From NCBI GenBank assembly GCA_947567625.1, contig CANONN010000004.1, positions 23,538 through 87,537 of the forward strand: a stretch of 64,000 nucleotides of DNA, read 5' to 3'. The notes below the pieces were generated by a model that was not told the origin of the DNA, searched no databases, and was given only the letters and a program-made list of their open reading frames with translations. Shown here piece by piece: positions 1 to 64,000 of this stretch; positions within the stretch are counted from its first letter, which is position 1; every line of letters starts with the position of its first letter. Made by a program: the position numbers and the translations under genes. This DNA comes from an uncultured Roseburia sp. (GTDB taxonomy: Bacteria; Bacillota; Clostridia; Lachnospirales; Lachnospiraceae).

Positions 1-19
1 AGGGATTGCGGCATCGCTT

Positions 20-39
20 TTTGTCGAAATTTGTCAATT
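20..39. promoter_or_regulatory. Tandem Spo0A-type boxes upstream of the PL11 promoter
   Basis: TTGTCGAAA at 21-29 matches the known Spo0A box core (TGTCGAA). TTGTCAATT at 31-39 is a degenerate second copy 10 bp downstream. The pair lies about 20 bp upstream of the -35 element at 59, a position compatible with activation. The match is seen directly; binding is inferred. Confidence 0.45.
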
Positions 40-58
40 AAAAGCACTCCTTGCATAC

Positions 59-87
59 TTGACATTGGTAAAATCTGCCAATATAAT
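59..87 (+). promoter_or_regulatory. Consensus sigma-A promoter for the PL11 lyase
   Basis: TTGACA at 59-64, a 17-bp spacer and TATAAT at 82-87 match the vegetative consensus exactly. The expected transcript has a leader of about 170 nt before the coding start at 266. Confidence 0.85.
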
Positions 88-265
88 TGTCTGTGTACAG
101 GTAGATTTTCTGCATATTAAATCAAAACGGGTTTACATAATGCAGATTGTGAGCCGTTTCGTTTTAATAGGAAAGGAGGCATAGGGGAAAAGACGAACAA
201 CGGCAAATGTAACGGATTTCAATGATTAAAATGACAAAGGTTCAATGTATCATGGGAGGTTTCAA

Positions 266-3200
266 TTGAAAAGGGGAAAACAAAAATTTATATCTGCCGC
301 GCTTGCAGTAACACTCGCAGCAGGCTGTGCACTTCAGTTCCCGATTACGGCGAAGGCAGCGGCAGGCAGTACCAGAATCATGGAACAGATTGACCGGGGG
401 TTGATTGCAATTCCCAAAAACTACAGCGATGAGGCGACGGGGATGTATCTTAGCTGGCGGCTTTTGGGTACGGAGTCTTTGGCGGATACCAGATTTGATA
501 TCTATAAAAACGGCGCCAAAATCGTTTCGGATTATGATGGCACCAACTATACGGACACGACAAACACGAACGGGGCCGACACATCGGCGGTTTATCAGGT
601 TGTGACTGCCGGGAAAGAGCTGACAGCCAGCGATTTGGCCGCAAATACAATTTTGGTAAACGGAGCGCCGGTCACGCTGACTATGACGGCCGAGAGTGAG
701 CGCAGCTCTTACAGTGAGAGCAATTGCTACGGTTACTTTGATATCCCGCTTCAGATTCCGGCGGATGTGAGCGACTCCAAAGCGGGAAACTATTCCTATA
801 CCGCAAATGACTGCTCGGTCGGTGATGTTGACGGTGACGGTCAGTATGAATTGATTGTGAAATGGGACCCGAGCAATTCAAAGGACAATTCAAACACAGG
901 TTATACCGGGGACGTACTGTTTTCCTGTTATGAATTTGACGGAACACAGCTCTGGGCCAATCCGATCAATCTCGGCAAAAATATCAGGGCAGGAGCCCAT
1001 TATACACAGTTTATGGTCTATGACCTGGACGGAGACGGTTATTCCGAAATTGTCATGAAGACTGCGCCCGGCTCGAAAGATGCAAACGGCAATTACGTTT
1101 CTGCGGTGGGTGATACGGATGTCATTAAATACACGGACAATGCTGCCGATTATAGGACAAGCGGCGGCTACCTGGTGTCAGGGCCGGAATTTCTGACCGT
1201 ATTCAACGGCAGGACCGGAGCCGCAATGTATACGACAGATTACACGCCGCCTTATACCATTGCCTCCAATTGGGGAGATAACTACGGCAACAGAGGAAAC
1301 AGATTCCTCGCGGGCGTTGGCTATTTTGGCAATCAGGACAGCAACGGCAGGCTTCTTCCGAGTGTCGTAATGTGCCGCGGTTACTATACGATGGCGTACG
1401 TTGTCGCATACGACTGGGATGGACAGAAGCTTACGCAGCGTTTCTATCATCAGGGAACCTCAAATACTGCTTCTAGCCTGTACGGCCAGGGAAACCATAA
1501 TCTTTCCGTTTCGGATGTTGACAATGACGGTTTTGATGAAATTGTATACGGTTCGGCTGTGCTCGATCATAACGGTACCGTGCTTTCCAATACAAGGCTT
1601 GGCCATGGCGATGCGCTCCATGTCAGCGATTTTAACAACGATGGCACGATAGAGGCATATCAGGTACACGAAGATGCGGCAGGATATAAAAACTATGGCG
1701 GTGATTTCTGGGTTCCGGCGACCGGAAGCCACATATATGGTACGACGGCGTCAAGTGATACGGGCAAAGGTGTGATGGCAAATATTGATGACAGCTATGC
1801 TGCCGAGCATCCCAATGCACTTTCCATTGGCTGGAATACCTCACAGGCTATGGCGTACGACCTGTACGGCAACACGATTGCGGCAAGGCCGACCGCCGGT
1901 TCGAGATACATGGCAAATTCTCTTGTATACTGGGACGGCGATCTTGGCAGAGAGCTCTTGGACGATGCGATTCTCGGCAAATATGACGCCAACACGGGAT
2001 CGACAAACAGATTTTATTTTGCAAAAACCGGCTCTATGCCAATCACTACCAACAACAGCACCAAATACAATGCCAACCTGACAGCCGACCTGTTTGGCGA
2101 CTGGCGAGAAGAAATCATTGGCAGGGTCGGAAATTCTCTGCGCGTTTATATCTCTGCACTGAACACCGATTATAAGCTGACCGCACTGATGCATGACGCG
2201 CAGTATCGTCTTGGCGTCGCTACTGAAAACGTAGCTTATAATATGCCGCCCCACACCAGCTACTATATCGGGTCCGCTGCACTTGCGTATCCGGGGGCAA
2301 ATTATCTTGCGCCTGCGTATGGATTTACCAAAATGACGACGCCGTTTGAAGAGATAGCGGATACTGTCTGTGATCCCGAGATGCATTTTGACTTCGGAAA
2401 CGGAGCGGTACAGGACGGTTATCTTGCAGTGACAGACGCAGATCTTTACGCGCCTGCAAAGGGTTACGGATTTGTGACAACGAATCAGGCCGCAATGAAT
2501 CGTGCGCCGGGCGAGATTGTACCCGGTTACGAAAATCTTTACAATGATCAGATTAATTCGGTCGACTATGCCAATATGCAATTTGATGTAAATCTGCCGA
2601 ACGGTATCTATCTTGTGAAAGCGCATTACGGAAGCTGGAACACGGGCTTTGGCACAGAGTTTATCATTCAGGGCGAGTCCTCCGGCAAACTTTTCTCCAC
2701 ATCCGCTGCAATATACCAGACATACGCGACCGTTACAAACGGAAAGCTTACTGTCGTAATTGCAAAAGGAGATAAAAAATACGGCGGTTATATCAACGGC
2801 CTTGATATCACACCGGCACAGACGACATACCGTTTTGACTTTGGTGACGGCGCCGTGCAGGATGGCTTTACGGCAGTCACATCGCAGAGCAGTTATGCAT
2901 CGGAAATCGGTTACGGATTCTTGACGTCGAATCAGGCCGCTATGACCAGGGCGCCGGGAGAAATTGCCCCCGGTTATGAAAACCTGTTCGGAGATCAGAT
3001 CTTTGCGTCGGACAATGCGCTTATGGAATTTGCCGTTGACTTGCCAAACGGAATCTATAACGTTACCGTTCATTACGGCAGTTGGAATACGGGCTTTGGC
3101 ACAAAATACACGGTAGAGGGTGCTCCTTCGGACGTGCTTGCAGCTACGACGCCGGCTGCTTACACCGTGCAGACGACCATTGCCGACGGACAATTAAATC

Positions 3201-3271
3201 TTGCGATCGAAAAAGGAAAGGCTTCGTTTGGAGGTTACATCAGCGGTCTTGAGATTTCACTGGCACAGTAA
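266..3271 (+). CDS. Secreted rhamnogalacturonan lyase, PL11 family, with two C-terminal binding modules
   Basis: This enzyme cleaves the rhamnose-galacturonate backbone of pectin rhamnogalacturonan I by beta-elimination outside the cell. I chose TTG at 266 because GGGAGG sits 6 nt upstream and the protein then begins with a clean signal peptide (Lys/Arg, hydrophobic core, likely cleavage after AKA near residue 30). The ATG at 245 would put that binding site inside the gene. The PL11 beta-propeller covers roughly residues 35-700 and carries repeated calcium-loop motifs such as DGDG, DLDGDG and DNDG. Two modules of about 145 residues follow (DNA about 2381-2824 and 2828-3268). They are close copies of each other and resemble the galactose-binding-like modules attached to pectin enzymes. 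Length 1001 aa. The gene stands alone between its own promoter and a terminator. Confidence 0.9.
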   Translation: MKRGKQKFISAALAVTLAAGCALQFPITAKAAAGSTRIMEQIDRGLIAIPKNYSDEATGMYLSWRLLGTESLADTRFDIYKNGAKIVSDYDGTNYTDTTNTNGADTSAVYQVVTAGKELTASDLAANTILVNGAPVTLTMTAESERSSYSESNCYGYFDIPLQIPADVSDSKAGNYSYTANDCSVGDVDGDGQYELIVKWDPSNSKDNSNTGYTGDVLFSCYEFDGTQLWANPINLGKNIRAGAHYTQFMVYDLDGDGYSEIVMKTAPGSKDANGNYVSAVGDTDVIKYTDNAADYRTSGGYLVSGPEFLTVFNGRTGAAMYTTDYTPPYTIASNWGDNYGNRGNRFLAGVGYFGNQDSNGRLLPSVVMCRGYYTMAYVVAYDWDGQKLTQRFYHQGTSNTASSLYGQGNHNLSVSDVDNDGFDEIVYGSAVLDHNGTVLSNTRLGHGDALHVSDFNNDGTIEAYQVHEDAAGYKNYGGDFWVPATGSHIYGTTASSDTGKGVMANIDDSYAAEHPNALSIGWNTSQAMAYDLYGNTIAARPTAGSRYMANSLVYWDGDLGRELLDDAILGKYDANTGSTNRFYFAKTGSMPITTNNSTKYNANLTADLFGDWREEIIGRVGNSLRVYISALNTDYKLTALMHDAQYRLGVATENVAYNMPPHTSYYIGSAALAYPGANYLAPAYGFTKMTTPFEEIADTVCDPEMHFDFGNGAVQDGYLAVTDADLYAPAKGYGFVTTNQAAMNRAPGEIVPGYENLYNDQINSVDYANMQFDVNLPNGIYLVKAHYGSWNTGFGTEFIIQGESSGKLFSTSAAIYQTYATVTNGKLTVVIAKGDKKYGGYINGLDITPAQTTYRFDFGDGAVQDGFTAVTSQSSYASEIGYGFLTSNQAAMTRAPGEIAPGYENLFGDQIFASDNALMEFAVDLPNGIYNVTVHYGSWNTGFGTKYTVEGAPSDVLAATTPAAYTVQTTIADGQLNLAIEKGKASFGGYISGLEISLAQ

Positions 3272-3334
3272 GTAACAAGTTCACTGTTGTCAGTGGGATG
3301 CACATAAGATTATATGCAGACTTAATTTTTGAGA

Positions 3335-3367
3335 AACAGCGCAGCAAACACTGCGCTGTTTCCTTTT
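3335..3367. terminator. Bidirectional terminator between PL11 and GH3 genes
   Basis: AACAGCGCAG at 3335-3344 pairs perfectly with CTGCGCTGTT at 3351-3360 across a 6-nt loop, with a T-rich tail after it and an A/T-rich side before it. It serves the convergent PL11 and GH3 genes. Confidence 0.8.
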
Positions 3368-3380
3368 GTCCTGTTTTAAT

Positions 3381-5798
3381 TTAATCTATTTTTAATATCA
3401 GTTCGAGCACTCTCCTGGCACATATCTCCATGTCGGCGCGGGTGAGGGCGCCCTGTTTCATGGATTCCAAAAGCCTTTCCGGGAAACCGCATCCCATCTT
3501 GACGTCATTGCCAGCTTTCGTCTCTTTGTAGTGTTCCCCGGCAGTCCACCAGTCGGTGGTCACCATGCCGTCAAACCCCCATTCGCCTCGCAAAATATCC
3601 TCCAAGAGCTCCCGGTTTTCGGAGGCCCGTTTTCCGTTAATGATATTGTAGGAGGACATGATACTCCACGGTTTTGCCTCTTTTACAATGATCTCAAATG
3701 CTCTCAGATAGATCTCGCGGATGGCCCGCTCGGAAGCCCTGGAATCGCTGTTTTTGCGGTTGGTTTCTTTGTTGTTTAAGGCGAAGTGCTTTACCGTCGC
3801 AGCGATATGGTTGCTCTGGATGCCTCTTACCATAGCCGCGGCCAGTTTGCCAGTGAGCAGCGGGTCCTCAGAATAATATTCAAAATTCCTGCCGCAGAGC
3901 GGGCTGCGGTGAATGTTTACCGCCGGTGCCAGCCAGACGCCGATATTGTTTTCTTTCACCTCTTTGCCGGCGGCATCGCCGATCTGCTCGATCAGCGCTT
4001 CGTCCCAGGTGCAGGCCAGCATCGTGGCGCAGGGCCAGGCGGTGGTACAGACACCGCAGGCGGGGGCGATGCGCAGCCCCGCAGGGCCGTCAGCCGTCAT
4101 AATGTTCGGCACGCCGTATGCCGGGAGATTGCCGTAGCCGAATGTGTTGGCAACGCCGGTATTGGGCTGTCCGCCCAAAAGCTCCGCCAGCTCCCGGTCA
4201 GAAAGTTGTTCCAGAAATGCGTCCATGGATATCGTGCCGCAGGCGACCTCTTCCAGTCTGCGTGTACCCTCTTTCGTGTCCCATATTTTACGGCGCGGCT
4301 GATAGGATACCTCCGGTGTCAGGCCGTCTACCGCGTCCAGTGTCTGACATGCGAGAACATTGGCGTCCGTGTCAAACGGTTTACCCGTCGGCAGCTTTTC
4401 ACAGCTTCCGTCCGCTAACATCCTGCGCCGCAGACGGGTGGGAGCCATTTTCTCGGATAGCTGCCTTAGAATGATGTCTTTATCCGGCTGAAATACATAG
4501 TCGCTTTCTATCGTATCCCGCATATTGGTGCCCACATAGAAGTGATAGTCGCCCTGTTCCAGCACATATGCGGATTTGGCAATTTTGCCTAAATCGTCAT
4601 AAGAACCCATGTCTATGATGGCAAAATGAAGAATCAGCCGCTGTGTTTCGCCTGTTTTCAGCAGTCTGGTTTTGCCGAAAGCCGCCAGCGTTCTGGCGGG
4701 TTTTCCAAGCTTGCCTTGGGGAGCGCTGAAATATACCTGAACCACTTCGCGACCGGCCATGCCTCCCGTATTGCAGACATCTACGCCGACATATATCTCG
4801 CTGCCGCGTCGCCCTACGCTAAGTCTCGAGAGAGAGAACGACGTGTAGGAGAGGCCGAAGCCAAAGGGATAATTGACACATTCCGCGGCCTTGGGAATCG
4901 TCTCAAAATAGCGGTAGCCCACATAGATATCTTCCGTGTAGTCCACAAAAGATTCCGATTCATGAAAATACCTGGTCGAGGGATAATCTTCCAGTCTTTT
5001 GGCGAACGTGTCCGCGAGTTTGCCGCAGGGGCTGGCATGTCCCAGCAAAAGCTCCGCCGCCGCCAGGCCGCCCTCGCTGCCGCCCTGCCAGGCCATGAGG
5101 ACAGACTGGATAGCGGAATCATGGCGAAACCATTCGGTGTCTATGACGCCGCCGACATTGAGCACGACGATCACTTTGGCAAACGTAACTTTTATGGTCT
5201 CCACCATTGCGGTTTCGGCCTCGGTCAGATAGAAATCCGACTCGGCAAACAGCGTTTGTGACAAGTCGGAAAGCTCGCCCTCTGCACCTGCAGGCCGTCC
5301 GTGGCTGGAGTCTCCCTGACTTTTGCGGTCCCATCCCTCACCGGAGAAACGGCAGATACTGATGACGGCAGTATCCGTAAACGCTCTTGCCTTACGCACC
5401 AGCTCCGGCGGCACTTGCGGCTCCGCGGTCATGCCCGGCACGCGCCCCGACGCATATTGCGCTTCCACGTCTTTGCGGTAGTAATCCGCGAGCTCCTCAA
5501 AAAGGCTGACCTCGTCTCCTAGCATTTTTAGCCCGTCGTACAGATTGCGGGTATACGATACCGTTACGTCGCCGCTTCCGCCGCCGCCTTTTACATAGTC
5601 AAACGTAGCTTTTCCAAACAGCGCAAGGCGGCTGCCCTTTGCGAGCGGAAGCGCCGCCGCCTCATTTTTAAGCAGCACCATACCTTCTCTGGCCGCTTTT
5701 TTGGATAACAGCAGATGCTCTTTGCAGGCTGTTATTCTGTGTCCGTCTCTTCCAAGCGGAAGCATCGGCTGGTAGTTTGCTCTTGCCCATCTCTCCAT
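3381..5798 (-). CDS. Domain-permuted family GH3 beta-glycosidase
   Basis: An 805-aa glycoside hydrolase of family 3, probably a cytoplasmic beta-glucosidase or beta-xylosidase, since no signal peptide is visible. The usual GH3 order is reversed: the alpha/beta-sandwich domain (near residues 25-330, with MVLLKNEAAALPL) and fibronectin-III-like domain come first. The TIM-barrel domain follows at about 530-805. The barrel has the KHFALNN substrate motif and the catalytic nucleophile Asp in MVTTDWW. The same reversal is known in Butyrivibrio and Ruminococcus albus beta-glucosidases. ATG at 5798 is preceded by GGGAGG; a longer reading to 5906 would cross the promoter. Substrate specificity cannot be read from sequence. 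Confidence 0.9.
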   Translation of the reverse strand: MERWARANYQPMLPLGRDGHRITACKEHLLLSKKAAREGMVLLKNEAAALPLAKGSRLALFGKATFDYVKGGGGSGDVTVSYTRNLYDGLKMLGDEVSLFEELADYYRKDVEAQYASGRVPGMTAEPQVPPELVRKARAFTDTAVISICRFSGEGWDRKSQGDSSHGRPAGAEGELSDLSQTLFAESDFYLTEAETAMVETIKVTFAKVIVVLNVGGVIDTEWFRHDSAIQSVLMAWQGGSEGGLAAAELLLGHASPCGKLADTFAKRLEDYPSTRYFHESESFVDYTEDIYVGYRYFETIPKAAECVNYPFGFGLSYTSFSLSRLSVGRRGSEIYVGVDVCNTGGMAGREVVQVYFSAPQGKLGKPARTLAAFGKTRLLKTGETQRLILHFAIIDMGSYDDLGKIAKSAYVLEQGDYHFYVGTNMRDTIESDYVFQPDKDIILRQLSEKMAPTRLRRRMLADGSCEKLPTGKPFDTDANVLACQTLDAVDGLTPEVSYQPRRKIWDTKEGTRRLEEVACGTISMDAFLEQLSDRELAELLGGQPNTGVANTFGYGNLPAYGVPNIMTADGPAGLRIAPACGVCTTAWPCATMLACTWDEALIEQIGDAAGKEVKENNIGVWLAPAVNIHRSPLCGRNFEYYSEDPLLTGKLAAAMVRGIQSNHIAATVKHFALNNKETNRKNSDSRASERAIREIYLRAFEIIVKEAKPWSIMSSYNIINGKRASENRELLEDILRGEWGFDGMVTTDWWTAGEHYKETKAGNDVKMGCGFPERLLESMKQGALTRADMEICARRVLELILKID

Positions 5799-5859
5799 GT
5801 CTGTCCTCCCGTTTTGCGTTAAAGTCGTAAGAAATGATCCGTATGGATTGTCTTGTTCA

Positions 5860-5888
5860 ATTATAGCAAGTCGGGCGCCGGATGTCAA
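5860..5888 (-). promoter_or_regulatory. Consensus promoter for the GH3 gene
   Basis: On the minus strand, TTGACA (5888-5883), a 17-bp spacer and TATAAT (5865-5860) match consensus exactly. It is back to back with the plus-strand promoter at 5901, so the two may interfere or share control. Confidence 0.8.
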
Positions 5889-5900
5889 AAGGCAGGAGGC

Positions 5901-5929
5901 TTGCAAATTCCCGTGCTTTCCCGTATAAT
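5901..5929 (+). promoter_or_regulatory. Promoter for the GNAT gene, with leader hairpin
   Basis: TTGCAA at 5901-5906, 17 bp, then TATAAT at 5924-5929. A hairpin follows in the leader at 5938-5962 (ATCCC-GCATCG pairing with CGATGC-GGGAT, one bulged G). No T-run follows the hairpin, so it is probably not a terminator. Confidence 0.7.
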
Positions 5930-5990
5930 TGAAAAAAATCCCGGCATCGTGCGATGCGGGATGCGGAAGTTGTGGAGGAATGGAGAGAAA

Positions 5991-6476
5991 ATGGAATACA
6001 TAGCGGCAGTTTCAAATATGGCGGACGCAATTTACAATGTTTTACATACGACGATTCAAACCATATATCCCAAATATTATCCCCGAGAAGTGACGGATTT
6101 CTTTTGCCGGCATCACAGCAGGGCGCACATTGAGGATGGCATAGCGTCCGGCCATATGGGGGTATTGGTGGACAGCGGTCATATCGTCGGCACGGGATGT
6201 TATGACGGGAATCATATCACGGGAGTATATGTGCTGCCGGACTACCAGAAGCGGGGCTGCGGCTCGATGATCATGGACTGCCTGGAGAGGGAGATCATGA
6301 AAGCGCACGATACCGTTGTCTTGGACGCTTCACTGGCAGCCGTAGTTCTGTATGAACACAGAGGCTATCAAACGGTGGGGCATGGCGTTTTTGAGCTGGA
6401 AAATGACGTGAAGCTGGTTTACGAGATTATGGAGAAAAAGCGAGGCGTGAACGATTCGCCGGCCGCTGAGATTTGA
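5991..6476 (+). CDS. GNAT-family N-acetyltransferase
   Basis: A 161-aa protein with the GNAT acetyl-CoA binding signature: GVYVLPDYQKRGCGSMIMDCLE (motif A, R/Q-x-x-G-x-G/A type) near residues 80-105, followed by the typical YEHRGYQTVGHGVFEL end of fold. The acyl acceptor is unknown. ATG 5991 has GGAG a few bases upstream. A longer upstream reading in the same frame would run over the promoter at 5901-5929 and was discarded. It precedes the dTMP kinase-like gene by 53 nt and may be cotranscribed with it. Confidence 0.8.
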   Translation: MEYIAAVSNMADAIYNVLHTTIQTIYPKYYPREVTDFFCRHHSRAHIEDGIASGHMGVLVDSGHIVGTGCYDGNHITGVYVLPDYQKRGCGSMIMDCLEREIMKAHDTVVLDASLAAVVLYEHRGYQTVGHGVFELENDVKLVYEIMEKKRGVNDSPAAEI

Positions 6477-6529
6477 GGGAATTGTCTATCGTTAAGAAAC
6501 AGGAAAAAGAACAGGGAGGAACAAACTAG

Positions 6530-7180
6530 ATGGGTGCAGCAAGAAATCAAGACCATACAAAGAGAGGGAAGTTCATTGCGTTTGAGGGGATCGATGGCAG
6601 CGGCAAGAGCACACAGATTAGACTTCTGCGCGAAAAGATGAAAGCGGAGGGGATGGGCTGCTATACGACCATGGAGCCGACCGATTCGCCGATCGGTTCG
6701 CTGATTCACCAGATTATGACCGGACGCGTGAAAACGGACAACCGGGCGATCGCCGCGCTGTTTGCCGCCGACAGGCTCGATCATCTGCTCAATGATGTGA
6801 ACGGGATTGTGCATAAAATAGACGAGGGAGTTACCGTCCTTACGGACCGCTATTATTTTTCTTCTTATGCTTATCACAGCGTGGACATGCCGATGGATTG
6901 GGTGATTAAGGCAAACGAGCAGAGCAGTCTGATCTTAAAGCCGACCGTGAATATTTTTATTGATATCAGCCCCGATGTGGCGCTTGCGCGAATTGCAGAA
7001 AACAGATTCGAGCGGGAGTTATACGAGGAGAAATCCCGGCTGTTGCAGGTGCGTGAAAAATACCTCGAGGCGTTTGAACGGTTAAAAGACGAGGAATGTG
7101 TCCTGACGGTGGACGGAAACAGAACCGAGCAGGAGATCGCGGACGAGATCTGGGAGAAAATAACCGCATATCTCAAATAG
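6530..7180 (+). CDS. Thymidylate kinase-like protein (dTMP kinase family)
   Basis: A 216-aa P-loop nucleoside monophosphate kinase that would phosphorylate dTMP to dTDP. The Walker A motif GIDGSGKST lies at about residues 20-28. The DR(Y/H) motif appears as TDRYYFSSYAYH, and the thymidylate kinase helix ALFAADRLDH is present. The region after FIDISPDVALARI carries the LID-like arginines. It has a GGGAGG site upstream. It is not beside holB or DNA-replication genes, so it may be a second copy rather than the housekeeping enzyme, and the symbol is left blank for that reason. Confidence 0.8.
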   Translation: MGAARNQDHTKRGKFIAFEGIDGSGKSTQIRLLREKMKAEGMGCYTTMEPTDSPIGSLIHQIMTGRVKTDNRAIAALFAADRLDHLLNDVNGIVHKIDEGVTVLTDRYYFSSYAYHSVDMPMDWVIKANEQSSLILKPTVNIFIDISPDVALARIAENRFERELYEEKSRLLQVREKYLEAFERLKDEECVLTVDGNRTEQEIADEIWEKITAYLK

Positions 7181-7252
7181 GACAGGGCGGCACGTCATCA
7201 CCATTTTCTTTTTTTCACATATACTATTTCAAAAACACAGCGGGGGCAATCT

Positions 7253-7723
7253 ATGTTTACCTTTCGCAAAATAAAACCTCTTTTCATCAGCATGGCGGTA
7301 AGCCTTGGGGCGGGACTTTTTAGCTGGCTGCTTGCCGGGAATCCCATGGAGCAGTACGGCAGTCTCTATCAGCCGCCATTATCGCCGCCCGGCTGGGTGT
7401 TTCCGGTCGTGTGGACGGCGCTGTATCTTTTGATGGGTATCGCCGCGTACCAGATCTACATAACAAACCGGATGGGCAGAGAGGGAGCGCTGACGCTGTA
7501 CGCGGTGCAGCTTTTGGTCAATATGGTCTGGCCGGTTCTTTTCTTTGGCTTTCAGGAATATTGGCTGGCGTTTCTCTGGCTGCTGCTGCTGTTGACGCTG
7601 ATCTTTTTAACGATGAGAGAGTTCTGGCGGGTTAAGCCGCTGGCAGGGGCGCTGCTGCTGCCGTATTTTTTGTGGGTCATTTTTGCAGGCTATCTCAATC
7701 TTTTGATTGCGATCAATATGTGA
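7253..7723 (+). CDS. TspO/MBR family membrane protein
   Basis: A 156-aa integral membrane protein with five predicted transmembrane helices. Recognisable TspO/peripheral benzodiazepine receptor motifs are PPGWVFPVVWTALYLLMG (helix 2) and NMVWPVLFFGFQEYWLAF (helix 4). Bacterial TspO proteins bind porphyrins and related ligands; the role here is not shown by context. The start ATG follows a GGGGG-type binding site. Its 3' end is 12 nt before the direct-repeat operator of the next operon. Confidence 0.85.
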   Translation: MFTFRKIKPLFISMAVSLGAGLFSWLLAGNPMEQYGSLYQPPLSPPGWVFPVVWTALYLLMGIAAYQIYITNRMGREGALTLYAVQLLVNMVWPVLFFGFQEYWLAFLWLLLLLTLIFLTMREFWRVKPLAGALLLPYFLWVIFAGYLNLLIAINM

Positions 7724-7735
7724 AACGGGCCAAAC

Positions 7736-7795
7736 GTTAAGGCTATGTTAAGGTTTCTCTATTTCCTGGTTAAGATTTCCGCGATAAACTATAGT
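7736..7795 (+). promoter_or_regulatory. Phased GTTAAG direct repeats and promoter of the DUF975/two-component operon
   Basis: GTTAAG occurs at 7736, 7747 and 7769, that is with spacings of 11 and 22 bp (whole helical turns). TATAGT at 7790-7795 is a good -10, and the third repeat occupies the place of a poor -35. Such 11-bp direct repeats are the usual binding pattern of OmpR/PhoB-type response regulators, one of which is encoded two genes downstream. Autoregulation is inferred. Confidence 0.6.
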
Positions 7796-7839
7796 GCAAA
7801 GGAAAGTAAATCTTGGAAATTTTGGAAGGAGGAATCATT

Positions 7840-8634
7840 ATGTGGACGAGAGAGGCGTTAAAGACAAGAGCTAAGGAGCGCATGTCTTTCAATTATTGGC
7901 GTTGCGTACTGGTGGCGGTGATCGCAGTGCTCTTGATCGGAGGAGGTTATCTGGGAAGCGGCACTGCCGCGGGGGCACGTCACGGCGGTATGGTGGGCGA
8001 TTACGAATATGGCCTGCATGACGGGAGAGAGGCGCTGGAAGATGCGCGGGATGTGTTTGCGGACTTGGGAGGCAGTTGGGACTCGGAAATGATGGTCGGC
8101 GTCCTGGTTATCATGCTGGTCGTCTTTCTCGTGGTATTTGCCGTCGTTTTTGCCGTGAGCCTGTTGCTCAACTGTTTTCTGTTCCATCCATTGTCGGTGG
8201 GCTGCAAGCGTTTCTTTTACCAGAATTTGAACGAAAAGGCACAGGTCAAGGAAATTTGCTTTAATTTCGACTATTGCTATTTAAACGGCGTCAAAGTCAT
8301 GTTTTTTAGGTGGCTCTATCAGTTTTTGTGGACACTGCTGTTTATAATTCCCGGGATTGTCAAATCTTATGAATACAGGATGATACCGTATATTTTGGCG
8401 GAACAGCCGGATATTGACAAAGACGCGGCCTTTGCGATCAGCAGACAGATGATGGACGGCCATAAGTGGAATGCGTTTGTGCTGGACTTGTCGTTTATCG
8501 GCTGGCAGCTGCTGAGCGTAGTGACCGTTGGCATCGTGGGAATTTTGTATGTCAATCCCTATGTGGAACAGACGGACGCAGCATTATACGAAGTCTTAAA
8601 AAGGAACTATAAGCAGATGGAGCAGACGCAATAG
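7840..8634 (+). CDS. DUF975 family integral membrane protein
   Basis: A 264-aa membrane protein of the DUF975 family, common in Firmicutes and of unknown function. The N-terminus (WTREALKTRAKERM, then a first transmembrane helix) and the C-terminal LSFIGWQLLSVVTVGIVGILYVNPY segment are typical of the family. About four to five membrane segments are seen. ATG at 7840 has GGAGG upstream; an in-frame codon at 7813 lacks one. It leads an operon with the response regulator and kinase, suggesting a target of, or accessory to, envelope-stress sensing. Confidence 0.8.
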   Translation: MWTREALKTRAKERMSFNYWRCVLVAVIAVLLIGGGYLGSGTAAGARHGGMVGDYEYGLHDGREALEDARDVFADLGGSWDSEMMVGVLVIMLVVFLVVFAVVFAVSLLLNCFLFHPLSVGCKRFFYQNLNEKAQVKEICFNFDYCYLNGVKVMFFRWLYQFLWTLLFIIPGIVKSYEYRMIPYILAEQPDIDKDAAFAISRQMMDGHKWNAFVLDLSFIGWQLLSVVTVGIVGILYVNPYVEQTDAALYEVLKRNYKQMEQTQ

Positions 8635-8664
8635 AAACACGCGGTTGTGGAAAGGCGCACAGTT

Positions 8665-9354
8665 ATGGCATACACGGTTTTGGTGGCAGATGACGAAGAA
8701 GAAATTCGCTCGCTTCTGCGGTTATATCTGGAAAAGGACGGCTACAGGGTGCTTGAGGCGGCGGATGGGATTGCCGCCCGCGCCCTGCTAAAAAAAGAGG
8801 AGATTGATCTGGTTTTGCTCGATCTTATGATGCCGGGGTTAAACGGATATCAGGTGCTCCGAAAGCTCAGGGAGGAGAGCAATATCCCCGTGATGATACT
8901 CTCGGCCAAGAGTGCGGATGAGGACAAGATACTGGGGCTGGATTTGGGAGCGGACGACTATCTGGGCAAGCCGTTTAACCCTCTGGAGGCCATGGCGCGC
9001 ATCAACTCCAATATCAGGCGCTTTTATTCGCTGGGAGCCAAAAAGGAAAAGGGAAAGGAGCTAAAGATCAGAGATTTGCGCCTGGACACCGAGGGATGCA
9101 TGGTATATCGCGGCGATGCGGCAATTCATCTGACTTCCGTCGAGTACAAGCTGTTGCGCATGTTTATGGAACATCCGGGCAAGGTCTTTACCAAACAGCA
9201 GATCTATGAGGAGGGCTGGGGAGAAGAGTATGTGGTCGCGGACAATAACGTTATGGTCTGTATCAGCAAGCTCCGCGCAAAGCTCTCGGCGGACAGTGAC
9301 GCTTACATCAAGACCGTGCGCGGGCTGGGGTATCGGATGGAGAAAGATCAATGA
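8665..9354 (+). CDS. OmpR-family response regulator
   Basis: A 229-aa transcription regulator. The receiver domain (residues 1-120) has the acidic pair DDEEE, the phospho-acceptor Asp in LVLLDLMMPG, and the conserved Lys in GADDYLGKPF. The C-terminal winged helix ends in VRGLGYRM. Its kinase partner follows with a 4-nt overlap (ATGA). The start was placed at ATG 8665, 9 nt after GGAAAGG; the in-frame GTG at 8647 would precede that site. It probably binds the GTTAAG repeats at 7736-7775. Confidence 0.92.
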   Translation: MAYTVLVADDEEEIRSLLRLYLEKDGYRVLEAADGIAARALLKKEEIDLVLLDLMMPGLNGYQVLRKLREESNIPVMILSAKSADEDKILGLDLGADDYLGKPFNPLEAMARINSNIRRFYSLGAKKEKGKELKIRDLRLDTEGCMVYRGDAAIHLTSVEYKLLRMFMEHPGKVFTKQQIYEEGWGEEYVVADNNVMVCISKLRAKLSADSDAYIKTVRGLGYRMEKDQ

Positions 9355-10547
9355 GCGATAAAAATAATCTCAGACGCTATCTGATGAAGCATTTTCTGGT
9401 GGCCGTGTTTTTTGTGGGCATTGCCGAGATTGCGCTCAATTACCTGTTTCGGACCTTGGTCTACCCCGCGTTGGACCATTTCTTTGGATTGCAGCAGGTT
9501 TGGGAGGATGTCGGGTTATCCCAGGCGCTTATGCTGGCGCTGCAAAGTATCGTGGTATTTTTGATAAACAGGCTGACGGTGCTTTTTCCGGGAGCGCTTG
9601 GCCAATATCTGGAAAATCAGATTGCCTCACAGATGGAAGGCAGCATTTTTCACTATTTGCAGAGCTATCTGGCCGACTACACGCCGCTTGAGGCGCGCCT
9701 TATGACGACCGTGTTTGTGCTGTTTCTGGCAGCGCTGCTTTTGCTTTGGCTGCTGCCATATATTCTGGCCGCAGCCTCTTTTGGCGCTGTGGTTTCCCGC
9801 AAGGTGACGGAGCTTGAGGAGGAGCAGCGGCAGAGGCAGGCGGCATACGAGAGGCAGCGCAATCTGCTGCTGTCCGACGTGGCGCATGATCTGAAAACGC
9901 CGATGACGACTGTTGTGGGCTATGCACATGCGCTTCTTCATGAAGATGTGGCGAATCCAGGGCAGCAGAGGGAATATCTAAAGGCGATTTACCGGAAATC
10001 CATACAGATGAACGAACTGATTTTGTTACTGTTTGAGTATGTCAAATTGGACAGCGAGGGATTTGCCCTGAAAATAGAGGATGTGGACGCGGCGGAGTGT
10101 GTGCGGGAAACCGCGGCGGCGATGTACGCGGACTTTGAGGACGACGGCATGACGTTTCTCGCCGATATACCGGAGGACAGAGTCGCGCTGCCGCTCGATA
10201 TGCTGCAATTTACACGCGCGTTGACCAACCTATTGGTCAATGCCAGAAAGCACAATCCAAGGGGGACGACGGTTGGCGTGGAGATGACGGAAATGGGACA
10301 GGAGGTGGAAGTGCGCGTGTGGGACAGCGGTGAGCCGATAGCAGAAGAGATAGCAGCCCACCTGTTTGACCCGTTTGTGCAGGGAGATGCTTCGAGGAGA
10401 AGCAAAAACGGCAGCGGGCTCGGTCTTAGCATCACCAGGAAAATAATTGAGATGCACGGCGGAGAGGTATCGTTGATACAAGATAATCTGCCGCCGGGAA
10501 AAACGAAAGAATTTGTCATCACGCTGCCAAAGAAGAGAGAATATTAG
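9351..10547 (+). CDS. Sensor histidine kinase, HAMP-less, two transmembrane segments
   Basis: A 398-aa membrane kinase partnered with the upstream regulator. Two hydrophobic segments (near residues 10-35 and 115-145) flank an extracytoplasmic loop of about 80 residues. A short coiled linker rich in Glu, Gln and Arg follows. The phospho-acceptor His is in SDVAHDLKTPMTT. The ATPase domain has the N box (LTNLLVNARKHNP), the G1 box (VWDSGEPI) and GSGLGLSI. The acidic N-box His/Asn arrangement resembles kinases responding to envelope stress or antimicrobials. The ligand is unknown. Confidence 0.9.
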   Translation: MSDKNNLRRYLMKHFLVAVFFVGIAEIALNYLFRTLVYPALDHFFGLQQVWEDVGLSQALMLALQSIVVFLINRLTVLFPGALGQYLENQIASQMEGSIFHYLQSYLADYTPLEARLMTTVFVLFLAALLLLWLLPYILAAASFGAVVSRKVTELEEEQRQRQAAYERQRNLLLSDVAHDLKTPMTTVVGYAHALLHEDVANPGQQREYLKAIYRKSIQMNELILLLFEYVKLDSEGFALKIEDVDAAECVRETAAAMYADFEDDGMTFLADIPEDRVALPLDMLQFTRALTNLLVNARKHNPRGTTVGVEMTEMGQEVEVRVWDSGEPIAEEIAAHLFDPFVQGDASRRSKNGSGLGLSITRKIIEMHGGEVSLIQDNLPPGKTKEFVITLPKKREY

Positions 10548-10572
10548 ATTACTGACAAGCCAGATCATTCTA

Positions 10573-10601
10573 TTGTTTGTGGCCTGCCGATTTGTTATAA
10601 T
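10573..10601 (+). promoter_or_regulatory. Promoter for the MoxR ATPase gene
   Basis: TTGTTT at 10573-10578, a 17-bp spacer and TATAAT at 10596-10601. It separates the MoxR gene from the two-component operon. Confidence 0.65.
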
Positions 10602-10647
10602 CAAGTAAATATCTTGAGGACAAATTACTGTATAGAGGAGGCAGGCT

Positions 10648-11616
10648 ATGAATCATTTATTGCAGGACATAAAAGACAATGTAGCAAAGGTGATGATTGG
10701 AAAAGGGCAGGTTACGGAGCTTATGCTGGCGGCGCTTGCGGCCGGCGGGCATGTTTTGCTGGAAGATGTGCCGGGAACCGGAAAAACGGTGCTTGCCAGG
10801 ACACTTGCCAAATCCATGGATTTAAAATTTGAGCGTATTCAGTTTACGCCGGATTTGCTGCCGTCGGATGTGACCGGGCTTTCCTTTTATCATCAGAAAC
10901 AGGAAGAATTTATTTTTCAGGCGGGTCCGGTGTTTACCAACCTGCTGTTGGCGGACGAGATCAACCGCGCCACTCCGCGCACACAGTCGAGCCTGCTGGA
11001 ATGTATGGCCGAGCGGCAGGTGACGGTAGACGGTGTGACGAGAATTTTGGAAGAGCCGTTTTTTGTGATTGCGACGGAAAACCCGGTCGAGACGCTGGGG
11101 TGCTATCCTCTGCCGGAGGCGCAGCTTGACCGCTTTTTGATGAAAATACCAATGGGCGGGTTGAACGAAAAAGAAGAACGGCAGCTTCTGGATCGTTTTA
11201 TCACGGCGGAGCCTTTAAAAGAATTGGCACCGGTGTGCAAAAAAGAACAGATCTGTGCAATGCAGAGAGCGTGCCGGGAAGTATTTGTCCACGGGGAGCT
11301 GTGGGATTATATCGTAAGGCTGATACATAGTACCAGAAAGCAGGGCACGGACGGGGCGTCCGGCGTCAGCCCAAGGGGAACGCTTGCGCTGCTGCGCGCG
11401 GCGCAGGGGTACGCGCTGGTACAGGGCAGGGACTATGTGGCGCCGGAGGATATCAAGGCGGTCGCAAAGCCGGTGCTGGCGCACCGCATGATCGTGCCCG
11501 CGGAAAGTGAACGGCAGAAGCTGGATATGATCGATGGATTGCTGTCGCGTGTGGCGGTGCCGACGGAAGATTGGACGAGAAAACGAAGATATGAAAGCCC
11601 TCCACGCGCAGTATGA
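10648..11616 (+). CDS. MoxR-type AAA+ ATPase
   Basis: A 322-aa AAA+ protein of the MoxR branch, a chaperone class that usually works with a VWA-domain partner to assemble or activate complexes. Walker A is DVPGTGKT (near residue 41), Walker B is LLADEINRA, sensor 1 is ATENPVE, and the lid domain carries SPRGTLALLRAAQGYALV. AGGAGG precedes the ATG. MoxR genes are usually followed by DUF58 and transglutaminase genes. Here none is present and the next gene is an unrelated peptidase, so this copy is an orphan. Confidence 0.88.
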   Translation: MNHLLQDIKDNVAKVMIGKGQVTELMLAALAAGGHVLLEDVPGTGKTVLARTLAKSMDLKFERIQFTPDLLPSDVTGLSFYHQKQEEFIFQAGPVFTNLLLADEINRATPRTQSSLLECMAERQVTVDGVTRILEEPFFVIATENPVETLGCYPLPEAQLDRFLMKIPMGGLNEKEERQLLDRFITAEPLKELAPVCKKEQICAMQRACREVFVHGELWDYIVRLIHSTRKQGTDGASGVSPRGTLALLRAAQGYALVQGRDYVAPEDIKAVAKPVLAHRMIVPAESERQKLDMIDGLLSRVAVPTEDWTRKRRYESPPRAV

Positions 11617-11687
11617 GAGGGAGCGCTATGGAGACCGGATGAAAGAATAAGCACAAGGTTATATTCTAAATGAGAAAGGGGCAGAAA

Positions 11688-12722
11688 ATGAGATATCCTG
11701 ATTTTTTAAAAGAGAACGGTACCATCGGTTTTGTGGCGCCGTCATTCGGATGCAATATCGAACCGTACAGAAGCGGTTTTATCAATGCACAGAAAAAGTT
11801 TCGTGATCTTGGGCACGCGATTGACCTTGGGCCCAACTGCTACGAGGGGAAAGGAATCGGCATCAGCAACACGCCCCAGGCGTGCGGCGACGAGCTGACG
11901 GCGTACTATTGCAGCGGGCAGAATGATATCTTGATTTCCTGCGGCGGCGGCGAGCTGATGTGTGAAGTTTTGAATTATGTAGACTTTAAAAAAATTGCTG
12001 CCGCGCCGCCCAAATGGTATATGGGTTTTTCGGACAACACCAACATGACGTTTCTGCTCGCCACGCTCTGTGATACGGCTTCTGTTTACGGGCCCTGCGC
12101 GGCCGCGTTCGGCATGGAGCCGTGGCATGAAAGCCTCCAGGACGCTTATGATATTTTGCGGGGAGAACGCAGGGAGCTTTGCGGGTATCCGCTCTGGGAA
12201 AAAGAGGGCAAAAAAGATGAGGAGCATCCCTTAGAGCCGTATCATGTGACGGAACCGCGGATGCTGCACAGCTTTGTGGGAGAGGAAGCGGCACAAGATG
12301 TGAGGATGCAGGGACGCCTGCTGGGAGGATGTATGGACTGTCTTGTCAATCTGCTGGGAACAAAGTTTGACCGGGTGGCGGAATTTAACGAGACATACGG
12401 CGAGGACGGCATCCTCTGGTTTCTCGAAGCCTGTGAGCTAAATGTGATGGCTATCCGCAGAGCCGTCTGGCAGATGGAAAACGCCGGTTGGTTTTCGCAT
12501 TGTAAAGGATTTTTGATCGGACGTCCCATGATGCATGGACAGGAGATGATGGGGCTAGACCAGTATCACGCGGTGACAGACCTGCTGGCCAAATACCGCG
12601 TGCCGGTGGTGATGGATGCGGACCTTGGGCATCTGCCGCCGATGATGCCGCTTGTCTGCGGCAGCCTGGCGACAGTAGAGGTCAGCGGAAGCGACATCCG
12701 TATAGGGATGGAGTATCGCTAG
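11688..12722 (+). CDS. S66 family serine peptidase, LD-carboxypeptidase/MccF type
   Basis: A 344-aa cytoplasmic peptidase. S66 enzymes either trim muropeptide L,D bonds during wall recycling or hydrolyse toxic peptide adducts (MccF). The nucleophile Ser is in GFSDNTN. The catalytic Glu is in FLEACELN and the His in DADLGHLPPMMPL, in family order. ATG at 11688 follows AAAGGGG; the in-frame ATG at 11670 has no such site. It ends tail to tail with the next gene, the two stop codons sharing the palindrome CTAG at 12719-12722. Which S66 activity it has cannot be told. Confidence 0.82.
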   Translation: MRYPDFLKENGTIGFVAPSFGCNIEPYRSGFINAQKKFRDLGHAIDLGPNCYEGKGIGISNTPQACGDELTAYYCSGQNDILISCGGGELMCEVLNYVDFKKIAAAPPKWYMGFSDNTNMTFLLATLCDTASVYGPCAAAFGMEPWHESLQDAYDILRGERRELCGYPLWEKEGKKDEEHPLEPYHVTEPRMLHSFVGEEAAQDVRMQGRLLGGCMDCLVNLLGTKFDRVAEFNETYGEDGILWFLEACELNVMAIRRAVWQMENAGWFSHCKGFLIGRPMMHGQEMMGLDQYHAVTDLLAKYRVPVVMDADLGHLPPMMPLVCGSLATVEVSGSDIRIGMEYR

Positions 12723-13342
12723 ACGGTAAAATCAACTTTTCCGCCGACGCCCTTGTTGCACAATTGTTCCAAAGAGATGCTTTTTGTTTTTTTGGCTTCC
12801 GCTTCGGCTCTGTGCTTTTCCTCAAGTATCGCTTCGTCGCTGTAGCGGTTGATGCGCTTGGCCAGCTGGTCGATCTTTTGCGTAAACTCTGCTTCCGGAG
12901 AAAAAAGCTTCTCAAACTTGGAGATGTCTGCGTTGGCGAACAGATCGTCGCGGACAGTCAGCGAGTGATCCTCATTGACCGTGATACCGATGGCGTCAAG
13001 CTCGACGGCATATTCCTGCACCAAAGACTCCAGTTTGCCTGTGTTGCGGGAGATATCGCGGTCGGGGGAGTCGCCGCCTGACGTGAGCAGATTGTTATAA
13101 GTTTGTATCAACGCCTTGACATTGCTTCGCACGTTGGTAGAATCGTTATCGTCAAAGGAATAGGTGCCGAGTTTCTTGATCGCCCGCCGCAGCGCCCTGG
13201 AGTCTTCTTTGGACAGTTGGGTTTTGGTATAGTCGCCGCGTGTATCTTTGGCAAAAGCCGCTCTGTTATCGGCGTAAAAGTTGCGCATGAAATAGCCGGA
13301 ACTGAGATTGACGCCGGTTCCGCTGAAAGCTTCTTTTGACAT
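12719..13342 (-). CDS. Hypothetical protein resembling a flagellar cap (FliD) C-terminal region
   Basis: A 207-aa protein without signal peptide or membrane segment. The middle (VRSNVKALIQTYNNLL, then GITVNEDHSLTVRDDLF) reads like the FliD C-terminal region, where a helix precedes 'gi.l..dGtL..d...l'. The C-terminal 60 residues are Glu/Lys-rich and probably helical. No other flagellar gene is nearby, so this is not a flagellar operon. Family-wide function is unknown to me. ATG at 13342 has AAAGGAA upstream. The similarity is judged by eye and should be treated as weak. Confidence 0.6.
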   Translation of the reverse strand: MSKEAFSGTGVNLSSGYFMRNFYADNRAAFAKDTRGDYTKTQLSKEDSRALRRAIKKLGTYSFDDNDSTNVRSNVKALIQTYNNLLTSGGDSPDRDISRNTGKLESLVQEYAVELDAIGITVNEDHSLTVRDDLFANADISKFEKLFSPEAEFTQKIDQLAKRINRYSDEAILEEKHRAEAEAKKTKSISLEQLCNKGVGGKVDFTV

Positions 13343-13417
13343 AAAATCATTCCTTTCTGTGTAAAATATAGTTATCCTGAAATATTTTTCGGCAGATGCG
13401 TGTACATAATTAACCGC

Positions 13418-13446
13418 TGGAAATAAAAAAGGTGATATGGTATAAT
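13418..13446 (+). promoter_or_regulatory. Promoter for the NfeD gene
   Basis: TGGAAA at 13418-13423, 17 bp, TATAAT at 13441-13446. Transcription would begin near 13453, so the hairpin array that follows is in the 5' leader. Confidence 0.6.
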
Positions 13447-13527
13447 GTCGTAAGACATGGTACGCGCCGAAGAGCGCATAGAGCTTTATACTATGTGCAA
13501 AGCACATAGTATTATATCAAAAGATAT
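13445..13527 (+). repeat. Array of four tandem short hairpins in the NfeD leader
   Basis: Inverted repeats in series: ATGTC-GTAA-GACAT (13445-13458), GCGC-CGAAGA-GCGC (13464-13477), ATACTATGTGC-AAA-GCACATAGTAT (13488-13512) and ATATC-AAAA-GATAT (13514-13527). The array ends just before GGAGG and the start codon. No T-runs follow, so these are not terminators. Compare the arrays at 40939 and 54444. Confidence 0.65.
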
Positions 13528-13545
13528 CAGAATGGAGGATTACTT

Positions 13546-13998
13546 ATGGAGTGTATCATATGGATTGTGCTTGCGATTATATTTGCCGTGGCCGAAATAA
13601 TTACCGTGGGACTGACTTCGATCTGGTTTGCAGGCGGCGCGATTCTCGCGCTGATCGCAGCGGCGCTCGGACTCAATGTGTTCTGGCAGGTGGCCGTCTT
13701 TGTCGTCAGCTCGGTTATATTTTTGTGCTTTACCAGGCCGTGGGCGATGAAATACTTTAAACCGCGTTTGACAAAGACAAATTACGAAGATAAAATCGGT
13801 AAAAATGCGTGTATTACCGAGAATGTGGACAATATTAAGAATACCGGTACGGCAATTTTGGACGGCCTGGAGTGGAGGGCTCGCGCCAGCGAGGAGGGCG
13901 TGACCTTTGAGACCGGGACGATCGTGACAGTGGAGGATATCCGCGGCGTGACCTTATATGTGAAGGACAGCGCCAAGATGCCCCGGCTGGAGAAGTAG
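13546..13998 (+). CDS. NfeD-like membrane protein
   Basis: A 150-aa protein with two to three N-terminal membrane helices (residues 1-70) and a C-terminal OB-fold domain (about 85-145, with GKNACITENV and GTILVDGLEW-like spacing). This is the short NfeD type that normally partners SPFH/stomatin-like membrane proteins in organising membrane microdomains. GGAGG precedes the ATG. No SPFH gene follows; a 52-bp tandem repeat and a patatin gene do instead. Confidence 0.85.
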   Translation: MECIIWIVLAIIFAVAEIITVGLTSIWFAGGAILALIAAALGLNVFWQVAVFVVSSVIFLCFTRPWAMKYFKPRLTKTNYEDKIGKNACITENVDNIKNTGTAILDGLEWRARASEEGVTFETGTIVTVEDIRGVTLYVKDSAKMPRLEK

Positions 13999-14153
13999 AA
14001 ACGACCAGGGAAGCAGAGCCGGGAGCCAGCCAAGATGAAGTCCTGTTGTGAAACGGCCAGGGAAGCAGAAATGAGAGCCAGCCAAGATGAAGTCTTGTTG
14101 TGAAATGGCCAGGGAAGCAGAGCCGGGAGCCAGCCATGCTGAAATCCCGGTGC
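13998..14153 (+). repeat. Three-copy 52-bp tandem repeat between nfeD and patatin genes
   Basis: Units at 13998-14049, 14050-14101 and 14102-14153 start with GAAACGACCAGGGAAGCAGA or close variants and contain GAGCCAGCCAAGATGAAGTC. The period is exactly 52 bp with no spacers. The first two copies are nearly identical and the third diverges at its end. The repeat begins in the last base of the nfeD stop codon. 52 is not a multiple of 3, so it is not a coding repeat. Confidence 0.85.
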
Positions 14154-14179
14154 GAAATGCTGTGGAAATGAGGAAAGAG

Positions 14180-15031
14180 ATGAAAGTAGGAGTAGTGTGC
14201 GAGGGCGGCGCCAACCGCACCGTATTTGCCTGCGGCGTCATGGACGTCCTGCTGGATGAGAATATCATGCCGGATTACTATGTGGGAGTATCCGCAGGGA
14301 TAGCGTTCGGCGTGTCTTATCTGGCCGGGCAGCGCGGCAGAAATATTGAGGTAGTCGAAAAATATATGACGGATAAGCGCTATATGGGGATGCGTCATCT
14401 TCTCAATAAAAGCGAGCGGGCATATTATAATACAAAGTTTGTGTTTGAGGAGGTTCCGGGGAACCTCCTGCCGTTTGATTATGACGCGTTTGCGGCGTAT
14501 CCGGGGAAAGTGGAGGCTGTGGTGACCGGACTGCACAGCGGCAGGGTGGCCTATCTTGAGGTCCCAAGAGGAAAAGAGATGCGTGACACACTCGTGGCGA
14601 GCTGTTCGCTCCCGGTGCTGTTTCAGCCGGTGAAGATCGGAAACCACTATTACCTTGATGGCGGGCTGTCCGATTCCATTCCCTTTTTGCACGCATTGGA
14701 AGAGGGGTGCGAGAGAGTGATCGTCATTTTGACGAGAGAGTGGGGCTATGTAAAAAAGACGGGCGGCGCCACGCGCCTGACCGGCAGCATCTACCGTCAG
14801 TATCCCCATATCGTGGAGGCGTTAAAGAAGCGGGCAGAGCGCTACAATGCCTCGATGGAACAGTTAAAACAGTTCTTCGACGAGGGAAAAGTCTTTGTGA
14901 TCGCGCCCAATTCCACGCACGGAGTGGGCCGGGTGGACCGGGATTTGGTGAAGCTTCGCCGGCTTTATGATGAGGGAATCGAGGCGGCCACTAAGAACAT
15001 GACGGCGCTGCGCCAATATCTCGGCAGCTAG
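14180..15031 (+). CDS. Patatin-like phospholipase
   Basis: A 283-aa acyl hydrolase of the patatin family acting on lipid acyl esters, probably at the inner face of the membrane. It has the oxyanion region CEGGANRTVFA (a GGG/GGx-R variant), the nucleophile elbow GVSAG and the catalytic Asp in DGGLSDSIP. No signal peptide is seen. ATG at 14180 follows AGGAAAG. A longer frame back to 14087 would read through the 52-bp tandem repeat and has no better start. The substrate is unknown. Confidence 0.85.
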   Translation: MKVGVVCEGGANRTVFACGVMDVLLDENIMPDYYVGVSAGIAFGVSYLAGQRGRNIEVVEKYMTDKRYMGMRHLLNKSERAYYNTKFVFEEVPGNLLPFDYDAFAAYPGKVEAVVTGLHSGRVAYLEVPRGKEMRDTLVASCSLPVLFQPVKIGNHYYLDGGLSDSIPFLHALEEGCERVIVILTREWGYVKKTGGATRLTGSIYRQYPHIVEALKKRAERYNASMEQLKQFFDEGKVFVIAPNSTHGVGRVDRDLVKLRRLYDEGIEAATKNMTALRQYLGS

Positions 15032-15103
15032 CGGATTGCAGTTGCCAGACATTACACGCTGCCTGTTGGAATTACAATAAAATGGGAAGGCTCGGTTATT
15101 TTT

Positions 15104-16042
15104 ATGAAAATAGTTTTTCTGGATGCAAAGACGATAGGCGATGACATAGATCTCTCCGGTTACGATCAACTGGGACAGGTGATAAAATATGGGTTTTCGT
15201 CGCCCGAAGAGGCCAGTGAACGCACCGTCGACGCTGATGTGATCGTGCTCAATAAAGTGCCGGTCAACGAGGCCACCATCGGGGAGGCGCGCCATTTAAA
15301 GCTGGTGTGCGTCACCGCCACGGGCACGGACAACCTCGACAAAGAATACTTAAAAAAGCGCGGTATCGCATGGCGCAATGTCGCGGGTTACTCGACGGAG
15401 ACGGTGGCGCAGCACACGTTTGCCATGTTGTTTTATCTGTTGGAAAAGCTGTCCTACTATGACCATTATGTCAAGAGCGGACAGTATGTGAACGACACGA
15501 CGTTTACGCATTTTGCCAATGTGTTTCATGAGCTTTGCGGCAAAACATGGGGCATCATCGGCCTCGGCGCGATCGGGCGCAGAGTGGCGGATTTGGCCGG
15601 GCTGTTCGGCTGCCGCTTGATTTATTACTCCACCTCGGGGAAAAACAGCCAGCCGGGCTATGAGCGGGTGGATTTTGACACGGTTTTGCGCCAATCGGAT
15701 ATCTTGTCCGTCCATGCGCCGCTGCATGAAGGGACGCTTGGGCTGATCGACCGCGGGGCGCTCGCGCGGATGAAGCCGTCCGCTATCTTTCTCAATGTCG
15801 GGAGAGGGCCGATCGTGGTGGAGCGCGATCTGGCGGACGCACTGGAAGCGGGGACCATCGCCGCGGCGGGACTCGATGTGCTGGCAAATGAGCCGATGCG
15901 CGCAGACAATCCGCTGCGCAGGATTACGGACAGCGAGCGACTTTTGATCACGCCCCATATCGCATGGGCGAGTGTGGAAGCGCGTACTCGCCTGATGAAG
16001 ACCATCGAGGAGCAGATACGCACATTTTTTGCTGCGTTTTAA
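15104..16042 (+). CDS. D-isomer-specific 2-hydroxyacid dehydrogenase
   Basis: A 312-aa NAD(P)-dependent oxidoreductase that interconverts a 2-keto acid and a D-2-hydroxy acid. The Rossmann motif is GLGAIGRRVADLAG. The catalytic triad is Arg in the SVHAPLHEGTLGL/NVGRGPIV region, Glu in DVLANEP and His in ITPHIAWAS. After the second beta strand the sequence is YYSTSG with no acidic residue, which allows NADPH use; this is inference. It best resembles glycerate/hydroxypyruvate-type members. The stop overlaps the convergent neighbour by 4 nt (TTAA). Confidence 0.88.
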   Translation: MKIVFLDAKTIGDDIDLSGYDQLGQVIKYGFSSPEEASERTVDADVIVLNKVPVNEATIGEARHLKLVCVTATGTDNLDKEYLKKRGIAWRNVAGYSTETVAQHTFAMLFYLLEKLSYYDHYVKSGQYVNDTTFTHFANVFHELCGKTWGIIGLGAIGRRVADLAGLFGCRLIYYSTSGKNSQPGYERVDFDTVLRQSDILSVHAPLHEGTLGLIDRGALARMKPSAIFLNVGRGPIVVERDLADALEAGTIAAAGLDVLANEPMRADNPLRRITDSERLLITPHIAWASVEARTRLMKTIEEQIRTFFAAF

Positions 16043-17004
16043 CTGGGTATGGAGCAGTCAAGGCCGCTGTGAAACGATAAATTGTCGTAGTCGTCAATCA
16101 GTTCTTTCATCTGTTCCCTCCGCTCTTTGGGGGTGGCGGGTTCATAAAAGAAACGGGTTATTTTTTTCAGGCGGGAGCTGTAACTGGCTTCCGCTTTTTG
16201 ATACAGGTCAAAAAAGGTCTCGTGCGATACCAGCGAATGATCCCAGGGATTCTTCCACTCTTTGCGGCTGAGGTTGAACGGATCGCTGCAAAACCAGAGT
16301 TTGTTGCTTGGCACCAGCGGGGAAAAGATCGGGTATCCAAGGATATGTTTTTCGATAAAGCGGAAAAAGACCTTTTTTTGCCCGTTGGTGTTGTCGTGCA
16401 GCAGCTTTAAACCAAAATGCATGGAAAAGATGGCTGCGCGCATCATGTAAGTATGGAAGATCAGCTTCGGAAACGCGTAGTGGCAGGCGTCGTAGAGCAT
16501 ACGAGCGATGACCCGGCTCTGGCGCGGCGTCACGGCGATCGTGTTGGCACAGTGGAAATTGATCGGTTTGCGGTGCAGCTTGTGATACAAAAGCTTTTTG
16601 TCGATATCCGTCTCTAAATAGGCATGCCTGGAAAAATAGTCTCCGGTGCGCTTGACGAAGTCAGTGCGCGCATAGACATAGGGGTGACAGTTGGTGTCGA
16701 GCGTGTAGTGCCCGACAAAACCTGTCAGATAGGCGATCGCGATCTGCAAGTCACGGCCCTTAAAACGGTGGCAGCTAAGCAGCAGCCCCCGGAAAAAAGC
16801 GTTGGTTTCGTTGCAGTGTGAGATGGCCCCGATGTTATTTCCGTGGAGGCAGTAGGATGGAAAAAAGTAGAAGAAGAGATCGGGACCCTGCTGGCCTAAG
16901 GTGTAGGCGGCGTGATTTTTTAAGATGTTGTCTTTTAAGGCGCCGGAGGGGAGCTTCTTGTAGGCGTCCCTGCCGAACAGATAATGGGTGATAAATCCGG
17001 GCAT
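16039..17004 (-). CDS. Zinc-dependent phospholipase C family protein
   Basis: A 321-aa protein with the Zn_dep_PLPC pattern: MPGFITHYLFGRDA at the N-terminus, then GQQGPDLFFYF, ISHCNETNAFF and YLTGFVGHYTLDTNCHPYVY. These supply the His and Asp residues that bind the zinc ions in phospholipase C relatives. No signal peptide is present, which is usual for the cytoplasmic Firmicutes branch whose function is unsettled. The start was placed at ATG 17004, which begins the conserved block; its GAGAAAGG site is rather far (about 13 nt), and GUG/AUG codons just upstream are possible. Confidence 0.82.
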   Translation of the reverse strand: MPGFITHYLFGRDAYKKLPSGALKDNILKNHAAYTLGQQGPDLFFYFFPSYCLHGNNIGAISHCNETNAFFRGLLLSCHRFKGRDLQIAIAYLTGFVGHYTLDTNCHPYVYARTDFVKRTGDYFSRHAYLETDIDKKLLYHKLHRKPINFHCANTIAVTPRQSRVIARMLYDACHYAFPKLIFHTYMMRAAIFSMHFGLKLLHDNTNGQKKVFFRFIEKHILGYPIFSPLVPSNKLWFCSDPFNLSRKEWKNPWDHSLVSHETFFDLYQKAEASYSSRLKKITRFFYEPATPKERREQMKELIDDYDNLSFHSGLDCSIPS

Positions 17005-17214
17005 AATGCGAACCATACCTTTCTCACAGCCCGCGCGGGATGTAAGCTGCGCAGGCATAAATTTGCGTATCGCAAAAGGATACAGCCTATGACAACAGTA
17101 TACCCAATTTCCACGAAATGTTAAGAGTGGACGAGGAAAATTTAGAAATATTAATAAAATTCTAAGAAAATTTTATGCGGGTGATTGGCAACAGTTTTGG
17201 TGTGCGATCACTGA

Positions 17215-17243
17215 TTGAATTTTGCTCGTCAATGTGATATAGT
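17215..17243 (+). promoter_or_regulatory. Promoter for the flippase/LTA-synthase operon
   Basis: TTGAAT at 17215-17220, 17 bp, TATAGT at 17238-17243. It overlaps the 5' end of the longest possible reading of the next gene, which argues for a later start codon. Confidence 0.6.
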
Positions 17244-17277
17244 GTATTGTCGTTACGAGATTAAGGTTAAGGCTGCC

Positions 17278-18339
17278 GTGGCAGGTTACGGTTTGGGCGG
17301 CTGTCTGGTAAGATGTGAGGCGGGTGATTTTATTCAGAAGTATACGAAGCAGCTTTTAAAATGGCTGCTGGTAATAGCGATTCTTGTGATAATTGTATAT
17401 ACGTTTCGTGATTCGGCGGGGCCGATTTTGGCGCAGTTAAAAGCGACAGCCCCAACCGTGGTGATCGGCATCTGCGTCATGGCGATGGTGTACCATCTGC
17501 TGGAGGGGCTTATCACTACGGTGCTGGCGCGCCAGTATGTGCCGGATTTTACCTTGCGGCAGGGGGTGACGAACGCACTGCTCTGTTCTTTTTACCGTGT
17601 GGCAACGCTTGGCAGCGGCGCGGGAATCGCCGCGCTCGTGTATCTGGGGGACCAGGGGGTCTCCTACGGCGAGAGCTTTGGGCTTTATATGATGCAGTAC
17701 GCGCTGCACAAAAGCGGGATTGCCGTGTTTTCGCTGATTTTTTATCTCGCAAGCTGCTCTTTTATGAACCGGTATTTTGCGCAGTATCAGTGGCTGCTGC
17801 TGGCCGGATACGGCATAACGGCGGTGATTACCTTATGTTTGGTATTGTTTGCCTGCTCGAGACGGTTTCACTATGTTGCGCAAAGGCTCCTAGAGTGGGT
17901 GAACAGAAAATGCAGGGGAAAGCTTGCCGGCCAGTTGCAGCAATTGGAGGAACAGTGCGCCATGCTTGAGGCTTCCACGGACCGGTTATTGAAACGGCCG
18001 CGTATTCTTTTGGCGGTTATGGCGATCAACCTCGTGAAGTTTTGTTTCTTTTACGGCATCCCGTACTTAAGCTTTGCAGGGACGGGCGAAATCGGCTTTT
18101 TAAAAACGCTGGCGATCACCTCCCTTTCCGTGATGCTGGCGGCGGTGCTGCCCGCGCCCGCGGGCATTGGCTCTACGGAGTTTGTCTTTACGGGGCTGGC
18201 CTCGCAGATTGTAGGGATGGATACCGCCGGTGCGGTGGCTCTTTTGTACCGTTTTGGCACATTTGTGTTTCCGTTTCTTGTCGGTGGCATCGTGGTAGTA
18301 ATCAGGCGTGTACAAAAAAGGAGAAAGCATCGGCAATGA
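17278..18339 (+). CDS. Lysylphosphatidylglycerol synthase transmembrane-region/UPF0104 family membrane protein
   Basis: A polytopic membrane protein of about 350 aa of the LPG_synthase_TM (AglD/YbhN-like) group, which contains lipid flippases without the aminoacyl-transferase domain. Hydrophobic segments occur throughout, and the family pattern AVLPAPAGIGSTEFVFTGL is near the C-terminus. The start is uncertain: GTG 17278 is downstream of the probable promoter and has an AAGG site. The TTG at 17215 is part of the promoter. The stop overlaps the LTA synthase start by 4 nt, so the two are translationally coupled and both likely act on envelope lipid polymers. Confidence 0.78.
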   Translation: MAGYGLGGCLVRCEAGDFIQKYTKQLLKWLLVIAILVIIVYTFRDSAGPILAQLKATAPTVVIGICVMAMVYHLLEGLITTVLARQYVPDFTLRQGVTNALLCSFYRVATLGSGAGIAALVYLGDQGVSYGESFGLYMMQYALHKSGIAVFSLIFYLASCSFMNRYFAQYQWLLLAGYGITAVITLCLVLFACSRRFHYVAQRLLEWVNRKCRGKLAGQLQQLEEQCAMLEASTDRLLKRPRILLAVMAINLVKFCFFYGIPYLSFAGTGEIGFLKTLAITSLSVMLAAVLPAPAGIGSTEFVFTGLASQIVGMDTAGAVALLYRFGTFVFPFLVGGIVVVIRRVQKRRKHRQ

Positions 18340-20279
18340 AAATAAAGCTGGAATTTCAAAAAGCGGGTATCGGCTGGTTGTTTGTGGCGTTGGTGATTGG
18401 GGCTGTGTTCTGGTGGGTATCGGGATTCTCTCCGGTTCTTCTGTTGGTGTTTGGCGTTCTCTATTTTTTGATACAATGTTTGAAAGTTGAGACTAATCCA
18501 AAATACGCGTGGATGAATATGGCGGCATTGACAGCCGCAGGCAGTGTTTTTTCCGCGTATCATGTGCAATATTTGCTGTTGGATGCGGAGCTTCGGACAA
18601 AAATAACGGGAGAAAAAATGCTTTTAAATATTCTGTGCTGCCTGACGGTATATCTGGCGGTACAGTTGTTTATGCCCCAGACCGGCGTCGCCTGTATCAT
18701 CGCCCACGCGATGATCATGCTGCTGGCGGCGATCAATTATTTTGTCTATCTGTTCCGGGGAAATGAGTTTATTTTTGCGGATTTGCGCTCTATCCAGACG
18801 GGGTTGTCGGTAGCGGAGAACTATCAGTTTGTCATTGAGCCGCGCGTGGGGGCAGCCGTGCTGCTGTCCACGCTGTATCTTGCGCTGATGCGCAGATTGT
18901 CGGCGGCGTTCCGCCATCATCTGATACGGTCGGGCGTATGCATATCGATGGCCGTGCTCTGCGTCGTTTACATAGGCGGGAGAACCAAGGGGGTCGTGAC
19001 GGAGACATGGGAGCAGAAGGGCAGTTACCGCAACGGCTATCTGTTGAATTTTGTGTTGAGCGTCAGAGATAACTTTGTGAAGGAGCCGGAAAATTACAGC
19101 ATATCCAGACTGGGGGAGCTTGAGAGCCGCTATGGTGGGGAGGAGGAAAACGCCGGGGGAGCAAAGGAGGAAAGGAAGCGGGAGCCTGCGGTGATCGTGA
19201 TCATGAATGAATCGTTTGCTGACCTTGAGGTCGTCGGAGAGTTTTTTACCGATCAGCCGGTGACGCCGTTCTATGATTCGCTGACAGAAAATGTGACGAA
19301 GGGATACGCCCTCTCCTCCGTCTTTGGGGCGAAAACGCCCAATTCCGAGTGGGAGTTTTTGACCGGCAATTCCATGGCCTTTCTGCCGGCGGGTTCTGTG
19401 GTATATCAGCAGTACATTGACCGGCGGCCGGATTCTTTGGTGTCTGCCTTAAAAGATCAGGGGTATACCTGCGTGGCGATGCATCCATACTATGAAACAG
19501 GGTGGAGCCGCAATAAAGTATATCCTGACCTGGGATTTGACGAGATGTATTTTCTCGATGATTTTGACAACACAAAGATGCTGCGCCGCTATGTGTCGGA
19601 CGAAGAGCTCTACGACCAGATCATTGCCCGCTTCGAGAAGCAGCCTGCAAAAGAAAAACTGTTTATCATGAGTGTCTCCATGCAAAATCACGGCGGTTAC
19701 ACGGAAAAATATGATAATTTCGACGAGGAAGTGCGGATGCTAATCAATCATTTCCCGGACGTTGACCAGTATCTTTCGCTGCTCCATGAAAGCGACAAAG
19801 CGTTGGAACGATTGATTGCCTATTTCTCGGCGGTGGAGGAGCCGGTCGAGATCGTTTTCTTTGGCGATCATCAGCCCAGCTTATCCTCCTGGTTTTACCC
19901 CTACTTAAACGGCAAGGGACTCTCGGGGCTTACACTGGAGGAATTGGAGCATTTATTTACGGTGCCGTTTTTTATTTGGACCAATTACGAGAGCGGCGAG
20001 GAGACCGTGGAGCTGGCAAGTCTCAATTATCTGTCCACGATGGCTATGCAGAAAGCGGGCCTGCCGCTGACGCCCTATCAGAAATTCTTAGCCGGGATGC
20101 GGGAAGTGGTGCCGGCCATTAACGCGCGGGGATATTACTCGAACTTGCAGCGAAAATATCTCCATCGGGAGGATGCGATCGGCGAGGAGGCGGACTGGCT
20201 GGCGGATTATGAACTGCTGCAATATAATGGGATGTTTGACCGCAAAAGGCGAAGCGGCGTGTTTTTTCCCCGTGATTAG
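18336..20279 (+). CDS. LTA synthase family membrane sulfatase-fold protein
   Basis: A 647-aa protein with about five N-terminal membrane helices (residues 10-215) and an extracellular alkaline-phosphatase-fold domain. Lipoteichoic acid synthases transfer glycerol phosphate from phosphatidylglycerol. The metal and catalytic residues match: Glu in IMNESFADLEV, the Thr nucleophile in FGAKTPNSEWEFLTG, and Asp-His in FFGDHQPS. ATG at 18336 has AGGAGAAAG upstream and overlaps the previous stop. The extracellular domain ends with a long tail after the fold. Whether it makes LTA or modifies another polymer is not shown. Confidence 0.88.
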   Translation: MKIKLEFQKAGIGWLFVALVIGAVFWWVSGFSPVLLLVFGVLYFLIQCLKVETNPKYAWMNMAALTAAGSVFSAYHVQYLLLDAELRTKITGEKMLLNILCCLTVYLAVQLFMPQTGVACIIAHAMIMLLAAINYFVYLFRGNEFIFADLRSIQTGLSVAENYQFVIEPRVGAAVLLSTLYLALMRRLSAAFRHHLIRSGVCISMAVLCVVYIGGRTKGVVTETWEQKGSYRNGYLLNFVLSVRDNFVKEPENYSISRLGELESRYGGEEENAGGAKEERKREPAVIVIMNESFADLEVVGEFFTDQPVTPFYDSLTENVTKGYALSSVFGAKTPNSEWEFLTGNSMAFLPAGSVVYQQYIDRRPDSLVSALKDQGYTCVAMHPYYETGWSRNKVYPDLGFDEMYFLDDFDNTKMLRRYVSDEELYDQIIARFEKQPAKEKLFIMSVSMQNHGGYTEKYDNFDEEVRMLINHFPDVDQYLSLLHESDKALERLIAYFSAVEEPVEIVFFGDHQPSLSSWFYPYLNGKGLSGLTLEELEHLFTVPFFIWTNYESGEETVELASLNYLSTMAMQKAGLPLTPYQKFLAGMREVVPAINARGYYSNLQRKYLHREDAIGEEADWLADYELLQYNGMFDRKRRSGVFFPRD

Positions 20280-20325
20280 TGTGAAAAAGGCGAGTTTTTG
20301 GAAGTGGAAAGGCAGGAGGAGCGAT

Positions 20326-20994
20326 ATGCAGAAGAAATATGACACCGTCATTTTTGATTTGGACGGCACTTTATTGGATACACTGGAGGATTTGAAAGAT
20401 GCGGTGAATTATGCCATGTGTCAATACGGGCTGCCCCAGCATACACTGGAAGAGATCAGAAGGTTTGTGGGAAACGGTATCCGGCGCCTGCTTGAGCTTT
20501 CTGTACCAGAGGGGGAGGCGCACCCGGCATTTGAGGAGATCTTAAGGACATTTCGCGCCTATTACAGCGAGCACTGCATGGATCAGACGAAACCGTATGC
20601 GGGCATTGAGGATATGCTGCGGCAGCTAAAGCGGGAGGGCTATGCGATGGCAATCGTCTCCAACAAAGTGGACAGCGCGGTAAAGACATTGAACAGGGAG
20701 CACTTTGGGGAGCTGGTGGAGGTTGCCATCGGCGAGACGCAGGGGATTGCCAGAAAGCCGGCACCGGATATGATCGAGAAGGCTTTGCAAAAGTTAAATA
20801 AGACAAAGGAATCGGCGGTCTATGTGGGAGATTCCGAGGTTGACCTGGCAACGGCGGCAAATGCAGGGCTGCCCTGTATCTCTGTTTTGTGGGGATTTCG
20901 GGAGAGAGACTTTCTCGCCGCGCGGGGAGCCCTGCAGTTTGCCGCGACGCCGTCCAAGGTGGTGCGGTTTTTGACGGGCGGAGAGAACGAATAG
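20326..20994 (+). CDS. HAD superfamily phosphatase, phosphoglycolate phosphatase-like
   Basis: A 222-aa HAD hydrolase with all four motifs: VIFDLDGTLLDT (nucleophile Asp), IVSNK, KPAPDMI (Lys) and VYVGDSEVDLATA. The helical cap between motifs I and II is the C1 type of phosphoglycolate phosphatase/PGMB relatives. AGGAGG precedes the ATG. It follows the LTA synthase gene by 46 nt, so it may be in that operon. The substrate cannot be assigned. Confidence 0.87.
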   Translation: MQKKYDTVIFDLDGTLLDTLEDLKDAVNYAMCQYGLPQHTLEEIRRFVGNGIRRLLELSVPEGEAHPAFEEILRTFRAYYSEHCMDQTKPYAGIEDMLRQLKREGYAMAIVSNKVDSAVKTLNREHFGELVEVAIGETQGIARKPAPDMIEKALQKLNKTKESAVYVGDSEVDLATAANAGLPCISVLWGFRERDFLAARGALQFAATPSKVVRFLTGGENE

Positions 20995-21182
20995 AGAATT
21001 TGTAACAGGTTCAGCAAAATACCATTCCGTGAATCTCTCTGTTATGGAATAGAGATGCGATGTGGGAATTGTTGAAAGTGACGAAAGTTGCGGCAAATTA
21101 AATATAAAAATAGCATAAAAAATGATTAATTTTTTATAAATATTTGTAACAAGTGTCAATGTGCTTCTTTGATTTTAGGTGA

Positions 21183-21188
21183 TATAAT
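21183..21188 (+). promoter_or_regulatory. Extended -10 promoter for the anion transporter
   Basis: TATAAT at 21183-21188 is preceded by TGA, forming an extended -10 (TGnTATAAT). No good -35 is visible. It lies about 50 nt upstream of the start codon. Confidence 0.5.
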
Positions 21189-21239
21189 GCCAATGGCAAA
21201 AGAAAAAAATATTGACGATACATATTAGGAGGGCACAAA

Positions 21240-22598
21240 ATGACACTCGCACAGATTTTGGCAGTCATCATCTTTATTTTTATGTTTATCCTGATAGTGA
21301 TAGACAAAATTGAGCGGCAATATGTGACGCTGGTATGTGGGATTCTCACATTGATTTTTGTGTTTGGCGTTGCCATGCACAGCGGCAGTGCGATCTTGGA
21401 AACATTAAATATAAGAAGCATATTTACCGTGGGCTTCTGGTATACTGCCGGTGCTGCGGAGAGCGCCTCTTCCGGTATTAACTGGGCGACGATTCTCTTT
21501 ATCACGGGAATGATGGTCATGGTGGAGGGAATGGCGTACGCCGGATTTTTCCGCTGGCTGTGCATGCGCCTTGCAAAAATGGTTCATTATCGGCCGATTC
21601 CGCTGTTTGTCACGTTTATGGTGATGTCGGCCGTGCTGGCGATGTTTATTGACAGTATCACGGTCATACTGTTTTTGGCGGCGGTGACGGTGGAGCTTGC
21701 GAAGCTTTTGAAGTTCAGTCCGGTGCCCATGATTTTGGCCGAGATCTTCTGCGCTAATTTAGGCGGTTCCGCTACCATGTGCGGGGACCCGCCCAATATT
21801 ATCATCGGTACTTCGATGGGGTATTCGTTTGTAGACTTTTTGACCAACACCGGTTTGATGGCCCTTGTCAGCCTGTTTTTAGTGATCGTCTATTTTTATA
21901 TGGTATTTCGCAAGGAGCTTACGGCAGCGACCGTGAGCGCTGAGGATATCGCGAAAATGCCCGACCCCAAAGAAGCGATCCGCAACAAGAGGGATTTTGT
22001 TTTAAGCTGTGTGATTTTTGCCTGTGCCGTCGTGCTGCTGGTTTCCCACGCTGCGACGGGGCTTACAGTGGCGTTTATCGGGCTGTTTATCGCAATTGTC
22101 ACCATCCTTTGCTTCTTTAAAAATGCGTGGGAGCTGATCAAAAAAGTTGACTATAAGACCATTTTGTTTTTTGTCGGCTTATTTTTAGTGGTCGGCGGAC
22201 TGGAACAGACCGGCATTTTGGAGGTGATCGCCAACTTCATCGGAGATGTCAGCGGCGGCAATTTGAGGCTGATGATCGCTATCATTATCTGGGTATCGGC
22301 GATTGCCAGTGCGTTTGTCGACAATATCCCGTTTGCGGCGACCATGATACCTGTGGTGGAAGCGCTTGCGGCTTCTCAGGGCGTCTCGCGCGAGACACTG
22401 GCCTGGGCGCTCTCGATGGGTACCGATATCGGAGGAAGCGCGACGCCGATTGGCGCCTCCGCCAATGTGGTCGGCACATCCGTAGCGGCCAAGAACGGTT
22501 ATGCGATCGGCTGGGGCAAGTACTGCAAAGCCTCCGCGCCTGCGACGCTGATTGTCGTGGCGGTGTCCATGCTGATGATTTTCCTGAGATATTGCTAA
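21240..22598 (+). CDS. ArsB/NhaD-type anion or Na+/H+ transporter
   Basis: A 452-aa transporter with about eleven membrane helices and the ion transporter superfamily signatures GGSATMCGDPPNIIIGT (first half) and GTDIGGSATPIGASANVVG (second half), which form the two substrate hairpins. Family members move arsenite, citrate-like anions or exchange Na+ for H+. No arsenic genes are nearby, so a NhaD-like or organic anion role is more likely. AGGAGG precedes the ATG. The gene is monocistronic and closed by terminators. Confidence 0.85.
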   Translation: MTLAQILAVIIFIFMFILIVIDKIERQYVTLVCGILTLIFVFGVAMHSGSAILETLNIRSIFTVGFWYTAGAAESASSGINWATILFITGMMVMVEGMAYAGFFRWLCMRLAKMVHYRPIPLFVTFMVMSAVLAMFIDSITVILFLAAVTVELAKLLKFSPVPMILAEIFCANLGGSATMCGDPPNIIIGTSMGYSFVDFLTNTGLMALVSLFLVIVYFYMVFRKELTAATVSAEDIAKMPDPKEAIRNKRDFVLSCVIFACAVVLLVSHAATGLTVAFIGLFIAIVTILCFFKNAWELIKKVDYKTILFFVGLFLVVGGLEQTGILEVIANFIGDVSGGNLRLMIAIIIWVSAIASAFVDNIPFAATMIPVVEALAASQGVSRETLAWALSMGTDIGGSATPIGASANVVGTSVAAKNGYAIGWGKYCKASAPATLIVVAVSMLMIFLRYC

Positions 22599-22620
22599 AA
22601 ATAAATACGTTTGTAATCAA

Positions 22621-22697
22621 ACGAACGGGCAGTGCGCTCTGCGGACGGCCCGTTCGTCTCATAAGACTGTCATCCTGCGGGAAGGCAGTTTTTTTGT
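22621..22697 (+). terminator. Two consecutive terminator hairpins after the anion transporter
   Basis: ACGAACGGGC (22621-22630) pairs with GCCCGTTCGT (22648-22657). A second stem, ACTGTCATCC with GGAAGGCAGT (22666-22689), is followed directly by eight T residues. Confidence 0.8.
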
Positions 22698-22873
22698 TGT
22701 AAATGCACTTTTTTTGCTGTAAAAGGTTCGGATTTTCGATGTGGCAAAAAAGAATTGCACCGTTTTGCGGTTCGTGATAAACTGATAACAGAATAAGATG
22801 ATAAAATTGGACCCGTCCTTTGCACGGGCCAATGACTTTGAGCGGTTAGCAGTCTATACGGAGGCAGAGCGTG

Positions 22874-23902
22874 ATGGATACGGTGACTTTAGGCAAGACC
22901 GGGATTACGGTCAATAAAAACGGTTTCGGTGCACTGCCGATACAGCGCATATCCTTGGAGGATGCGGTGGCGTTGGCGAGAAGGGCGTATGATGGCGGCA
23001 TCACTTTTTTTGACACGGCGCGTTTTTATACGGACAGTGAGGAAAAACTGGGCGCAGCGTTTGACGGCATGAGAGAGAAGGTCTATATCGCAACCAAGAC
23101 GGCGGCGCAGACGCCGGAGGAGTTGTCTGCGCAATTGGAGATTTCTCTGCGCAATTTAAAGACAGATTATATTGATATCTATCAGTTTCACAATCCGTCC
23201 TTTTGCCCGAAGCCGGGCGACGGCACAGGGCTCTACGAGGCCATGGAGGAGGCAAAGCGGCAGGGAAAGATTCGCCATATCGGCATCACCAACCATCGGC
23301 TGGCTGTGGCGGAAGAAGCGGTTGCTTCCGGTCTTTATGAGACGTTACAGTTTCCGTTTTGTTACCTCGCCACCGAAAAGGATATCGCGCTGGTGGAGAT
23401 GTGCAGGGATGCCGGAATGGGATTTATCGCCATGAAAGCGCTGTCCGGGGGACTGATCGGCAGCTCGGCGGCGGCTTACGCTTTCCTGGCGCAGTATGAC
23501 GGCGTGCTGCCGATCTGGGGAGTGCAGCGGCAGAGCGAATTGGAGGAGTTTTTGTCCTATATTGTCAACCCGCCTTCCCTGACACCGCAAATTAAAGCGC
23601 TGATTGAGCAGGACCGCAGGGAGCTTAGCGGAGAGTTCTGCCGGGGCTGCGGTTACTGTATGCCTTGTCCGGCCGGTATTGAGATCAACAATTGCGCGCG
23701 CATGTCGCTTTTGCTGCGCCGCTCGCCGTCCGCGTTGCAGCTGACAGAGGAAGTGCAGGAGAAGATGCGCAAAATCGAGGGCTGCCTGCACTGCAATCAG
23801 TGTAGGCAGAGATGTCCATACGGCCTGGATACGCCGGCGTTACTACAGAAAAATTACGAAGATTATAAGCAGGTACTTGCAGGGAAAGTATCGGTTGGGT
23901 AA
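22874..23902 (+). CDS. Aldo/keto reductase with C-terminal 2[4Fe-4S] ferredoxin domain
   Basis: A 342-aa oxidoreductase. Residues 1-250 form the aldo/keto reductase barrel, with Asp/Tyr/Lys residues in FFDTARFYTDSEEKLG and ATKTAAQTPEE and the YQFHNPS strand. The C-terminus has two cysteine sets, CRGCGYCMPCPAG and CLHCNQCRQRCPYG, each suited to one [4Fe-4S] cluster. This fused type is widespread in anaerobes and probably couples substrate reduction to ferredoxin as well as NAD(P)H. ATG 22874 or GTG 22871 both follow GGAGG. The substrate is unknown. Confidence 0.88.
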   Translation: MDTVTLGKTGITVNKNGFGALPIQRISLEDAVALARRAYDGGITFFDTARFYTDSEEKLGAAFDGMREKVYIATKTAAQTPEELSAQLEISLRNLKTDYIDIYQFHNPSFCPKPGDGTGLYEAMEEAKRQGKIRHIGITNHRLAVAEEAVASGLYETLQFPFCYLATEKDIALVEMCRDAGMGFIAMKALSGGLIGSSAAAYAFLAQYDGVLPIWGVQRQSELEEFLSYIVNPPSLTPQIKALIEQDRRELSGEFCRGCGYCMPCPAGIEINNCARMSLLLRRSPSALQLTEEVQEKMRKIEGCLHCNQCRQRCPYGLDTPALLQKNYEDYKQVLAGKVSVG

Positions 23903-23920
23903 TCGCGAAGGAGAGCGTGA

Positions 23921-24601
23921 ATGGAACTTACGGACTTAAAGCAAGGTGACCGCATTATACTGGAGATCAAGTGGGGAGAGCGTCCCTATCAGATTAAGAC
24001 GGCGGTGGTGGGAACCGGCGAGGGAGCGATTTTGATTAAGCCGTTTACCTATAAGGGAACGGTCTTAGATCTGACCTCTATCCAGTTTCACGATATGTTA
24101 TATAATATCTACTGTGTAGATCAGCGCACCGGCAGCCGTCTGGTATGGCACAATGTGCAGATCGAAACCCAGGTTTACAAAAAGGAAACCTACTATGTGG
24201 TGCGTCCCTCTGCGGCGCGGCTTTTTCCGTCGCTCAGCGAGCGGCGGCAGCATAAGCGTATGCTCTTAAACCGCAGCGGTAGTGTGCTGTTAGCCAAAGA
24301 CGGTCCCGGCTTTCCGGTCAAGGTGCATGATGTCAGCGATAACGGGGTATCGTTTGTCATGCAGGCGGGGATTGATTTTCCGGGCAAGGTGATACGCATC
24401 GGATTTGACGATGAAATACGCGGCCATGGCTTTCATTTGCAGATAGACTGCCGCGTCGTGCGCCGCCAGGAGCATGAGCAGGCCGAGCTGATCGGCTGCC
24501 GCATCGTGCAGACGAACCGTGATTTTTTGGCCTATATCTGTTTAAAACGCATGGAATTTGAAGCGCAGCTTAAGCAGGAGCGCGCCGGCAATATGGCGTA
24601 A
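23921..24601 (+). CDS. PilZ domain protein (c-di-GMP receptor, YcgR-like)
   Basis: A 226-aa protein with a YcgR-like N-terminal domain (residues 1-100) and a C-terminal PilZ domain. The c-di-GMP binding motifs are both intact: ERRQHKR (RxxxR) near residue 108 and DVSDNGVSF (D/NxSxxG) about 30 residues later. YcgR-like proteins slow the flagellar motor or otherwise act as c-di-GMP effectors. It begins 18 nt after the reductase, with GGAG upstream, and is probably cotranscribed. No motility genes are in the window. Confidence 0.88.
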   Translation: MELTDLKQGDRIILEIKWGERPYQIKTAVVGTGEGAILIKPFTYKGTVLDLTSIQFHDMLYNIYCVDQRTGSRLVWHNVQIETQVYKKETYYVVRPSAARLFPSLSERRQHKRMLLNRSGSVLLAKDGPGFPVKVHDVSDNGVSFVMQAGIDFPGKVIRIGFDDEIRGHGFHLQIDCRVVRRQEHEQAELIGCRIVQTNRDFLAYICLKRMEFEAQLKQERAGNMA

Positions 24602-24644
24602 AGGAAAAGGGTAACAAAAAGCTTTCCGATCAACAATAAAAATG

Positions 24645-24673
24645 TTGCAAAAACGGGCAATTAGTGCTAGATT
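24645..24673 (+). promoter_or_regulatory. Possible promoter for the pantothenate operon
   Basis: TTGCAA at 24645-24650, 17 bp, TAGATT at 24668-24673. It is a weak match, in the only sizeable gap before panG. Between it and the gene lies CCACGC-TAT-GCGTGG (24786-24800), a short hairpin. Confidence 0.35.
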
Positions 24674-24822
24674 TAATGAGAACGGTATTCTCGGAAGAGA
24701 AACGGTATCATTTGATGAAATGGCATTGACTGCCCTTTTTGCATGTCAGAAAAGCCCGTGCGTAGTACAAATCTTACGCGGGGCGCCACGCTATGCGTGG
24801 GATTGCAGGAGAGGAGGCAGGT

Positions 24823-25701
24823 ATGCGGATAGGAATTATCGGTGCCGGTAAAGTCGGCACAACCATGGGAAAATATGTAAGTTGCCACGGAGGCAGCGTC
24901 AGCGGATTCTACAGCAGAACCGCTGTCAGTGCCAAAGAGGCGGCAGAATTTTCGGGTACAGGATATTTTGACAATATGGATTCACTGATCGAAGCGAGCG
25001 ATACCCTGTTTATCGCCACTGTGGATGAAGCGGTGGCGGGTGTATGGGATTGCATTGCCAAAAAGAATGTGAAGGGCAAAGTGGTTTGCCATTTTAGTGG
25101 TTCATTATCAAGTGATGTATTTTCTAATTGGAGTGAGACGGGCGCATATGTCTGCTCGCTCCATCCGATTTACGCGTTCAGTAATAAATTTACCTCTTAC
25201 CAGAATTTAACAGAAGCGATGTTTGCCGTCGAGGGCTGCGAGGAGGCGCTTGTGCGGATGAGAAGCCTGTTTGCGCTCCTGCCAAACCGTGTGATTACAA
25301 TTGACACGGCGCAGAAGGCGAAGTACCATGCCGCGCTCTCTGTCGCGAGCAACCAAGTGGTCGGCCTGATCTATATGGCCGTGGAAATGATAAAGGAAAC
25401 CGGTATCACGGAGGAGACGGCCTATGCGATGCTGGGACCGTTGGTGCAAAATAACATCAAGAGCGTTTTTGCCGGGGAGGACGGACAGGCCGCGGGCTGC
25501 GCACAAGCGCTGACAGGCCCTGTCGAGAGAAATGACTGCGGCACGGTTTTGAGGCATCTGGCGTCGCTGTCGGGCAGCAGATGGGAGAATCCCTATCGCA
25601 GTATGGGGAGCGTGCTGACGGAGCTGGCCGGGAAGAAGAACCCCGGAAGGGACTACCGGCAGATGCAGGGCTTATGGCAGAGGAAAAGCATGGAGGATTA
25701 G
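24823..25701 (+). CDS. panG: PanG-type ketopantoate reductase (Rossmann-DUF2520)
   Basis: A 292-aa protein of the Rossmann-like plus DUF2520 architecture. The NADP-binding motif is [13 protein letters not shown] at the start, and the C-terminal helical DUF2520 domain includes [16 protein letters not shown] and GPVERND. PanG, described as an alternative ketopantoate reductase in Francisella and some Firmicutes, has this architecture and replaces PanE. Its position directly before panB, panC and panD supports that role: it would supply the otherwise missing step. GGAGG precedes ATG 24823. The gene ends 1 nt before panB. Confidence 0.85.
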
Positions 25702-25702
25702 A

Positions 25703-26530
25703 ATGAAAAATACAGTGGTTACGATTCAAAAAATGAAAGAAGACGGTGAGAAGATCAGTATGCTCACGGCATATGATTATTCAACCGCAAGACTGATCGA
25801 CGCCTCGGGCGTGAATATGATATTAGTGGGGGATTCACTCGGAAATGTGATTCTCGGGTATGAGGACACGCTGTCTGTCACGATGGAGGATATGATTCAT
25901 CATTCGGCCGCAGTCGCAAGAGGCGCTAAGAACGTGCTGCTGGTGACGGATATGCCGTTTATGTCTTATCAGACTTCCGTCTATGACGCGGTCGTCAATG
26001 CGGGGAGACTGGTGAAAGAGGGACGGGCCCAGGCGGTTAAACTGGAGGGCGGCAGCGAGTTCTGCGCGCATATACGGGAGATTACAAAAGCTTCGATACC
26101 GGTCGTAGCGCATCTGGGCTTGACGCCGCAGTCCCTCAATGTCTTCGGCGGTTTTAAGGTGCAGGGCAAATCGGAGGACGCCGCGAAAAAGCTGTTGGAG
26201 AACGCCCTCGCCGTCGAGGAGGCCGGAGCCGTGGCGCTGGTGTTAGAGTGCGTGCCGGCAAAATTGGCGTCATTGATCAGTAAAAAACTGCGTATTCCGA
26301 CCATCGGCATCGGCGCCGGAGCCGGCTGCGACGGACAGGTGCTGGTGTATCAGGATATGCTTGCCATGTTTTCTGATTTTAAGCCAAAGTTTGTGAAACA
26401 TTTTGCCAATGTGGGAGAGCAGATGCGGGAGGCGTTTGCAGCCTACGACCGCGAGGTGAAGGCGGGCGCGTTTCCGGCGGAGGAACACACTTACGCGATC
26501 GGCGATGATGTGATTGAAAAGCTTTACTGA
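25703..26530 (+). CDS. panB: 3-methyl-2-oxobutanoate hydroxymethyltransferase
   Basis: A 275-aa enzyme that adds a hydroxymethyl group from methylenetetrahydrofolate to ketoisovalerate, giving ketopantoate. Conserved blocks are [47 protein letters not shown] and the catalytic-region [14 protein letters not shown]. Its length is standard. GGAGG inside the end of panG serves as its binding site, so translation is coupled. Confidence 0.96.
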
Positions 26531-26609
26531 TTGGTACTGACGTTTTTCGATAAGGAGAAGCGGTTGCCTGATGGAGGATATATATATCAAGAAAGATGAG
26601 GTAAATTAA

Positions 26610-27455
26610 ATGCAGATTATAGAAAAAGTCGACGAGCTGCGCCCGATTGTGAAGGCGTGGAGAAAAGAGGGATTGTCCGTCGGGCTGGTGCCGACGATGG
26701 GATATCTCCACGAGGGCCATAAAAGTCTGATCGAGCGGGCGGTCAGGGAAAACGACCGCGTAGTTGTCAGCGATTTTGTCAACCCGACGCAGTTTGGCGT
26801 CAACGAAGACCTGGCGAGTTATCCAAGGGATATCGAGCGCGACGCGTCGATCTGTGAGGAGGCCGGCGCGGCGCTTATTTTCCATCCCCAGCCGGAGGAG
26901 ATGTATGCGCCCGACAACTGTACGTTTGTCGACATGAATAGGCTCACCAAGGGACTCTGCGGCAAGACGAGGCCGACGCATTTTTCCGGCGTCTGTACGG
27001 TGGTGTCCAAGTTATTTCACATTGTGACGCCGGACCGCGCGTACTTTGGCGAGAAGGACGCCCAGCAGCTTGCGGTAATCCGACGCATGGTGCGTGATAT
27101 GAACTTTGATATCGACATTGTCGGCTGTCCGATCGTCCGCGAGCCGGACGGGCTTGCCATGAGTTCCCGCAATACCTATCTGAGCGAAGCGGAGCGCAAA
27201 GCGGCGCTGGTTCTCCATCAGGCACTGACACTGGGCGAGGAGATGATGCGCGCGGGCGAGCGCGATGCGGGCAAAATCCGCCAGGCGATGGTGGATAAGC
27301 TGGAACGTGAACCGCTGGCAAAGATCGACTATGTGGAGATCGTGGATTCTGATACGCTGGAGAAGACGGAGCAAATCGCGTCGTCCGTGTTGGCGGCGAT
27401 GGCCGTGTATATTGGCAAGACAAGGCTGATTGACAACTTTACGTTCAAATATTAA
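26610..27455 (+). CDS. panC: Pantoate-beta-alanine ligase
   Basis: A 281-aa cytidylyltransferase-fold enzyme that joins pantoate and beta-alanine using ATP. Visible motifs are LVPTMGYLHEGHKSLI (HxGH-type nucleotide site), FVNPTQFG, FSGVCTVVSKLFH, YFGEKDAQQL and the MSSRNTYL KMSKS-like loop. Length is typical. It is the third gene of the pantothenate operon, with GAGG upstream of the ATG. Confidence 0.96.
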   Translation: MQIIEKVDELRPIVKAWRKEGLSVGLVPTMGYLHEGHKSLIERAVRENDRVVVSDFVNPTQFGVNEDLASYPRDIERDASICEEAGAALIFHPQPEEMYAPDNCTFVDMNRLTKGLCGKTRPTHFSGVCTVVSKLFHIVTPDRAYFGEKDAQQLAVIRRMVRDMNFDIDIVGCPIVREPDGLAMSSRNTYLSEAERKAALVLHQALTLGEEMMRAGERDAGKIRQAMVDKLEREPLAKIDYVEIVDSDTLEKTEQIASSVLAAMAVYIGKTRLIDNFTFKY

Positions 27456-27560
27456 AAATTAAATTAATAATTGCACCAAACGCTATGCCAATGGTGGCAC
27501 CATGGTCGGTCAAGTGCAGTAACACAAAAGGATTGCAAGGTAGCAAAAAACAGCCTTATG

Positions 27561-27610
27561 GCGTGTTTGAAAAATGCTTTCTGCCGGATGTGCCGATTTT
27601 TCAAACACGC
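27561..27610 (+). repeat. Large perfect inverted repeat between panC and panD
   Basis: GCGTGTTTGAAAAAT (27561-27575) and ATTTTTCAAACACGC (27596-27610) are exact reverse complements, 15 bp each, around a 20-nt loop. ATGGTG-G-CACCAT (near 27491) is a second, smaller palindrome upstream. No T-run follows the right arm. It lies in the 190-nt gap before panD and could be an attenuator, an mRNA stabiliser or a dispersed repeat. Confidence 0.7.
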
Positions 27611-27645
27611 TCTGGTTTGCAGATCAAGAAAGGTATGGTTATCAT

Positions 27646-28032
27646 ATGTATTTAAAAATGCTCAAGGGAAAAATACACCGCGCCGTTGTGCGCCAGGCCG
27701 AGCTTCACTATGTGGGAAGCATTACGGTTGACCCGGTTCTGATGGAGGCGGCAGGCATACTGGAGTATGAGAATGTACAGATCGTGGATATTGAAAATGG
27801 AAACCGCTTTGAGACCTACACGATCGCGGGCGAACCGGGCAGCGGTATGATCTGCCTAAACGGTGCGGCGGCGAGACAGGTGCTGGCCGGGGACCATGTT
27901 ATTATCATGGCTTATGCGCAGATGACGCAGGAGGAGGCAAAAGAGTTTCATCCCCAGGTGGTCTTTGTGGACGAAAATAATCAAATTGAGCGTGTCACGA
28001 CGTATGAAAAGCATGGAGATGTGAGAAAATAA
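27646..28032 (+). CDS. panD: Aspartate 1-decarboxylase proenzyme
   Basis: A 128-aa pyruvoyl-dependent enzyme that makes beta-alanine from aspartate. The self-cleavage site is Gly-Ser in YVGSITVD at residues 24-25, where the Ser becomes the pyruvoyl group. Other conserved segments are [17 protein letters not shown] and [21 protein letters not shown] at 27646 with a GAAAGG site gives the standard length; the longer frame would run through the inverted repeat. Confidence 0.96.
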
Positions 28033-28097
28033 TCTCTGAAGCAGGAGGAATTTCCTGCCAATGAAAAAGCCGCTTGTGCGGCGGAATGAGGGGAACT

Positions 28098-29060
28098 ATG
28101 CAGGAAAAACAGATTAACAGCCGCAAGGTCGTGATGATCGGGTGCGGCATGGTGGGGGCGGCGTCTGCGTTTGCCCTGATGCAGAGTGGGTTATTTTCGG
28201 AGATGGTGCTGATTGACGCCGACAAAAGCAGGGCCGAAGGGGAAGCCATGGATATCAGCCACGGACTGCCCTTTGCCCGGCCGATGAAGATATACGCGGG
28301 CGATTACAGCGATATCGCGGATGCCGCCATTGTCATTGTCACGGCGGGCGCGGCACAAAAACCTGACGAGACCAGGCTTGATCTGGTTCAAAAAAACACG
28401 GATATTTTCCGCGGCATCATACCGGAGATAGCCAAACAGGGGTTTGGGGGAATATTATTGATTGTCTCCAATCCGGTGGATATCTTAACGTATGAGGCTA
28501 TCAAGTTATCCGGTTTTCCGGAGCGCCGTGTCATCGGTTCCGGGACGGTGCTTGACACCGCGCGCCTGAAATATCAGCTTGGCCGGCACTTGTCCGTGGA
28601 CAGCCGCAGTATTCATGCGTTTATCATCGGCGAGCATGGGGACAGTGAGATCGCAGTGTTCAGTAGTGCCAATGTGTCTGGCGTGGATCTCAATGAGTTC
28701 TGCGAGATGCGCGGCCATTACGCGCATGAGGAGTCGGAAGAGCGCATCGCAGAGACGGTCAAAAACAGCGCCTATGAGATTATTTCCAAGAAACGCGCGA
28801 CCTACTATGGCATCGCGATGGCGGTGCGGCGCATCTGTGAAGTGATCGTGCGCGATGAGAAGTCTATTTTGCCGGTATCCTCGATGATGCACGGGGAGTA
28901 CGGGATATCCGATGTGGTCTTAAGTATGCCGGCCATCGTCGGCAAAGACGGTATCGAAGACATGGTGCCGGTGTCATTGGATGAAGAGGAGGAGCAAAAT
29001 CTCAAAAAGTCCGCCGGAACCTTAAAACAGATTTTAGAGCAGGTGGACGCGGCACAGTAA
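28098..29060 (+). CDS. ldh: L-lactate dehydrogenase
   Basis: A 320-aa NAD-dependent dehydrogenase that reduces pyruvate to L-lactate. The Rossmann motif is MIGCGMVGAASA. The substrate loop is GAAQKPDETRLDL; Gln rather than Arg before the catalytic loop favours lactate over malate. The catalytic His is in FIIGEHGDSE, and SNPVDILTYEAIKLSGFP is conserved. GAGGGG precedes ATG 28098. A terminator closes the unit. Together with pflB it covers the pyruvate branch point of fermentation. Confidence 0.88.
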   Translation: MQEKQINSRKVVMIGCGMVGAASAFALMQSGLFSEMVLIDADKSRAEGEAMDISHGLPFARPMKIYAGDYSDIADAAIVIVTAGAAQKPDETRLDLVQKNTDIFRGIIPEIAKQGFGGILLIVSNPVDILTYEAIKLSGFPERRVIGSGTVLDTARLKYQLGRHLSVDSRSIHAFIIGEHGDSEIAVFSSANVSGVDLNEFCEMRGHYAHEESEERIAETVKNSAYEIISKKRATYYGIAMAVRRICEVIVRDEKSILPVSSMMHGEYGISDVVLSMPAIVGKDGIEDMVPVSLDEEEEQNLKKSAGTLKQILEQVDAAQ

Positions 29061-29100
29061 AAGAGGCTGTTTTGTGCGCATAGCGTGAATGGCTTGCTAT

Positions 29101-29147
29101 TTTCCCTTGTTTTGTCCTTACGGGCATGTGACAGGGGAAATTTTTTT
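29101..29147 (+). terminator. Terminator after the lactate dehydrogenase gene
   Basis: TTTCCCTTG (29101-29109) pairs with CAGGGGAAA (29132-29140, one G-U), followed by seven T residues at 29141-29147. Confidence 0.75.
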
Positions 29148-29231
29148 GCATGGACGGATAAATGCGCCGCAAAACATATCCATTTTTCAACCAAATAATT
29201 AAATGTAGTTTTCATATAAATGGGAGTAACC

Positions 29232-29891
29232 ATGTTTGAGGGATTTAACGAGGCCACGATTAAATATTATCAGGCAATCAGAAAAGAAAACAGTAAAAGC
29301 GTCCATAAAGAAAATGAGTTTCTTTATCTGGAAGGGATAAAAAAACCGTTGGAGGAAATGTATTTTGAGCTGGAACACTATTTTAGCGGAATTGACGTCA
29401 GTTTATTGAGCAGCAAGAGAAGGTGCCTGTCTTCGGCCTATCAAGATGCACGTTTTTGCCGTGAAACGCCGATCAAAGAATACTTCTACATACGTTTTAA
29501 ACTCGACCGATCGGATAAAAAGAATAAGCCGGGCTTTTTCTTTGACGCATCCCTGGACGGATATAAATATGGTTTGAGTATTTATGATATGGATGCCGGA
29601 GGCATGGAAAAAATTCGATATCACATCTTGGATAACAAAAATTCAGCAAAAAAAGTAATCGAAAATTTTAATGCGGCGGGATTGTTGCACGTGCAGGGGG
29701 AGCCATACAAAAGAGCGCATTATCAGGAGGAGGATGCCGTTTTGCGCGACTGGTTGGAGCGTAAGCGCATTTCGTTTCTACGGGAAGGGGAGCTTGGGAG
29801 GAGCTTTTTTGAACGGGAAATCCTCAACCGTATGATGGCGGCTTTTGACAGCGTGAAGGATGTGTATTTTATGCTGAAAGAGGCATTGTGA
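29232..29891 (+). CDS. DUF2461 family protein
   Basis: A 219-aa cytoplasmic protein of the DUF2461 family: FEGF at the start, SSAYQDARFCRETPIKEYF (the family's 'R D.RFs.dk.PYK' region) and the aromatic-rich GLSIYDMDAGGMEKIR segment. Its function is unknown. GGAG lies 5 nt before ATG 29232; the ATG at 29220 has no site. Its A+T content is higher than that of the upstream genes. It is monocistronic between a terminator and a new leader. Confidence 0.75.
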   Translation: MFEGFNEATIKYYQAIRKENSKSVHKENEFLYLEGIKKPLEEMYFELEHYFSGIDVSLLSSKRRCLSSAYQDARFCRETPIKEYFYIRFKLDRSDKKNKPGFFFDASLDGYKYGLSIYDMDAGGMEKIRYHILDNKNSAKKVIENFNAAGLLHVQGEPYKRAHYQEEDAVLRDWLERKRISFLREGELGRSFFEREILNRMMAAFDSVKDVYFMLKEAL

Positions 29892-30075
29892 CCGGGAGGC
29901 CGTTTTTATCTGCCCAACGTTACTGTGTCAGGGCACAGGAGCCGCTGACAGCAACGATGCGGGGCGAAAAAAGACCCTTTTCGACAAGGAAATAATGTAC
30001 TATAATAGAACAAAACGGTTTGGGGCGACGGAGATTATTTTTTGATACGTCGAAAGAAGGGAGGTTGACGGGAAG

Positions 30076-30519
30076 ATGCAGGAGGAAAAAGCTTGCGGGA
30101 GAGCGCTTGCCAAGGCCCATGTCCATGTGAGAAAGCTGGCGTGCCACACAGTTCCCCGCATATTGCTGGCGGGCGTCGTCGTGCTGGCGGGCGTCCGGGG
30201 CAATCCGCCCGGGGGAAAACCGGCCAGCATTTTGGCACTGTTAATAGCTGCTGTGATCGCATTGGCGGCCGCTGTTTGGGTGCTGTTTCCGCTGGTTCAC
30301 TGCAGGGACTATGTCATTTTTTATGAACATGCAGTGGAAATCTGCGGGAAAATATGGACGTTGGACGAGCTGGGCAGCATTTCCTTTATGGAGTCGAAGG
30401 CAAATTATTCTTTCTTTGCCCGCACGTATCTGTGCACGGATGTCAGAAACTTTAATATCACCTACATAAAAGACGTGAAAAAGAACTTTAACCGTGCCTA
30501 TTTGGAACAAGCGCCATAA
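30076..30519 (+). CDS. Hypothetical two-helix membrane protein
   Basis: A 147-aa protein I do not recognise. Two hydrophobic segments (about residues 28-42 and 50-72) form a hairpin, followed by a soluble C-terminal domain of about 70 residues with a VHCRDYVIFYEHAVEICGKIWTL pattern like the small PH-type domains of membrane proteins (bPH-like, by eye only). GGGAGG lies 11 nt before the ATG. It is the first gene of a same-strand set with the next two. Confidence 0.6.
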   Translation: MQEEKACGRALAKAHVHVRKLACHTVPRILLAGVVVLAGVRGNPPGGKPASILALLIAAVIALAAAVWVLFPLVHCRDYVIFYEHAVEICGKIWTLDELGSISFMESKANYSFFARTYLCTDVRNFNITYIKDVKKNFNRAYLEQAP

Positions 30520-30656
30520 ATTATACCCGAGCGCCATTCCCGCGTGCTTTTGCCGTGTGTATGAACACGTTCCGACAAAAGACGCGTATCGAGAGAAGGG
30601 CGATTGGAAACGGCGGAACTATGAAAACAGGAAGATGGAGAAGGAGAGAGAAAGAC

Positions 30657-31232
30657 ATGACAAGTTATGTTGTGATTGGCGTAATCGCCATTGTGATTCT
30701 TTTTATAATTGTATATGTAAAAATGACGATTGACGAGAAAAAAGGTGCAGACAGTGAAGAAAAGCGCAAAATCAAAGATATCGTAAAACGTGTGGTGCCG
30801 GACGGCGCATCCTACACGGCAGCCTATGGAACGAGGGAGGAGCTGACGCTCGGCGGCGGTGGCAGGACAATCACGTCCACGACCAAGTACTGGTATTATG
30901 CGGTGGCGTTCAAAACAGGAGAGCTGTATCTGGTGCCGTTATCGTTTGACGGCGGGGATATCAGCTACAGTGAACCGCTTCACTTTACAAACAGTGATCT
31001 CGGTATGGCGGAGGCCAAAAACGGATATCTGACGCTGTATGACAAGGAGCGAAAGGAATTAATGACCCTTTTTGTCGTGGCAAGCAATACCAGGGACGAC
31101 AAGTACCATCCGGTCAATATCCAGCAGAAAGAGGAGGCGCAGGCGTTTGCCTCATTCTCCCAGACCCTCATGAAACAGGTGAACGACGCCAACGGGATTA
31201 CCGATATTAAGGCGGCGAAAAAAGGGCGATAG
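30657..31232 (+). CDS. Hypothetical membrane-anchored protein
   Basis: A 191-aa protein with one N-terminal membrane helix (residues 4-22, VVIGVIAIVILFIIVYV) and a cytoplasmic or surface domain rich in beta-type segments. Its GGGGRTITSTTKYWYYAVAFK and LYLVPLSFDGGDISYSEPL stretches look like a PH-like or single beta-barrel fold. I know no function. GGAGAG precedes ATG 30657; a longer frame to 30555 has no site. The next gene starts 2 nt after its stop. Confidence 0.65.
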   Translation: MTSYVVIGVIAIVILFIIVYVKMTIDEKKGADSEEKRKIKDIVKRVVPDGASYTAAYGTREELTLGGGGRTITSTTKYWYYAVAFKTGELYLVPLSFDGGDISYSEPLHFTNSDLGMAEAKNGYLTLYDKERKELMTLFVVASNTRDDKYHPVNIQQKEEAQAFASFSQTLMKQVNDANGITDIKAAKKGR

Positions 31233-31233
31233 T

Positions 31234-33336
31234 GTGAGAAGAAAGAAAGTCGTTCAAATTTTATCCATGGTATGGTTTGGGTTTTGTCTGTTTGTGTTGG
31301 CGGTATGCACACAGGAGCCCGATTTTACGGCAGACCCGGGTCTGTATGGTACGGTCGACGCGTCCGGTGTATTCCATATCTATGAAAGCGCCGACATGCA
31401 TGCGTTTTTGCGCTATGTGAAGAACGGCCACACCGAATTGGACGGCGTGCTGGAGGCAGACGTCGATATGGGGGACACCGCGTATGTTGTGAAAAGGTAT
31501 GCCGGCTGTCTCAACGGGCAGGGGCATACGGTCGCCGGGTTGAGCTGGTCTCTGTTTGTGAACCTTCAGGCTGACGGGCGTATTGAAAATCTCACGGTCA
31601 TCTCTGACATGGAGGCGATCGAGACGATCGGGGCAGGCGGCCTGGTGTATTATAACTATGGAACGATTCACAATTGCCATGTCGAGGGCTCCGTGAGCGG
31701 ATACCGCTATACGGGTGGGATTGCGGCGGTCAATCTGGGGACGATCGTGCACTGTACGAACCGGGCAACAGTCACGTCGTTAGAGGACGGTTCGGCGTAT
31801 GACGAGGACGGCTGGATGGGCGGCTACGGGGCAGGCGGTATCGCCGGGCTTTGTGCGACCAATCGTGGCGATTCCCCGGCCGCAGAGTGCGCCATTGTGG
31901 ATTGCGACAATTACGGGGCAGTGACGGCAAAGACATATGCCGGGGGCATCGTGGCGTATCTCGATGATCAGACACGCAAGGATGAAACAGATGCTGCTGC
32001 GGCGCGCGGTACACAGGATGCGCCGCACGATTCGCTGTCTGGCTGCGTGAATTACGGGACGGTGACCGTAGAAAACCGTTTGGATTTGTACACCAGATGG
32101 TATACGCGTCCGGCAGGCATTTGCGCCTATTTGCGCTGGGGGGATATCTTTCACTGCGGCAATCGGGGCATGGTCAGGTTTGCGGAGGATGCGCCGCAAT
32201 ACAATGAAAATGGACGATGTTACGCCAATACCCCTGTGGCGATTGCTTATATCATGGGGGAAGCGCCGACTGCGAAGAACCATGTGACGGACTGCGTCAA
32301 TCTTAAGGGAACGATTGCGGGAACCATGCGCAACGAAAATATTATGGAGGTTACCGAGGAAGAATGGGCGGCATGGGAGCGCGCGGGCGGCGGGGAGCAA
32401 ACGGCCGATTATGTCAGCAATAACTGGGAATTTGATCTCGGGGAGGCGGTCAGGCTTTTTGCGTTTGAGCCGTTGGAAATCATGGAACCGGAAGCCTCCG
32501 TGGGGAGGCCCAACTATTATTTGTGTGACGCGTTTGCGTTGTATCTTCCCGCATATATGGTGATAGAGGAAGTAAGTCTTGCCGGCCGCGAGTCGGAACA
32601 TGTCTATGCCCTGCATATACAGATTGAGCCGGAGGCGTGGAGACGGGCGATTGCGGCCGGGGATTACCAGGCGGAGGAGTTTGGCGGGGCGGAAGAGTGC
32701 TGGATTTTGCGCAAAGAGGCCGATGTGGCGTCCGCCTGGAAGCAAACGCAGGAGACAAACACACCGGAACATGTACTTGATCTTTATTTCCTGGATGAGA
32801 TCTATGATTCCCTGTCGATTTCTGCACTTACGGTATGCAGTGTCGGCCCGCCGCTTCATATTGCCTACCGTCCGGCGTATTATGGCGGCAGACGGATTAT
32901 GGCGGAACGCAATCTTTCTGAATTTTCTTATCTCGCAGAGGGGGACCACACGCTCGGAAATGTGCTCTCCGTCCCGCTGTGGGGCAATCCAAAAGACGGC
33001 TTCTACGCGGATTGGGTCATGCTTTTTACCACGAGGGAAACGAATCTGTGTCCGTCCCCAAGTTTTATACAGCAGGTGGAAAACGGGTTTTATCCGTTGG
33101 AGGGGGATGAAGCGCTTACGATTGCGGCGCCGGGCGACACGTTAAGCGGCCTGGCAAAACTCTGCACGGGCGATGCCGCGGACTGGCCGCTGCTCGCTGG
33201 AATGAACGGCATAGATCACCCGGATAAGCTAATGGCCGGGCAGAGCCTGCTTCTTCCCGCGGCGGATACCTATGAGAAGAAAGTGGATAGGCTGACGGTC
33301 GAGGTGCTGCGGATGGGGACAGAGAAGCAGCGGTAG
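31234..33336 (+). CDS. Exported GLUG-repeat protein with C-terminal LysM domain
   Basis: A 700-aa surface protein. A hydrophobic N-terminal segment (residues 8-25) acts as signal or anchor; the Cys after LFVLAV is not a canonical lipobox. Residues about 60-380 hold GLUG-type repeats with GGLVYYNYGTIHNC, GGIAAVNLGTIVHC and GGIVAYLDD, common in cell-surface proteins. A middle domain (about 400-620) is unfamiliar. Residues about 640-685 form a LysM domain (DTLSGLAKLCTGD...MAGQSLLLP) that binds peptidoglycan or chitin-like glycans. The start is GTG at 31234 after AAAAGGG, 2 nt past the previous stop. Probably a wall-associated protein made with its two small membrane partners. Confidence 0.75.
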   Translation: MRRKKVVQILSMVWFGFCLFVLAVCTQEPDFTADPGLYGTVDASGVFHIYESADMHAFLRYVKNGHTELDGVLEADVDMGDTAYVVKRYAGCLNGQGHTVAGLSWSLFVNLQADGRIENLTVISDMEAIETIGAGGLVYYNYGTIHNCHVEGSVSGYRYTGGIAAVNLGTIVHCTNRATVTSLEDGSAYDEDGWMGGYGAGGIAGLCATNRGDSPAAECAIVDCDNYGAVTAKTYAGGIVAYLDDQTRKDETDAAAARGTQDAPHDSLSGCVNYGTVTVENRLDLYTRWYTRPAGICAYLRWGDIFHCGNRGMVRFAEDAPQYNENGRCYANTPVAIAYIMGEAPTAKNHVTDCVNLKGTIAGTMRNENIMEVTEEEWAAWERAGGGEQTADYVSNNWEFDLGEAVRLFAFEPLEIMEPEASVGRPNYYLCDAFALYLPAYMVIEEVSLAGRESEHVYALHIQIEPEAWRRAIAAGDYQAEEFGGAEECWILRKEADVASAWKQTQETNTPEHVLDLYFLDEIYDSLSISALTVCSVGPPLHIAYRPAYYGGRRIMAERNLSEFSYLAEGDHTLGNVLSVPLWGNPKDGFYADWVMLFTTRETNLCPSPSFIQQVENGFYPLEGDEALTIAAPGDTLSGLAKLCTGDAADWPLLAGMNGIDHPDKLMAGQSLLLPAADTYEKKVDRLTVEVLRMGTEKQR

Positions 33337-33405
33337 GGATGGTACGACGAAGCGTTTCTTTTGCATGGATTTGCAAAGACACATTGATTGAGAAAGGATT
33401 CTTTT

Positions 33406-34011
33406 ATGGCTATAGAAAATAAACTTGGTATCCGTGATTCTGCCGAATTAGCAAGGATGGAAGAAAAAATCAGTAAGAAAAAAGCGGTTGAATTGTTTGG
33501 AAATGACGATTTAAAGAATTACAAAGAAGGAACATTTTGTATGCTTGCTGCAATTCATAAGTATTTGTTTGAACAGATTTACGATTTTGCCGGAAAAGTG
33601 AGGGACGTGAATCTGGCAAAAGGTAATTTTAGATTTGCACCAGTGATGTATTTGCATGCGGCAATAGAGAATGTTGAAAAGATGCCGCAATCAAATTTTG
33701 ATGAAATTGTTGAAAAGTATGTAGAAATGAATATTGCACATCCGTTTCGTGAAGGGAATGGTCGCAGTACAAGAATATGGCTTGATTTAATGCTGAAAAA
33801 AGAATTAAACCTTGTGGTGGATTGGAGCTTAGTCGATAAAGATGATTATTTGTTGGCAATGGAGAGAAGCCCAATCAAAGATATTGAAATAAAACATATT
33901 TTAAAACAGGCATTGACGGACAAAATCGATGATCGGGAAATATATATGAAAGGTATTGACCATAGTTATTATTATGAAGGATATGCTGTATATAAGGCAG
34001 GCGAGTTATAG
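33406..34011 (+). CDS. Fic family protein with C-terminal autoinhibitory motif
   Basis: A 201-aa Fic enzyme, expected to transfer AMP (or another nucleotide part) from ATP to a protein hydroxyl. The active loop is intact: HPFREGNGR at residues 112-120. Near the end, SYYYEG at 187-192 matches the inhibitory helix consensus (S/T)xxxE(G/N), placing it in class III, where inhibition is intramolecular and no separate antitoxin is needed. No antitoxin gene is adjacent. ATG 33406 follows GAAAGG. Its A+T content is clearly above its neighbours', suggesting horizontal transfer. The target is unknown. Confidence 0.88.
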   Translation: MAIENKLGIRDSAELARMEEKISKKKAVELFGNDDLKNYKEGTFCMLAAIHKYLFEQIYDFAGKVRDVNLAKGNFRFAPVMYLHAAIENVEKMPQSNFDEIVEKYVEMNIAHPFREGNGRSTRIWLDLMLKKELNLVVDWSLVDKDDYLLAMERSPIKDIEIKHILKQALTDKIDDREIYMKGIDHSYYYEGYAVYKAGEL

Positions 34012-34111
34012 CACTGTGCCATATGTTCGGCAGAACGATATGCAGGGATTTCATTCATTGATTTGGCGATACCGTCCCCAAACATCAGAACGATAGTAAC
34101 CGTTCAGCTCA

Positions 34112-34136
34112 GGACTTTGCACTCGCTGCAAAGTCC
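34112..34136 (+). repeat. Perfect hairpin upstream of the AraC gene
   Basis: GGACTTTGCA (34112-34121), loop CTCGC, TGCAAAGTCC (34127-34136). Two smaller inverted repeats flank it: GAACG-ATAGTAAC-CGTTC just upstream and GACAA-AA-TTGTC between the presumed binding site and the AraC start. This is the third leader in the window with several short hairpins. Confidence 0.6.
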
Positions 34137-34203
34137 GTAAGAACGCATATATCTAGTCAAGCGAACGATAGGGAGCAGTGACAAAATTGTCTTGTAAACG
34201 CAT

Positions 34204-35031
34204 ATGAAAATGATACCTTACCTTTCAGATTACCATTTTGCACATTTAAAGGGCCTGACAAATTATATCAACCTCAACATCACGCATATGTGCCACGCCG
34301 CGGTAAACAGTGACTGGCACTGTGACGACCGCTGTGACAACACCAACCGCCTGTACTTTATACTGGATGGGCAGGCATTTTTATGCCACAACGGGGAAAC
34401 GATTGCGCTTACACCCGGCAGGGCGTACCTAATCCCCGCCAATATCACTTACAGCTTTTACTGTGAGGAATATATGGAGCATATTTTTATTCATTTCTTT
34501 CTCAATATTATCCCGCAGAGAGATCTGCTTTCCAGCGTACAAAAGATTAACAGCTTCGATATGCCGAAGGCTTCCATCGAAGCTGTCAAGGATATGTTTT
34601 ACGCGGAGAGCATCGCCGCGGCAATGTTTTTCCAGTCTTATCTTTACCACCTGCTGTTCACCGTGATATCGCCGTATGACAGCCAAATCAACCGCGATAT
34701 CATGCTGTATCAGCAGTACGCCGCCCTCTACGACTACATAAAGGACAACGTCTATGCCGATACCACGGTTGCACAGGTATGCAAGAACACCGGCTATTCG
34801 CAGAGACATCTTTCCTACAAATTTAAAGCCGACACCGGGCAGACCATAAAGGCGTACATGACGGAGCTCCTCTTAAACAGGCTGAAGTACATGCTTTCTT
34901 TTTCCGATATGCCCATCCGCCAGATTGCCGCCGAGCTTCATTTTACCGACGAGTTTTACTGCTCGCGTTTTTTCAGGAAGCACATGCAGATTTCGCCGCG
35001 GGAATACCAGAAAACACATTGGATGAAATAA
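34204..35031 (+). CDS. AraC family transcriptional regulator
   Basis: A 275-aa regulator. The N-terminal cupin domain (residues 30-100, with GRAYLIPANITYSFYCEE) would bind a sugar, and the C-terminal double HTH (about 175-270) includes TVAQVCKNTGYSQRHLSYKFKADTGQ and IRQIAAELHFTDEFYCSRFFRKHMQISPREYQ. It converges on the alpha-L-fucosidase/RhaT pair, and control of that pair by fucose or rhamnose is likely. The site GGGAG is about 30 nt before ATG 34204, so the true start is slightly uncertain. Confidence 0.88.
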   Translation: MKMIPYLSDYHFAHLKGLTNYINLNITHMCHAAVNSDWHCDDRCDNTNRLYFILDGQAFLCHNGETIALTPGRAYLIPANITYSFYCEEYMEHIFIHFFLNIIPQRDLLSSVQKINSFDMPKASIEAVKDMFYAESIAAAMFFQSYLYHLLFTVISPYDSQINRDIMLYQQYAALYDYIKDNVYADTTVAQVCKNTGYSQRHLSYKFKADTGQTIKAYMTELLLNRLKYMLSFSDMPIRQIAAELHFTDEFYCSRFFRKHMQISPREYQKTHWMK

Positions 35032-35034
35032 TTT

Positions 35035-36489
35035 TTACTCAATATTGATTTTGAAAACCACGGGCATATCGCTGGTGACGGGGGTTGTCCTCACTCTAAG
35101 CCCCTCGCCGGTGCGCTCCCATGCGGGCGCCTCCTCCATGCCCAGCACTTCCACGCTCTTTATTTGTTCTGAAAAAAATGCCGCCTGTTTTCCGGTTCTT
35201 GTGGCAAGCGCTTTTACCAGAACCTCATCCTGCCCTTTCATATTCATGCAGATCGCATAGAGGCTGGCGCCGTTTACGGTAAAACGGAAATCCTCGCTCG
35301 TATAGACGGTTTCTTCTGCGTCCGTAAAACCGCCGTCCGCCATGACGGCAGGGCCCTCGGAGGCAATCTTCCATACCTTGGAGGCATAGATCGCTTCGCC
35401 GTTGGTCTTAAGCCATTTCCCGATTTCAAGCAGGATATCCCTGTCCTGGTCCGGGATGGTTCCGTCCGCCTTTGGCCCAATATTTAACAGCAGCCGGCCG
35501 TTTTTGCTCACAATGTCCACCAGATCGCGCACGATGGCGTAAGCATGTTTGTAGTGGTTATCCTCCGTATAGCACCATGAATTGGTGGCGACGGCAGTAT
35601 CCGTCTGCCAGATAAACGGTTTCGCCTCGGCAAACTGCCCGCGTTCGATATCCAGAACTGCGGTGCCAAAGGGAAACGCATCGAGTTTGTAGTTGATTAC
35701 GCCGTCCGCTACTGTATTATAATAGTATGCTGCAAATTTTTTCAGGTAGGGTTTTACGGCGACATGCATAATCCACCAGTCAAAATAAATGATTTTCGGC
35801 CGGTATTTATCGACGATCTCACAGCAGCGGCACAGCCAGTCTTCCAAAAACTCCCGGGAAGGCGCCGGGCTGGAATGGATATCCATGTGGTCGGCCTCTG
35901 GCATCGAGGGCCAGTAAAAATCGCCGCGCTTTAGGGGTTCTTTGATGTCAGAGTCAAAGTCTTTGCCGTGCCCCATGAAAAACCAGTGTTCCACCCGATG
36001 GCTCGAAGCGCCGTTGATCAGCCCGACTTCTTCGCACGCGTCGCCAAGCTCACCGAGTACATCGCGGCAGGGCCCCATTTTCTTCGCGTTCCACTCCGAG
36101 AGCTCACTCTCATACATCTGGAAACCGTCGTGGTGCTCGGCTACCGGCATCACGTATTCTGCGCCCGCCTCCGCAAACAGTTTTGCCCATGCGTGCGGGT
36201 CAAACTTTTCCGCCCGAAACAGGGGGATAAAATCCTTATACCCAAAGTCCTTCGGCTCGCCGTAGGTTTTGACATGATGCTCGTACACGTTCGTCCCCTG
36301 CATATACATATGGCGGGAATACCATTCGCTGTCGAACGCCGGCACAGAATAGACGCCCCAGTGTATAAAAATGCCAAACCTGGCTTTTTGATACCAGTCG
36401 GGAACCTTGTACTGCTGCAGCGATTCCCAGGTGTCTTTGTATCTTCCGTTTGCAATCACATCGTTAATCTTTTTCAAATAGTTATCCAT
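35035..36489 (-). CDS. Alpha-L-fucosidase, GH29
   Basis: A 484-aa retaining glycosidase that removes L-fucose from glycans. GH29 landmarks: WYQKARFGIFIHWGVYSVPAF at residues 33-53, EYVMPVAEHHDGFQMYES, and the nucleophile Asp in KIIYFDWW. A C-terminal beta-sandwich follows, as in the family. No signal peptide, so it acts inside the cell on imported oligosaccharides. Its start is 1 nt from the stop of the transporter gene upstream on the same strand, so the two form an operon. Confidence 0.92.
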   Translation of the reverse strand: MDNYLKKINDVIANGRYKDTWESLQQYKVPDWYQKARFGIFIHWGVYSVPAFDSEWYSRHMYMQGTNVYEHHVKTYGEPKDFGYKDFIPLFRAEKFDPHAWAKLFAEAGAEYVMPVAEHHDGFQMYESELSEWNAKKMGPCRDVLGELGDACEEVGLINGASSHRVEHWFFMGHGKDFDSDIKEPLKRGDFYWPSMPEADHMDIHSSPAPSREFLEDWLCRCCEIVDKYRPKIIYFDWWIMHVAVKPYLKKFAAYYYNTVADGVINYKLDAFPFGTAVLDIERGQFAEAKPFIWQTDTAVATNSWCYTEDNHYKHAYAIVRDLVDIVSKNGRLLLNIGPKADGTIPDQDRDILLEIGKWLKTNGEAIYASKVWKIASEGPAVMADGGFTDAEETVYTSEDFRFTVNGASLYAICMNMKGQDEVLVKALATRTGKQAAFFSEQIKSVEVLGMEEAPAWERTGEGLRVRTTPVTSDMPVVFKINIE

Positions 36490-36490
36490 G

Positions 36491-37405
36491 CTAACCTCCT
36501 ATTAGAATCCATGCGGCCACCAGCAATGCGCAACCGCAATACAACATTTTTTTGCTGTGGCCCTTCCACTCGCCGCTGACAATTCCCCATACCAGGGAGA
36601 CAATCAGCGCGAGCGCATGAAACAACAGCCATCCCATCGCCCCAAGGGCGCCGTCAAGCATGTTGACCGATACGCCGTAGAGCAAAAGGGCGCCGTACCA
36701 AACCATACTCACGACTAACAGGATGATGTATCTTCTGCCCGCTTTTCTGCCGGTAAGGCTTTTCCATCCGCGCTTTTTGCTAAGCTCTGCGATACACCAT
36801 AAAACGCTCATCAGGCCGCCGCCCCATAGGACGGGAAGCCACCGGAGCGCAGACTCTGCCAGATAGGTGGACGCGCCGCTGACCGTCACAAACTGAAAGC
36901 CGATGTTCATCGCGCCCGAGCCAAGACCCGAAAACACAGCCAGCAGAATACCGGTTCTGGAGCCTTTGACGCCCCCGTCGCGTTTGACGCCCGCCGCTGT
37001 AATGACAGCCACGCCGGCAATCGTCAAAAAATAGCCGGGCAGCAGAGACCGTATTTTGGTATCGCCTGGTATGCCGTCCATGATCATGGGAATCACAGAG
37101 CCTGTAATCGTTGATACACCCATAGAAATCCCGTAAACCATCGACATGCCGATTTTATCGATAGCTTTTGAGAATCCGATCGCCGATAATCCCCATAACG
37201 CTCCGCAGCAGAAGGGCAGCGGCGCAGCGGTGAGTGTTGCGTCCCCTGCCAAAAGATGCGCCGCCGCCGTGGGAAGAGCCACACACATGATGCTGTACAC
37301 GCACCAAAAGGCCGCCCAGGTAAACGGTGCATATTTTTTGTAGCCCAGTCCGAAGCTTCCCTGGAAGAAACCAGCTGCGATAAGTAAAAGAATTCCATTT
37401 ATCAT
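36491..37405 (-). CDS. RhaT-like sugar transporter
   Basis: A 304-aa membrane protein with ten hydrophobic segments, of the drug/metabolite transporter superfamily, L-rhamnose-H+ symporter (RhaT)-like branch. Recognisable family features are FFQGSFGLGYKKYAPFTW near the start and GAMNIGFQF and GALGAMGWLLFHA in the second half. It is transcribed just before the fucosidase and is more likely to import L-fucose, rhamnose or a fucosylated product than to be a multidrug pump. GGGAGG lies about 18 nt before the ATG, which is long. AAGAAGC and GCTTCTT form an inverted repeat further upstream, a possible regulator site. Confidence 0.8.
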   Translation of the reverse strand: MINGILLLIAAGFFQGSFGLGYKKYAPFTWAAFWCVYSIMCVALPTAAAHLLAGDATLTAAPLPFCCGALWGLSAIGFSKAIDKIGMSMVYGISMGVSTITGSVIPMIMDGIPGDTKIRSLLPGYFLTIAGVAVITAAGVKRDGGVKGSRTGILLAVFSGLGSGAMNIGFQFVTVSGASTYLAESALRWLPVLWGGGLMSVLWCIAELSKKRGWKSLTGRKAGRRYIILLVVSMVWYGALLLYGVSVNMLDGALGAMGWLLFHALALIVSLVWGIVSGEWKGHSKKMLYCGCALLVAAWILIGG

Positions 37406-37583
37406 TTCTCTTTGATTCTCTTTTCCTCCCGATTGCTATTTCTTATGCATAAGATTGCAAGAAGCATCCTGTTTTCACTAAACGCTTCTTACAGATTCAT
37501 CATAGTGTAAAAGCGGAAAAATAACATGGCCTTATCAGATGTAAACATGGACTTTTTTACAAATTAAAATTGCCAAAAAAATA

Positions 37584-37613
37584 TTGATTTATGATACAAA
37601 GCTATATTATACT
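37584..37613 (+). promoter_or_regulatory. Promoter for the second GNAT gene
   Basis: TTGATT at 37584-37589, 18 bp, TATACT at 37608-37613, about 57 nt before the start codon. Confidence 0.55.
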
Positions 37614-37669
37614 TGAAACCTGGACGTTACAGCATATGTATCTAATATTTCATTTTGGGGGAATGTGCG

Positions 37670-38152
37670 ATGAATATAGAAATTGTTTTAGCTTACCAAC
37701 ATACACAAGAAATCAAAACGCTATTTGCGGAATACACAAATATGTTAATAGCAAATGACAGTTCCTTTCAAACTTATCTTGACATACAGCATTATGATGA
37801 AGAAATAAACGATTTAGAAGAAAAATATGGTATGCCTTGTGGAAGATTGTATTTGGCGTACTGTAACGGAGAAGCCGCGGGCTGTATCGGACTAAAAAGG
37901 ATAGATGAGACGAATTGTGAAATGAAGCGTCTTTATGTAAGGCCGCAATTTCGGGGGAAACAGATTGGTAAGCTGCTGGTACAAAGAATTATCATTGACG
38001 CAAAAGAAATTGGTTATTCGACTATGCTGTTAGATACGCTGCCCTTCTTGGAAAGTGCAATATGCATGTATGAAAACTATGGATTTTACACCATAGACTG
38101 TTATAACAATAGCCCTATGAGCACATCTATCTATATGAGATTGGATTTATGA
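37670..38152 (+). CDS. GNAT-family N-acetyltransferase
   Basis: A 160-aa acetyltransferase with the acetyl-CoA loop RLYVRPQFRGKQIGKLLVQR (R-G-K-x-I-G-K type) at about residues 85-105 and the C-terminal CMYENYGFYTID motif. The N-terminal EYTNMLIANDSSFQTYLD resembles a group of small-molecule or amino-acid acetyltransferases. GGGGG precedes ATG 37670. Its A+T content is higher than that of the flanking sugar genes. The substrate is unknown. Confidence 0.85.
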   Translation: MNIEIVLAYQHTQEIKTLFAEYTNMLIANDSSFQTYLDIQHYDEEINDLEEKYGMPCGRLYLAYCNGEAAGCIGLKRIDETNCEMKRLYVRPQFRGKQIGKLLVQRIIIDAKEIGYSTMLLDTLPFLESAICMYENYGFYTIDCYNNSPMSTSIYMRLDL

Positions 38153-38157
38153 TTTTT

Positions 38158-38205
38158 ATGGGAAGGAAAACGGCTGTTGAACCGGCTTTCCTTCCCATGC
38201 TTTTT
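38158..38205. terminator. Bidirectional terminator between GNAT and DUF4097 genes
   Basis: ATGGGAAGGAAA (38158-38169) pairs with TTTCCTTCCCAT (38187-38198) plus an inner CGG/CCG, followed by GCTTTTTG. It sits between two convergent units. Confidence 0.8.
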
Positions 38206-38250
38206 GTCTTTCCAATCGTTCATTTGTTCGGCACACCGGGAACGGCAGCG

Positions 38251-39456
38251 TTATGGCCGAGAGGAATCCTTAAGCGTGATATTGCCGTTTTCGCATGTAA
38301 TCACTAATTTGCGCTCCGAGCTCACGGCGTCAAGCGTCTTATATTTTTCGCCCATCGTTTCCTTATTGATTTTAATTTCCCCGTATTCTGTATCCAGATT
38401 AAGGGCGTATCCGGCGATCGGATTGGTGAGCTTGAAGGCAACGTCGCCGTACTGCGCTTCGACGGTTGCATCCCGGGTGTCAAATTCGTCGATTTCACAG
38501 CCGCCGCTCTCCAACTGGAAGGTACAGGTGTCGGCGGTTATATGTTTGGCGGATACGCTGCCGAACGAGCTATCGAGGGACAAGGTGTTCGCAGAAATAT
38601 GGTTTAATTTGATATCGCCGCTGTCGCTCGTGACGGTGGCTGCGTCGGCAATCGTGACATTGGTAAGCGAAGTTTTACCAAACTGCTGGGTGAGAATCAA
38701 ACTGTCGGCAGTCGTGTTTTCCGCGGAAAAGTTCCCGCTCTCCATCTCTGCGGTCATCTCCCTGGCGCTGATATTCTCTAGTACGGAGCTTCCGAAATCA
38801 TTTTTCACCGTCAGGTTGCCGTCGGAATACCCGGTTAATTTTAAATCGCCCGATTCCACCTGAATGGAAGTGTCTGCACAGGTAATGCCCTCCAATGTTA
38901 CGTTGCCAAATTCTGCTGTCAATTCCAGAGACTCGGCTGTGATGGAGCTGACGGATACGTTGCCGCTTTCACTTTGCAGCGCCACATCTTTTAATACGGC
39001 ATCCCGGGGAAGATAGACGGTCACATACTCGTCTTTTTGCCATGGACTGGAATTGCCCATCCCGATCAGCCAGATAGGATGGCTGTTCCAAACGTTGTTC
39101 CACTGAATGGACGCTTTGGGGCGCTCTGTTACGGTAAGGAGGCCGTCTGTAACGTCAATGGATAATTCGCTGACGGAGGATTTGCCGTAAGCGACGCCGA
39201 ACTGGTCGGCGGGTTCAATTTTTAAATTGCCAAATTCGACCTGGATATCCATACTGTCAAAATCTTCAAGCTCCATCTGCTCTTCGATGTAAGCGACGCG
39301 CGCGCCGTTGCCGTTTGGCGTGTTTACCCATATTCCCGAAGAGTTTAACCCTATGCCGTACACCCTTCCTCCCAGGATATGCCCGATTCCGGAAATGAGG
39401 ATGCCGGCCCCGGCGATGCAGATGCAGGTAATAAGATATTTGTGAGATTTGCGCAT
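38251..39456 (-). CDS. DUF4097 family beta-helix protein, membrane anchored
   Basis: A 401-aa protein with one N-terminal hydrophobic anchor (residues 8-28) and a long repetitive beta-strand region in which 'ESGN/EFGN(V/L)' returns about every 18-22 residues, typical of DUF4097 (adhesin-like) beta-solenoids. Such proteins end PadR-DUF1700-DUF4097 operons and are thought to be envelope stress or surface proteins; no biochemical role is known to me. GGGAGG precedes ATG 39456, 1 nt after the stop of the DUF1700 gene. Confidence 0.85.
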   Translation of the reverse strand: MRKSHKYLITCICIAGAGILISGIGHILGGRVYGIGLNSSGIWVNTPNGNGARVAYIEEQMELEDFDSMDIQVEFGNLKIEPADQFGVAYGKSSVSELSIDVTDGLLTVTERPKASIQWNNVWNSHPIWLIGMGNSSPWQKDEYVTVYLPRDAVLKDVALQSESGNVSVSSITAESLELTAEFGNVTLEGITCADTSIQVESGDLKLTGYSDGNLTVKNDFGSSVLENISAREMTAEMESGNFSAENTTADSLILTQQFGKTSLTNVTIADAATVTSDSGDIKLNHISANTLSLDSSFGSVSAKHITADTCTFQLESGGCEIDEFDTRDATVEAQYGDVAFKLTNPIAGYALNLDTEYGEIKINKETMGEKYKTLDAVSSERKLVITCENGNITLKDSSRP

Positions 39457-39457
39457 G

Positions 39458-40039
39458 TTACTTACCTCCCTTTTTCGCAATCTTGCCGAACAGTTGTATC
39501 AGCCATTGCATTATTTTGCGGCCTAAAAGATACATACCCCAGACGAGGAGCAGGCCGATGCCGATTTCTGTCAGGCCGTTTCCGAAGCAGATCAGCGCGG
39601 CTGGAATACTCTCTGTGATAAGTGTAAATCCGCCGCAAATGGAGATCGGCCCCATGATGACGACCATCACACCGCACGCGATAAACACGGCAAACAACAT
39701 GAAAGAAACGGCAAACAGCATGAGAAACAACGCGCATGCCAGTAGAAACAGGGGCAGGGCGACCGGCGCCGCACATACGGCGAGAATACCGACCCAGACA
39801 GCGCTCACGCCTTTTTTGACGTCGGTGACAGGCTCGTTTGTGTTTTTGATCGCGATATTGCAGATGATCTGATTGGCCGCTTCCTCGGGTGTTCCCAGAT
39901 CTTCGATCGCCTGCTGCTCATACGCGGCGCCGGCATCTTCAAAATACTCTTCAAAATACGCGACCGCCCGGTCAAATTCTTCACGCGGAAGGCGTTTCAA
40001 CCGCTTTTTTAAGATGTTCATGTACTGTTCTCGATTCAT
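39458..40039 (-). CDS. DUF1700/HAAS domain membrane protein
   Basis: A 193-aa protein with an N-terminal HAAS/DUF1700 helical domain (MNREQYMNILKKRLKRLPREEFDRAVAYFEEYFEDA, summarised: about residues 1-60) and three to four membrane helices after it. In such operons the HAAS domain is thought to interact with the PadR regulator, making a membrane-linked sensor. The start was placed at ATG 40039 with a GGTGA-type site overlapping the end of padR. A GTG at 40051 is possible and would overlap the padR stop. Confidence 0.85.
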   Translation of the reverse strand: MNREQYMNILKKRLKRLPREEFDRAVAYFEEYFEDAGAAYEQQAIEDLGTPEEAANQIICNIAIKNTNEPVTDVKKGVSAVWVGILAVCAAPVALPLFLLACALFLMLFAVSFMLFAVFIACGVMVVIMGPISICGGFTLITESIPAALICFGNGLTEIGIGLLLVWGMYLLGRKIMQWLIQLFGKIAKKGGK

Positions 40040-40043
40040 AGTT

Positions 40044-40595
40044 TCAATCACCTGCTCTTTCCATCGTATTTGGCATTGCTTCAGAACGGTCTGTTTTTTT
40101 GAGCGAGCCTAGCATTGCTTCAGAACGGTCTGTATTTTTGAGCGAGCCTGGCATCGTTTCTGAACGGTCTGTTTTTTGCAGTGTGCCTGGCATTGCTTCA
40201 GAACGGTCTGTATTTTTGAGCGAGCCTGGCATCGTTTCTGAATGATCTGTTTTTTGTAGTGTGTCTGGCATCGCCTGGGAATGATCTGCGCCTTGCATAA
40301 TATCCTGCACAGCCTTTTGATGCAGATGCCATTCATCGGAAAGCATCTTGTGATAGATTCTTCCTGTTTCGGTCATACGGTAATATTTGCGGTTGCGCCC
40401 CTGGAAGATTTTATCATAAGCCTCAATATAGCCTTGTTCGGAGAGCCGTTTTAGGACCGGGTATAGTGCGGAATCTTTAATGCTCGAGACAGGCTTTAAG
40501 CACTGGCTGATCTGATAGCCGTAGCTGTCGCCCCTGCTTACAATGGACAGCATGAGCAGTTCTGTCAGGGGCGGCGTCAGTGGGTAGATCGTCAA
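40044..40595 (-). CDS. PadR family regulator with a 13-residue tandem-repeat tail
   Basis: A 183-aa transcription repressor. Residues 1-104 are a normal PadR winged helix (LTELLMLSIVSRGDSYGYQI, SALYPVLKRLSEQGYIEAY, GRNRKYYRMTETGR) plus dimerisation helix, which is the usual complete length. Residues 105-183 are six copies of a 13-residue unit such as RSEAMPGTLQKTD. TTG at 40595 was chosen as start because AGGAGGAGG lies directly before it and no ATG is better. The tail is absent from ordinary PadR proteins. It heads the DUF1700-DUF4097 operon and probably represses it. Confidence 0.82.
   Translation of the reverse strand: MTIYPLTPPLTELLMLSIVSRGDSYGYQISQCLKPVSSIKDSALYPVLKRLSEQGYIEAYDKIFQGRNRKYYRMTETGRIYHKMLSDEWHLHQKAVQDIMQGADHSQAMPDTLQKTDHSETMPGSLKNTDRSEAMPGTLQKTDRSETMPGSLKNTDRSEAMLGSLKKTDRSEAMPNTMERAGD
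40050..40283 (-). repeat. Six 39-bp coding tandem repeats in the padR 3' end
   Basis: Exactly 234 bp, six in-frame 39-bp units. Units alternate between a 'TLQKTD' and an 'SLKNTD' type, so the array probably grew as a 78-bp dimer. On the plus strand each unit reads like TTCAGAACGGTCTGT followed by a T-run and GAGCGAGCCT. A copy-number change would keep the frame. Confidence 0.9.
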
Positions 40596-40668
40596 AATCC
40601 TCCTCCTTCCTGGTTGTGGCCATACGCCTTGGCATGGCATAGTCCTTAATATATATATCTGATTTTTT

Positions 40669-40700
40669 TATATTATATGATATATAATATAAAATGTCAA
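40669..40700 (-). promoter_or_regulatory. Consensus promoter and palindromic operator of the padR operon
   Basis: On the minus strand, TTGACA (40700-40695), 17 bp, TATAAT (40677-40672): exact consensus. TATATTATAT-GAT-ATATAATATA (40669-40691) is a perfect 10-bp-arm palindrome covering the -10 and the spacer, well placed for repression by the PadR protein. Autoregulation is inferred from this overlap and family habit. Confidence 0.7.
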
Positions 40701-40938
40701 TATATATTCCGATAATTAAGGAGCACTTTGAACGGCCCTGGAGTATGTGAGGCGGACACAATTTTTTCGGTTAAACGGACAAAATCGCAAAACTTGATTT
40801 TCCTAAATTTGGAATGGAATATTGTTTGAAGTAGTGGTGTACATATAGGAGTAAAGAAAACGATGGAGTTTCGGTTGATCGCAAATGAGATAATTGCAAT
40901 ACTGCAAACAGTATACAAATTTCTCATCGTGTGTCATC
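40701..40938. other. Intergenic DNA, no gene seen
   Basis: AT-rich sequence between the padR promoter and the hairpin array. No open frame with a binding site and no clear promoter were found on either strand. Confidence 0.5.
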
Positions 40939-41245
40939 GCAGTAAACTGCTCTGACATGGAGGATAGTGTGAAAAATCAGCTTGATAGCTGATTTTAGCA
41001 CACGTGAACTTGTTCACGTTGGCTATATTGTGCTGGAGCGTTACAAATAGCACGGATGGCGCACGAACTTGTTCGTGATACGCAATATTTGAGATTTGCG
41101 TCGCCCTGTCGCGCAAACGCTCCAGAATGGAGATTAGTGTGAAAAATAAATTTTTCACACGGCGATTTGTGTCTGCGCGCTGCAAAGCCATAATGGCTTA
41201 CACAAAGTCGCTTATGCGCAAAAAGCAAATGCGAACGTCGTTCGC
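40939..41245 (+). repeat. Dense array of short perfect hairpins upstream of a small secreted-protein gene
   Basis: Perfect inverted repeats in order: GCAGT-AA-ACTGC (40939), AAAATCAGCT-TGAT-AGCTGATTTT (40973-40996, outer GTGTG/CACAC), ACGTGAAC-TT-GTTCACGT (41002-41019), CACGAAC-TT-GTTCGTG (41062-41077), TTTGCG/CGCAAA (near 41095-41117), GTGTGAAAAA-TAAA-TTTTTCACAC (41137-41160), AAGCCAT-A-ATGGCTT (41185-41199), GCGAACG-T-CGTTCGC (41231-41245). CTGGAGCGTT and AACGCTCCAG form a longer-range pair. ATGGAGGATAGTGTGAAAAA and ATGGAGATTAGTGTGAAAAA are direct repeats starting two sub-units. Confidence 0.75.
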
Positions 41246-41270
41246 AATGCAGAAATGGGGATTATTATGA
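41139..41270 (+). CDS. Possible 43-residue leader peptide overlapping the hairpin array
   Basis: GTG at 41139, with GGAG 6 nt upstream, opens a 43-codon frame whose TGA (41268-41270) overlaps the ATG of the next gene as ATGA. The product is very basic (many Lys/Arg, MRKKQMRTSF) and matches no family I know. Because the frame runs through four hairpins, it may be fortuitous; coupling of the stop to the next start is the only positive sign. Confidence 0.3.
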   Translation: MKNKFFTRRFVSARCKAIMAYTKSLMRKKQMRTSFAMQKWGLL

Positions 41271-41722
41271 AAAGACGTAAGCTGTGGATTGACGGTTTGA
41301 TCATAGCAGCGGTTTTTTTGCTGTTTGGGATATGCAAAAATAATAAAGAGCAGTATGTAGAAGCATTTGATGTAAATGCAGTCACGGAGGAAGAAATTAC
41401 CGATGAATTGATAATTGCATTGTTTGTGGAAGAAATTACAAACGAGGTTTTAGAGTATTATTCGGCATATTATTTGGGTGCGATTGAAGTTTATAATTAT
41501 GAAATAGATATTGTGAATATCGGGAAAGAGGACGCTGGGGCTATTACCATAAAATTTGGTGTAACGCCACAAATCGGTGCCCACAATCCTATCGGATATG
41601 ACGAATTGTCTTATTCTGTAGATGCAAGGGGAACGAAAACATTGATAACCTATGAACACATGAAGAATTATGAAGTGCCGAAAAAATTTCAGGCGCTACA
41701 GATTGCGCATTGCCATATATGA
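41267..41722 (+). CDS. Small exported protein, DUF3888-like
   Basis: A 151-aa protein with an N-terminal signal or anchor (residues 1-25, WIDGLIIAAVFLLFGI). The rest (EEITDELIIALFVEEITNEVLEYYSAYYLG, then a beta-rich GAITIKFGVTPQIGAHNPIGYDEL segment) resembles DUF3888 proteins, in which a helix with paired Tyr residues precedes a beta sheet. The assignment is by eye. GGGGA precedes the ATG at 41267, which overlaps the end of the possible leader peptide. Confidence 0.6.
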   Translation: MKRRKLWIDGLIIAAVFLLFGICKNNKEQYVEAFDVNAVTEEEITDELIIALFVEEITNEVLEYYSAYYLGAIEVYNYEIDIVNIGKEDAGAITIKFGVTPQIGAHNPIGYDELSYSVDARGTKTLITYEHMKNYEVPKKFQALQIAHCHI

Positions 41723-41839
41723 TGTTATTAGACGAATTCTATATTGCGAACTATTTGTAACTATAGTATATTCAATTACAAGGATAAATCCTGCAACAAT
41801 CAGTCATGCACACAAAGCAGCACAGAAATGGGGAAAATG

Positions 41840-42817
41840 ATGAAACCATTGTCGCCTAAGATACAAAATTACGATACGCAGACAGGGATTGGGAACAATC
41901 CGGTATTTATGTGGAAATACAGCAGTGAAAGACACCGTCAGACAGCATATAAAATTAATATATATCACAATGGCAGGGAGATCTATTCGACCGGCAAGGT
42001 GATGTCGGGCGAGCAGAACAATATCGCATTACATATAGATTATGAGGAGCAGACAACATATAGCTTTGACGTTACGGTATGGGACGAAAACGACCGTTGT
42101 GAGAAATCAGAGACGGCGTATTTTATTACCGGCGTGAAAAACTGGCGTGGGAAATGGATTGGAAATAATACGGCAAAACCGTTTATCGCACGAAAGATTT
42201 TTTCTGTGGAACATACGGGTAAGGCCGTGTTGTCCGTATGTGTGCCAGGACAGTTTGAGGTTAAGATCAACGGCAGGAACATAAGCCCGTACGCGTATGA
42301 GGGCAGTCAGACGGATTTTCACAAGCATATCCACTATTCGACCTATGATGTGACAGGTTTTCTTGGCGAGGGCGAAAATGAAATAACGATTGAGGCGGCA
42401 AACGGCTGGTACATAGGGGATGACGATAACGGCAAACGCTATTTTTATACCATGGATAAGGGCTATACGCCTTATGGAGACCGTCTTTTGCTGCTGGCAC
42501 AGCTTAAAATGGATGACCAATATATCGTCTCAGACCAATCGTGGGAGGTAAGCAGAAGTAAAACGGTGTTTGCCGATATATACGGCAGTGAGGATATGGA
42601 CAATACGGTTGCGTACGAGTGGAGCGGTGCGAAAACGGCAGAACCGCCGGAGGGGGAACTGATCGCCCTCGATTATCCGCCCGTCATCCGCAAGTATTGT
42701 TATGAGCCGAAATCGGTAGACAGAGAACGAATGATTTTTGATTTTGGGCAGAATATGTCCTCGCAATTTTATATTAAGCTCAAAGGCAGGCGCGGTCAGC
42801 GCGTCAAACTGAGGTAG
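41840..42817 (+). pseudogene. Truncated alpha-L-rhamnosidase (GH78), N-terminal part only
   Basis: 325 codons covering the N-terminal fibronectin-like and Bac_rhamnosid_N domains of a GH78 enzyme: NPVFMWKYSSERHRQTAYKI, WRGKWIGNN, GYEGSQTDFHKHIHYSTYDVT-type region, NGWYIGDD and the start of the next beta domain at FDFGQNMSSQFYIKLKG. GH78 proteins run to about 900 aa and need the downstream (alpha/alpha)6 barrel with catalytic Glu, which is absent. The frame stops at TAG right where GC content drops and the restriction-modification island begins. An insertion or deletion removed the rest, and no matching 3' part is in the window. Confidence 0.8.
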
Positions 42818-43002
42818 TGTAAAAGCTTTTGGCGGGCGGTAATATTCAAAATAAAAAAACAGCCAACACCTATTCCTAATCGAACTCTTTTCCAGTTCAT
42901 TGCTAATCCTGTTTTACATAGATTTTTCTTGTCATTTTGATGCGTTTTTATTTCTCGTTTAGATGGTTTCAAAGCTGGTGTACCCAAATTGTAATATATC
43001 AT
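42818..43002. other. Junction region at the left edge of the restriction-modification island
   Basis: GC content falls sharply here. A 68-codon minus-strand frame (42796-43002) is present but has no binding site and extends into the GH78 remnant, so I do not call it. No terminal inverted repeat or integrase gene was seen. Confidence 0.4.
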
Positions 43003-43512
43003 TTATTTTTCATTCCATCCTGACTCATAATATCTAAGAATTTGACCAATTTCTATATTTGAGTATCTTGTCTGCACTAAATAATTTTCTAATATACTCC
43101 AAACATTATCAAACGCATCATTTGAAGGCGGAAAAATATCAGCTGTTGTATTTTCTCTATATCTTTTTACCTCAAACCCAAAATCATACACCAATGAATG
43201 CATATAATCATTAGAATTCACTCGATATGTTATAGCCCCTGTTCCTGCACTTTTAGCATCATACCAATCACTAAATGCTGATTTTAAATAAGATTCCTTA
43301 CCATAATAATGAATTCTTCCTTCTTTTCCCCATGCCCCTTGTTTATCATTTCTTTCAAAATGGAGTTCAATTAACCCATTATTATTTATATTCCTATAAT
43401 GAATCGTATTTGCCAAATACCCCAATGCAAAAGCAAAATTTTCCCACGAACGGTACGCTATACCTGAAAGACCCCAACGTGGATTATTGGTTCTGTAATC
43501 TAATTGAATCAT
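43003..43512 (-). CDS. Unknown protein in the restriction-modification operon
   Basis: A 169-aa soluble protein I do not recognise. It is rich in Tyr, Asn and Trp, without membrane segments or an obvious nuclease motif. GGAG lies 8 nt before ATG 43512. It is the last gene of the minus-strand run HTH-methyltransferase-HNH, 96 nt beyond the HNH stop, with the same low GC content. It may be a second restriction subunit, an immunity factor or a passenger. No function can be claimed. Confidence 0.6.
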   Translation of the reverse strand: MIQLDYRTNNPRWGLSGIAYRSWENFAFALGYLANTIHYRNINNNGLIELHFERNDKQGAWGKEGRIHYYGKESYLKSAFSDWYDAKSAGTGAITYRVNSNDYMHSLVYDFGFEVKRYRENTTADIFPPSNDAFDNVWSILENYLVQTRYSNIEIGQILRYYESGWNEK

Positions 43513-43607
43513 GCCTATTCTCCTATATTTATTTTCTTTATATATATGCATTATATTCCTAAAAAATTTAAAAACATTCTATGATTAATTCTTCTATTTA
43601 TCACTTT

Positions 43608-44825
43608 CTACGCATAAAATTTTTCAATCCTATTTAGCAATCCATCAAAGTCCATTTCCTGAATATCAAAAAATTCCTCTGTGCCTAAACCAGTATTTAA
43701 CACTATCTGATACAAATAAAAATCATAAATAATGGGTTCTTCTTTCTTACCTAATAGATTATCTCTAATAGTTCCAGTTTTTGCGACCAAACAAAGATAC
43801 TGATACATTCTATCAATATATTGTGTATTATTATTTGGATGAGCGTATAAAAGGTGCTGTGTAGGTGTCAATGCTATTAAATTCTCTAAATAATCCGCAA
43901 TTATGGGGAATTCATTTACAGGAAATATATGATGTATCTGAGTTGCTATATCCATACTATGTCTTTCATCAAATAACTCTGTTTTACTTTCACGATACAA
44001 ATCATTAAATCTACGCAAGTTTTTCTTTGCACGGTTGATGCGATATGCAGTCAAATAATCATCATCCAATTTGGGTGATGTAATTTCATAATCAGCTCTT
44101 GTCACATCTTTGGGCTTTTCTGATAATATATCCCGCCAGTTTTTCTGATTATACATAATCATGTCTTGTGTAATAATATCTTTTGACAAATGCCCTCTTT
44201 CAGTTCCACATTTCTTATACTTGCACGCTAAAGGATTTAATACTTTAGTGAAAATACGTCCACACTCTGTTGCTCCATTGATTGGGGTATTGTTAATTGT
44301 AAAATTTGTATACGCATCCTTTAATTCCTTGAAACTACTTTTATTCTGCAATCTGAAAAAATACTCAAACATTCTATACATATCGCTGTCTTTAAGTACC
44401 TTTTCAATGTAAAGGCAAAGAAAATTAAAGCTATTTCTTTCTCTAAAGCTTATATATTCAAGCAATTCTTGATTCACAATCGAATATGTATATCTATTTC
44501 CGCTTTTTTCACCATGAATTATGTTTGCTGCATCCAACAATTTAATTGGTTGTCCAAAATATTTGTCATATTCGTTGGATGCTTTTTGTGTAGGATCTGG
44601 TTTACTAAAAATTTGTTGAACATTTTCTATAGTATACTCATTATACCAAATATCATTTACTGTAAATGTCTTATCCGGCTTATTTCTTATGTATTCCACA
44701 ATACAATCTGATACCAGGCACAGAACATCCATCGTACACTTTTGATCTATCCATCGTCCATTATGTGTCTTTCGTATATCATAATCATGTTCATTCAAAA
44801 ACTGTTGTATAATTGTATTATCCAT
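43608..44825 (-). CDS. HNH restriction endonuclease (predicted)
   Basis: A 405-aa protein with an HNH nuclease core: HHIFP at residues 298-302, Asn 315 in ENLIALTP and His 324 in PTQH. The N-terminal two thirds (starting with a DIRKTHNGRWIDQKCT block) would recognise DNA and match no domain I can name. Its start overlaps the methyltransferase stop by 8 nt, so the two are translated together, the classic layout of a type II system. Type IIS enzymes such as Eco31I are known HNH nucleases with separate m5C and m6A methylases. The cleavage site cannot be deduced. Confidence 0.75.
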   Translation of the reverse strand: MDNTIIQQFLNEHDYDIRKTHNGRWIDQKCTMDVLCLVSDCIVEYIRNKPDKTFTVNDIWYNEYTIENVQQIFSKPDPTQKASNEYDKYFGQPIKLLDAANIIHGEKSGNRYTYSIVNQELLEYISFRERNSFNFLCLYIEKVLKDSDMYRMFEYFFRLQNKSSFKELKDAYTNFTINNTPINGATECGRIFTKVLNPLACKYKKCGTERGHLSKDIITQDMIMYNQKNWRDILSEKPKDVTRADYEITSPKLDDDYLTAYRINRAKKNLRRFNDLYRESKTELFDERHSMDIATQIHHIFPVNEFPIIADYLENLIALTPTQHLLYAHPNNNTQYIDRMYQYLCLVAKTGTIRDNLLGKKEEPIIYDFYLYQIVLNTGLGTEEFFDIQEMDFDGLLNRIEKFYA

Positions 44826-47340
44826 TGTAGCACCTTTTTAACACTCCATAAAAAAATACACTTGTGGCATCTACATTTAGCGAACGTGTTTGATAATTTC
44901 TTGCTATCTGATAAAAATGACGATATTCTTCTGTCGAAAAATATTCCAGTTGTTCTTCTGTCAGTTCCATTTCTTCTTTTGGTATCAAAACTGCAACAGA
45001 ACCATTAACCACAATATTTTCCCTGTTACGCATTACTCTTGGCTTATATGTCATATTAGGTGTAAGATAAACATTTTCATTTCCAACATACTTATATGCA
45101 CTAAGTTCTTCCGCAGTGTCCTTTTTGATATAAGTGTCATATCCCGGAATATCAATAATCTCTTTTCCATCATCACTAATATTCCTCGATTTGATAACTC
45201 TTAGGCAATCCTTACCTTTCTTTTGCATTGTGTTAGAGTTTGTTATTTGTCTATCCCTAAATACCTTAAACTTATCAAAATCCAGCCTATGTGAAATTTT
45301 ATCAAAAAACTCATCTCTATAAATAATCCAATATGGATATTTCTTATCAGTAATATATCCCTGTTTTTGAATTATACTTCGCTTCAATGTCAGCGACTCA
45401 ACTATCGTATCTTTTGGCTGACTTTTTGTATCAATAAACATACATATCGTTTCCACCAACACACCCTTAAATCCGTTCTCTCCATAATCCTGAATACAAT
45501 CAATTTTGTTGGTCGAAAGCAATTCTCTTGTAGAAGTAAACTCCGGCGTATTCAATACAGCCTTGGGCATTATCATCACAACATAATCGGATATTAATAT
45601 TGATTTCTCCAAAAAAAATTCAAAGGTATTTGTGGTGTTTTTATTTATATTATTTTTTAGATATTTGGCAGCATCTTTTGCCCTAAGTTTAGAAAATGGT
45701 GGATTACCAATAACTAAATCGTATCTTTTAGCAAATTTATACAAAAGCATATCTTCATTAATAAAATTCAAGTTTACATTAACAGGTTTTTTCTGCTTTT
45801 GTAATAATAGTTTAAGAATCTGCAAATTCTTTTCGTCAATATCTACCACATCAACATTTACTTTTTTTATTCTTTCATATTTCTTGAAAATAAATGGCAA
45901 AAAATTACCCACACCAACCGATGGCTCCAGTATATTTAGTTCATCTTTATCAAACTCAGGTAACTGCTTAAATATTTCATTTACAATAAACTTATTTGTA
46001 TAATATGCAGCATTATTTTCTCTTTTTGAATTTGTTATTTCTGCAATACGCGCCAAAGAAGCTCTTCCTAAATTGAGAGGATTTCGCAGAATGAACTCCA
46101 TTGATTTTTCAATATCTGCTAATTGATATTTTTCTATTGTTTTATTTATCATTGCATTTGTGAAATGTCCTTGTTCCATAAAATTGTTAATATTACAAGC
46201 AATCTGATAAAAAATTTCTGTAGGAACTGCTTCTCCTATACTTTGTCTTATTTTTATTTCTTCTTTTTTTAATAATGCTTTCTTACTCTTTTCTGGTAAT
46301 GCATTAAGTTCTTCTAACGATTTATCCACCCATTTAAATTCATTAGGAATTGTCATCATTTTCATCAATTCGCGAATTGAAAACACTCTATCTTCTTCTG
46401 GATGAATAGTATTTTGACTTGCCAATTGATCATTCCTTGTATGAATACATGGAGCAACTTTGTTCCAATACTGACGAGTATATTTATCTCCATTCTTTTT
46501 TTTATTAGGAATAATCTTGCCATCTACAACTTTATGTGGATATTTCATTATATCTTCATTATCAAAAGCGGACTCCCCCTCTTTCAAATCGTGAATCCAA
46601 CAACGCATTTCTTCAGGATATGTTCTAAAGGCATGAAAAAAATCGGATGGACATATCTCGCCCCATTCCAATTTTGGCATATCACTTATAATTTGTTTTA
46701 AATTCTTTTCCTCCACATAAGTAGGATATAATTCTATTGGTGCAATATACTCTGCCATCTCTTTGCTAAGACCAATAACAATTGTACGAGTTCTTGACGA
46801 ATTTGAACCGTAATTTTTAAAATTAAGTATTCTACTAACAATTACATATTTCTCACTTAATTCTTCCTCAATAACATTTCCTATAGCTTTCACGCTACCA
46901 TCTGGTGCGGTACATCCTGTCTTCATAAATGCAGCTACATTTTCAAAAATAAAGAATCTTGGATTTATTTTTTGAATCAAATGTATTGATTCTACAACTA
47001 AACTATTTCGCTCTATCTCGTTTTCTGTCTTTTTATGATTTGCAACAGACATGCCCTGACATGGCGGAGTTGCCACTAAAACATCAACTCTATCGTTACC
47101 AAGTTTTTCCCAGATTTTAATTTCTGTAAAAATTTTTTCCTTTGTTTCTTCTGTTGCTATATCATCACAAATATATCCTGATTCAAACTTACATTTTTTA
47201 TTTAATTTTTGAACATTTAATCTTCTTTCAATCAACTCATTTGTTGCTATACATTCAAATCCAGCTTTCTTAAATCCAAAACAACCGACTCCAGCACAAC
47301 TAAAAAGACTAATATATGTTAATGTTTTATCTTTTAACAT
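44818..47340 (-). CDS. Fused DNA cytosine-C5 and adenine-N6 methyltransferase
   Basis: An 840-aa two-enzyme fusion. Residues 1-400 are a C5-cytosine methyltransferase: motif I FSCAGVGCFGFKKAGF (13-28), catalytic Cys94 in PPCQG (92-96), ENV (133-135), SRTRTIVIG (182-190) and IGEAVP (368-373). Residues 400-840 are a gamma-class N6-adenine methyltransferase: AYYTNKFIVNEI, motif I LEPSVGVGNF (471-480) and catalytic NPPF (546-549). Both active sites look intact. GAGGTG precedes ATG 47340. Asymmetric type IIS sites often need an m5C on one strand and an m6A on the other, and one polypeptide could do both. Confidence 0.9.
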   Translation of the reverse strand: MLKDKTLTYISLFSCAGVGCFGFKKAGFECIATNELIERRLNVQKLNKKCKFESGYICDDIATEETKEKIFTEIKIWEKLGNDRVDVLVATPPCQGMSVANHKKTENEIERNSLVVESIHLIQKINPRFFIFENVAAFMKTGCTAPDGSVKAIGNVIEEELSEKYVIVSRILNFKNYGSNSSRTRTIVIGLSKEMAEYIAPIELYPTYVEEKNLKQIISDMPKLEWGEICPSDFFHAFRTYPEEMRCWIHDLKEGESAFDNEDIMKYPHKVVDGKIIPNKKKNGDKYTRQYWNKVAPCIHTRNDQLASQNTIHPEEDRVFSIRELMKMMTIPNEFKWVDKSLEELNALPEKSKKALLKKEEIKIRQSIGEAVPTEIFYQIACNINNFMEQGHFTNAMINKTIEKYQLADIEKSMEFILRNPLNLGRASLARIAEITNSKRENNAAYYTNKFIVNEIFKQLPEFDKDELNILEPSVGVGNFLPFIFKKYERIKKVNVDVVDIDEKNLQILKLLLQKQKKPVNVNLNFINEDMLLYKFAKRYDLVIGNPPFSKLRAKDAAKYLKNNINKNTTNTFEFFLEKSILISDYVVMIMPKAVLNTPEFTSTRELLSTNKIDCIQDYGENGFKGVLVETICMFIDTKSQPKDTIVESLTLKRSIIQKQGYITDKKYPYWIIYRDEFFDKISHRLDFDKFKVFRDRQITNSNTMQKKGKDCLRVIKSRNISDDGKEIIDIPGYDTYIKKDTAEELSAYKYVGNENVYLTPNMTYKPRVMRNRENIVVNGSVAVLIPKEEMELTEEQLEYFSTEEYRHFYQIARNYQTRSLNVDATSVFFYGVLKRCYNG

Positions 47341-47350
47341 TTCAAACACC

Positions 47351-47527
47351 TCATTTATTATGATTATTTTTTCTGGCATCTGTAGGTTTTTCAGAATTAT
47401 AAGGAATAAGCCATGTTTTGCCTTTCTTTACAACACCGACTATCCGCCCTTGTTCACATAAAACAGCTATTCTTCTTGAGGTAATTCCCCACTTTTTAGA
47501 CATTTCAATTGTTGTTAAATACTCCAT
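47351..47527 (-). CDS. Small HTH protein (MerR/excisionase-like), candidate controller
   Basis: A 58-aa DNA-binding protein. The helix-turn-helix is TIEMSKKWGITSRRIAVLC, followed by a wing, GRIVGVVKKGKTWLIP. This compact MerR/excisionase-like type is common next to mobile and modification genes. It is the first gene of the island operon, with GGAG 8 nt before the ATG, and its stop is 10 nt before the methyltransferase start. A role like the C proteins that time restriction-modification expression is inferred; C proteins proper are of another HTH family. Confidence 0.75.
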   Translation of the reverse strand: MEYLTTIEMSKKWGITSRRIAVLCEQGRIVGVVKKGKTWLIPYNSEKPTDARKNNHNK

Positions 47528-47554
47528 TTTGTTTTCTCCTACTCTTTAATCACC

Positions 47555-47614
47555 ATTATATTCATTTATCTGAATAATTTCAAGATTTTTTACCAAATGT
47601 TCCTGCAAATGTTC
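47555..47614 (-). promoter_or_regulatory. Promoter and direct-repeat operator of the restriction-modification operon
   Basis: On the minus strand, TTGAAA (47583-47578), 17 bp, TATAAT (47560-47555). Just upstream of the -35 are two exact copies of CAAATGTTC (plus strand 47594-47602 and 47606-47614), 12 bp apart, a plausible site for the small HTH protein. Confidence 0.6.
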
Positions 47615-47906
47615 TCACCTATAGATTATAAACTCAAACTTTCCACATAGATTTTAGCTAAGCACCTCGAAAATTCAATATCTGGCAATTATTCAGTTGT
47701 CAATGTTCAGTCCATTATGCCGCTTGCCGCTTCAATTTTAAAAGTGAAAGTGTTGCATCCATAAATACATCTGCCAGAACGTTGATTTTTTCATCAGATA
47801 TATCTATTTGATCTGCAGGCAGAGTCCTGAATATTTGAAGCAGCATGAAAAAGGCAAACTGTCTTTGGAAGAAATTGCAGAATATTCCGACTATTAGGGG
47901 GCTTCA
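47615..47906. other. Degenerate right edge of the restriction-modification island
   Basis: No supported gene. A 43-codon minus-strand frame (47846-47715) ends in DVFMDATLSLLKLKRQAA, and a plus-strand frame ends in KGKLSLEEIAEYSDY at about 47898. Both read like C-terminal remnants of lost genes; neither has a binding site. GC content recovers at the 3' end, marking the island border. Confidence 0.4.
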
Positions 47907-49775
47907 TTATTCAAAATAGAATACATCCCCCTTAGGCCGAAACGGCAGTCTCCTTCCTCTGGGGACGAGAAAGGCGTGCGCGCGCCGGATGCTCATATGC
48001 TCCTCGATAAAGCCGTCCGTGATAATCAGAATCGGGCCGTCTTTGGGAAAGTCGGCTGCGGCCAAAAGCAGGTCAACGCCCGGCTGCAAGACAGTTCCGC
48101 CGCGGCCGCGCACCTGCATGCGCCCGGCGATATCTTCGGGCGCGAGATAACCGGCGTCGTAGGCCGCGGCGTCGCAGAAGACCACGCGGGCATACGGCAC
48201 CTCCTTGGCGACGGCGTAGCTGGCGACGGCGCCAAGGGCATAGCCGATTAATTTGACATTCATGGAGCCGGAGGTGTCGATGACGACGCCGAACGTGCGG
48301 CTGTGCGCGGGGAGATCGGCCGGCGCATAACTTGGGCGCGGAATGTCCGGGGTGCTGCCCTGCCGTCGGCTCGGCCTGGCGTAGGTGCGGCGCTTTTCCA
48401 GCGGGGCAAAGTGGCAGTCGAACCAGTTGCCAAGCCGGACGTCCCAGGGAATCGGGGGCATGGCGAGCGCGCGAATCTCTTCGATCAGGCCGGCCGGGAC
48501 ATAGCCGCGCTCTGTCTGACAGTGGTATTCGAGGCCGTTTTGCAGGGCGCTCCGGTAAAAATCATCGAGAGAGGTCGCAGCGTGGCCTATTTGGCGGCCG
48601 CCGTCTCCTGACCCGGACATGATATCCCCTTTCCGGTAACCGCGGAACGTGTCGAGTTTTGAGAGTTTTTTCAGATCTTTTACCATCCGGTCGTAGAGGT
48701 TTTCCGCCGAAATATTTTTAAGGGCTTCGTCGTAGAGCAGGCCCCGCTCCGGCATCTGGCCGATACCCATATCCCGCAGCCATCCGTTGATGACATAATC
48801 GCAGACAATATTCCACAGATAGGGATCGCGGCCCTGGCAGCGCTCGTGGTGACAGAGCCCTGCGTGAAGAAATTCGTGTGCGAGCACAAACTTTAACTCC
48901 TCGAAATTGAGCCCGGCGGCGGGATTGACATAGATTTCGGCATCCTCCACGTTGACGGCGGCGATCGAGATTTCCTCCTCCGTGCACAGGCGGTAGTCCT
49001 CGATAATCCGAAAGCCGGCGGCAAGTCCGCCTAAGAGCGGATAATGATTGATAAACCACTGTGCGGCTTTTTCTGATTTGGTATATTTGCGGTGTGAAAC
49101 CGCCTCATGTCCCCCGGCTTCGCTTACCACATCGGAGACGGAATAGGCCAGCGCATAGGCAAAATTTGCCATATAGTCATTGACCTGATTTCTTTTGCTG
49201 TCATAGGTCAAGGGGCGTTCCAATCCCTGCATATCCATGACGGTATCACAGGCGGTTCCGTAGGGCTGATTCTTTTCGGAAAATCCGCGCTCTGTCAAAT
49301 ATTGATAAATTTTGCGCTCGTCCGTCAGGCTTCCCGGGAAAGCATCAGAGGGATTGGCGCAGGTCGGGGAGCCGAATTTTATGTCGTAGAGAAATTTGCT
49401 CACATAGATATCACACGCCAGGTTCCAGAGCGCCCGGTTGCAGGAAGTGACCCATTGCCGGCTGCCGTCCGGCAGCTCCTTTTCATAGCCCGGCATCCGC
49501 TCGGCGTCAAAGTGGCCGAACGCGAGATGCAGCTTGCAGTGGGCGATCGTATAGGCCCACTCCATGGGCGTAAGGAGAGCGTCTTTGTTTAAATAGATGG
49601 TCCCGCCGCTGTGCACGAGGGCGGCGGTCTCCCGGCCCATCGCCTGTTTTCCGCAGATCTGCAGGCTGCCGTTTAATCTGGCAATGAGCGGATTTTTTCT
49701 TTGCAGGGCGATGCCTTGATTTAAACGTTCCTCTCCGGGAGAGATGCGGTTTGGGGATTTTTTCTTGTTCGCCAT
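47907..49775 (-). CDS. Metallopeptidase-like (DUF2201) and VWA domain protein
   Basis: A 622-aa protein. The N-terminal 380 residues are the putative metallopeptidase domain: the zinc motif is in LKFVLAHEFLHAGLCHHE (HExxH). The C-terminal 160 residues are a VWA-like domain with the metal-ion site DTSGSMN at FGVVIDTSGSM and the later ITDGF. It is the regular partner of the MoxR-type ATPase encoded just upstream on the same strand. Such pairs act as chaperone or metal-insertion systems with substrates that are mostly unknown. AGGAG precedes the ATG. Both catalytic-looking motifs are intact. Confidence 0.85.
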   Translation of the reverse strand: MANKKKSPNRISPGEERLNQGIALQRKNPLIARLNGSLQICGKQAMGRETAALVHSGGTIYLNKDALLTPMEWAYTIAHCKLHLAFGHFDAERMPGYEKELPDGSRQWVTSCNRALWNLACDIYVSKFLYDIKFGSPTCANPSDAFPGSLTDERKIYQYLTERGFSEKNQPYGTACDTVMDMQGLERPLTYDSKRNQVNDYMANFAYALAYSVSDVVSEAGGHEAVSHRKYTKSEKAAQWFINHYPLLGGLAAGFRIIEDYRLCTEEEISIAAVNVEDAEIYVNPAAGLNFEELKFVLAHEFLHAGLCHHERCQGRDPYLWNIVCDYVINGWLRDMGIGQMPERGLLYDEALKNISAENLYDRMVKDLKKLSKLDTFRGYRKGDIMSGSGDGGRQIGHAATSLDDFYRSALQNGLEYHCQTERGYVPAGLIEEIRALAMPPIPWDVRLGNWFDCHFAPLEKRRTYARPSRRQGSTPDIPRPSYAPADLPAHSRTFGVVIDTSGSMNVKLIGYALGAVASYAVAKEVPYARVVFCDAAAYDAGYLAPEDIAGRMQVRGRGGTVLQPGVDLLLAAADFPKDGPILIITDGFIEEHMSIRRAHAFLVPRGRRLPFRPKGDVFYFE

Positions 49776-49835
49776 ATGTGCTCCTGTTTTGTGACAGTTT
49801 TGCCTGATTCTTTCCTGTCGCCCTGTTTTTGCCGG

Positions 49836-50906
49836 CTACCGGTTATTGCCGGTATTTGCGAGACGGGGGAGATCACGGATGACCTCCACGAGGAACCAGT
49901 CTGGCAGCATGTCGCCCTCCTGCGCCGATACCACCATCTGGGCAATTTCGTGATTGATCTGCGACAGCTCCTTGATGAGCGCCTTGGCTCTGTGGTCCAG
50001 ATGCTGCGCCTCTTTATTCATCTTCTGTTTGCTTTGGGGCAGCTCATGAATCAGCTTCGCGCGGAAAGACTGGGCGGTAAAGTAGAGAATGTCCCGGTCC
50101 TCGGGTTTGGATGGCCACTTTGCCGTGCCCTTGATGATGTCGCCAAGCAGATGCTTGTTGGAAAGCTGTTTGGTGTAGGCGAGGAACATGCCCGCATGTT
50201 GGGGGGATATGCAGCCGTAGGCCAGCACGCGCAAAACAGATTCGGGCAGCTCTTTTTCACCTGCGCCGTATTCGGTTAAGGCATCGCTTAACATATGCCA
50301 GGAGCGCGGTGTGGAGTAAGGCTCTTCATTTTTGGGCGGCTCGCTAAACAGATGGTCGGGCCGCTGTGTGATGTATTCGATCACCCACGGGTGCAGATGG
50401 TTTTCGTAGGCCCATGTCAGCCATTGATCGGTGTTGGCGGTCATCTGGACGTGGAACATGCGGTTGATGAGCGCGGAGGACATCGTTTTTACGATCGCGC
50501 CGTCCTGCGAGCGGTTTCCGGCCCCGATCACAATACTGCCCGTTGGCAGGTGGTATTCGCCGACCCGCCGCTCATGGATTAAGCTGTAAAACGCCTTTTG
50601 CACCTCCTGCGAGCAGGCGTTTAATTCGTCGAGAAACAGCACATAGGGCTCCTTGCGGGCAATCATTTTCGGTGGAAGAAACTCGGAGGTGTCTCCCTTG
50701 ATCTGGGGGATGCCGATGATATCCTCCGGCGCGAGCTGGCTGCCGAGCAGAGAGATGCAGGGCAGGCCGACCTCGGCCGCGAACTTTTCCACCAGCGCCG
50801 ATTTGCCGATGCCCGGCGCGCCCCAGATGAATACCGGGCGCACCGGGGAGATGTTCAATAAAATTTCCAACAATTCTTGTTGTGTGACGGAGTAAGCTAA
50901 ATTCAT
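49836..50906 (-). CDS. MoxR-type AAA+ ATPase, partner of the VWA protein
   Basis: A 356-aa AAA+ ATPase: Walker A GAPGIGKSALVEKFA (near residue 29), Walker B VLFLDELNAC, sensor 1 IVIGAGNRSQDG, and an arginine-finger region ALINRMFHVQM. The C-terminal 100 residues are helical. AGAAGG precedes the ATG. It is 60 nt upstream of the metallopeptidase/VWA gene, so the two form an operon. Unlike the ATPase at 10648, this one has its expected partner. Confidence 0.88.
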   Translation of the reverse strand: MNLAYSVTQQELLEILLNISPVRPVFIWGAPGIGKSALVEKFAAEVGLPCISLLGSQLAPEDIIGIPQIKGDTSEFLPPKMIARKEPYVLFLDELNACSQEVQKAFYSLIHERRVGEYHLPTGSIVIGAGNRSQDGAIVKTMSSALINRMFHVQMTANTDQWLTWAYENHLHPWVIEYITQRPDHLFSEPPKNEEPYSTPRSWHMLSDALTEYGAGEKELPESVLRVLAYGCISPQHAGMFLAYTKQLSNKHLLGDIIKGTAKWPSKPEDRDILYFTAQSFRAKLIHELPQSKQKMNKEAQHLDHRAKALIKELSQINHEIAQMVVSAQEGDMLPDWFLVEVIRDLPRLANTGNNR

Positions 50907-50951
50907 GGAAACCTTCTTTCACTATTGTTTTGCATATTTTGTCCTTTATTT

Positions 50952-50980
50952 ATCATAGCACGATTGCGTGCAGCTGTACA
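50952..50980 (-). promoter_or_regulatory. Promoter of the ATPase/VWA operon
   Basis: On the minus strand, TGTACA (50980-50975), 17 bp, TATGAT (50957-50952). The spacer holds GCACG-ATTG-CGTGC, a small perfect inverted repeat that could be an operator. Confidence 0.5.
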
Positions 50981-51023
50981 GGGCGGCAAGAGGCGCTTTG
51001 CGGGGCCTATCGCGTGCAGTTTA

Positions 51024-51692
51024 TCAAATGATGCTTAAAACATCTAAGGGTCTTTCGAGCTGCCTGAATTCGCGTTTTCTCTTTGCAGGCTGACTGGTTC
51101 CTTCTTTTAAATACCACACAGCTTGTACGGCTTTCATGCCAATCATTTCTGCTGCTTCCAATTCATTGCTTCCCCCATCGCCGATATACAGGCAGTCGTT
51201 GGCCTGTACATGCAGTTTTTCTAAGCACTTGTTATAGATGGCAGGATTTGGTTTTTGCAATTTTTCTTCAAAAGATAGACATACCGCATCAAAGTAGGGA
51301 TACAAAACGCTTTTTTTAATAATCCATGCCTCTTCGGAAAAACAATTGCTTATTAACCCAATCAGTATCCCGTTTTTCTTTCATTCTCTTAGCATGGGGA
51401 TAATATCTTTATGTAAATGTTCAAACGGCTCTTCTTTACGCCGAATCCGTTTCGCGACAATGAAATTCATGATTGTTTCCGAGTAACAATTATTTGTTTT
51501 GAGGATTTTTTCCAAAACCTCCTCGAAAGTCATTTTTCCAATGGTTCGATCGACTTCTGTTCTGCGCCATAACTCTTGAAAATTCTCTTCTTCTATCCCT
51601 GCATCCAATGCCATCTGTGTCCCAAAATATAGTGGACTTTCATAAAGCGTGATAAGCGTTTCATACATATCAAATATGACTGCTTTTACCAT
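51024..51692 (-). pseudogene. HAD family hydrolase interrupted by one in-frame TGA
   Basis: 223 codons reading as one HAD hydrolase: motif I VIFDMYETLITLY, cap helices, motif II region LIGLISNCF, Lys in KPNPAIYNKC, motif IV YIGDGGSNELEAA. Codon 104 is TGA (51383-51381). The frame is unchanged across it, and protein similarity to HAD enzymes continues on both sides. One point change therefore broke the gene, or there is a sequence error. The stop is not at a catalytic position, so a selenocysteine reading is unlikely. The binding site before the AraC gene is separate. Confidence 0.8.
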
Positions 51693-51706
51693 GAATATTT
51701 CCCCCC

Positions 51707-52552
51707 TTAAAAAGTCAATTTTTCAGTATCTGTGTACGGAATTTCTTTACGATATATTTTTCGGAACGCGCCCGGCGATTCGCCATAATATTTTTTAAAT
51801 GCTTTGGAAAAAGCGTAGGAATCCGAAAAATGGAGCATCTGTGCAATCTGCGAGATTGTCAGGGCAGAGTCGGCCAAGAGGGAGGCCGCGTGCTCCATGC
51901 GCCTGCGTATCATATACTGTTTGGGACTGTAACCGGTATGGGTATGAAAAAACTGAATAAAGTATTTTTCACTCATGCCCATAAAGGCGGCCAGTTCGCT
52001 GACCGGAATGTTTTGTTCGATGCGTGCGTCAATCCAGGCCAGCAATTCATGAATTTTCAGCATCGGGGCCTTCCCGGGCTGCTCGTGGAACGCGCATTGT
52101 GTGCCAAAATAGGGGAAGAGCGCCGAAAGAAAAGACAAAAATTGCGCGTACATTTGCAGTGGGACGGCGGTGGGATTGTGACAGGAGTGAAAGAATGTCT
52201 GGCAGAGTGCATCGGAGAATTCGCGAATTTGCGCCCCGGAGTAGACGCCCGCGGAATTATATAGTTTCAGGGGGTCCCTGCCATTGCCGTCATCGTAAGT
52301 AAAAAATGTCACCAAAAAATTGCAGCAGTCACCGGCGCTGTAAGCCGTGTAGATATCGCCCGGATGAAAAAAGAGAATATCACCCTTGGACGCCGTCATT
52401 TTCTTGTGATTCATCTCAATGACAAGCGAACCCTGTACAATATTCCAGACGGTGTAATCTATTTTCGTTTTGGTCTCGTGCCAGTCAACGTCGTGGCAGC
52501 AGTAGCGGCAAAACTTGATCTGCAAAGAAACGCGGGACGGATACAGTTCCAT
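51707..52552 (-). CDS. AraC family transcriptional regulator
   Basis: A 281-aa regulator with an N-terminal cupin (residues 20-95, with KGDILFFHPGDIYTAYSAGD) and a C-terminal double HTH (about 180-275, VSELAAFMGMSEKYFIQFFHTHTGYSPKQYM and ISQIAQMLHFSDSYAFSKAFKKYYGESPGAFR). AAGGAG precedes the ATG. It is divergent from the GH2 gene across a 170-bp gap and probably activates it. Confidence 0.9.
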   Translation of the reverse strand: MELYPSRVSLQIKFCRYCCHDVDWHETKTKIDYTVWNIVQGSLVIEMNHKKMTASKGDILFFHPGDIYTAYSAGDCCNFLVTFFTYDDGNGRDPLKLYNSAGVYSGAQIREFSDALCQTFFHSCHNPTAVPLQMYAQFLSFLSALFPYFGTQCAFHEQPGKAPMLKIHELLAWIDARIEQNIPVSELAAFMGMSEKYFIQFFHTHTGYSPKQYMIRRRMEHAASLLADSALTISQIAQMLHFSDSYAFSKAFKKYYGESPGAFRKIYRKEIPYTDTEKLTF

Positions 52553-52663
52553 TTGTGTAAGCTCCTTGGGATAAGATTGCCGGTTTGTGGCATCCTGCGC
52601 ATAGCATAACAGAAAATGTTAGAAAATACAATACATTTGGACATGAAATCGAACTTCCAGACA

Positions 52664-52692
52664 TTGTGTGCGGGCAGCAGAAATTATATGAT
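52664..52692 (+). promoter_or_regulatory. Promoter of the GH2 gene
   Basis: TTGTGT at 52664-52669, 17 bp, TATGAT at 52687-52692. The imperfect -35 is typical of AraC-activated promoters. Confidence 0.5.
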
Positions 52693-52721
52693 GATATGAA
52701 AGAATGGAAAAGGAGAACCTT

Positions 52722-54395
52722 ATGATAAGACTATTTGAACAGCACTATGTGCGCAGACAAAGAGAACTGGATGGAATGTGGCGCTATGTCAGAGGCGACG
52801 GGAGGGCATACACGCTGCCTGTTCCCGGATGTGTGCAGCAGCACCCTGATCTTTTGACATACCGCGGGAAAGGGACTTTTTATAAAAAGATTTATGTCAA
52901 AGAAAAGTGTAATGTCCGTCTCGAGTTTAAGGGGGTCAGCCACACGGCGGATGTATGGCTGGACGATGCCTTTGTCGCGCATCATTACAATGCCTACACC
53001 GGTTTTGCCGGCGTGGTGACAGATGTTTTGCCGGGGGAGCATGAGATCAGGGTCTGTGTGGACAATTCCTTTACAGAGGCTTCGGCGCTGCATGTGCCGA
53101 ATGATTATGAGACCTACGGCGGCATCATCCGCCCGGTTGTCATGGAAGAGCTTGGCGATGCCTATATCAGACAGGTACATGCCGTGCCTCACAGAGTGAA
53201 GGACGGCTGGGAAGCCGACATGGAAGTGCGGCTAAAAAACCTTTGCGCGAGGGAGCTTTCTTTGTGCGTAAACATTGATTTGGCCGGCGTGCAGTCAAGT
53301 GAATGTGTGACCTTAAAGGCGCAGGAGGATAAGGCGGTAACGTTTCATGTCAAATGTGCTCAGGTGGAGGAGTGGAATCCCGTGACGCCAAATCTATACT
53401 TCCTGCGGGCAGAGCTTGGGGCGGACGGGGAGCTGTTGGACGATTACATTGATCGTGTGGGCTTTCGCGAGATCCGTATGTCGGGCCATCGGCTTTTGTT
53501 GAACGGCAGGCCGGTATTTCTAAAGGGGTTCAACCGCCATGAGGATTACGGGACGATCGGAAATGCAGTGCCGCTGCAGATCATGGCCCAGGACATGGAT
53601 ATGATGTTAGAGTGCGGCGCCAATGCGGTGCGGACCTGCCACTATCCGAATGACGAGCGGTTTCTCGATCTCTGTGACGAGCGCGGTATGCTGGTGTGGG
53701 AGGAAAACCATGCGCGCGGGCTTGGCATTGAGCAGATGAATAACCCGAATTTTGACAGGCAGTGCAGGGACTGTATCGACGAGATGATCGCACAGCACTA
53801 CAATCATCCCTCCATTGCGGTGTGGGGAATTTTAAACGAGTGCGACAGCACATGCGAGGAGGGCAGAAGAAAATATAAGAGCCAGTATGAGCAGATCAGG
53901 GAACTTGACGTCTCAAGGCCCACGACTTCCGCGACCTGCAAACATTTTGAAGACATCTGCCTTGATCTGCCCGATATCGTATCGTTTAACATCTACTCGG
54001 GCTGGTATCTGGATGTGACCGCAAAAGAGCGCCATGAACAGGAGATGGACTGGATTGCCGGGGCGGGAGGCGCGGGCAAGCCGGTCATTGTCAGTGAATT
54101 CGGCGCCGCCGCGGTCTACGGCTACCGCGACAGGGGGCGCTGCAAATGGAGCGAGGAGCGGCAGGCGGATATTATCCGGGAGAATCTTTTGGTATACCGC
54201 GAGGATGAACGGCTGACCGGTGTATTTATCTGGCAGTTTGCCGACTGCAAGGTCACCGAGGAGGAATGGTTCTCCACCCGGGCGAGGTGCCACAATAACA
54301 AAGGGGTGGTGGATGAGTACCGCAGGCCCAAGGAGGCATTTGATACGGTCAAGGAGCTGTTCCCGACGATGCGGGGATATGAGATCAAGGATTAA
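52722..54395 (+). CDS. GH2 beta-galactosidase/beta-glucuronidase
   Basis: A 557-aa retaining glycosidase. Order: sugar-binding domain (residues 1-150), immunoglobulin-like domain (about 155-265), TIM barrel (270-555). The acid/base Glu is in WGILNECDS and the nucleophile Glu in VIVSEFGA, with FLKGFNRHEDYG before them. SEFGA and the short length without C-terminal extra domains are closer to beta-glucuronidases than to LacZ, but specificity is not settled. No signal peptide. AAGGAG precedes ATG 52722. Confidence 0.88.
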   Translation: MIRLFEQHYVRRQRELDGMWRYVRGDGRAYTLPVPGCVQQHPDLLTYRGKGTFYKKIYVKEKCNVRLEFKGVSHTADVWLDDAFVAHHYNAYTGFAGVVTDVLPGEHEIRVCVDNSFTEASALHVPNDYETYGGIIRPVVMEELGDAYIRQVHAVPHRVKDGWEADMEVRLKNLCARELSLCVNIDLAGVQSSECVTLKAQEDKAVTFHVKCAQVEEWNPVTPNLYFLRAELGADGELLDDYIDRVGFREIRMSGHRLLLNGRPVFLKGFNRHEDYGTIGNAVPLQIMAQDMDMMLECGANAVRTCHYPNDERFLDLCDERGMLVWEENHARGLGIEQMNNPNFDRQCRDCIDEMIAQHYNHPSIAVWGILNECDSTCEEGRRKYKSQYEQIRELDVSRPTTSATCKHFEDICLDLPDIVSFNIYSGWYLDVTAKERHEQEMDWIAGAGGAGKPVIVSEFGAAAVYGYRDRGRCKWSEERQADIIRENLLVYREDERLTGVFIWQFADCKVTEEEWFSTRARCHNNKGVVDEYRRPKEAFDTVKELFPTMRGYEIKD

Positions 54396-54443
54396 AAATT
54401 AAAAAGCAATTTTTCCCATAGAATAAAACCGAACTGACGCTTA

Positions 54444-54589
54444 CATAATAAATTATGAATGACTATGCCATTTACATGACATATCCGTTCATGATAAATG
54501 CTGATAGGCTGTAAACCAGCTTGACAGCTGATTTTATCAATCGTTAGATACCATGCAATGGTTTACAATGTGAGAAAAGTGTCAGGACA
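54444..54589 (+). repeat. Hairpin array in the pflB leader
   Basis: CATAAT-AA-ATTATG (54444-54457), a bulged stem CATTTA-CATGA with TCATG-ATAAATG (54469-54500), CAGCT-TGAC-AGCTG (54517-54530), GTAAACCA with TGGTTTAC (54511-54518 and 54558-54565), ACCAT-GCA-ATGGT, and GTGTC-AG-GACAC (54578-54589), which ends just before AGGAGG of pflB. The core AGCTTGACAGCTGATTTTA nearly repeats AGCTTGATAGCTGATTTTA at 40979. Confidence 0.65.
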
Positions 54590-54601
54590 CAGGAGGTTAC
54601 G

Positions 54602-56857
54602 ATGTTAGATTTTCAACAATGGGAAGGCTTTGAGGGAAGGCTCTGGAAAGAGGAGGTCAATGTCCGCGACTTCATCCAGAAGAATTATACACCGTATGAG
54701 GGGGACGAACATTTTTTGGCGCCGCCTACGCAGGCAACCGAAAAACTCTGGGATAAGCTGCAGGAATTGCAAAAGGAGGAGCGCGCCAAGGGCGGGGTGC
54801 TCGACATGGACACCCATGTCGTATCCTCCCTGACCTCGCACGGGCCGGGATATATCAGCGAGGCGTTAAAAGACTTAGAGCAGATTGTCGGCTTACAGAC
54901 CGATCGGCCGCTAAAACGCGCGTTTATGCCGTACGGCGGTATCAAGATGGCGGAGGAGGCATGCCGGATGTACGGCTATGAGCCGAGCGAGGATTTGCAC
55001 AAGATTTTTAATGAGTATCACAGGACGCACAATCAGGCGGTGTTTGACGCTTACACGCCGGAGATGAAAGCGGCCCGCAAGAACAAGATTATCACGGGCC
55101 TGCCGGACTCTTACGGGCGTGGTCGCATCGTCGGCGACTACCGTAGGGTAGCGCTTTATGGCATTGATTTCTTGATCGAGGATAAGGAGCGGGATAAGGA
55201 GCACTGCGGCAGCGGCAGTATGACGGACGATATCATCCGCCAGCGCGAAGAGCTTCAATTACAGATCAACGCCCTAAAAGGAATCAAGAAGATGGCCGAA
55301 CTCTACGGATATGATATCTCCGCTCCGGCCGCCAACGCCAAGGAGGCGGTGCAGTGGACGTATTTTGGCTACCTGGCGGCGATCAAGACGCAGAACGGCG
55401 CGGCGATGAGTATCGGCCGTGTCTCCACTTTTCTGGATATCTATATCGAGCGGGACCTAAAAAACGGCTTGCTCACAGAGATACAGGCGCAGGAATTGAT
55501 TGACCATATCACAATGAAGTTCCGCATGGTAAAGTTTGCGCGTGTGAAATCTTACAATGAACTGTTCTCCGGCGATCCGGTCTGGGCGACGCTGGATTTG
55601 GCCGGTATCGGGGTGGACGGCCGCCCGTTGGTGACAAAGACCGATTTTCGTTTTTTGCACACGCTCGAAAATATGGGGCCGTCGCCGGAGCCGAATATCA
55701 CCGTATTATATTCCTCAGCCCTGCCGGAGCAGTTTAAAAAATATGCGGCGAAAATATCAATCGAGACCAGCTCGATTCAGTATGAAAACGATGATGTGAT
55801 GAAGCCGATCTGGGGCGACGACTATGCGATCTGCTGCTGTGTGTCCGCGACGCAGACCGGAAAAGAGATGCAGTTTTTTGGCGCGCGCGCCAACCTTGCC
55901 AAATGCCTGCTCTATGCCATCAACGGCGGAGTGGACGAAAAAACCAAAGCGCAGGTGGGGCCAAAATTCAGGCCGATCACGGCGGAATATCTCGATTATG
56001 AGGAAGTGATGGAAAAATACGACACCATGATGGAATGGCTGGCCGATCTGTATGTCAATGTTTTAAACCTGATTCAGTTTATGCATGATAAATATTACTA
56101 TGAGGCGTCCCAGCTGGCGCTGATCGACACCGAAGTGCGCAGGACGTTTGCCACCGGGATTGCCGGTTTTTCCCATGTAGTGGATTCACTCTCGGCCATC
56201 AAATATGCAAAGGTTAAGACGGTGCGGGACGATACGGGGCTTGTGGTGGACTACGAGACGACCGGAGATTTCCCCAAATACGGCAATGACGACGACCGCG
56301 CCGACGATATCGCGGTTTGGCTGTTAAAGACATTTCTGGAAAAAATCAAGCGTCATCACACCTACCGCAATTCCGAGCCGACGACGTCCATTCTTACGAT
56401 TACCTCCAACGTCGTGTACGGCAAGGCCACCGGTTCGATGCCGGACGGCAGGAAGGCCGGCGAGCCGCTCTCCCCGGGAGCCAATCCGAGCTACGGGGCC
56501 GAAAACCACGGACTGCTCGCATCGCTCAATTCGGTTGCAAAGCTGCCCTACGAGTGGGCGCTTGACGGTATCTCCAATACGCAGACCATAAACCCGGATG
56601 CCCTGGGCCACAGTGCGAGAGAGCGCATCGACAATCTTGTCAATGTGATGGACGGTTATTTTGACCAGGGCGCGCACCATCTGAATGTCAATGTATTCGG
56701 CACCGAAAAGCTCATCGACGCCATGGAGCACCCGGAAAAAGAGGAGTACGCCAATTTTACCATCCGCGTTTCCGGCTATGCGGTCAAATTTATTGATTTG
56801 ACGAAGGAACAGCAATTGGATGTGATCGCGCGAACCTGCCATAAACAGATGGCCTGA
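54602..56857 (+). CDS. pflB: Formate C-acetyltransferase (pyruvate formate-lyase)
   Basis: A 751-aa glycyl-radical enzyme that converts pyruvate and CoA to acetyl-CoA and formate. The active-site cysteine pair is in [13 protein letters not shown] (near residue 415), and the glycyl radical site is RVSGYAVKF near the C-terminus, where Gly is about 726. Length and ends match the Pfl family, and the Cys pair separates it from other glycyl-radical enzymes. AGGAGG precedes the ATG. Its activase follows 30 nt downstream. Confidence 0.96.
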
Positions 56858-56887
56858 GCGATTGGATGCGCGGCGTGGGGGTTAGAG

Positions 56888-57634
56888 ATGGGAGAGCAGA
56901 GGATTACGGGAAGCATTCATTCGCTGGAAACGTTTGGCCTGGTGGACGGGCCGGGCGTGCGGTTTGTCATATTTATGCAGGGCTGCCACATGCGCTGTCA
57001 ATACTGTCATAACCCGGAGACCTGGCGTATGGATGGCGGTGAAGAGTGGACGGCGAAAGATCTGTTTGACATGGCTTACCGATATAAAAATTACTGGAAA
57101 GAGGGCGGCGGAATCACGGTCAGCGGCGGGGAACCCCTGCTTCAGATGGAATTTGTCACCGAGCTATTTCGCCTGGCAAAGGAAAAGGGCGTGCATACGG
57201 CGCTCGACACAAGCGGTTATTCCTTTTCCATGCAGCCTGCCTATTTGGAAAAATTTGATATGCTGATGCGGTATACGGATTTGTTTATGCTGGATATCAA
57301 GGAGATGGACGAAGAAAAGCACAAGAGACTGACGGCGCAGTCTAACCGCGCTATCATTGCGATGGCGCGCTATCTTTCCGACCATGGAAAAGCGATGTGG
57401 ATTCGCCATGTGCTTGTGCCCGGTTTGACCGACGCGGAGGACGGGCTTGCGGCGTTAAAGAGCCTGTTGGATGAATTAAAGACCGTGGAGCGGACAGAGC
57501 TGCTGCCTTATCACGCATTGGGGGAGATGAAGTGGAACGATTTGGGCATACCGTACCCGCTTAGCGGGGTGAGGGCACCTGCCAATGAGGAAATAAGACA
57601 TGCGGAGGAATTGCTCGGGATCGAGCACGGATAG
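56888..57634 (+). CDS. pflA: Pyruvate formate-lyase activating enzyme
   Basis: A 248-aa radical SAM protein that generates the glycyl radical on PflB. The cluster motif is CHMRCQYC (CxxxCxxC) near residue 32, followed by GGEPLLQ and DIKEMDEEKHK. It uses ATG with a GGGG-type site and is cotranscribed with pflB. Length is typical. Confidence 0.95.
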   Translation: MGEQRITGSIHSLETFGLVDGPGVRFVIFMQGCHMRCQYCHNPETWRMDGGEEWTAKDLFDMAYRYKNYWKEGGGITVSGGEPLLQMEFVTELFRLAKEKGVHTALDTSGYSFSMQPAYLEKFDMLMRYTDLFMLDIKEMDEEKHKRLTAQSNRAIIAMARYLSDHGKAMWIRHVLVPGLTDAEDGLAALKSLLDELKTVERTELLPYHALGEMKWNDLGIPYPLSGVRAPANEEIRHAEELLGIEHG

Positions 57635-57648
57635 AAAGTTAAGCATGC

Positions 57649-57712
57649 ACAGTGTGAAGCTTGAAATCACTTAACGAGGTGTTTTCGCGTTTCGTGATTT
57701 CCTTCACACTGT
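57649..57712 (+). repeat. Long hairpin after pflA
   Basis: ACAGTGTGAAG (57649-57659) and GAAATCAC (57663-57670) pair perfectly with GTGATTTC (57694-57701) and CTTCACACTGT (57702-57712), with a 3-nt bulge on the left. No T-run follows. It may be a factor-dependent terminator, an mRNA stabiliser or a dispersed palindrome. Confidence 0.7.
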
Positions 57713-57768
57713 AGCCTGCCGTTGCAAGTGACGTCGACAATTGCGCAAAAGCGTGGAATAACCAAACC

Positions 57769-57921
57769 TTAAATCATAATATTCATCCGGTGTTTTAACA
57801 GTTTGGCGCCGCTGATGATCAAAAGAATACCTGCGGTGATGCCGCCTGCCAGAATACTGATACCGAGCACGAGGTTGGTAATGCCGCCCCGGCACATCGC
57901 TTTGTAAATCTTTTCGTCCAT
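57769..57921 (-). CDS. Small conserved-looking membrane protein, 50 aa
   Basis: A 50-residue protein with one hydrophobic stretch (residues 14-39, NLVLGISILAGGITAGILLI) flanked by basic ends (KIYKAM, KLLKHRM). GGAGG lies 6 nt before ATG 57921. An overlapping longer frame on the same strand is Arg/His-rich and implausible. I recall similar small proteins in Lachnospiraceae but no function. A stand-alone small gene between pflA and the flavin reductase. Confidence 0.65.
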   Translation of the reverse strand: MDEKIYKAMCRGGITNLVLGISILAGGITAGILLIISGAKLLKHRMNIMI

Positions 57922-57987
57922 AGAAATCCTCCATTCTTTTACCTAAAACCTGCGTTGCAGGTGCTATATAAAACAGTCTGCCCGTTT

Positions 57988-58494
57988 CTATCTGGCCAAT
58001 ACTTCAATAATTTCTGCGATATACATCGTGTGATAATCACCGTCTTCGTACCATTTATGTTGGATGGAAAGGGGGAAGAAATCCTCCTGGGTCAGCTTGG
58101 TGGCAGCCATTTTTTTGCAGAGCAGAACGAAATTGCCTTCGTCGATATAGGGGATACCGTGTCTGGCCGCAAGTGTCAGGCAGGCGTTGTCAATTTTGTT
58201 CTCGTTCCGTCCCGAGTGGGAGCCGCAGTAATCTAAGGCGTCTTTATATTGTTCTCCCATAAAAGTGATGGAAAAGAACTCATATTTGTCGATCAGTTCT
58301 TTGGTGTAGCGTGAATCACGTATGAAAACGAAAGCCGCATTTTTGCCCCATATAACGCCGACGCCGCCCCAGCCGATGGTCATAGGATTGGCGCTGTCCT
58401 TGGAGCCTACCGTGACAAGAGCCAGGTCTTTGCCGATTTTGGTAAACGGGTTGAATTCCAGAAGCTTTATGGGCATGGTTTGAAATGTATGCAT
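57988..58494 (-). CDS. Flavin reductase family (FMN-binding split barrel) protein
   Basis: A 168-aa flavoprotein with the flavin reductase-like pattern: LVTVGSKDSANPMTIGWGGVGVIW (FMN phosphate region), FVFIRDSRYTKELID, and FSITFMGEQYKDALDYCGSHSGR. It would bind FMN and transfer electrons, partner unknown. GAGGAA precedes ATG 58494; the ATG at 58506 has no site. It is monocistronic. Confidence 0.85.
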   Translation of the reverse strand: MHTFQTMPIKLLEFNPFTKIGKDLALVTVGSKDSANPMTIGWGGVGVIWGKNAAFVFIRDSRYTKELIDKYEFFSITFMGEQYKDALDYCGSHSGRNENKIDNACLTLAARHGIPYIDEGNFVLLCKKMAATKLTQEDFFPLSIQHKWYEDGDYHTMYIAEIIEVLAR

Positions 58495-58861
58495 AGATTT
58501 CCTCATTTCTGCAATGCCGCCTGCATTGGCATTGCCGTTCTATTGATATATCCTTTTTTCACAATTGATAGTTACAATTATAATTGGTTTTTCCTGGAAA
58601 CACAAGGCAGAATTAAGATTTAGCAGGAAAAAATGTAACGGTTCTGCCTGCGACTGCGCACTTGCTGCGCAGTTAGCAGCCAATCGTGCCCAATAGCAGG
58701 AAAATTGTCACAGTTCGTTACTTTATAATACTCGATTTGTGCGGGTGCAGACAGCCTTGAAAATCCACAGTTGCAATAGTATAATACAAACAAATATGAC
58801 ATAAAGCGCGGGCGTATCATTTCCATAGAAGACGACAGCTTATGAATACAGAGGTGAAAAA
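58495..58861. other. Intergenic region with a direct repeat, a hairpin and a promoter
   Basis: TAGCAGGAAAA followed by a TGTaACgGTTC-like block occurs at 58621 and again at 58694 (direct repeat 73 nt apart). Between them ACTGCGCA-CTTGC-TGCGCAGT (58653-58673) is a perfect hairpin with an outer CTGC/GCAG. TTGAAA (58757-58762), 17 bp, TATAAT (58780-58785) is a clear promoter for the HD-Hsp90 pseudogene. CAATTATAATTG near 58575 is a palindrome. No gene is seen. Confidence 0.6.
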
Positions 58862-61105
58862 ATGAGCGGAATTATCGTACCAAGCAGGCTTAAAGACAAG
58901 CTGGATGAGAAATGGTCCGTGATCTTCCACCAGTTTTTGCACAATACGGAAGGCATATTTTCCAGCAGCCCTTACTTTTTTCCCGAATACACGAGACATG
59001 ATATCCTGCATATTAATCATGTACTGAAAATAATGGACAGGCTGATTCACAATGCCACAATGGAAAAACTGACTCCTGCCGCGACGGGCGTGTTACTTAT
59101 GGCAGCAATCTCCCATGATATCGGAATGTTTTTAAAACCGGACGGTTGAAGGGGCTTTTGAAACATAGGGATTGGAGCTACCGATGGACCGAGTATGGCG
59201 TTTCTTTTCAGCATTTTTCCGGTGAGGAGATCAAGGCATGTTTTGGCGTGAGGACAGAGTCCGATCATCTTGTGCTTCCCCATGATTTTGACTATTTAAC
59301 TGCCTGGCAGATTCGCATATGCGGAGAATTTTTGCGGCGCAACCATCCGTTATTGGCACAGGACATAATAGAAAACAGTTTTTAAGGGTATGAGACGGTG
59401 AATCTGATGGAGGGGATTGTTTTACATTCCAAAGAACGGTATTGTGCCCTGATTGCCCTTATTGCCAGAAGTCATGGAATGTCTTTGGACGATACGGAAC
59501 CCATATTAAATAACTGGATGACAGAAAACCGGAGTTTACTCTCCAGATTCCTGTATACTATCTCATGATATTGCTCCGGCTGGCAGATTATCTGGATGCG
59601 GGAGCGGCTCGGGCGCCCCATGTCATTGCAAGTATACAGCATTTTGAATCGGCAATATCATTGGAAGAATTCCGCTGGAATGAAATTGTCGAACTGAAAG
59701 ATGTGTGGGGAAGTTCGGGTGATGAGAGCGAATTTATAGAGGTGGATACCGATAAAATTGACAGCAGAACTTTTCTGAACGTTGAATGCTGGTTAAAAGG
59801 ACTTCAACGGGAACTTGATATTTGCTGGCGGTATCTCGCCTTAAAATACGAAAATAAATACCAGGCCAGGTATCTGCTGACGATTCGCAGCATCGACTCC
59901 AATGTACTCCCAAATATGCCGCGTCAAATACTGGAGGAACGGATTGTAATCGAATCCGCCGCTATTCGCGTCAATCCACAAATTACCGATTTATTGGTTG
60001 TGCCTCTATATGGCGACGACCCGTCTTATGGAGTGCGCGAGTTATTGCAAAATGCTTTGGATGCCTGCCGGGAGAGGAAGGTTTTGGAACAGGAACGCGG
60101 CAATAATGGTTATGAAGGCAGCGTAATCATTGAAGTAAACTCTAAAAGCAATCCCCCCTATTTTTGTATCACAGATAATGGAATCGGTATGACAAAAGAT
60201 GTCATTTTGAACTACTTTTTGATAGCAGGCAGTTCCTACCGGAATAATTTCAGCTGGAAAAAAAGTTTTCAGGAGAAAGAAGTCTGCCGAAGCGGAAGAT
60301 TCGGGGTAGGCGTGCTGGCAGCATTTTTGCTCGGTTATAAAATTCAGGTAGAGACCTTACCTATGGGAGAGGAAAAAGCCTATTTTTATCAGATAGAAAA
60401 CAACAGTTATGGACAAATTAATATTGAACGAAAAGAGCCCAGGACGGAAACGTTGATTCACAACAGCGGCGGAACGCGTATTTTAATTGAGATGGATTCT
60501 AAGAAAGCAGACCGTATGGTATCTGAAATTCCGTTGGATCATATGGCTGTGACTAGGCTCGATACCCAGCTGCTTTGGTAAGGAATTAATAGATCACTTG
60601 TTTTTGAAATGGCAGAGAGAAAGAGAATGGTGCAATGAGGAGATTATGGAAATCATTGGCTGAAAAAACCCTTTGGGAAATCCGGTTGTCCGGCTATCCG
60701 GTTCACTATGACGAACTTCAGGAATTTTGTAACAATAAAATAGTATGCAATATAGTAAGACCCTATAATATGCATGAACATTCGGTGATGCCCCATAATG
60801 CGGTTTTTGGAGAACTGAGTTTTCGCCCCATCCCCCACTGCGCTCCGCCTGAGCCAAAAGGTAAAGGCAATACCATATTTATGGATGATAAAAATGCCTA
60901 TTTTATACCGGACAATATTGAAACGATTCCGGAAGTGGAAGATGTTTTATCTGATTTGCTGGGCCAGGAGGTTTGGATTCCCTATGACCTTACGGAACGA
61001 AAAAAGAAATTCCCATGGTTTTTCAACCCCAACGACAGGAGATTTCATTATGCACAAAGGGCCAGTAAGGAAGAATGCACCTATGATTTAAATAGAATAC
61101 TCTAA
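58862..61105 (+). pseudogene. Decayed HD domain-Hsp90-like ATPase gene
   Basis: About 745 codons of one ancestral gene broken by at least five lesions. The N-terminus is an HD domain (FPEYTRHDILHINHV, ISHDIGMF). The centre is an Hsp90/GHKL ATPase with the N box GVRELLQNALDACRER, ITDNGIGM and GRFGVGVLAAFLLG. The C-terminus ends near 61105. Lesions: 1-nt loss near 59147, nonsense TAA at 59383-59385, 1-nt loss near 59545, 1-nt gain near 60575, and a shift near 60655. Protein sense resumes after each. The original is a type I associate with bacterial conflict systems. A promoter remains at 58757-58785. Confidence 0.8.
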
Positions 61106-61173
61106 GATTGCTTTCGCGGGGAGCAATATGTGAAAAACAGGGACGATTTTGTGCCGTTACATAAACCAGTCTG

Positions 61174-61202
61174 TTGAAATTTGTCGAAATATGACATATA
61201 AT
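61174..61202 (+). promoter_or_regulatory. glgX promoter overlapped by a Spo0A box
   Basis: TTGAAA at 61174-61179, 17 bp, TATAAT at 61197-61202. TTGTCGAAA at 61181-61189, a perfect Spo0A box, lies inside the spacer. A protein bound there could block or aid polymerase. Confidence 0.65.
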
Positions 61203-61287
61203 TAACAACATGAGAAAAAAATGGAAACAAATTAAGAAAAATTGGAATACTATAGTTACTAAGAGAAAGAGAGAAGCGAGGAAGGTC

Positions 61288-63402
61288 ATGGTAGGAGGAA
61301 CACATAAACAGGAGCATGGGGTAAAGTTGCAGCCGCTCGACGAGATTGACGGTTTTCAGGTGCGCCCTGGCTTTTATAACAGGCCGGGTGCGACGCATAC
61401 GAGCAACGGCGTCAGTTTTACGATACAGTCTTTTGGCGCCACGGAGTGTACATTGCTATTGTTTAAGCCGATGGCCAAAGAACCATATGCGCGTTTGAAG
61501 TACCCGGATTCTTACCATATCGGCAATACTTATGCGATGTTTGTGTTTGGGCTGAACATAGAAGAGTTTGAATATGCGTTTCAGCTGGACGGCCCGTATG
61601 ACGCAAAAAAGGGTCTTCTGTTTGACAAAAATCATGTTCTGTTAGACCCGTACGCCAAGGCTGTGACCGGACAGAGAGAGTGGGGAGAACGCCCGGAGAC
61701 AAGCGAGGGCTTTATTTACCATGCCCGCGTCGTCGAGAATAATTTTGACTGGGGCAATATACGCCCGGTGGAGCTCCCGGCCGAGGATTTGATTATCTAT
61801 GAACTGCATGTGCGCGGATTTACAAAAGACGCTTCGTCCGGTGTGACGGCGCCCGGCACCTACGAAGGGCTGCGGCAGAAAATTCCCTACCTCAAAGATT
61901 TGGGAATCAACGCGGTGGAGCTGATGCCGGTCTTTGAGTTTGACGAGATGGAGGGCACGCGCGTCGTGGACGGAGAACGCCTCTACAATTACTGGGGATA
62001 CAATACCGTCTGTTTCTTTGCGCCCAACACCGGTTATTCTTCCGTGGTAGAGCACAATCACGAGGGCGATGAGTTAAAGGAACTGATTTACGAGTTAAAA
62101 GAAAACGGGATCGAAGTTATTTTGGACGTAGTGTTTAACCATACGGCCGAGGGCAATGAACACGGGCCCTGTTTTTCGTTTAAGGGCATTGACAATGATA
62201 TCTACTATATCCTGACGCCGGACGGATACTATTATAATTTCAGCGGATGCGGCAACGTCATGAACTGTAACCATCCGGCCGTGCGCCGTTTTATCATCGA
62301 CTGCCTGCGCTATTGGGTGACCGAGTACCGTGTCGACGGTTTCCGCTTCGATCTGGCCTCCATCCTCACGCGCGACCAGAAAGGCGCGCCTATGGCGGAT
62401 CCGCCGTTGCTCCAGGCGATTGCCTGCGACGCGCTCCTTGGCAAGGTGAAGCTGATCGCCGAGGCTTGGGATGCGGGCGGTCTCTACCAGGTCGGCAGTT
62501 TTCCGTCGTGGAGCCGCTGGAAAGAGTGGAACGGGCGATACCGCGACGATATGCGCCGGTTCTTAAAAGGGGATGCGGGGATGGCAAGCACGGCAATTAC
62601 CCGTATCACAGGCTCCAAAGATTTGTACAATCCAGATTATCGCGGAAACAGTGCTTCCGTCAACTTCCTCAACTGCCATGACGGGTTTACGCTGTATGAT
62701 ATGTATGCATATAACATGAAGCATAACGAGAAAAACGGCTGGGATAATACGGATGGGGACAACAACGCAAACAGCTGGAACTGCGGGATTGAGGGTGAAA
62801 CGGATGATGAAAAGATCAAACTGCTGCGCCGCCGCATGATCAAAAATGCCTGCGCCACGCTGATGTGCAGCCGCGGGCCCGCGATGTTTTACGCCGGCGA
62901 TGAGTTCTGCAACACACAGTTCGGCAATAATAATGCCTATTGCCAGGACAATATAATTTCCTGGCTGGATTGGAGCCGTCTTAATGAATACCAGGGGATA
63001 CATGATTTTTTCCGGTTTATGATCGCGTTTCGCAAAAAATATGCGATTTTGCGCAAAACGACGAAAGCGGCCGCCTGCGGCCTGCCTGAGATCAGTATTC
63101 ACAACGGATTTCCGTGGAACGGCGGCACGGATCACAACAGCAGATTGATCGGTATTATGTATGCGGGAAGAGATGAACTGGATACCAGAGACGAGATCGT
63201 TTTCTATGGTATGAACGCTTATTGGGAACAGCTGGTTTTACAACTGCCGGAACTCCCGAACGGCTTGCACTGGAAAATTGTAGTCAACACGTTCCTGACT
63301 TATGAGGATGGAAAAGATGTGGAGGCCGAGACCGAGTTTTATTATAAGAAGATGGTGATGGTGCCGCCGCGGACCGTTATTATTCTGGTGGCGGAAGAAT
63401 AG
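61288..63402 (+). CDS. glgX: Glycogen debranching enzyme, GlgX/isoamylase type (GH13)
   Basis: A 704-aa enzyme that hydrolyses alpha-1,6 branches of glycogen or limit dextrin. An N-terminal CBM48-like domain (residues 20-130, VRPGFYNRPGATHTSNGVSF) precedes the GH13 barrel: DVVFNHTAEG (region I), GFRFDLAS with nucleophile Asp (II), KLIAEAWDAGG with acid/base Glu (III) and FLNCHDGFTL with the stabilising Asp (IV). The start was put at ATG 61288 with GAGGAAGG upstream. The ATG at 61210 is 8 nt after the -10, leaving no leader. A terminator follows. The Spo0A box fits control of glycogen stores at sporulation. Confidence 0.88.
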   Translation: MVGGTHKQEHGVKLQPLDEIDGFQVRPGFYNRPGATHTSNGVSFTIQSFGATECTLLLFKPMAKEPYARLKYPDSYHIGNTYAMFVFGLNIEEFEYAFQLDGPYDAKKGLLFDKNHVLLDPYAKAVTGQREWGERPETSEGFIYHARVVENNFDWGNIRPVELPAEDLIIYELHVRGFTKDASSGVTAPGTYEGLRQKIPYLKDLGINAVELMPVFEFDEMEGTRVVDGERLYNYWGYNTVCFFAPNTGYSSVVEHNHEGDELKELIYELKENGIEVILDVVFNHTAEGNEHGPCFSFKGIDNDIYYILTPDGYYYNFSGCGNVMNCNHPAVRRFIIDCLRYWVTEYRVDGFRFDLASILTRDQKGAPMADPPLLQAIACDALLGKVKLIAEAWDAGGLYQVGSFPSWSRWKEWNGRYRDDMRRFLKGDAGMASTAITRITGSKDLYNPDYRGNSASVNFLNCHDGFTLYDMYAYNMKHNEKNGWDNTDGDNNANSWNCGIEGETDDEKIKLLRRRMIKNACATLMCSRGPAMFYAGDEFCNTQFGNNNAYCQDNIISWLDWSRLNEYQGIHDFFRFMIAFRKKYAILRKTTKAAACGLPEISIHNGFPWNGGTDHNSRLIGIMYAGRDELDTRDEIVFYGMNAYWEQLVLQLPELPNGLHWKIVVNTFLTYEDGKDVEAETEFYYKKMVMVPPRTVIILVAEE

Positions 63403-63467
63403 GCTAAGGCGGTTAAAACCGCGCTGGTACTGCGGGAACAGTAACTTGATACAATGAATGGCAGAAT

Positions 63468-63516
63468 GGCCGAAATCACGGGGATGATGTGGAAGAACCC
63501 GTGATTTCGGCCTGTT
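63468..63516 (+). terminator. Terminator after glgX
   Basis: GGCCGAAATCACGGG (63468-63482) pairs with CCCGTGATTTCGGCC (63498-63512), 15 bp, followed by TGTTTTG. Confidence 0.85.
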
Positions 63517-63538
63517 TTGCGTGTAAGAAATATGTCGC

Positions 63539-63571
63539 CAAGGGACACTTCACATAAGGAAGTGTCCCTTG
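63539..63571 (+). repeat. Perfect 13-bp inverted repeat before the TnpV gene
   Basis: CAAGGGACACTTC (63539-63551), 7-nt loop, GAAGTGTCCCTTG (63559-63571). It lies between the glgX terminator and the TnpV gene and could mark the edge of the mobile element. Confidence 0.65.
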
Positions 63572-63650
63572 TGGCATTTTGGGAAATTTGTAAAGACGGT
63601 TGGCTATGATGAATTTGTAGGAATAATTAAATATACTGGAGGAAACTACA

Positions 63651-64000
63651 ATGAAATCATTATTTGAACAATTTGGTGGTACATACCGAAAGGAAAACAA
63701 CTATGTTATTCCAAATCTTGAAATGCCAGATATAGCAAATTTTGAAATCGGTTTTTACGGTCAACGGCATCTATATTTTTTACAGAATTATCGTAGAGTA
63801 ACCTACATTAATTTACTTACGAGTGGGAATCTCAATGAATATCTTGTAGAGATTGACAAGCAGGCACAAAAACGTTTTTTTCGGATTGTAGAGCAGATGA
63901 AACAAAAACAAGAAATGACAGAACAATTAAAGGCAATTAACCCTTTAAAATGGACACAATTAATGAATTGTATCAGACAACAGGCAAATGAAATTATTTT
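63651..64000 (+). mobile_element. TnpV family transposon protein, cut by the window end
   Basis: The first 116 codons of a TnpV-type protein: KSLFEQFGGTYRKENNYVIPNLEMP at the start, then GQRHLYFLQNYRRVTYINLLTSGNLNEYLVEID, and QLKAINPLKWTQLMNCIRQQANEII near the end. Tn4551- and Tn916-like mobile elements in Clostridia carry such genes as accessory proteins of unknown mechanism. GGAGG precedes the ATG. It is AT-rich compared with glgX. A mobile element probably continues beyond the window. Confidence 0.85.

Follow-up and report, generated by a model that had tools for sequence, protein, structure and literature searches.

A fused m5C/m6A DNA methyltransferase and an adjoining HNH endonuclease gene in an uncultured Roseburia: a putative HpyAV/Hin4II-type IIS restriction-modification system

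Genes of the locus

The window analysed here is a 64,000-nucleotide stretch of DNA from an uncultured Roseburia sp. Its minus strand carries a fused methyltransferase gene (M), an endonuclease gene (R) and two smaller neighbours, laid out as follows.

43003–43551, minus strand: X, protein of 182 aa from an unnamed family, candidate accessory gene
43608–44825, minus strand: R, 405 aa, predicted type IIS restriction endonuclease of HNH type, HpyAV/Hin4II family (PDLC03488)
43854–43934, minus strand: HNH catalytic core of R, H298 H299 ... N315 ... H324 (HH-x15-N-x8-H)
44818–47340, minus strand: M, DNA methyltransferase with an N-terminal m5C half fused to a C-terminal gamma-class m6A half, 840 aa
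46156–47340, minus strand: m5C half of M, residues about 1–395 (PF00145, PDLC03370, motif order)
47056–47067, minus strand: PPCQ of the m5C half
44821–46050, minus strand: m6A half of M, residues about 431–840 (PF07669, PDLC03382)
45694–45705, minus strand: NPPF of the m6A half
47351–47527, minus strand: HTH-like protein of 58 aa, encoded closely upstream of M, candidate regulator of transcription

The original prediction placed an m5C and an m6A methyltransferase in one polypeptide at 44818–47340. These coordinates are exact, the plus strand of the interval holds many stops while M reads on the minus strand, and motifs, Pfam and PADLOC all bear out the presence of both enzymes. A longer open reading frame of 853 aa starts at 47379; the GAGGTG found six bases upstream of the ATG at 47340 favours the 840-aa start. 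On the 853-aa form, Pfam detects DNA_methylase (PF00145, 6.6e-34, residues 21–394) and Eco57I (PF07669, 5.2e-11, residues 509–634). In PADLOC, the whole protein matches PDLC03277 MTase_II over positions 1–821 of 823 (1.3e-293), the m5C half matches PDLC03370 (387 positions, 5.7e-170) and the m6A half matches PDLC03382 (445 positions, 1.2e-129).

In the 840-aa numbering, the m5C half displays FSCAGVG at 13, PPCQ at 92, ENV at 133, SSRTRT at 181, FSIREL at 320 and GEAVP at 369, which we take to be motifs I, IV, VI, VIII, IX and X; they follow one another in canonical order. The m6A half displays AAYYT at 444, EPSVGVG at 472 and NPPF at 546, presumably the X-like motif, motif I and motif IV.

R lies directly after M in the same direction, and the two genes overlap by 8 nt. 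This overlapping HNH endonuclease gene was absent from the original prediction. The protein matches PDLC03488 REase_II (2.4e-160) and, for M and R alike, the PADLOC type II matches span nearly the full length. Neither Pfam nor NCBIfam gives a match to R at E 0.1, nor does the PDB by sequence at E up to 1; its PADLOC family occurs in one of 21 relatives (the window's own) and in none of 14 named control genomes. Residues H298, H299, N315 and H324 are invariant in all 15 aligned endonucleases, R of the window included. Their spacing equals that of H294, H295, N311 and H320 of the HpyAV endonuclease, residues that have been mutagenised (PMC2816704).

Positions 43003–47379 have a GC content of 30.5%, whereas the window as a whole has 48.6%; the system was probably acquired horizontally. 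The 58-aa protein upstream of M matches HTH_17 with E 0.00052, but its 20.7 bits fall short of the curated cut-off of 27. Relatives of a rhamnosidase fragment found upstream (41744–42817) were sought at E 1e-60 and occur in none of 40 other genomes.

A known family of fused and split methyltransferases

We examined 38 loci with related restriction-modification (RM) systems. M is fused and full-length in 30 of them, split in four (L009, L011, L013 and L059) and truncated or broken in the remaining four. Its closest relatives belong to uncultured Clostridia and Eubacterium MAGs, in line with a clostridial host; in IMG/VR viral contigs two stretches fit a pattern of M and none was confirmed. The original prediction named a frameshift between the halves as one thing that would speak against it. 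The frame of M continues uninterrupted across both halves and, with 30 loci carrying M fused at full length, the fusion is neither a product of chance nor a local sequencing error, and we reject both explanations. R adjoins M in 34 of the 38 loci, and 33 of these 34 pairs share a strand.

The fused enzyme belongs to a known family, first characterised in Helicobacter pylori, and this kind of fusion is not new. In the HpyAV system of H. pylori 26695, hp0054 encodes M, a fused m5C/m6A enzyme, and hp0053 encodes R, for the site CCTTC with cleavage at 6/5 (PMC2816704). The size of the M.HpyAV product was without biochemical confirmation at the time of that report (Chan et al., PMC2816704). SMRT sequencing has assigned to M.HpyAV the m5C of 5'-CCTTC (1198 of 1304 sites, 91.9%) and the m6A of the other strand, GAAGG (1252 of 1304, 96.0%) (PMC3936762). 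Hin4II, from Haemophilus influenzae RFL4, is an isoschizomer of HpyAV with two separate methylase genes (PMC2816704); its m5C, m6A and HNH endonuclease proteins are homologous to those of the window. A member of this family would be expected to recognise CCTTC, cleave at 6/5 and be active with Ni, Mn or Co. Table 2 of PMC2816704 gives 823 residues for M.HpyAV, 387 for M1.Hin4II and 445 for M2.Hin4II, which are the lengths of the three PADLOC models that match M and its two halves.

The window and HpyAV have in common an M made as one polypeptide of about 820–840 aa, m5C first and gamma-class m6A second, immediately followed by R in the same orientation, and an identical H-H-x15-N-x8-H spacing. 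Unlike HpyAV, the window has an HTH-like gene before M and gene X after R; unlike Hin4II, its M is fused. The four split loci share the Hin4II arrangement.

Similarity to an HpyAV-type M was measured through a stand-in for the named HpyAV and Hin4II proteins. The stand-in, locus L071 of genome G677, has an M of 822 aa counted from its ATG. An open reading frame 1.8 kb past the end of this M matches the M1.HpyAVI structures 5HEK and 5HFJ (417 bits over 189 residues), from which we infer an H. pylori-like locus. The window M and this stand-in M align end to end over 821 positions with 53.8% identity. In the m5C half, the variable region is 58.0% identical and the catalytic part 60.5%; in the m6A half, the values are 53.2% for the C-terminal region and 46.3% for the catalytic part. 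We assume, from gamma-class enzymes generally, that the target-recognition (TRD) region of the m6A half occupies its C-terminal ~200 residues. The full-length similarity thus includes the target-recognition regions, whose conservation is close to that of the catalytic parts. The m5C variable region (residues 201–312) has 38 invariant positions out of 112 across all 12 aligned M proteins, the window's included.

Altogether, positions 43608–47340 very probably encode the M and R of an HpyAV/Hin4II-type IIS system that methylates both strands, extending a characterised family of m5C~m6A double methylases to another host. Membership of, or close kinship with, the Esp3I/BsmBI/Eco31I group, the textbook gamma~m5C fusions, has a negligible probability. 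M.Esp3I and M.BsmBI do likewise join gamma m6A and m5C methylases in a single polypeptide with a type IIS site (PMC3874165). In M.Esp3I, however, the gamma domain comes first and the m5C domain second (PMC3874165), the latter being circularly permuted (PMC5944983), whereas M of the window has the opposite domain order and an unpermuted m5C part whose motifs run from I to X. On domain order and motif order we reject this membership, and the two kinds of enzyme would be independent fusions. The rarity of fusion that the original prediction implied was overstated, given these enzymes and the 11 fused members, most of them putative and HpyAV among them, in Table 2 of PMC2816704. It is also very unlikely that M acts as an orphan epigenetic regulator beside an inactive R. 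In some relatives R is indeed damaged or absent: no R was found in L060, L078, L079 and L080, the gene is in pieces in L071 and L077, and that of L067 has an internal gap. R of the window, in contrast, is a full-length 405-aa open reading frame that retains the catalytic residues as well as the other invariant ones.

Recognition site and proposed mechanism

Within the HpyAV/Hin4II family, CCTTC is the probable site of the window system, a prediction held with good confidence because of the 54% identity to the stand-in M and the conserved target-recognition regions. According to Chan et al. (PMC2816704), relatives with M identities of 42–98% may share CCTTC. The same report allows a one-base difference in site for two more distant endonucleases (PMC2816704), and a system of this family with the same two-strand mechanism could recognise a sequence differing from CCTTC by at least one base. 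Such a variant is compatible with the family assignment. The identity of only 53.8% to the stand-in would suit it, as would the mild depletion of CCTTC (69 copies in the window for 89.6 expected; rank 15 among 512 5-mer pairs), which we set aside as too weak to serve as evidence for the site. A change of site is usually accompanied by a diverged TRD. Here the TRD regions of both halves show roughly the same conservation as the catalytic ones and the invariant residues lie within the m5C variable region, which makes a variant site unlikely.

In the proposed mechanism, the fused M of a complete type IIS system would bind the asymmetric CCTTC/GAAGG. The target of its N-terminal half would be a cytosine of the CCTTC strand, methylated at C5 by way of Cys94 in PPCQ; the gamma-class C-terminal half would act through NPPF on an adenine of the GAAGG strand, at N6. 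The original prediction had likewise proposed that a single protein marks the two strands of an asymmetric site differently, one at C and the other at A, and the reports on M.HpyAV lend it support by analogy. As M is a single translation product, we propose that both protective marks would be supplied at a fixed 1:1 ratio. The HNH endonuclease would cut unmodified DNA a few bases from the site (6/5 in HpyAV), a defence function expected from its relatives. The two small flanking genes, the HTH-like one upstream and X downstream, are probably part of this cassette, in presumed roles.

CCTTC/GAAGG is a concrete prediction that a long-read methylome can read out. A family with both fused and split members also provides a natural comparison for what fusion buys, such as balanced two-strand protection.

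Protein X as a candidate component

X of the window has no match in Pfam, NCBIfam, PADLOC or PHROGs. A PDB profile search gave a single, galectin-like match at E 0.43, which is chance level and was discarded; a fold model from three sequences (mean pLDDT 46.0, pTM 0.37) is too poor to use. In IMG/VR viral contigs, 25 candidate stretches came up for X and none was confirmed. Relatives of X, stand-alone or joined to an HNH nuclease, lie beside nine of the 38 RM loci, twice between M and R. Their hosts are clostridial MAGs, Moraxellaceae plasmids and the phylum of a Sulfurovum relative. In the samples searched, all clear matches fall in RM-carrying genomes or records; one weak match lies away from RM, in a genome that carries the system on a different contig.

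We tentatively suggest that X could be an unrecognised third protein family of HpyAV-type systems that works together with M or R; it might, for example, bind DNA as their partner, or control the timing or safety of the endonuclease. Should X prove to function in the system, it would possibly add a new component to type IIS systems. Next to two of these systems X is joined to an HNH nuclease, hinting at a second nuclease arm. Compared with plasmids, the HNH-joined X of L058 matches 207 records, and in the best 20 of these 207 the match starts no earlier than residue 94, on the HNH side.

Membership of the HpyAV/Hin4II family

M, the fused m5C + m6A methyltransferase gene, is flanked in its restriction-modification (RM) block by the following genes:

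43003-43551, minus strand: X, a 182-aa protein, beyond R
43608-44825, minus strand: R, the endonuclease gene, 3' of M and overlapping its end by 8 nt
44818-47340, minus strand: M in its 840-aa form
47351-47527, minus strand: 58-aa helix-turn-helix (HTH)-like protein, directly upstream of M

The original prediction of a single open reading frame, m5C methylase followed by m6A methylase, is borne out, and we place it on the minus strand. The N-terminal half matches the C5-cytosine methylases (Pfam PF00145, 6.6e-34) and the C-terminal half the Eco57I-type adenine methylases (PF07669, 5.2e-11); the motif order is canonical in the m5C half and gamma-class in the m6A half. Translation from a second in-frame ATG, at 47379, would lengthen the protein to 853 aa. 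We favour 47340 as the start, since GAGGTG precedes this ATG and the interval between the two codons is overlapped by a small upstream ORF.

The R protein has no match in Pfam or NCBIfam (limit E 0.1) or in the PDB (limit E 1), but a PADLOC model for type II restriction enzymes matches it (2.4e-160). Its residues 298-324 form the motif HH-x15-N-x8-H, invariant in all 15 aligned sequences, the window included. HpyAV is an HNH enzyme with site CCTTC and cut 6/5, which has been mutated at H294, H295, N311 and H320 (Chan et al. 2010, PMC2816704); H298, H299, N315 and H324 of R are spaced in the same way. M.HpyAV is itself an m5C + m6A fusion of 823 aa, and the HpyAV isoschizomer Hin4II has two separate methylase genes, of 387 and 445 aa (PMC2816704); the PADLOC models matched by M have 823, 387 and 445 positions. 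Within the HpyAV/Hin4II family M is unexceptional, the novelty of its fusion is low, and the predicted recognition site of the system is CCTTC/GAAGG. In the H. pylori methylome, M.HpyAV is assigned m5C at CCTTC (1198/1304 sites) and, on the other strand, m6A (1252/1304; PMC3936762). The earlier proposal that one protein modifies C on one strand and A on the other is supported by what is reported for this family.

As the best stand-in for the named HpyAV/Hin4II sequences in the comparison of M we used locus L071. It is taken as an H. pylori-like copy because its M has 822 aa counted from ATG, its R is in two pieces, and the first 189 residues of an ORF there score 417 bits against the structures 5HEK/5HFJ of M1.HpyAVI, which is hp0050 (PMC5173035). 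The M proteins of the window and of L071 share 53.8% identity across 821 aligned positions. With region borders placed from motif positions, identity is 60.5% in the catalytic part, 58.0% in the variable region and 63.2% in IX-X of the m5C half, 38.0% in the linker, and 46.3% (catalytic) and 53.2% (C-terminal) in the m6A half.

The 58-aa upstream protein scores 20.7 bits against HTH_17, under the cut-off of 27. Among 12 loci inspected, similar sequence lies upstream of M in L003, L005 and L057, and other HTH types in L054 and L060; it is possibly a control gene. The GC content of the block 43003-47379, 30.5% against 48.6% for the window, is a sign of horizontal acquisition.

An alpha-L-rhamnosidase N-terminal fragment (41744-42817, plus strand), ending in a concanavalin-like domain, stops just ahead of this low-GC block; no remainder of the gene was seen in the sequence examined.

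Fused and split methylases among relatives

At E 1e-60, the 200 genomes searched in the host's family include 6 with relatives of M, the host's own among them; in the phylum of a Sulfurovum relative they occur in 21 of 397 genomes, that relative counted, and several of the 21 are partial or broken. A scan of genome contigs gave eight M loci, seven full-length and one weak and partial (L010), which was left out of later analysis. Among plasmids, 278 records match M, and in at least two the match covers 80% or more of the query; of the best 20, another is cut by the record start and 17 others are essentially confined to the m5C half. In the phage collection 104 records match, two of them, both unannotated faecal clones, over at least 80%.

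The 40 stretches compared reduce to 38 RM loci: L056 carries no RM, and L057 and L058 count as two contigs of a single locus, since their partial R sequences (1-119 and 116-404) fit together. Thirty loci have a fused, full-length M, four a split one (L009, L011, L013 and L059, the first half in L013 being cut by the record start) and four a truncated or broken one (L077-L080). The fused class includes L060, L063 and L068 (genomes G005, G647 and G694), with one stop inside each M-matched stretch, as their ORFs span the profile nearly end to end. R is present in 34 of the 38 and on the strand of M in 33 of these, the exception being L012; it was not found in L060, L078, L079 or L080. L067, L071 and L077 have an R that is in pieces or has a gap, and in L006 and L075 the contig ends within R.

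In midpoint-rooted FastTree trees of each half, from which the published Hin4II split is absent, the split forms group in a single clade, with support 0.99 in the m5C tree (three split tips) and 0.91 in the m6A tree (four). The fused L060 is sister to it, with support 0.16 (m5C) and 0.98 (m6A). Since the clade is single, the sequences indicate one split, or one fusion, of M within the sampled loci.

In L078 a decayed relative (5277-6735, minus strand) has the start of an HpyAV-type m5C domain, then apparently a different m5C methylase.

Protein X beside the restriction-modification genes

X has no name in Pfam, NCBIfam, PADLOC or PHROGs. Ten aligned members share invariant E66, N68, A73, W74, R79 and A102 (window numbering), in a motif resembling E-x-N-D-x-x-G-A-W-G-x-E-x-R. 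X adjoins RM in 9 of the 38 loci (the window, L003, L007, L012, L013, L015, L058 of G177, L073 and L074), upstream of M in L007 and between M and R in L073 and L074; it went undetected in the other 29 within the stretch examined, some flanks being short. In L058 it is joined to an HNH nuclease, and L003 has a stand-alone X plus a second joined to an HNH-type domain. The evidence for HNH consists of weak profile matches in the case of the L003 protein (PHROG 9.5e-05; Pfam HNH 0.07, below cut-off) and, for the C-terminal part in L058, on 44-55% identity to several plasmid HNH endonucleases among the matches listed.

In PLSDB, 2 of 72,556 records carry X, both with HpyAV-type RM, and three carry the R gene. 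In a scan of the host phylum for X only, the X profile finds 1 of 398 genomes, the host's own, and it finds 2 of 397 in the phylum of the Sulfurovum relative, both within the 21 M-positive ones; the single window protein as query finds 1 of 200 family genomes, again its own. Against the linkage stand the 29 loci in which X went undetected, a weak match in G158 (E 0.0017) that lies on a contig other than that of the RM genes, and the lack of a profile hit in 10 of the 17 complete genomes or records with RM that were scanned. A fold model of X built from three sequences was of too low confidence to use (mean pLDDT 46.0, pTM 0.37). We favour X as a candidate DNA-binding or regulatory accessory of R. 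A term search of PMC2816704 gave no description of X; it may be described elsewhere, the wider literature search having been aimed at other subjects.

Two Moraxellaceae loci share, by eye, a 193-aa hypothetical protein near RM, whose L012 copy has no Pfam or PHROGs match:

L009 9761-10339, minus strand: 193-aa hypothetical protein
L012 7187-7765, minus strand: 193-aa hypothetical protein

Across the whole window GATCC/GGATC is strongly depleted (21 seen where a Markov model predicts 101.5) and ranks lowest among 512 5-mer pairs, which may hint that the lineage has, or once had, a further restriction system.
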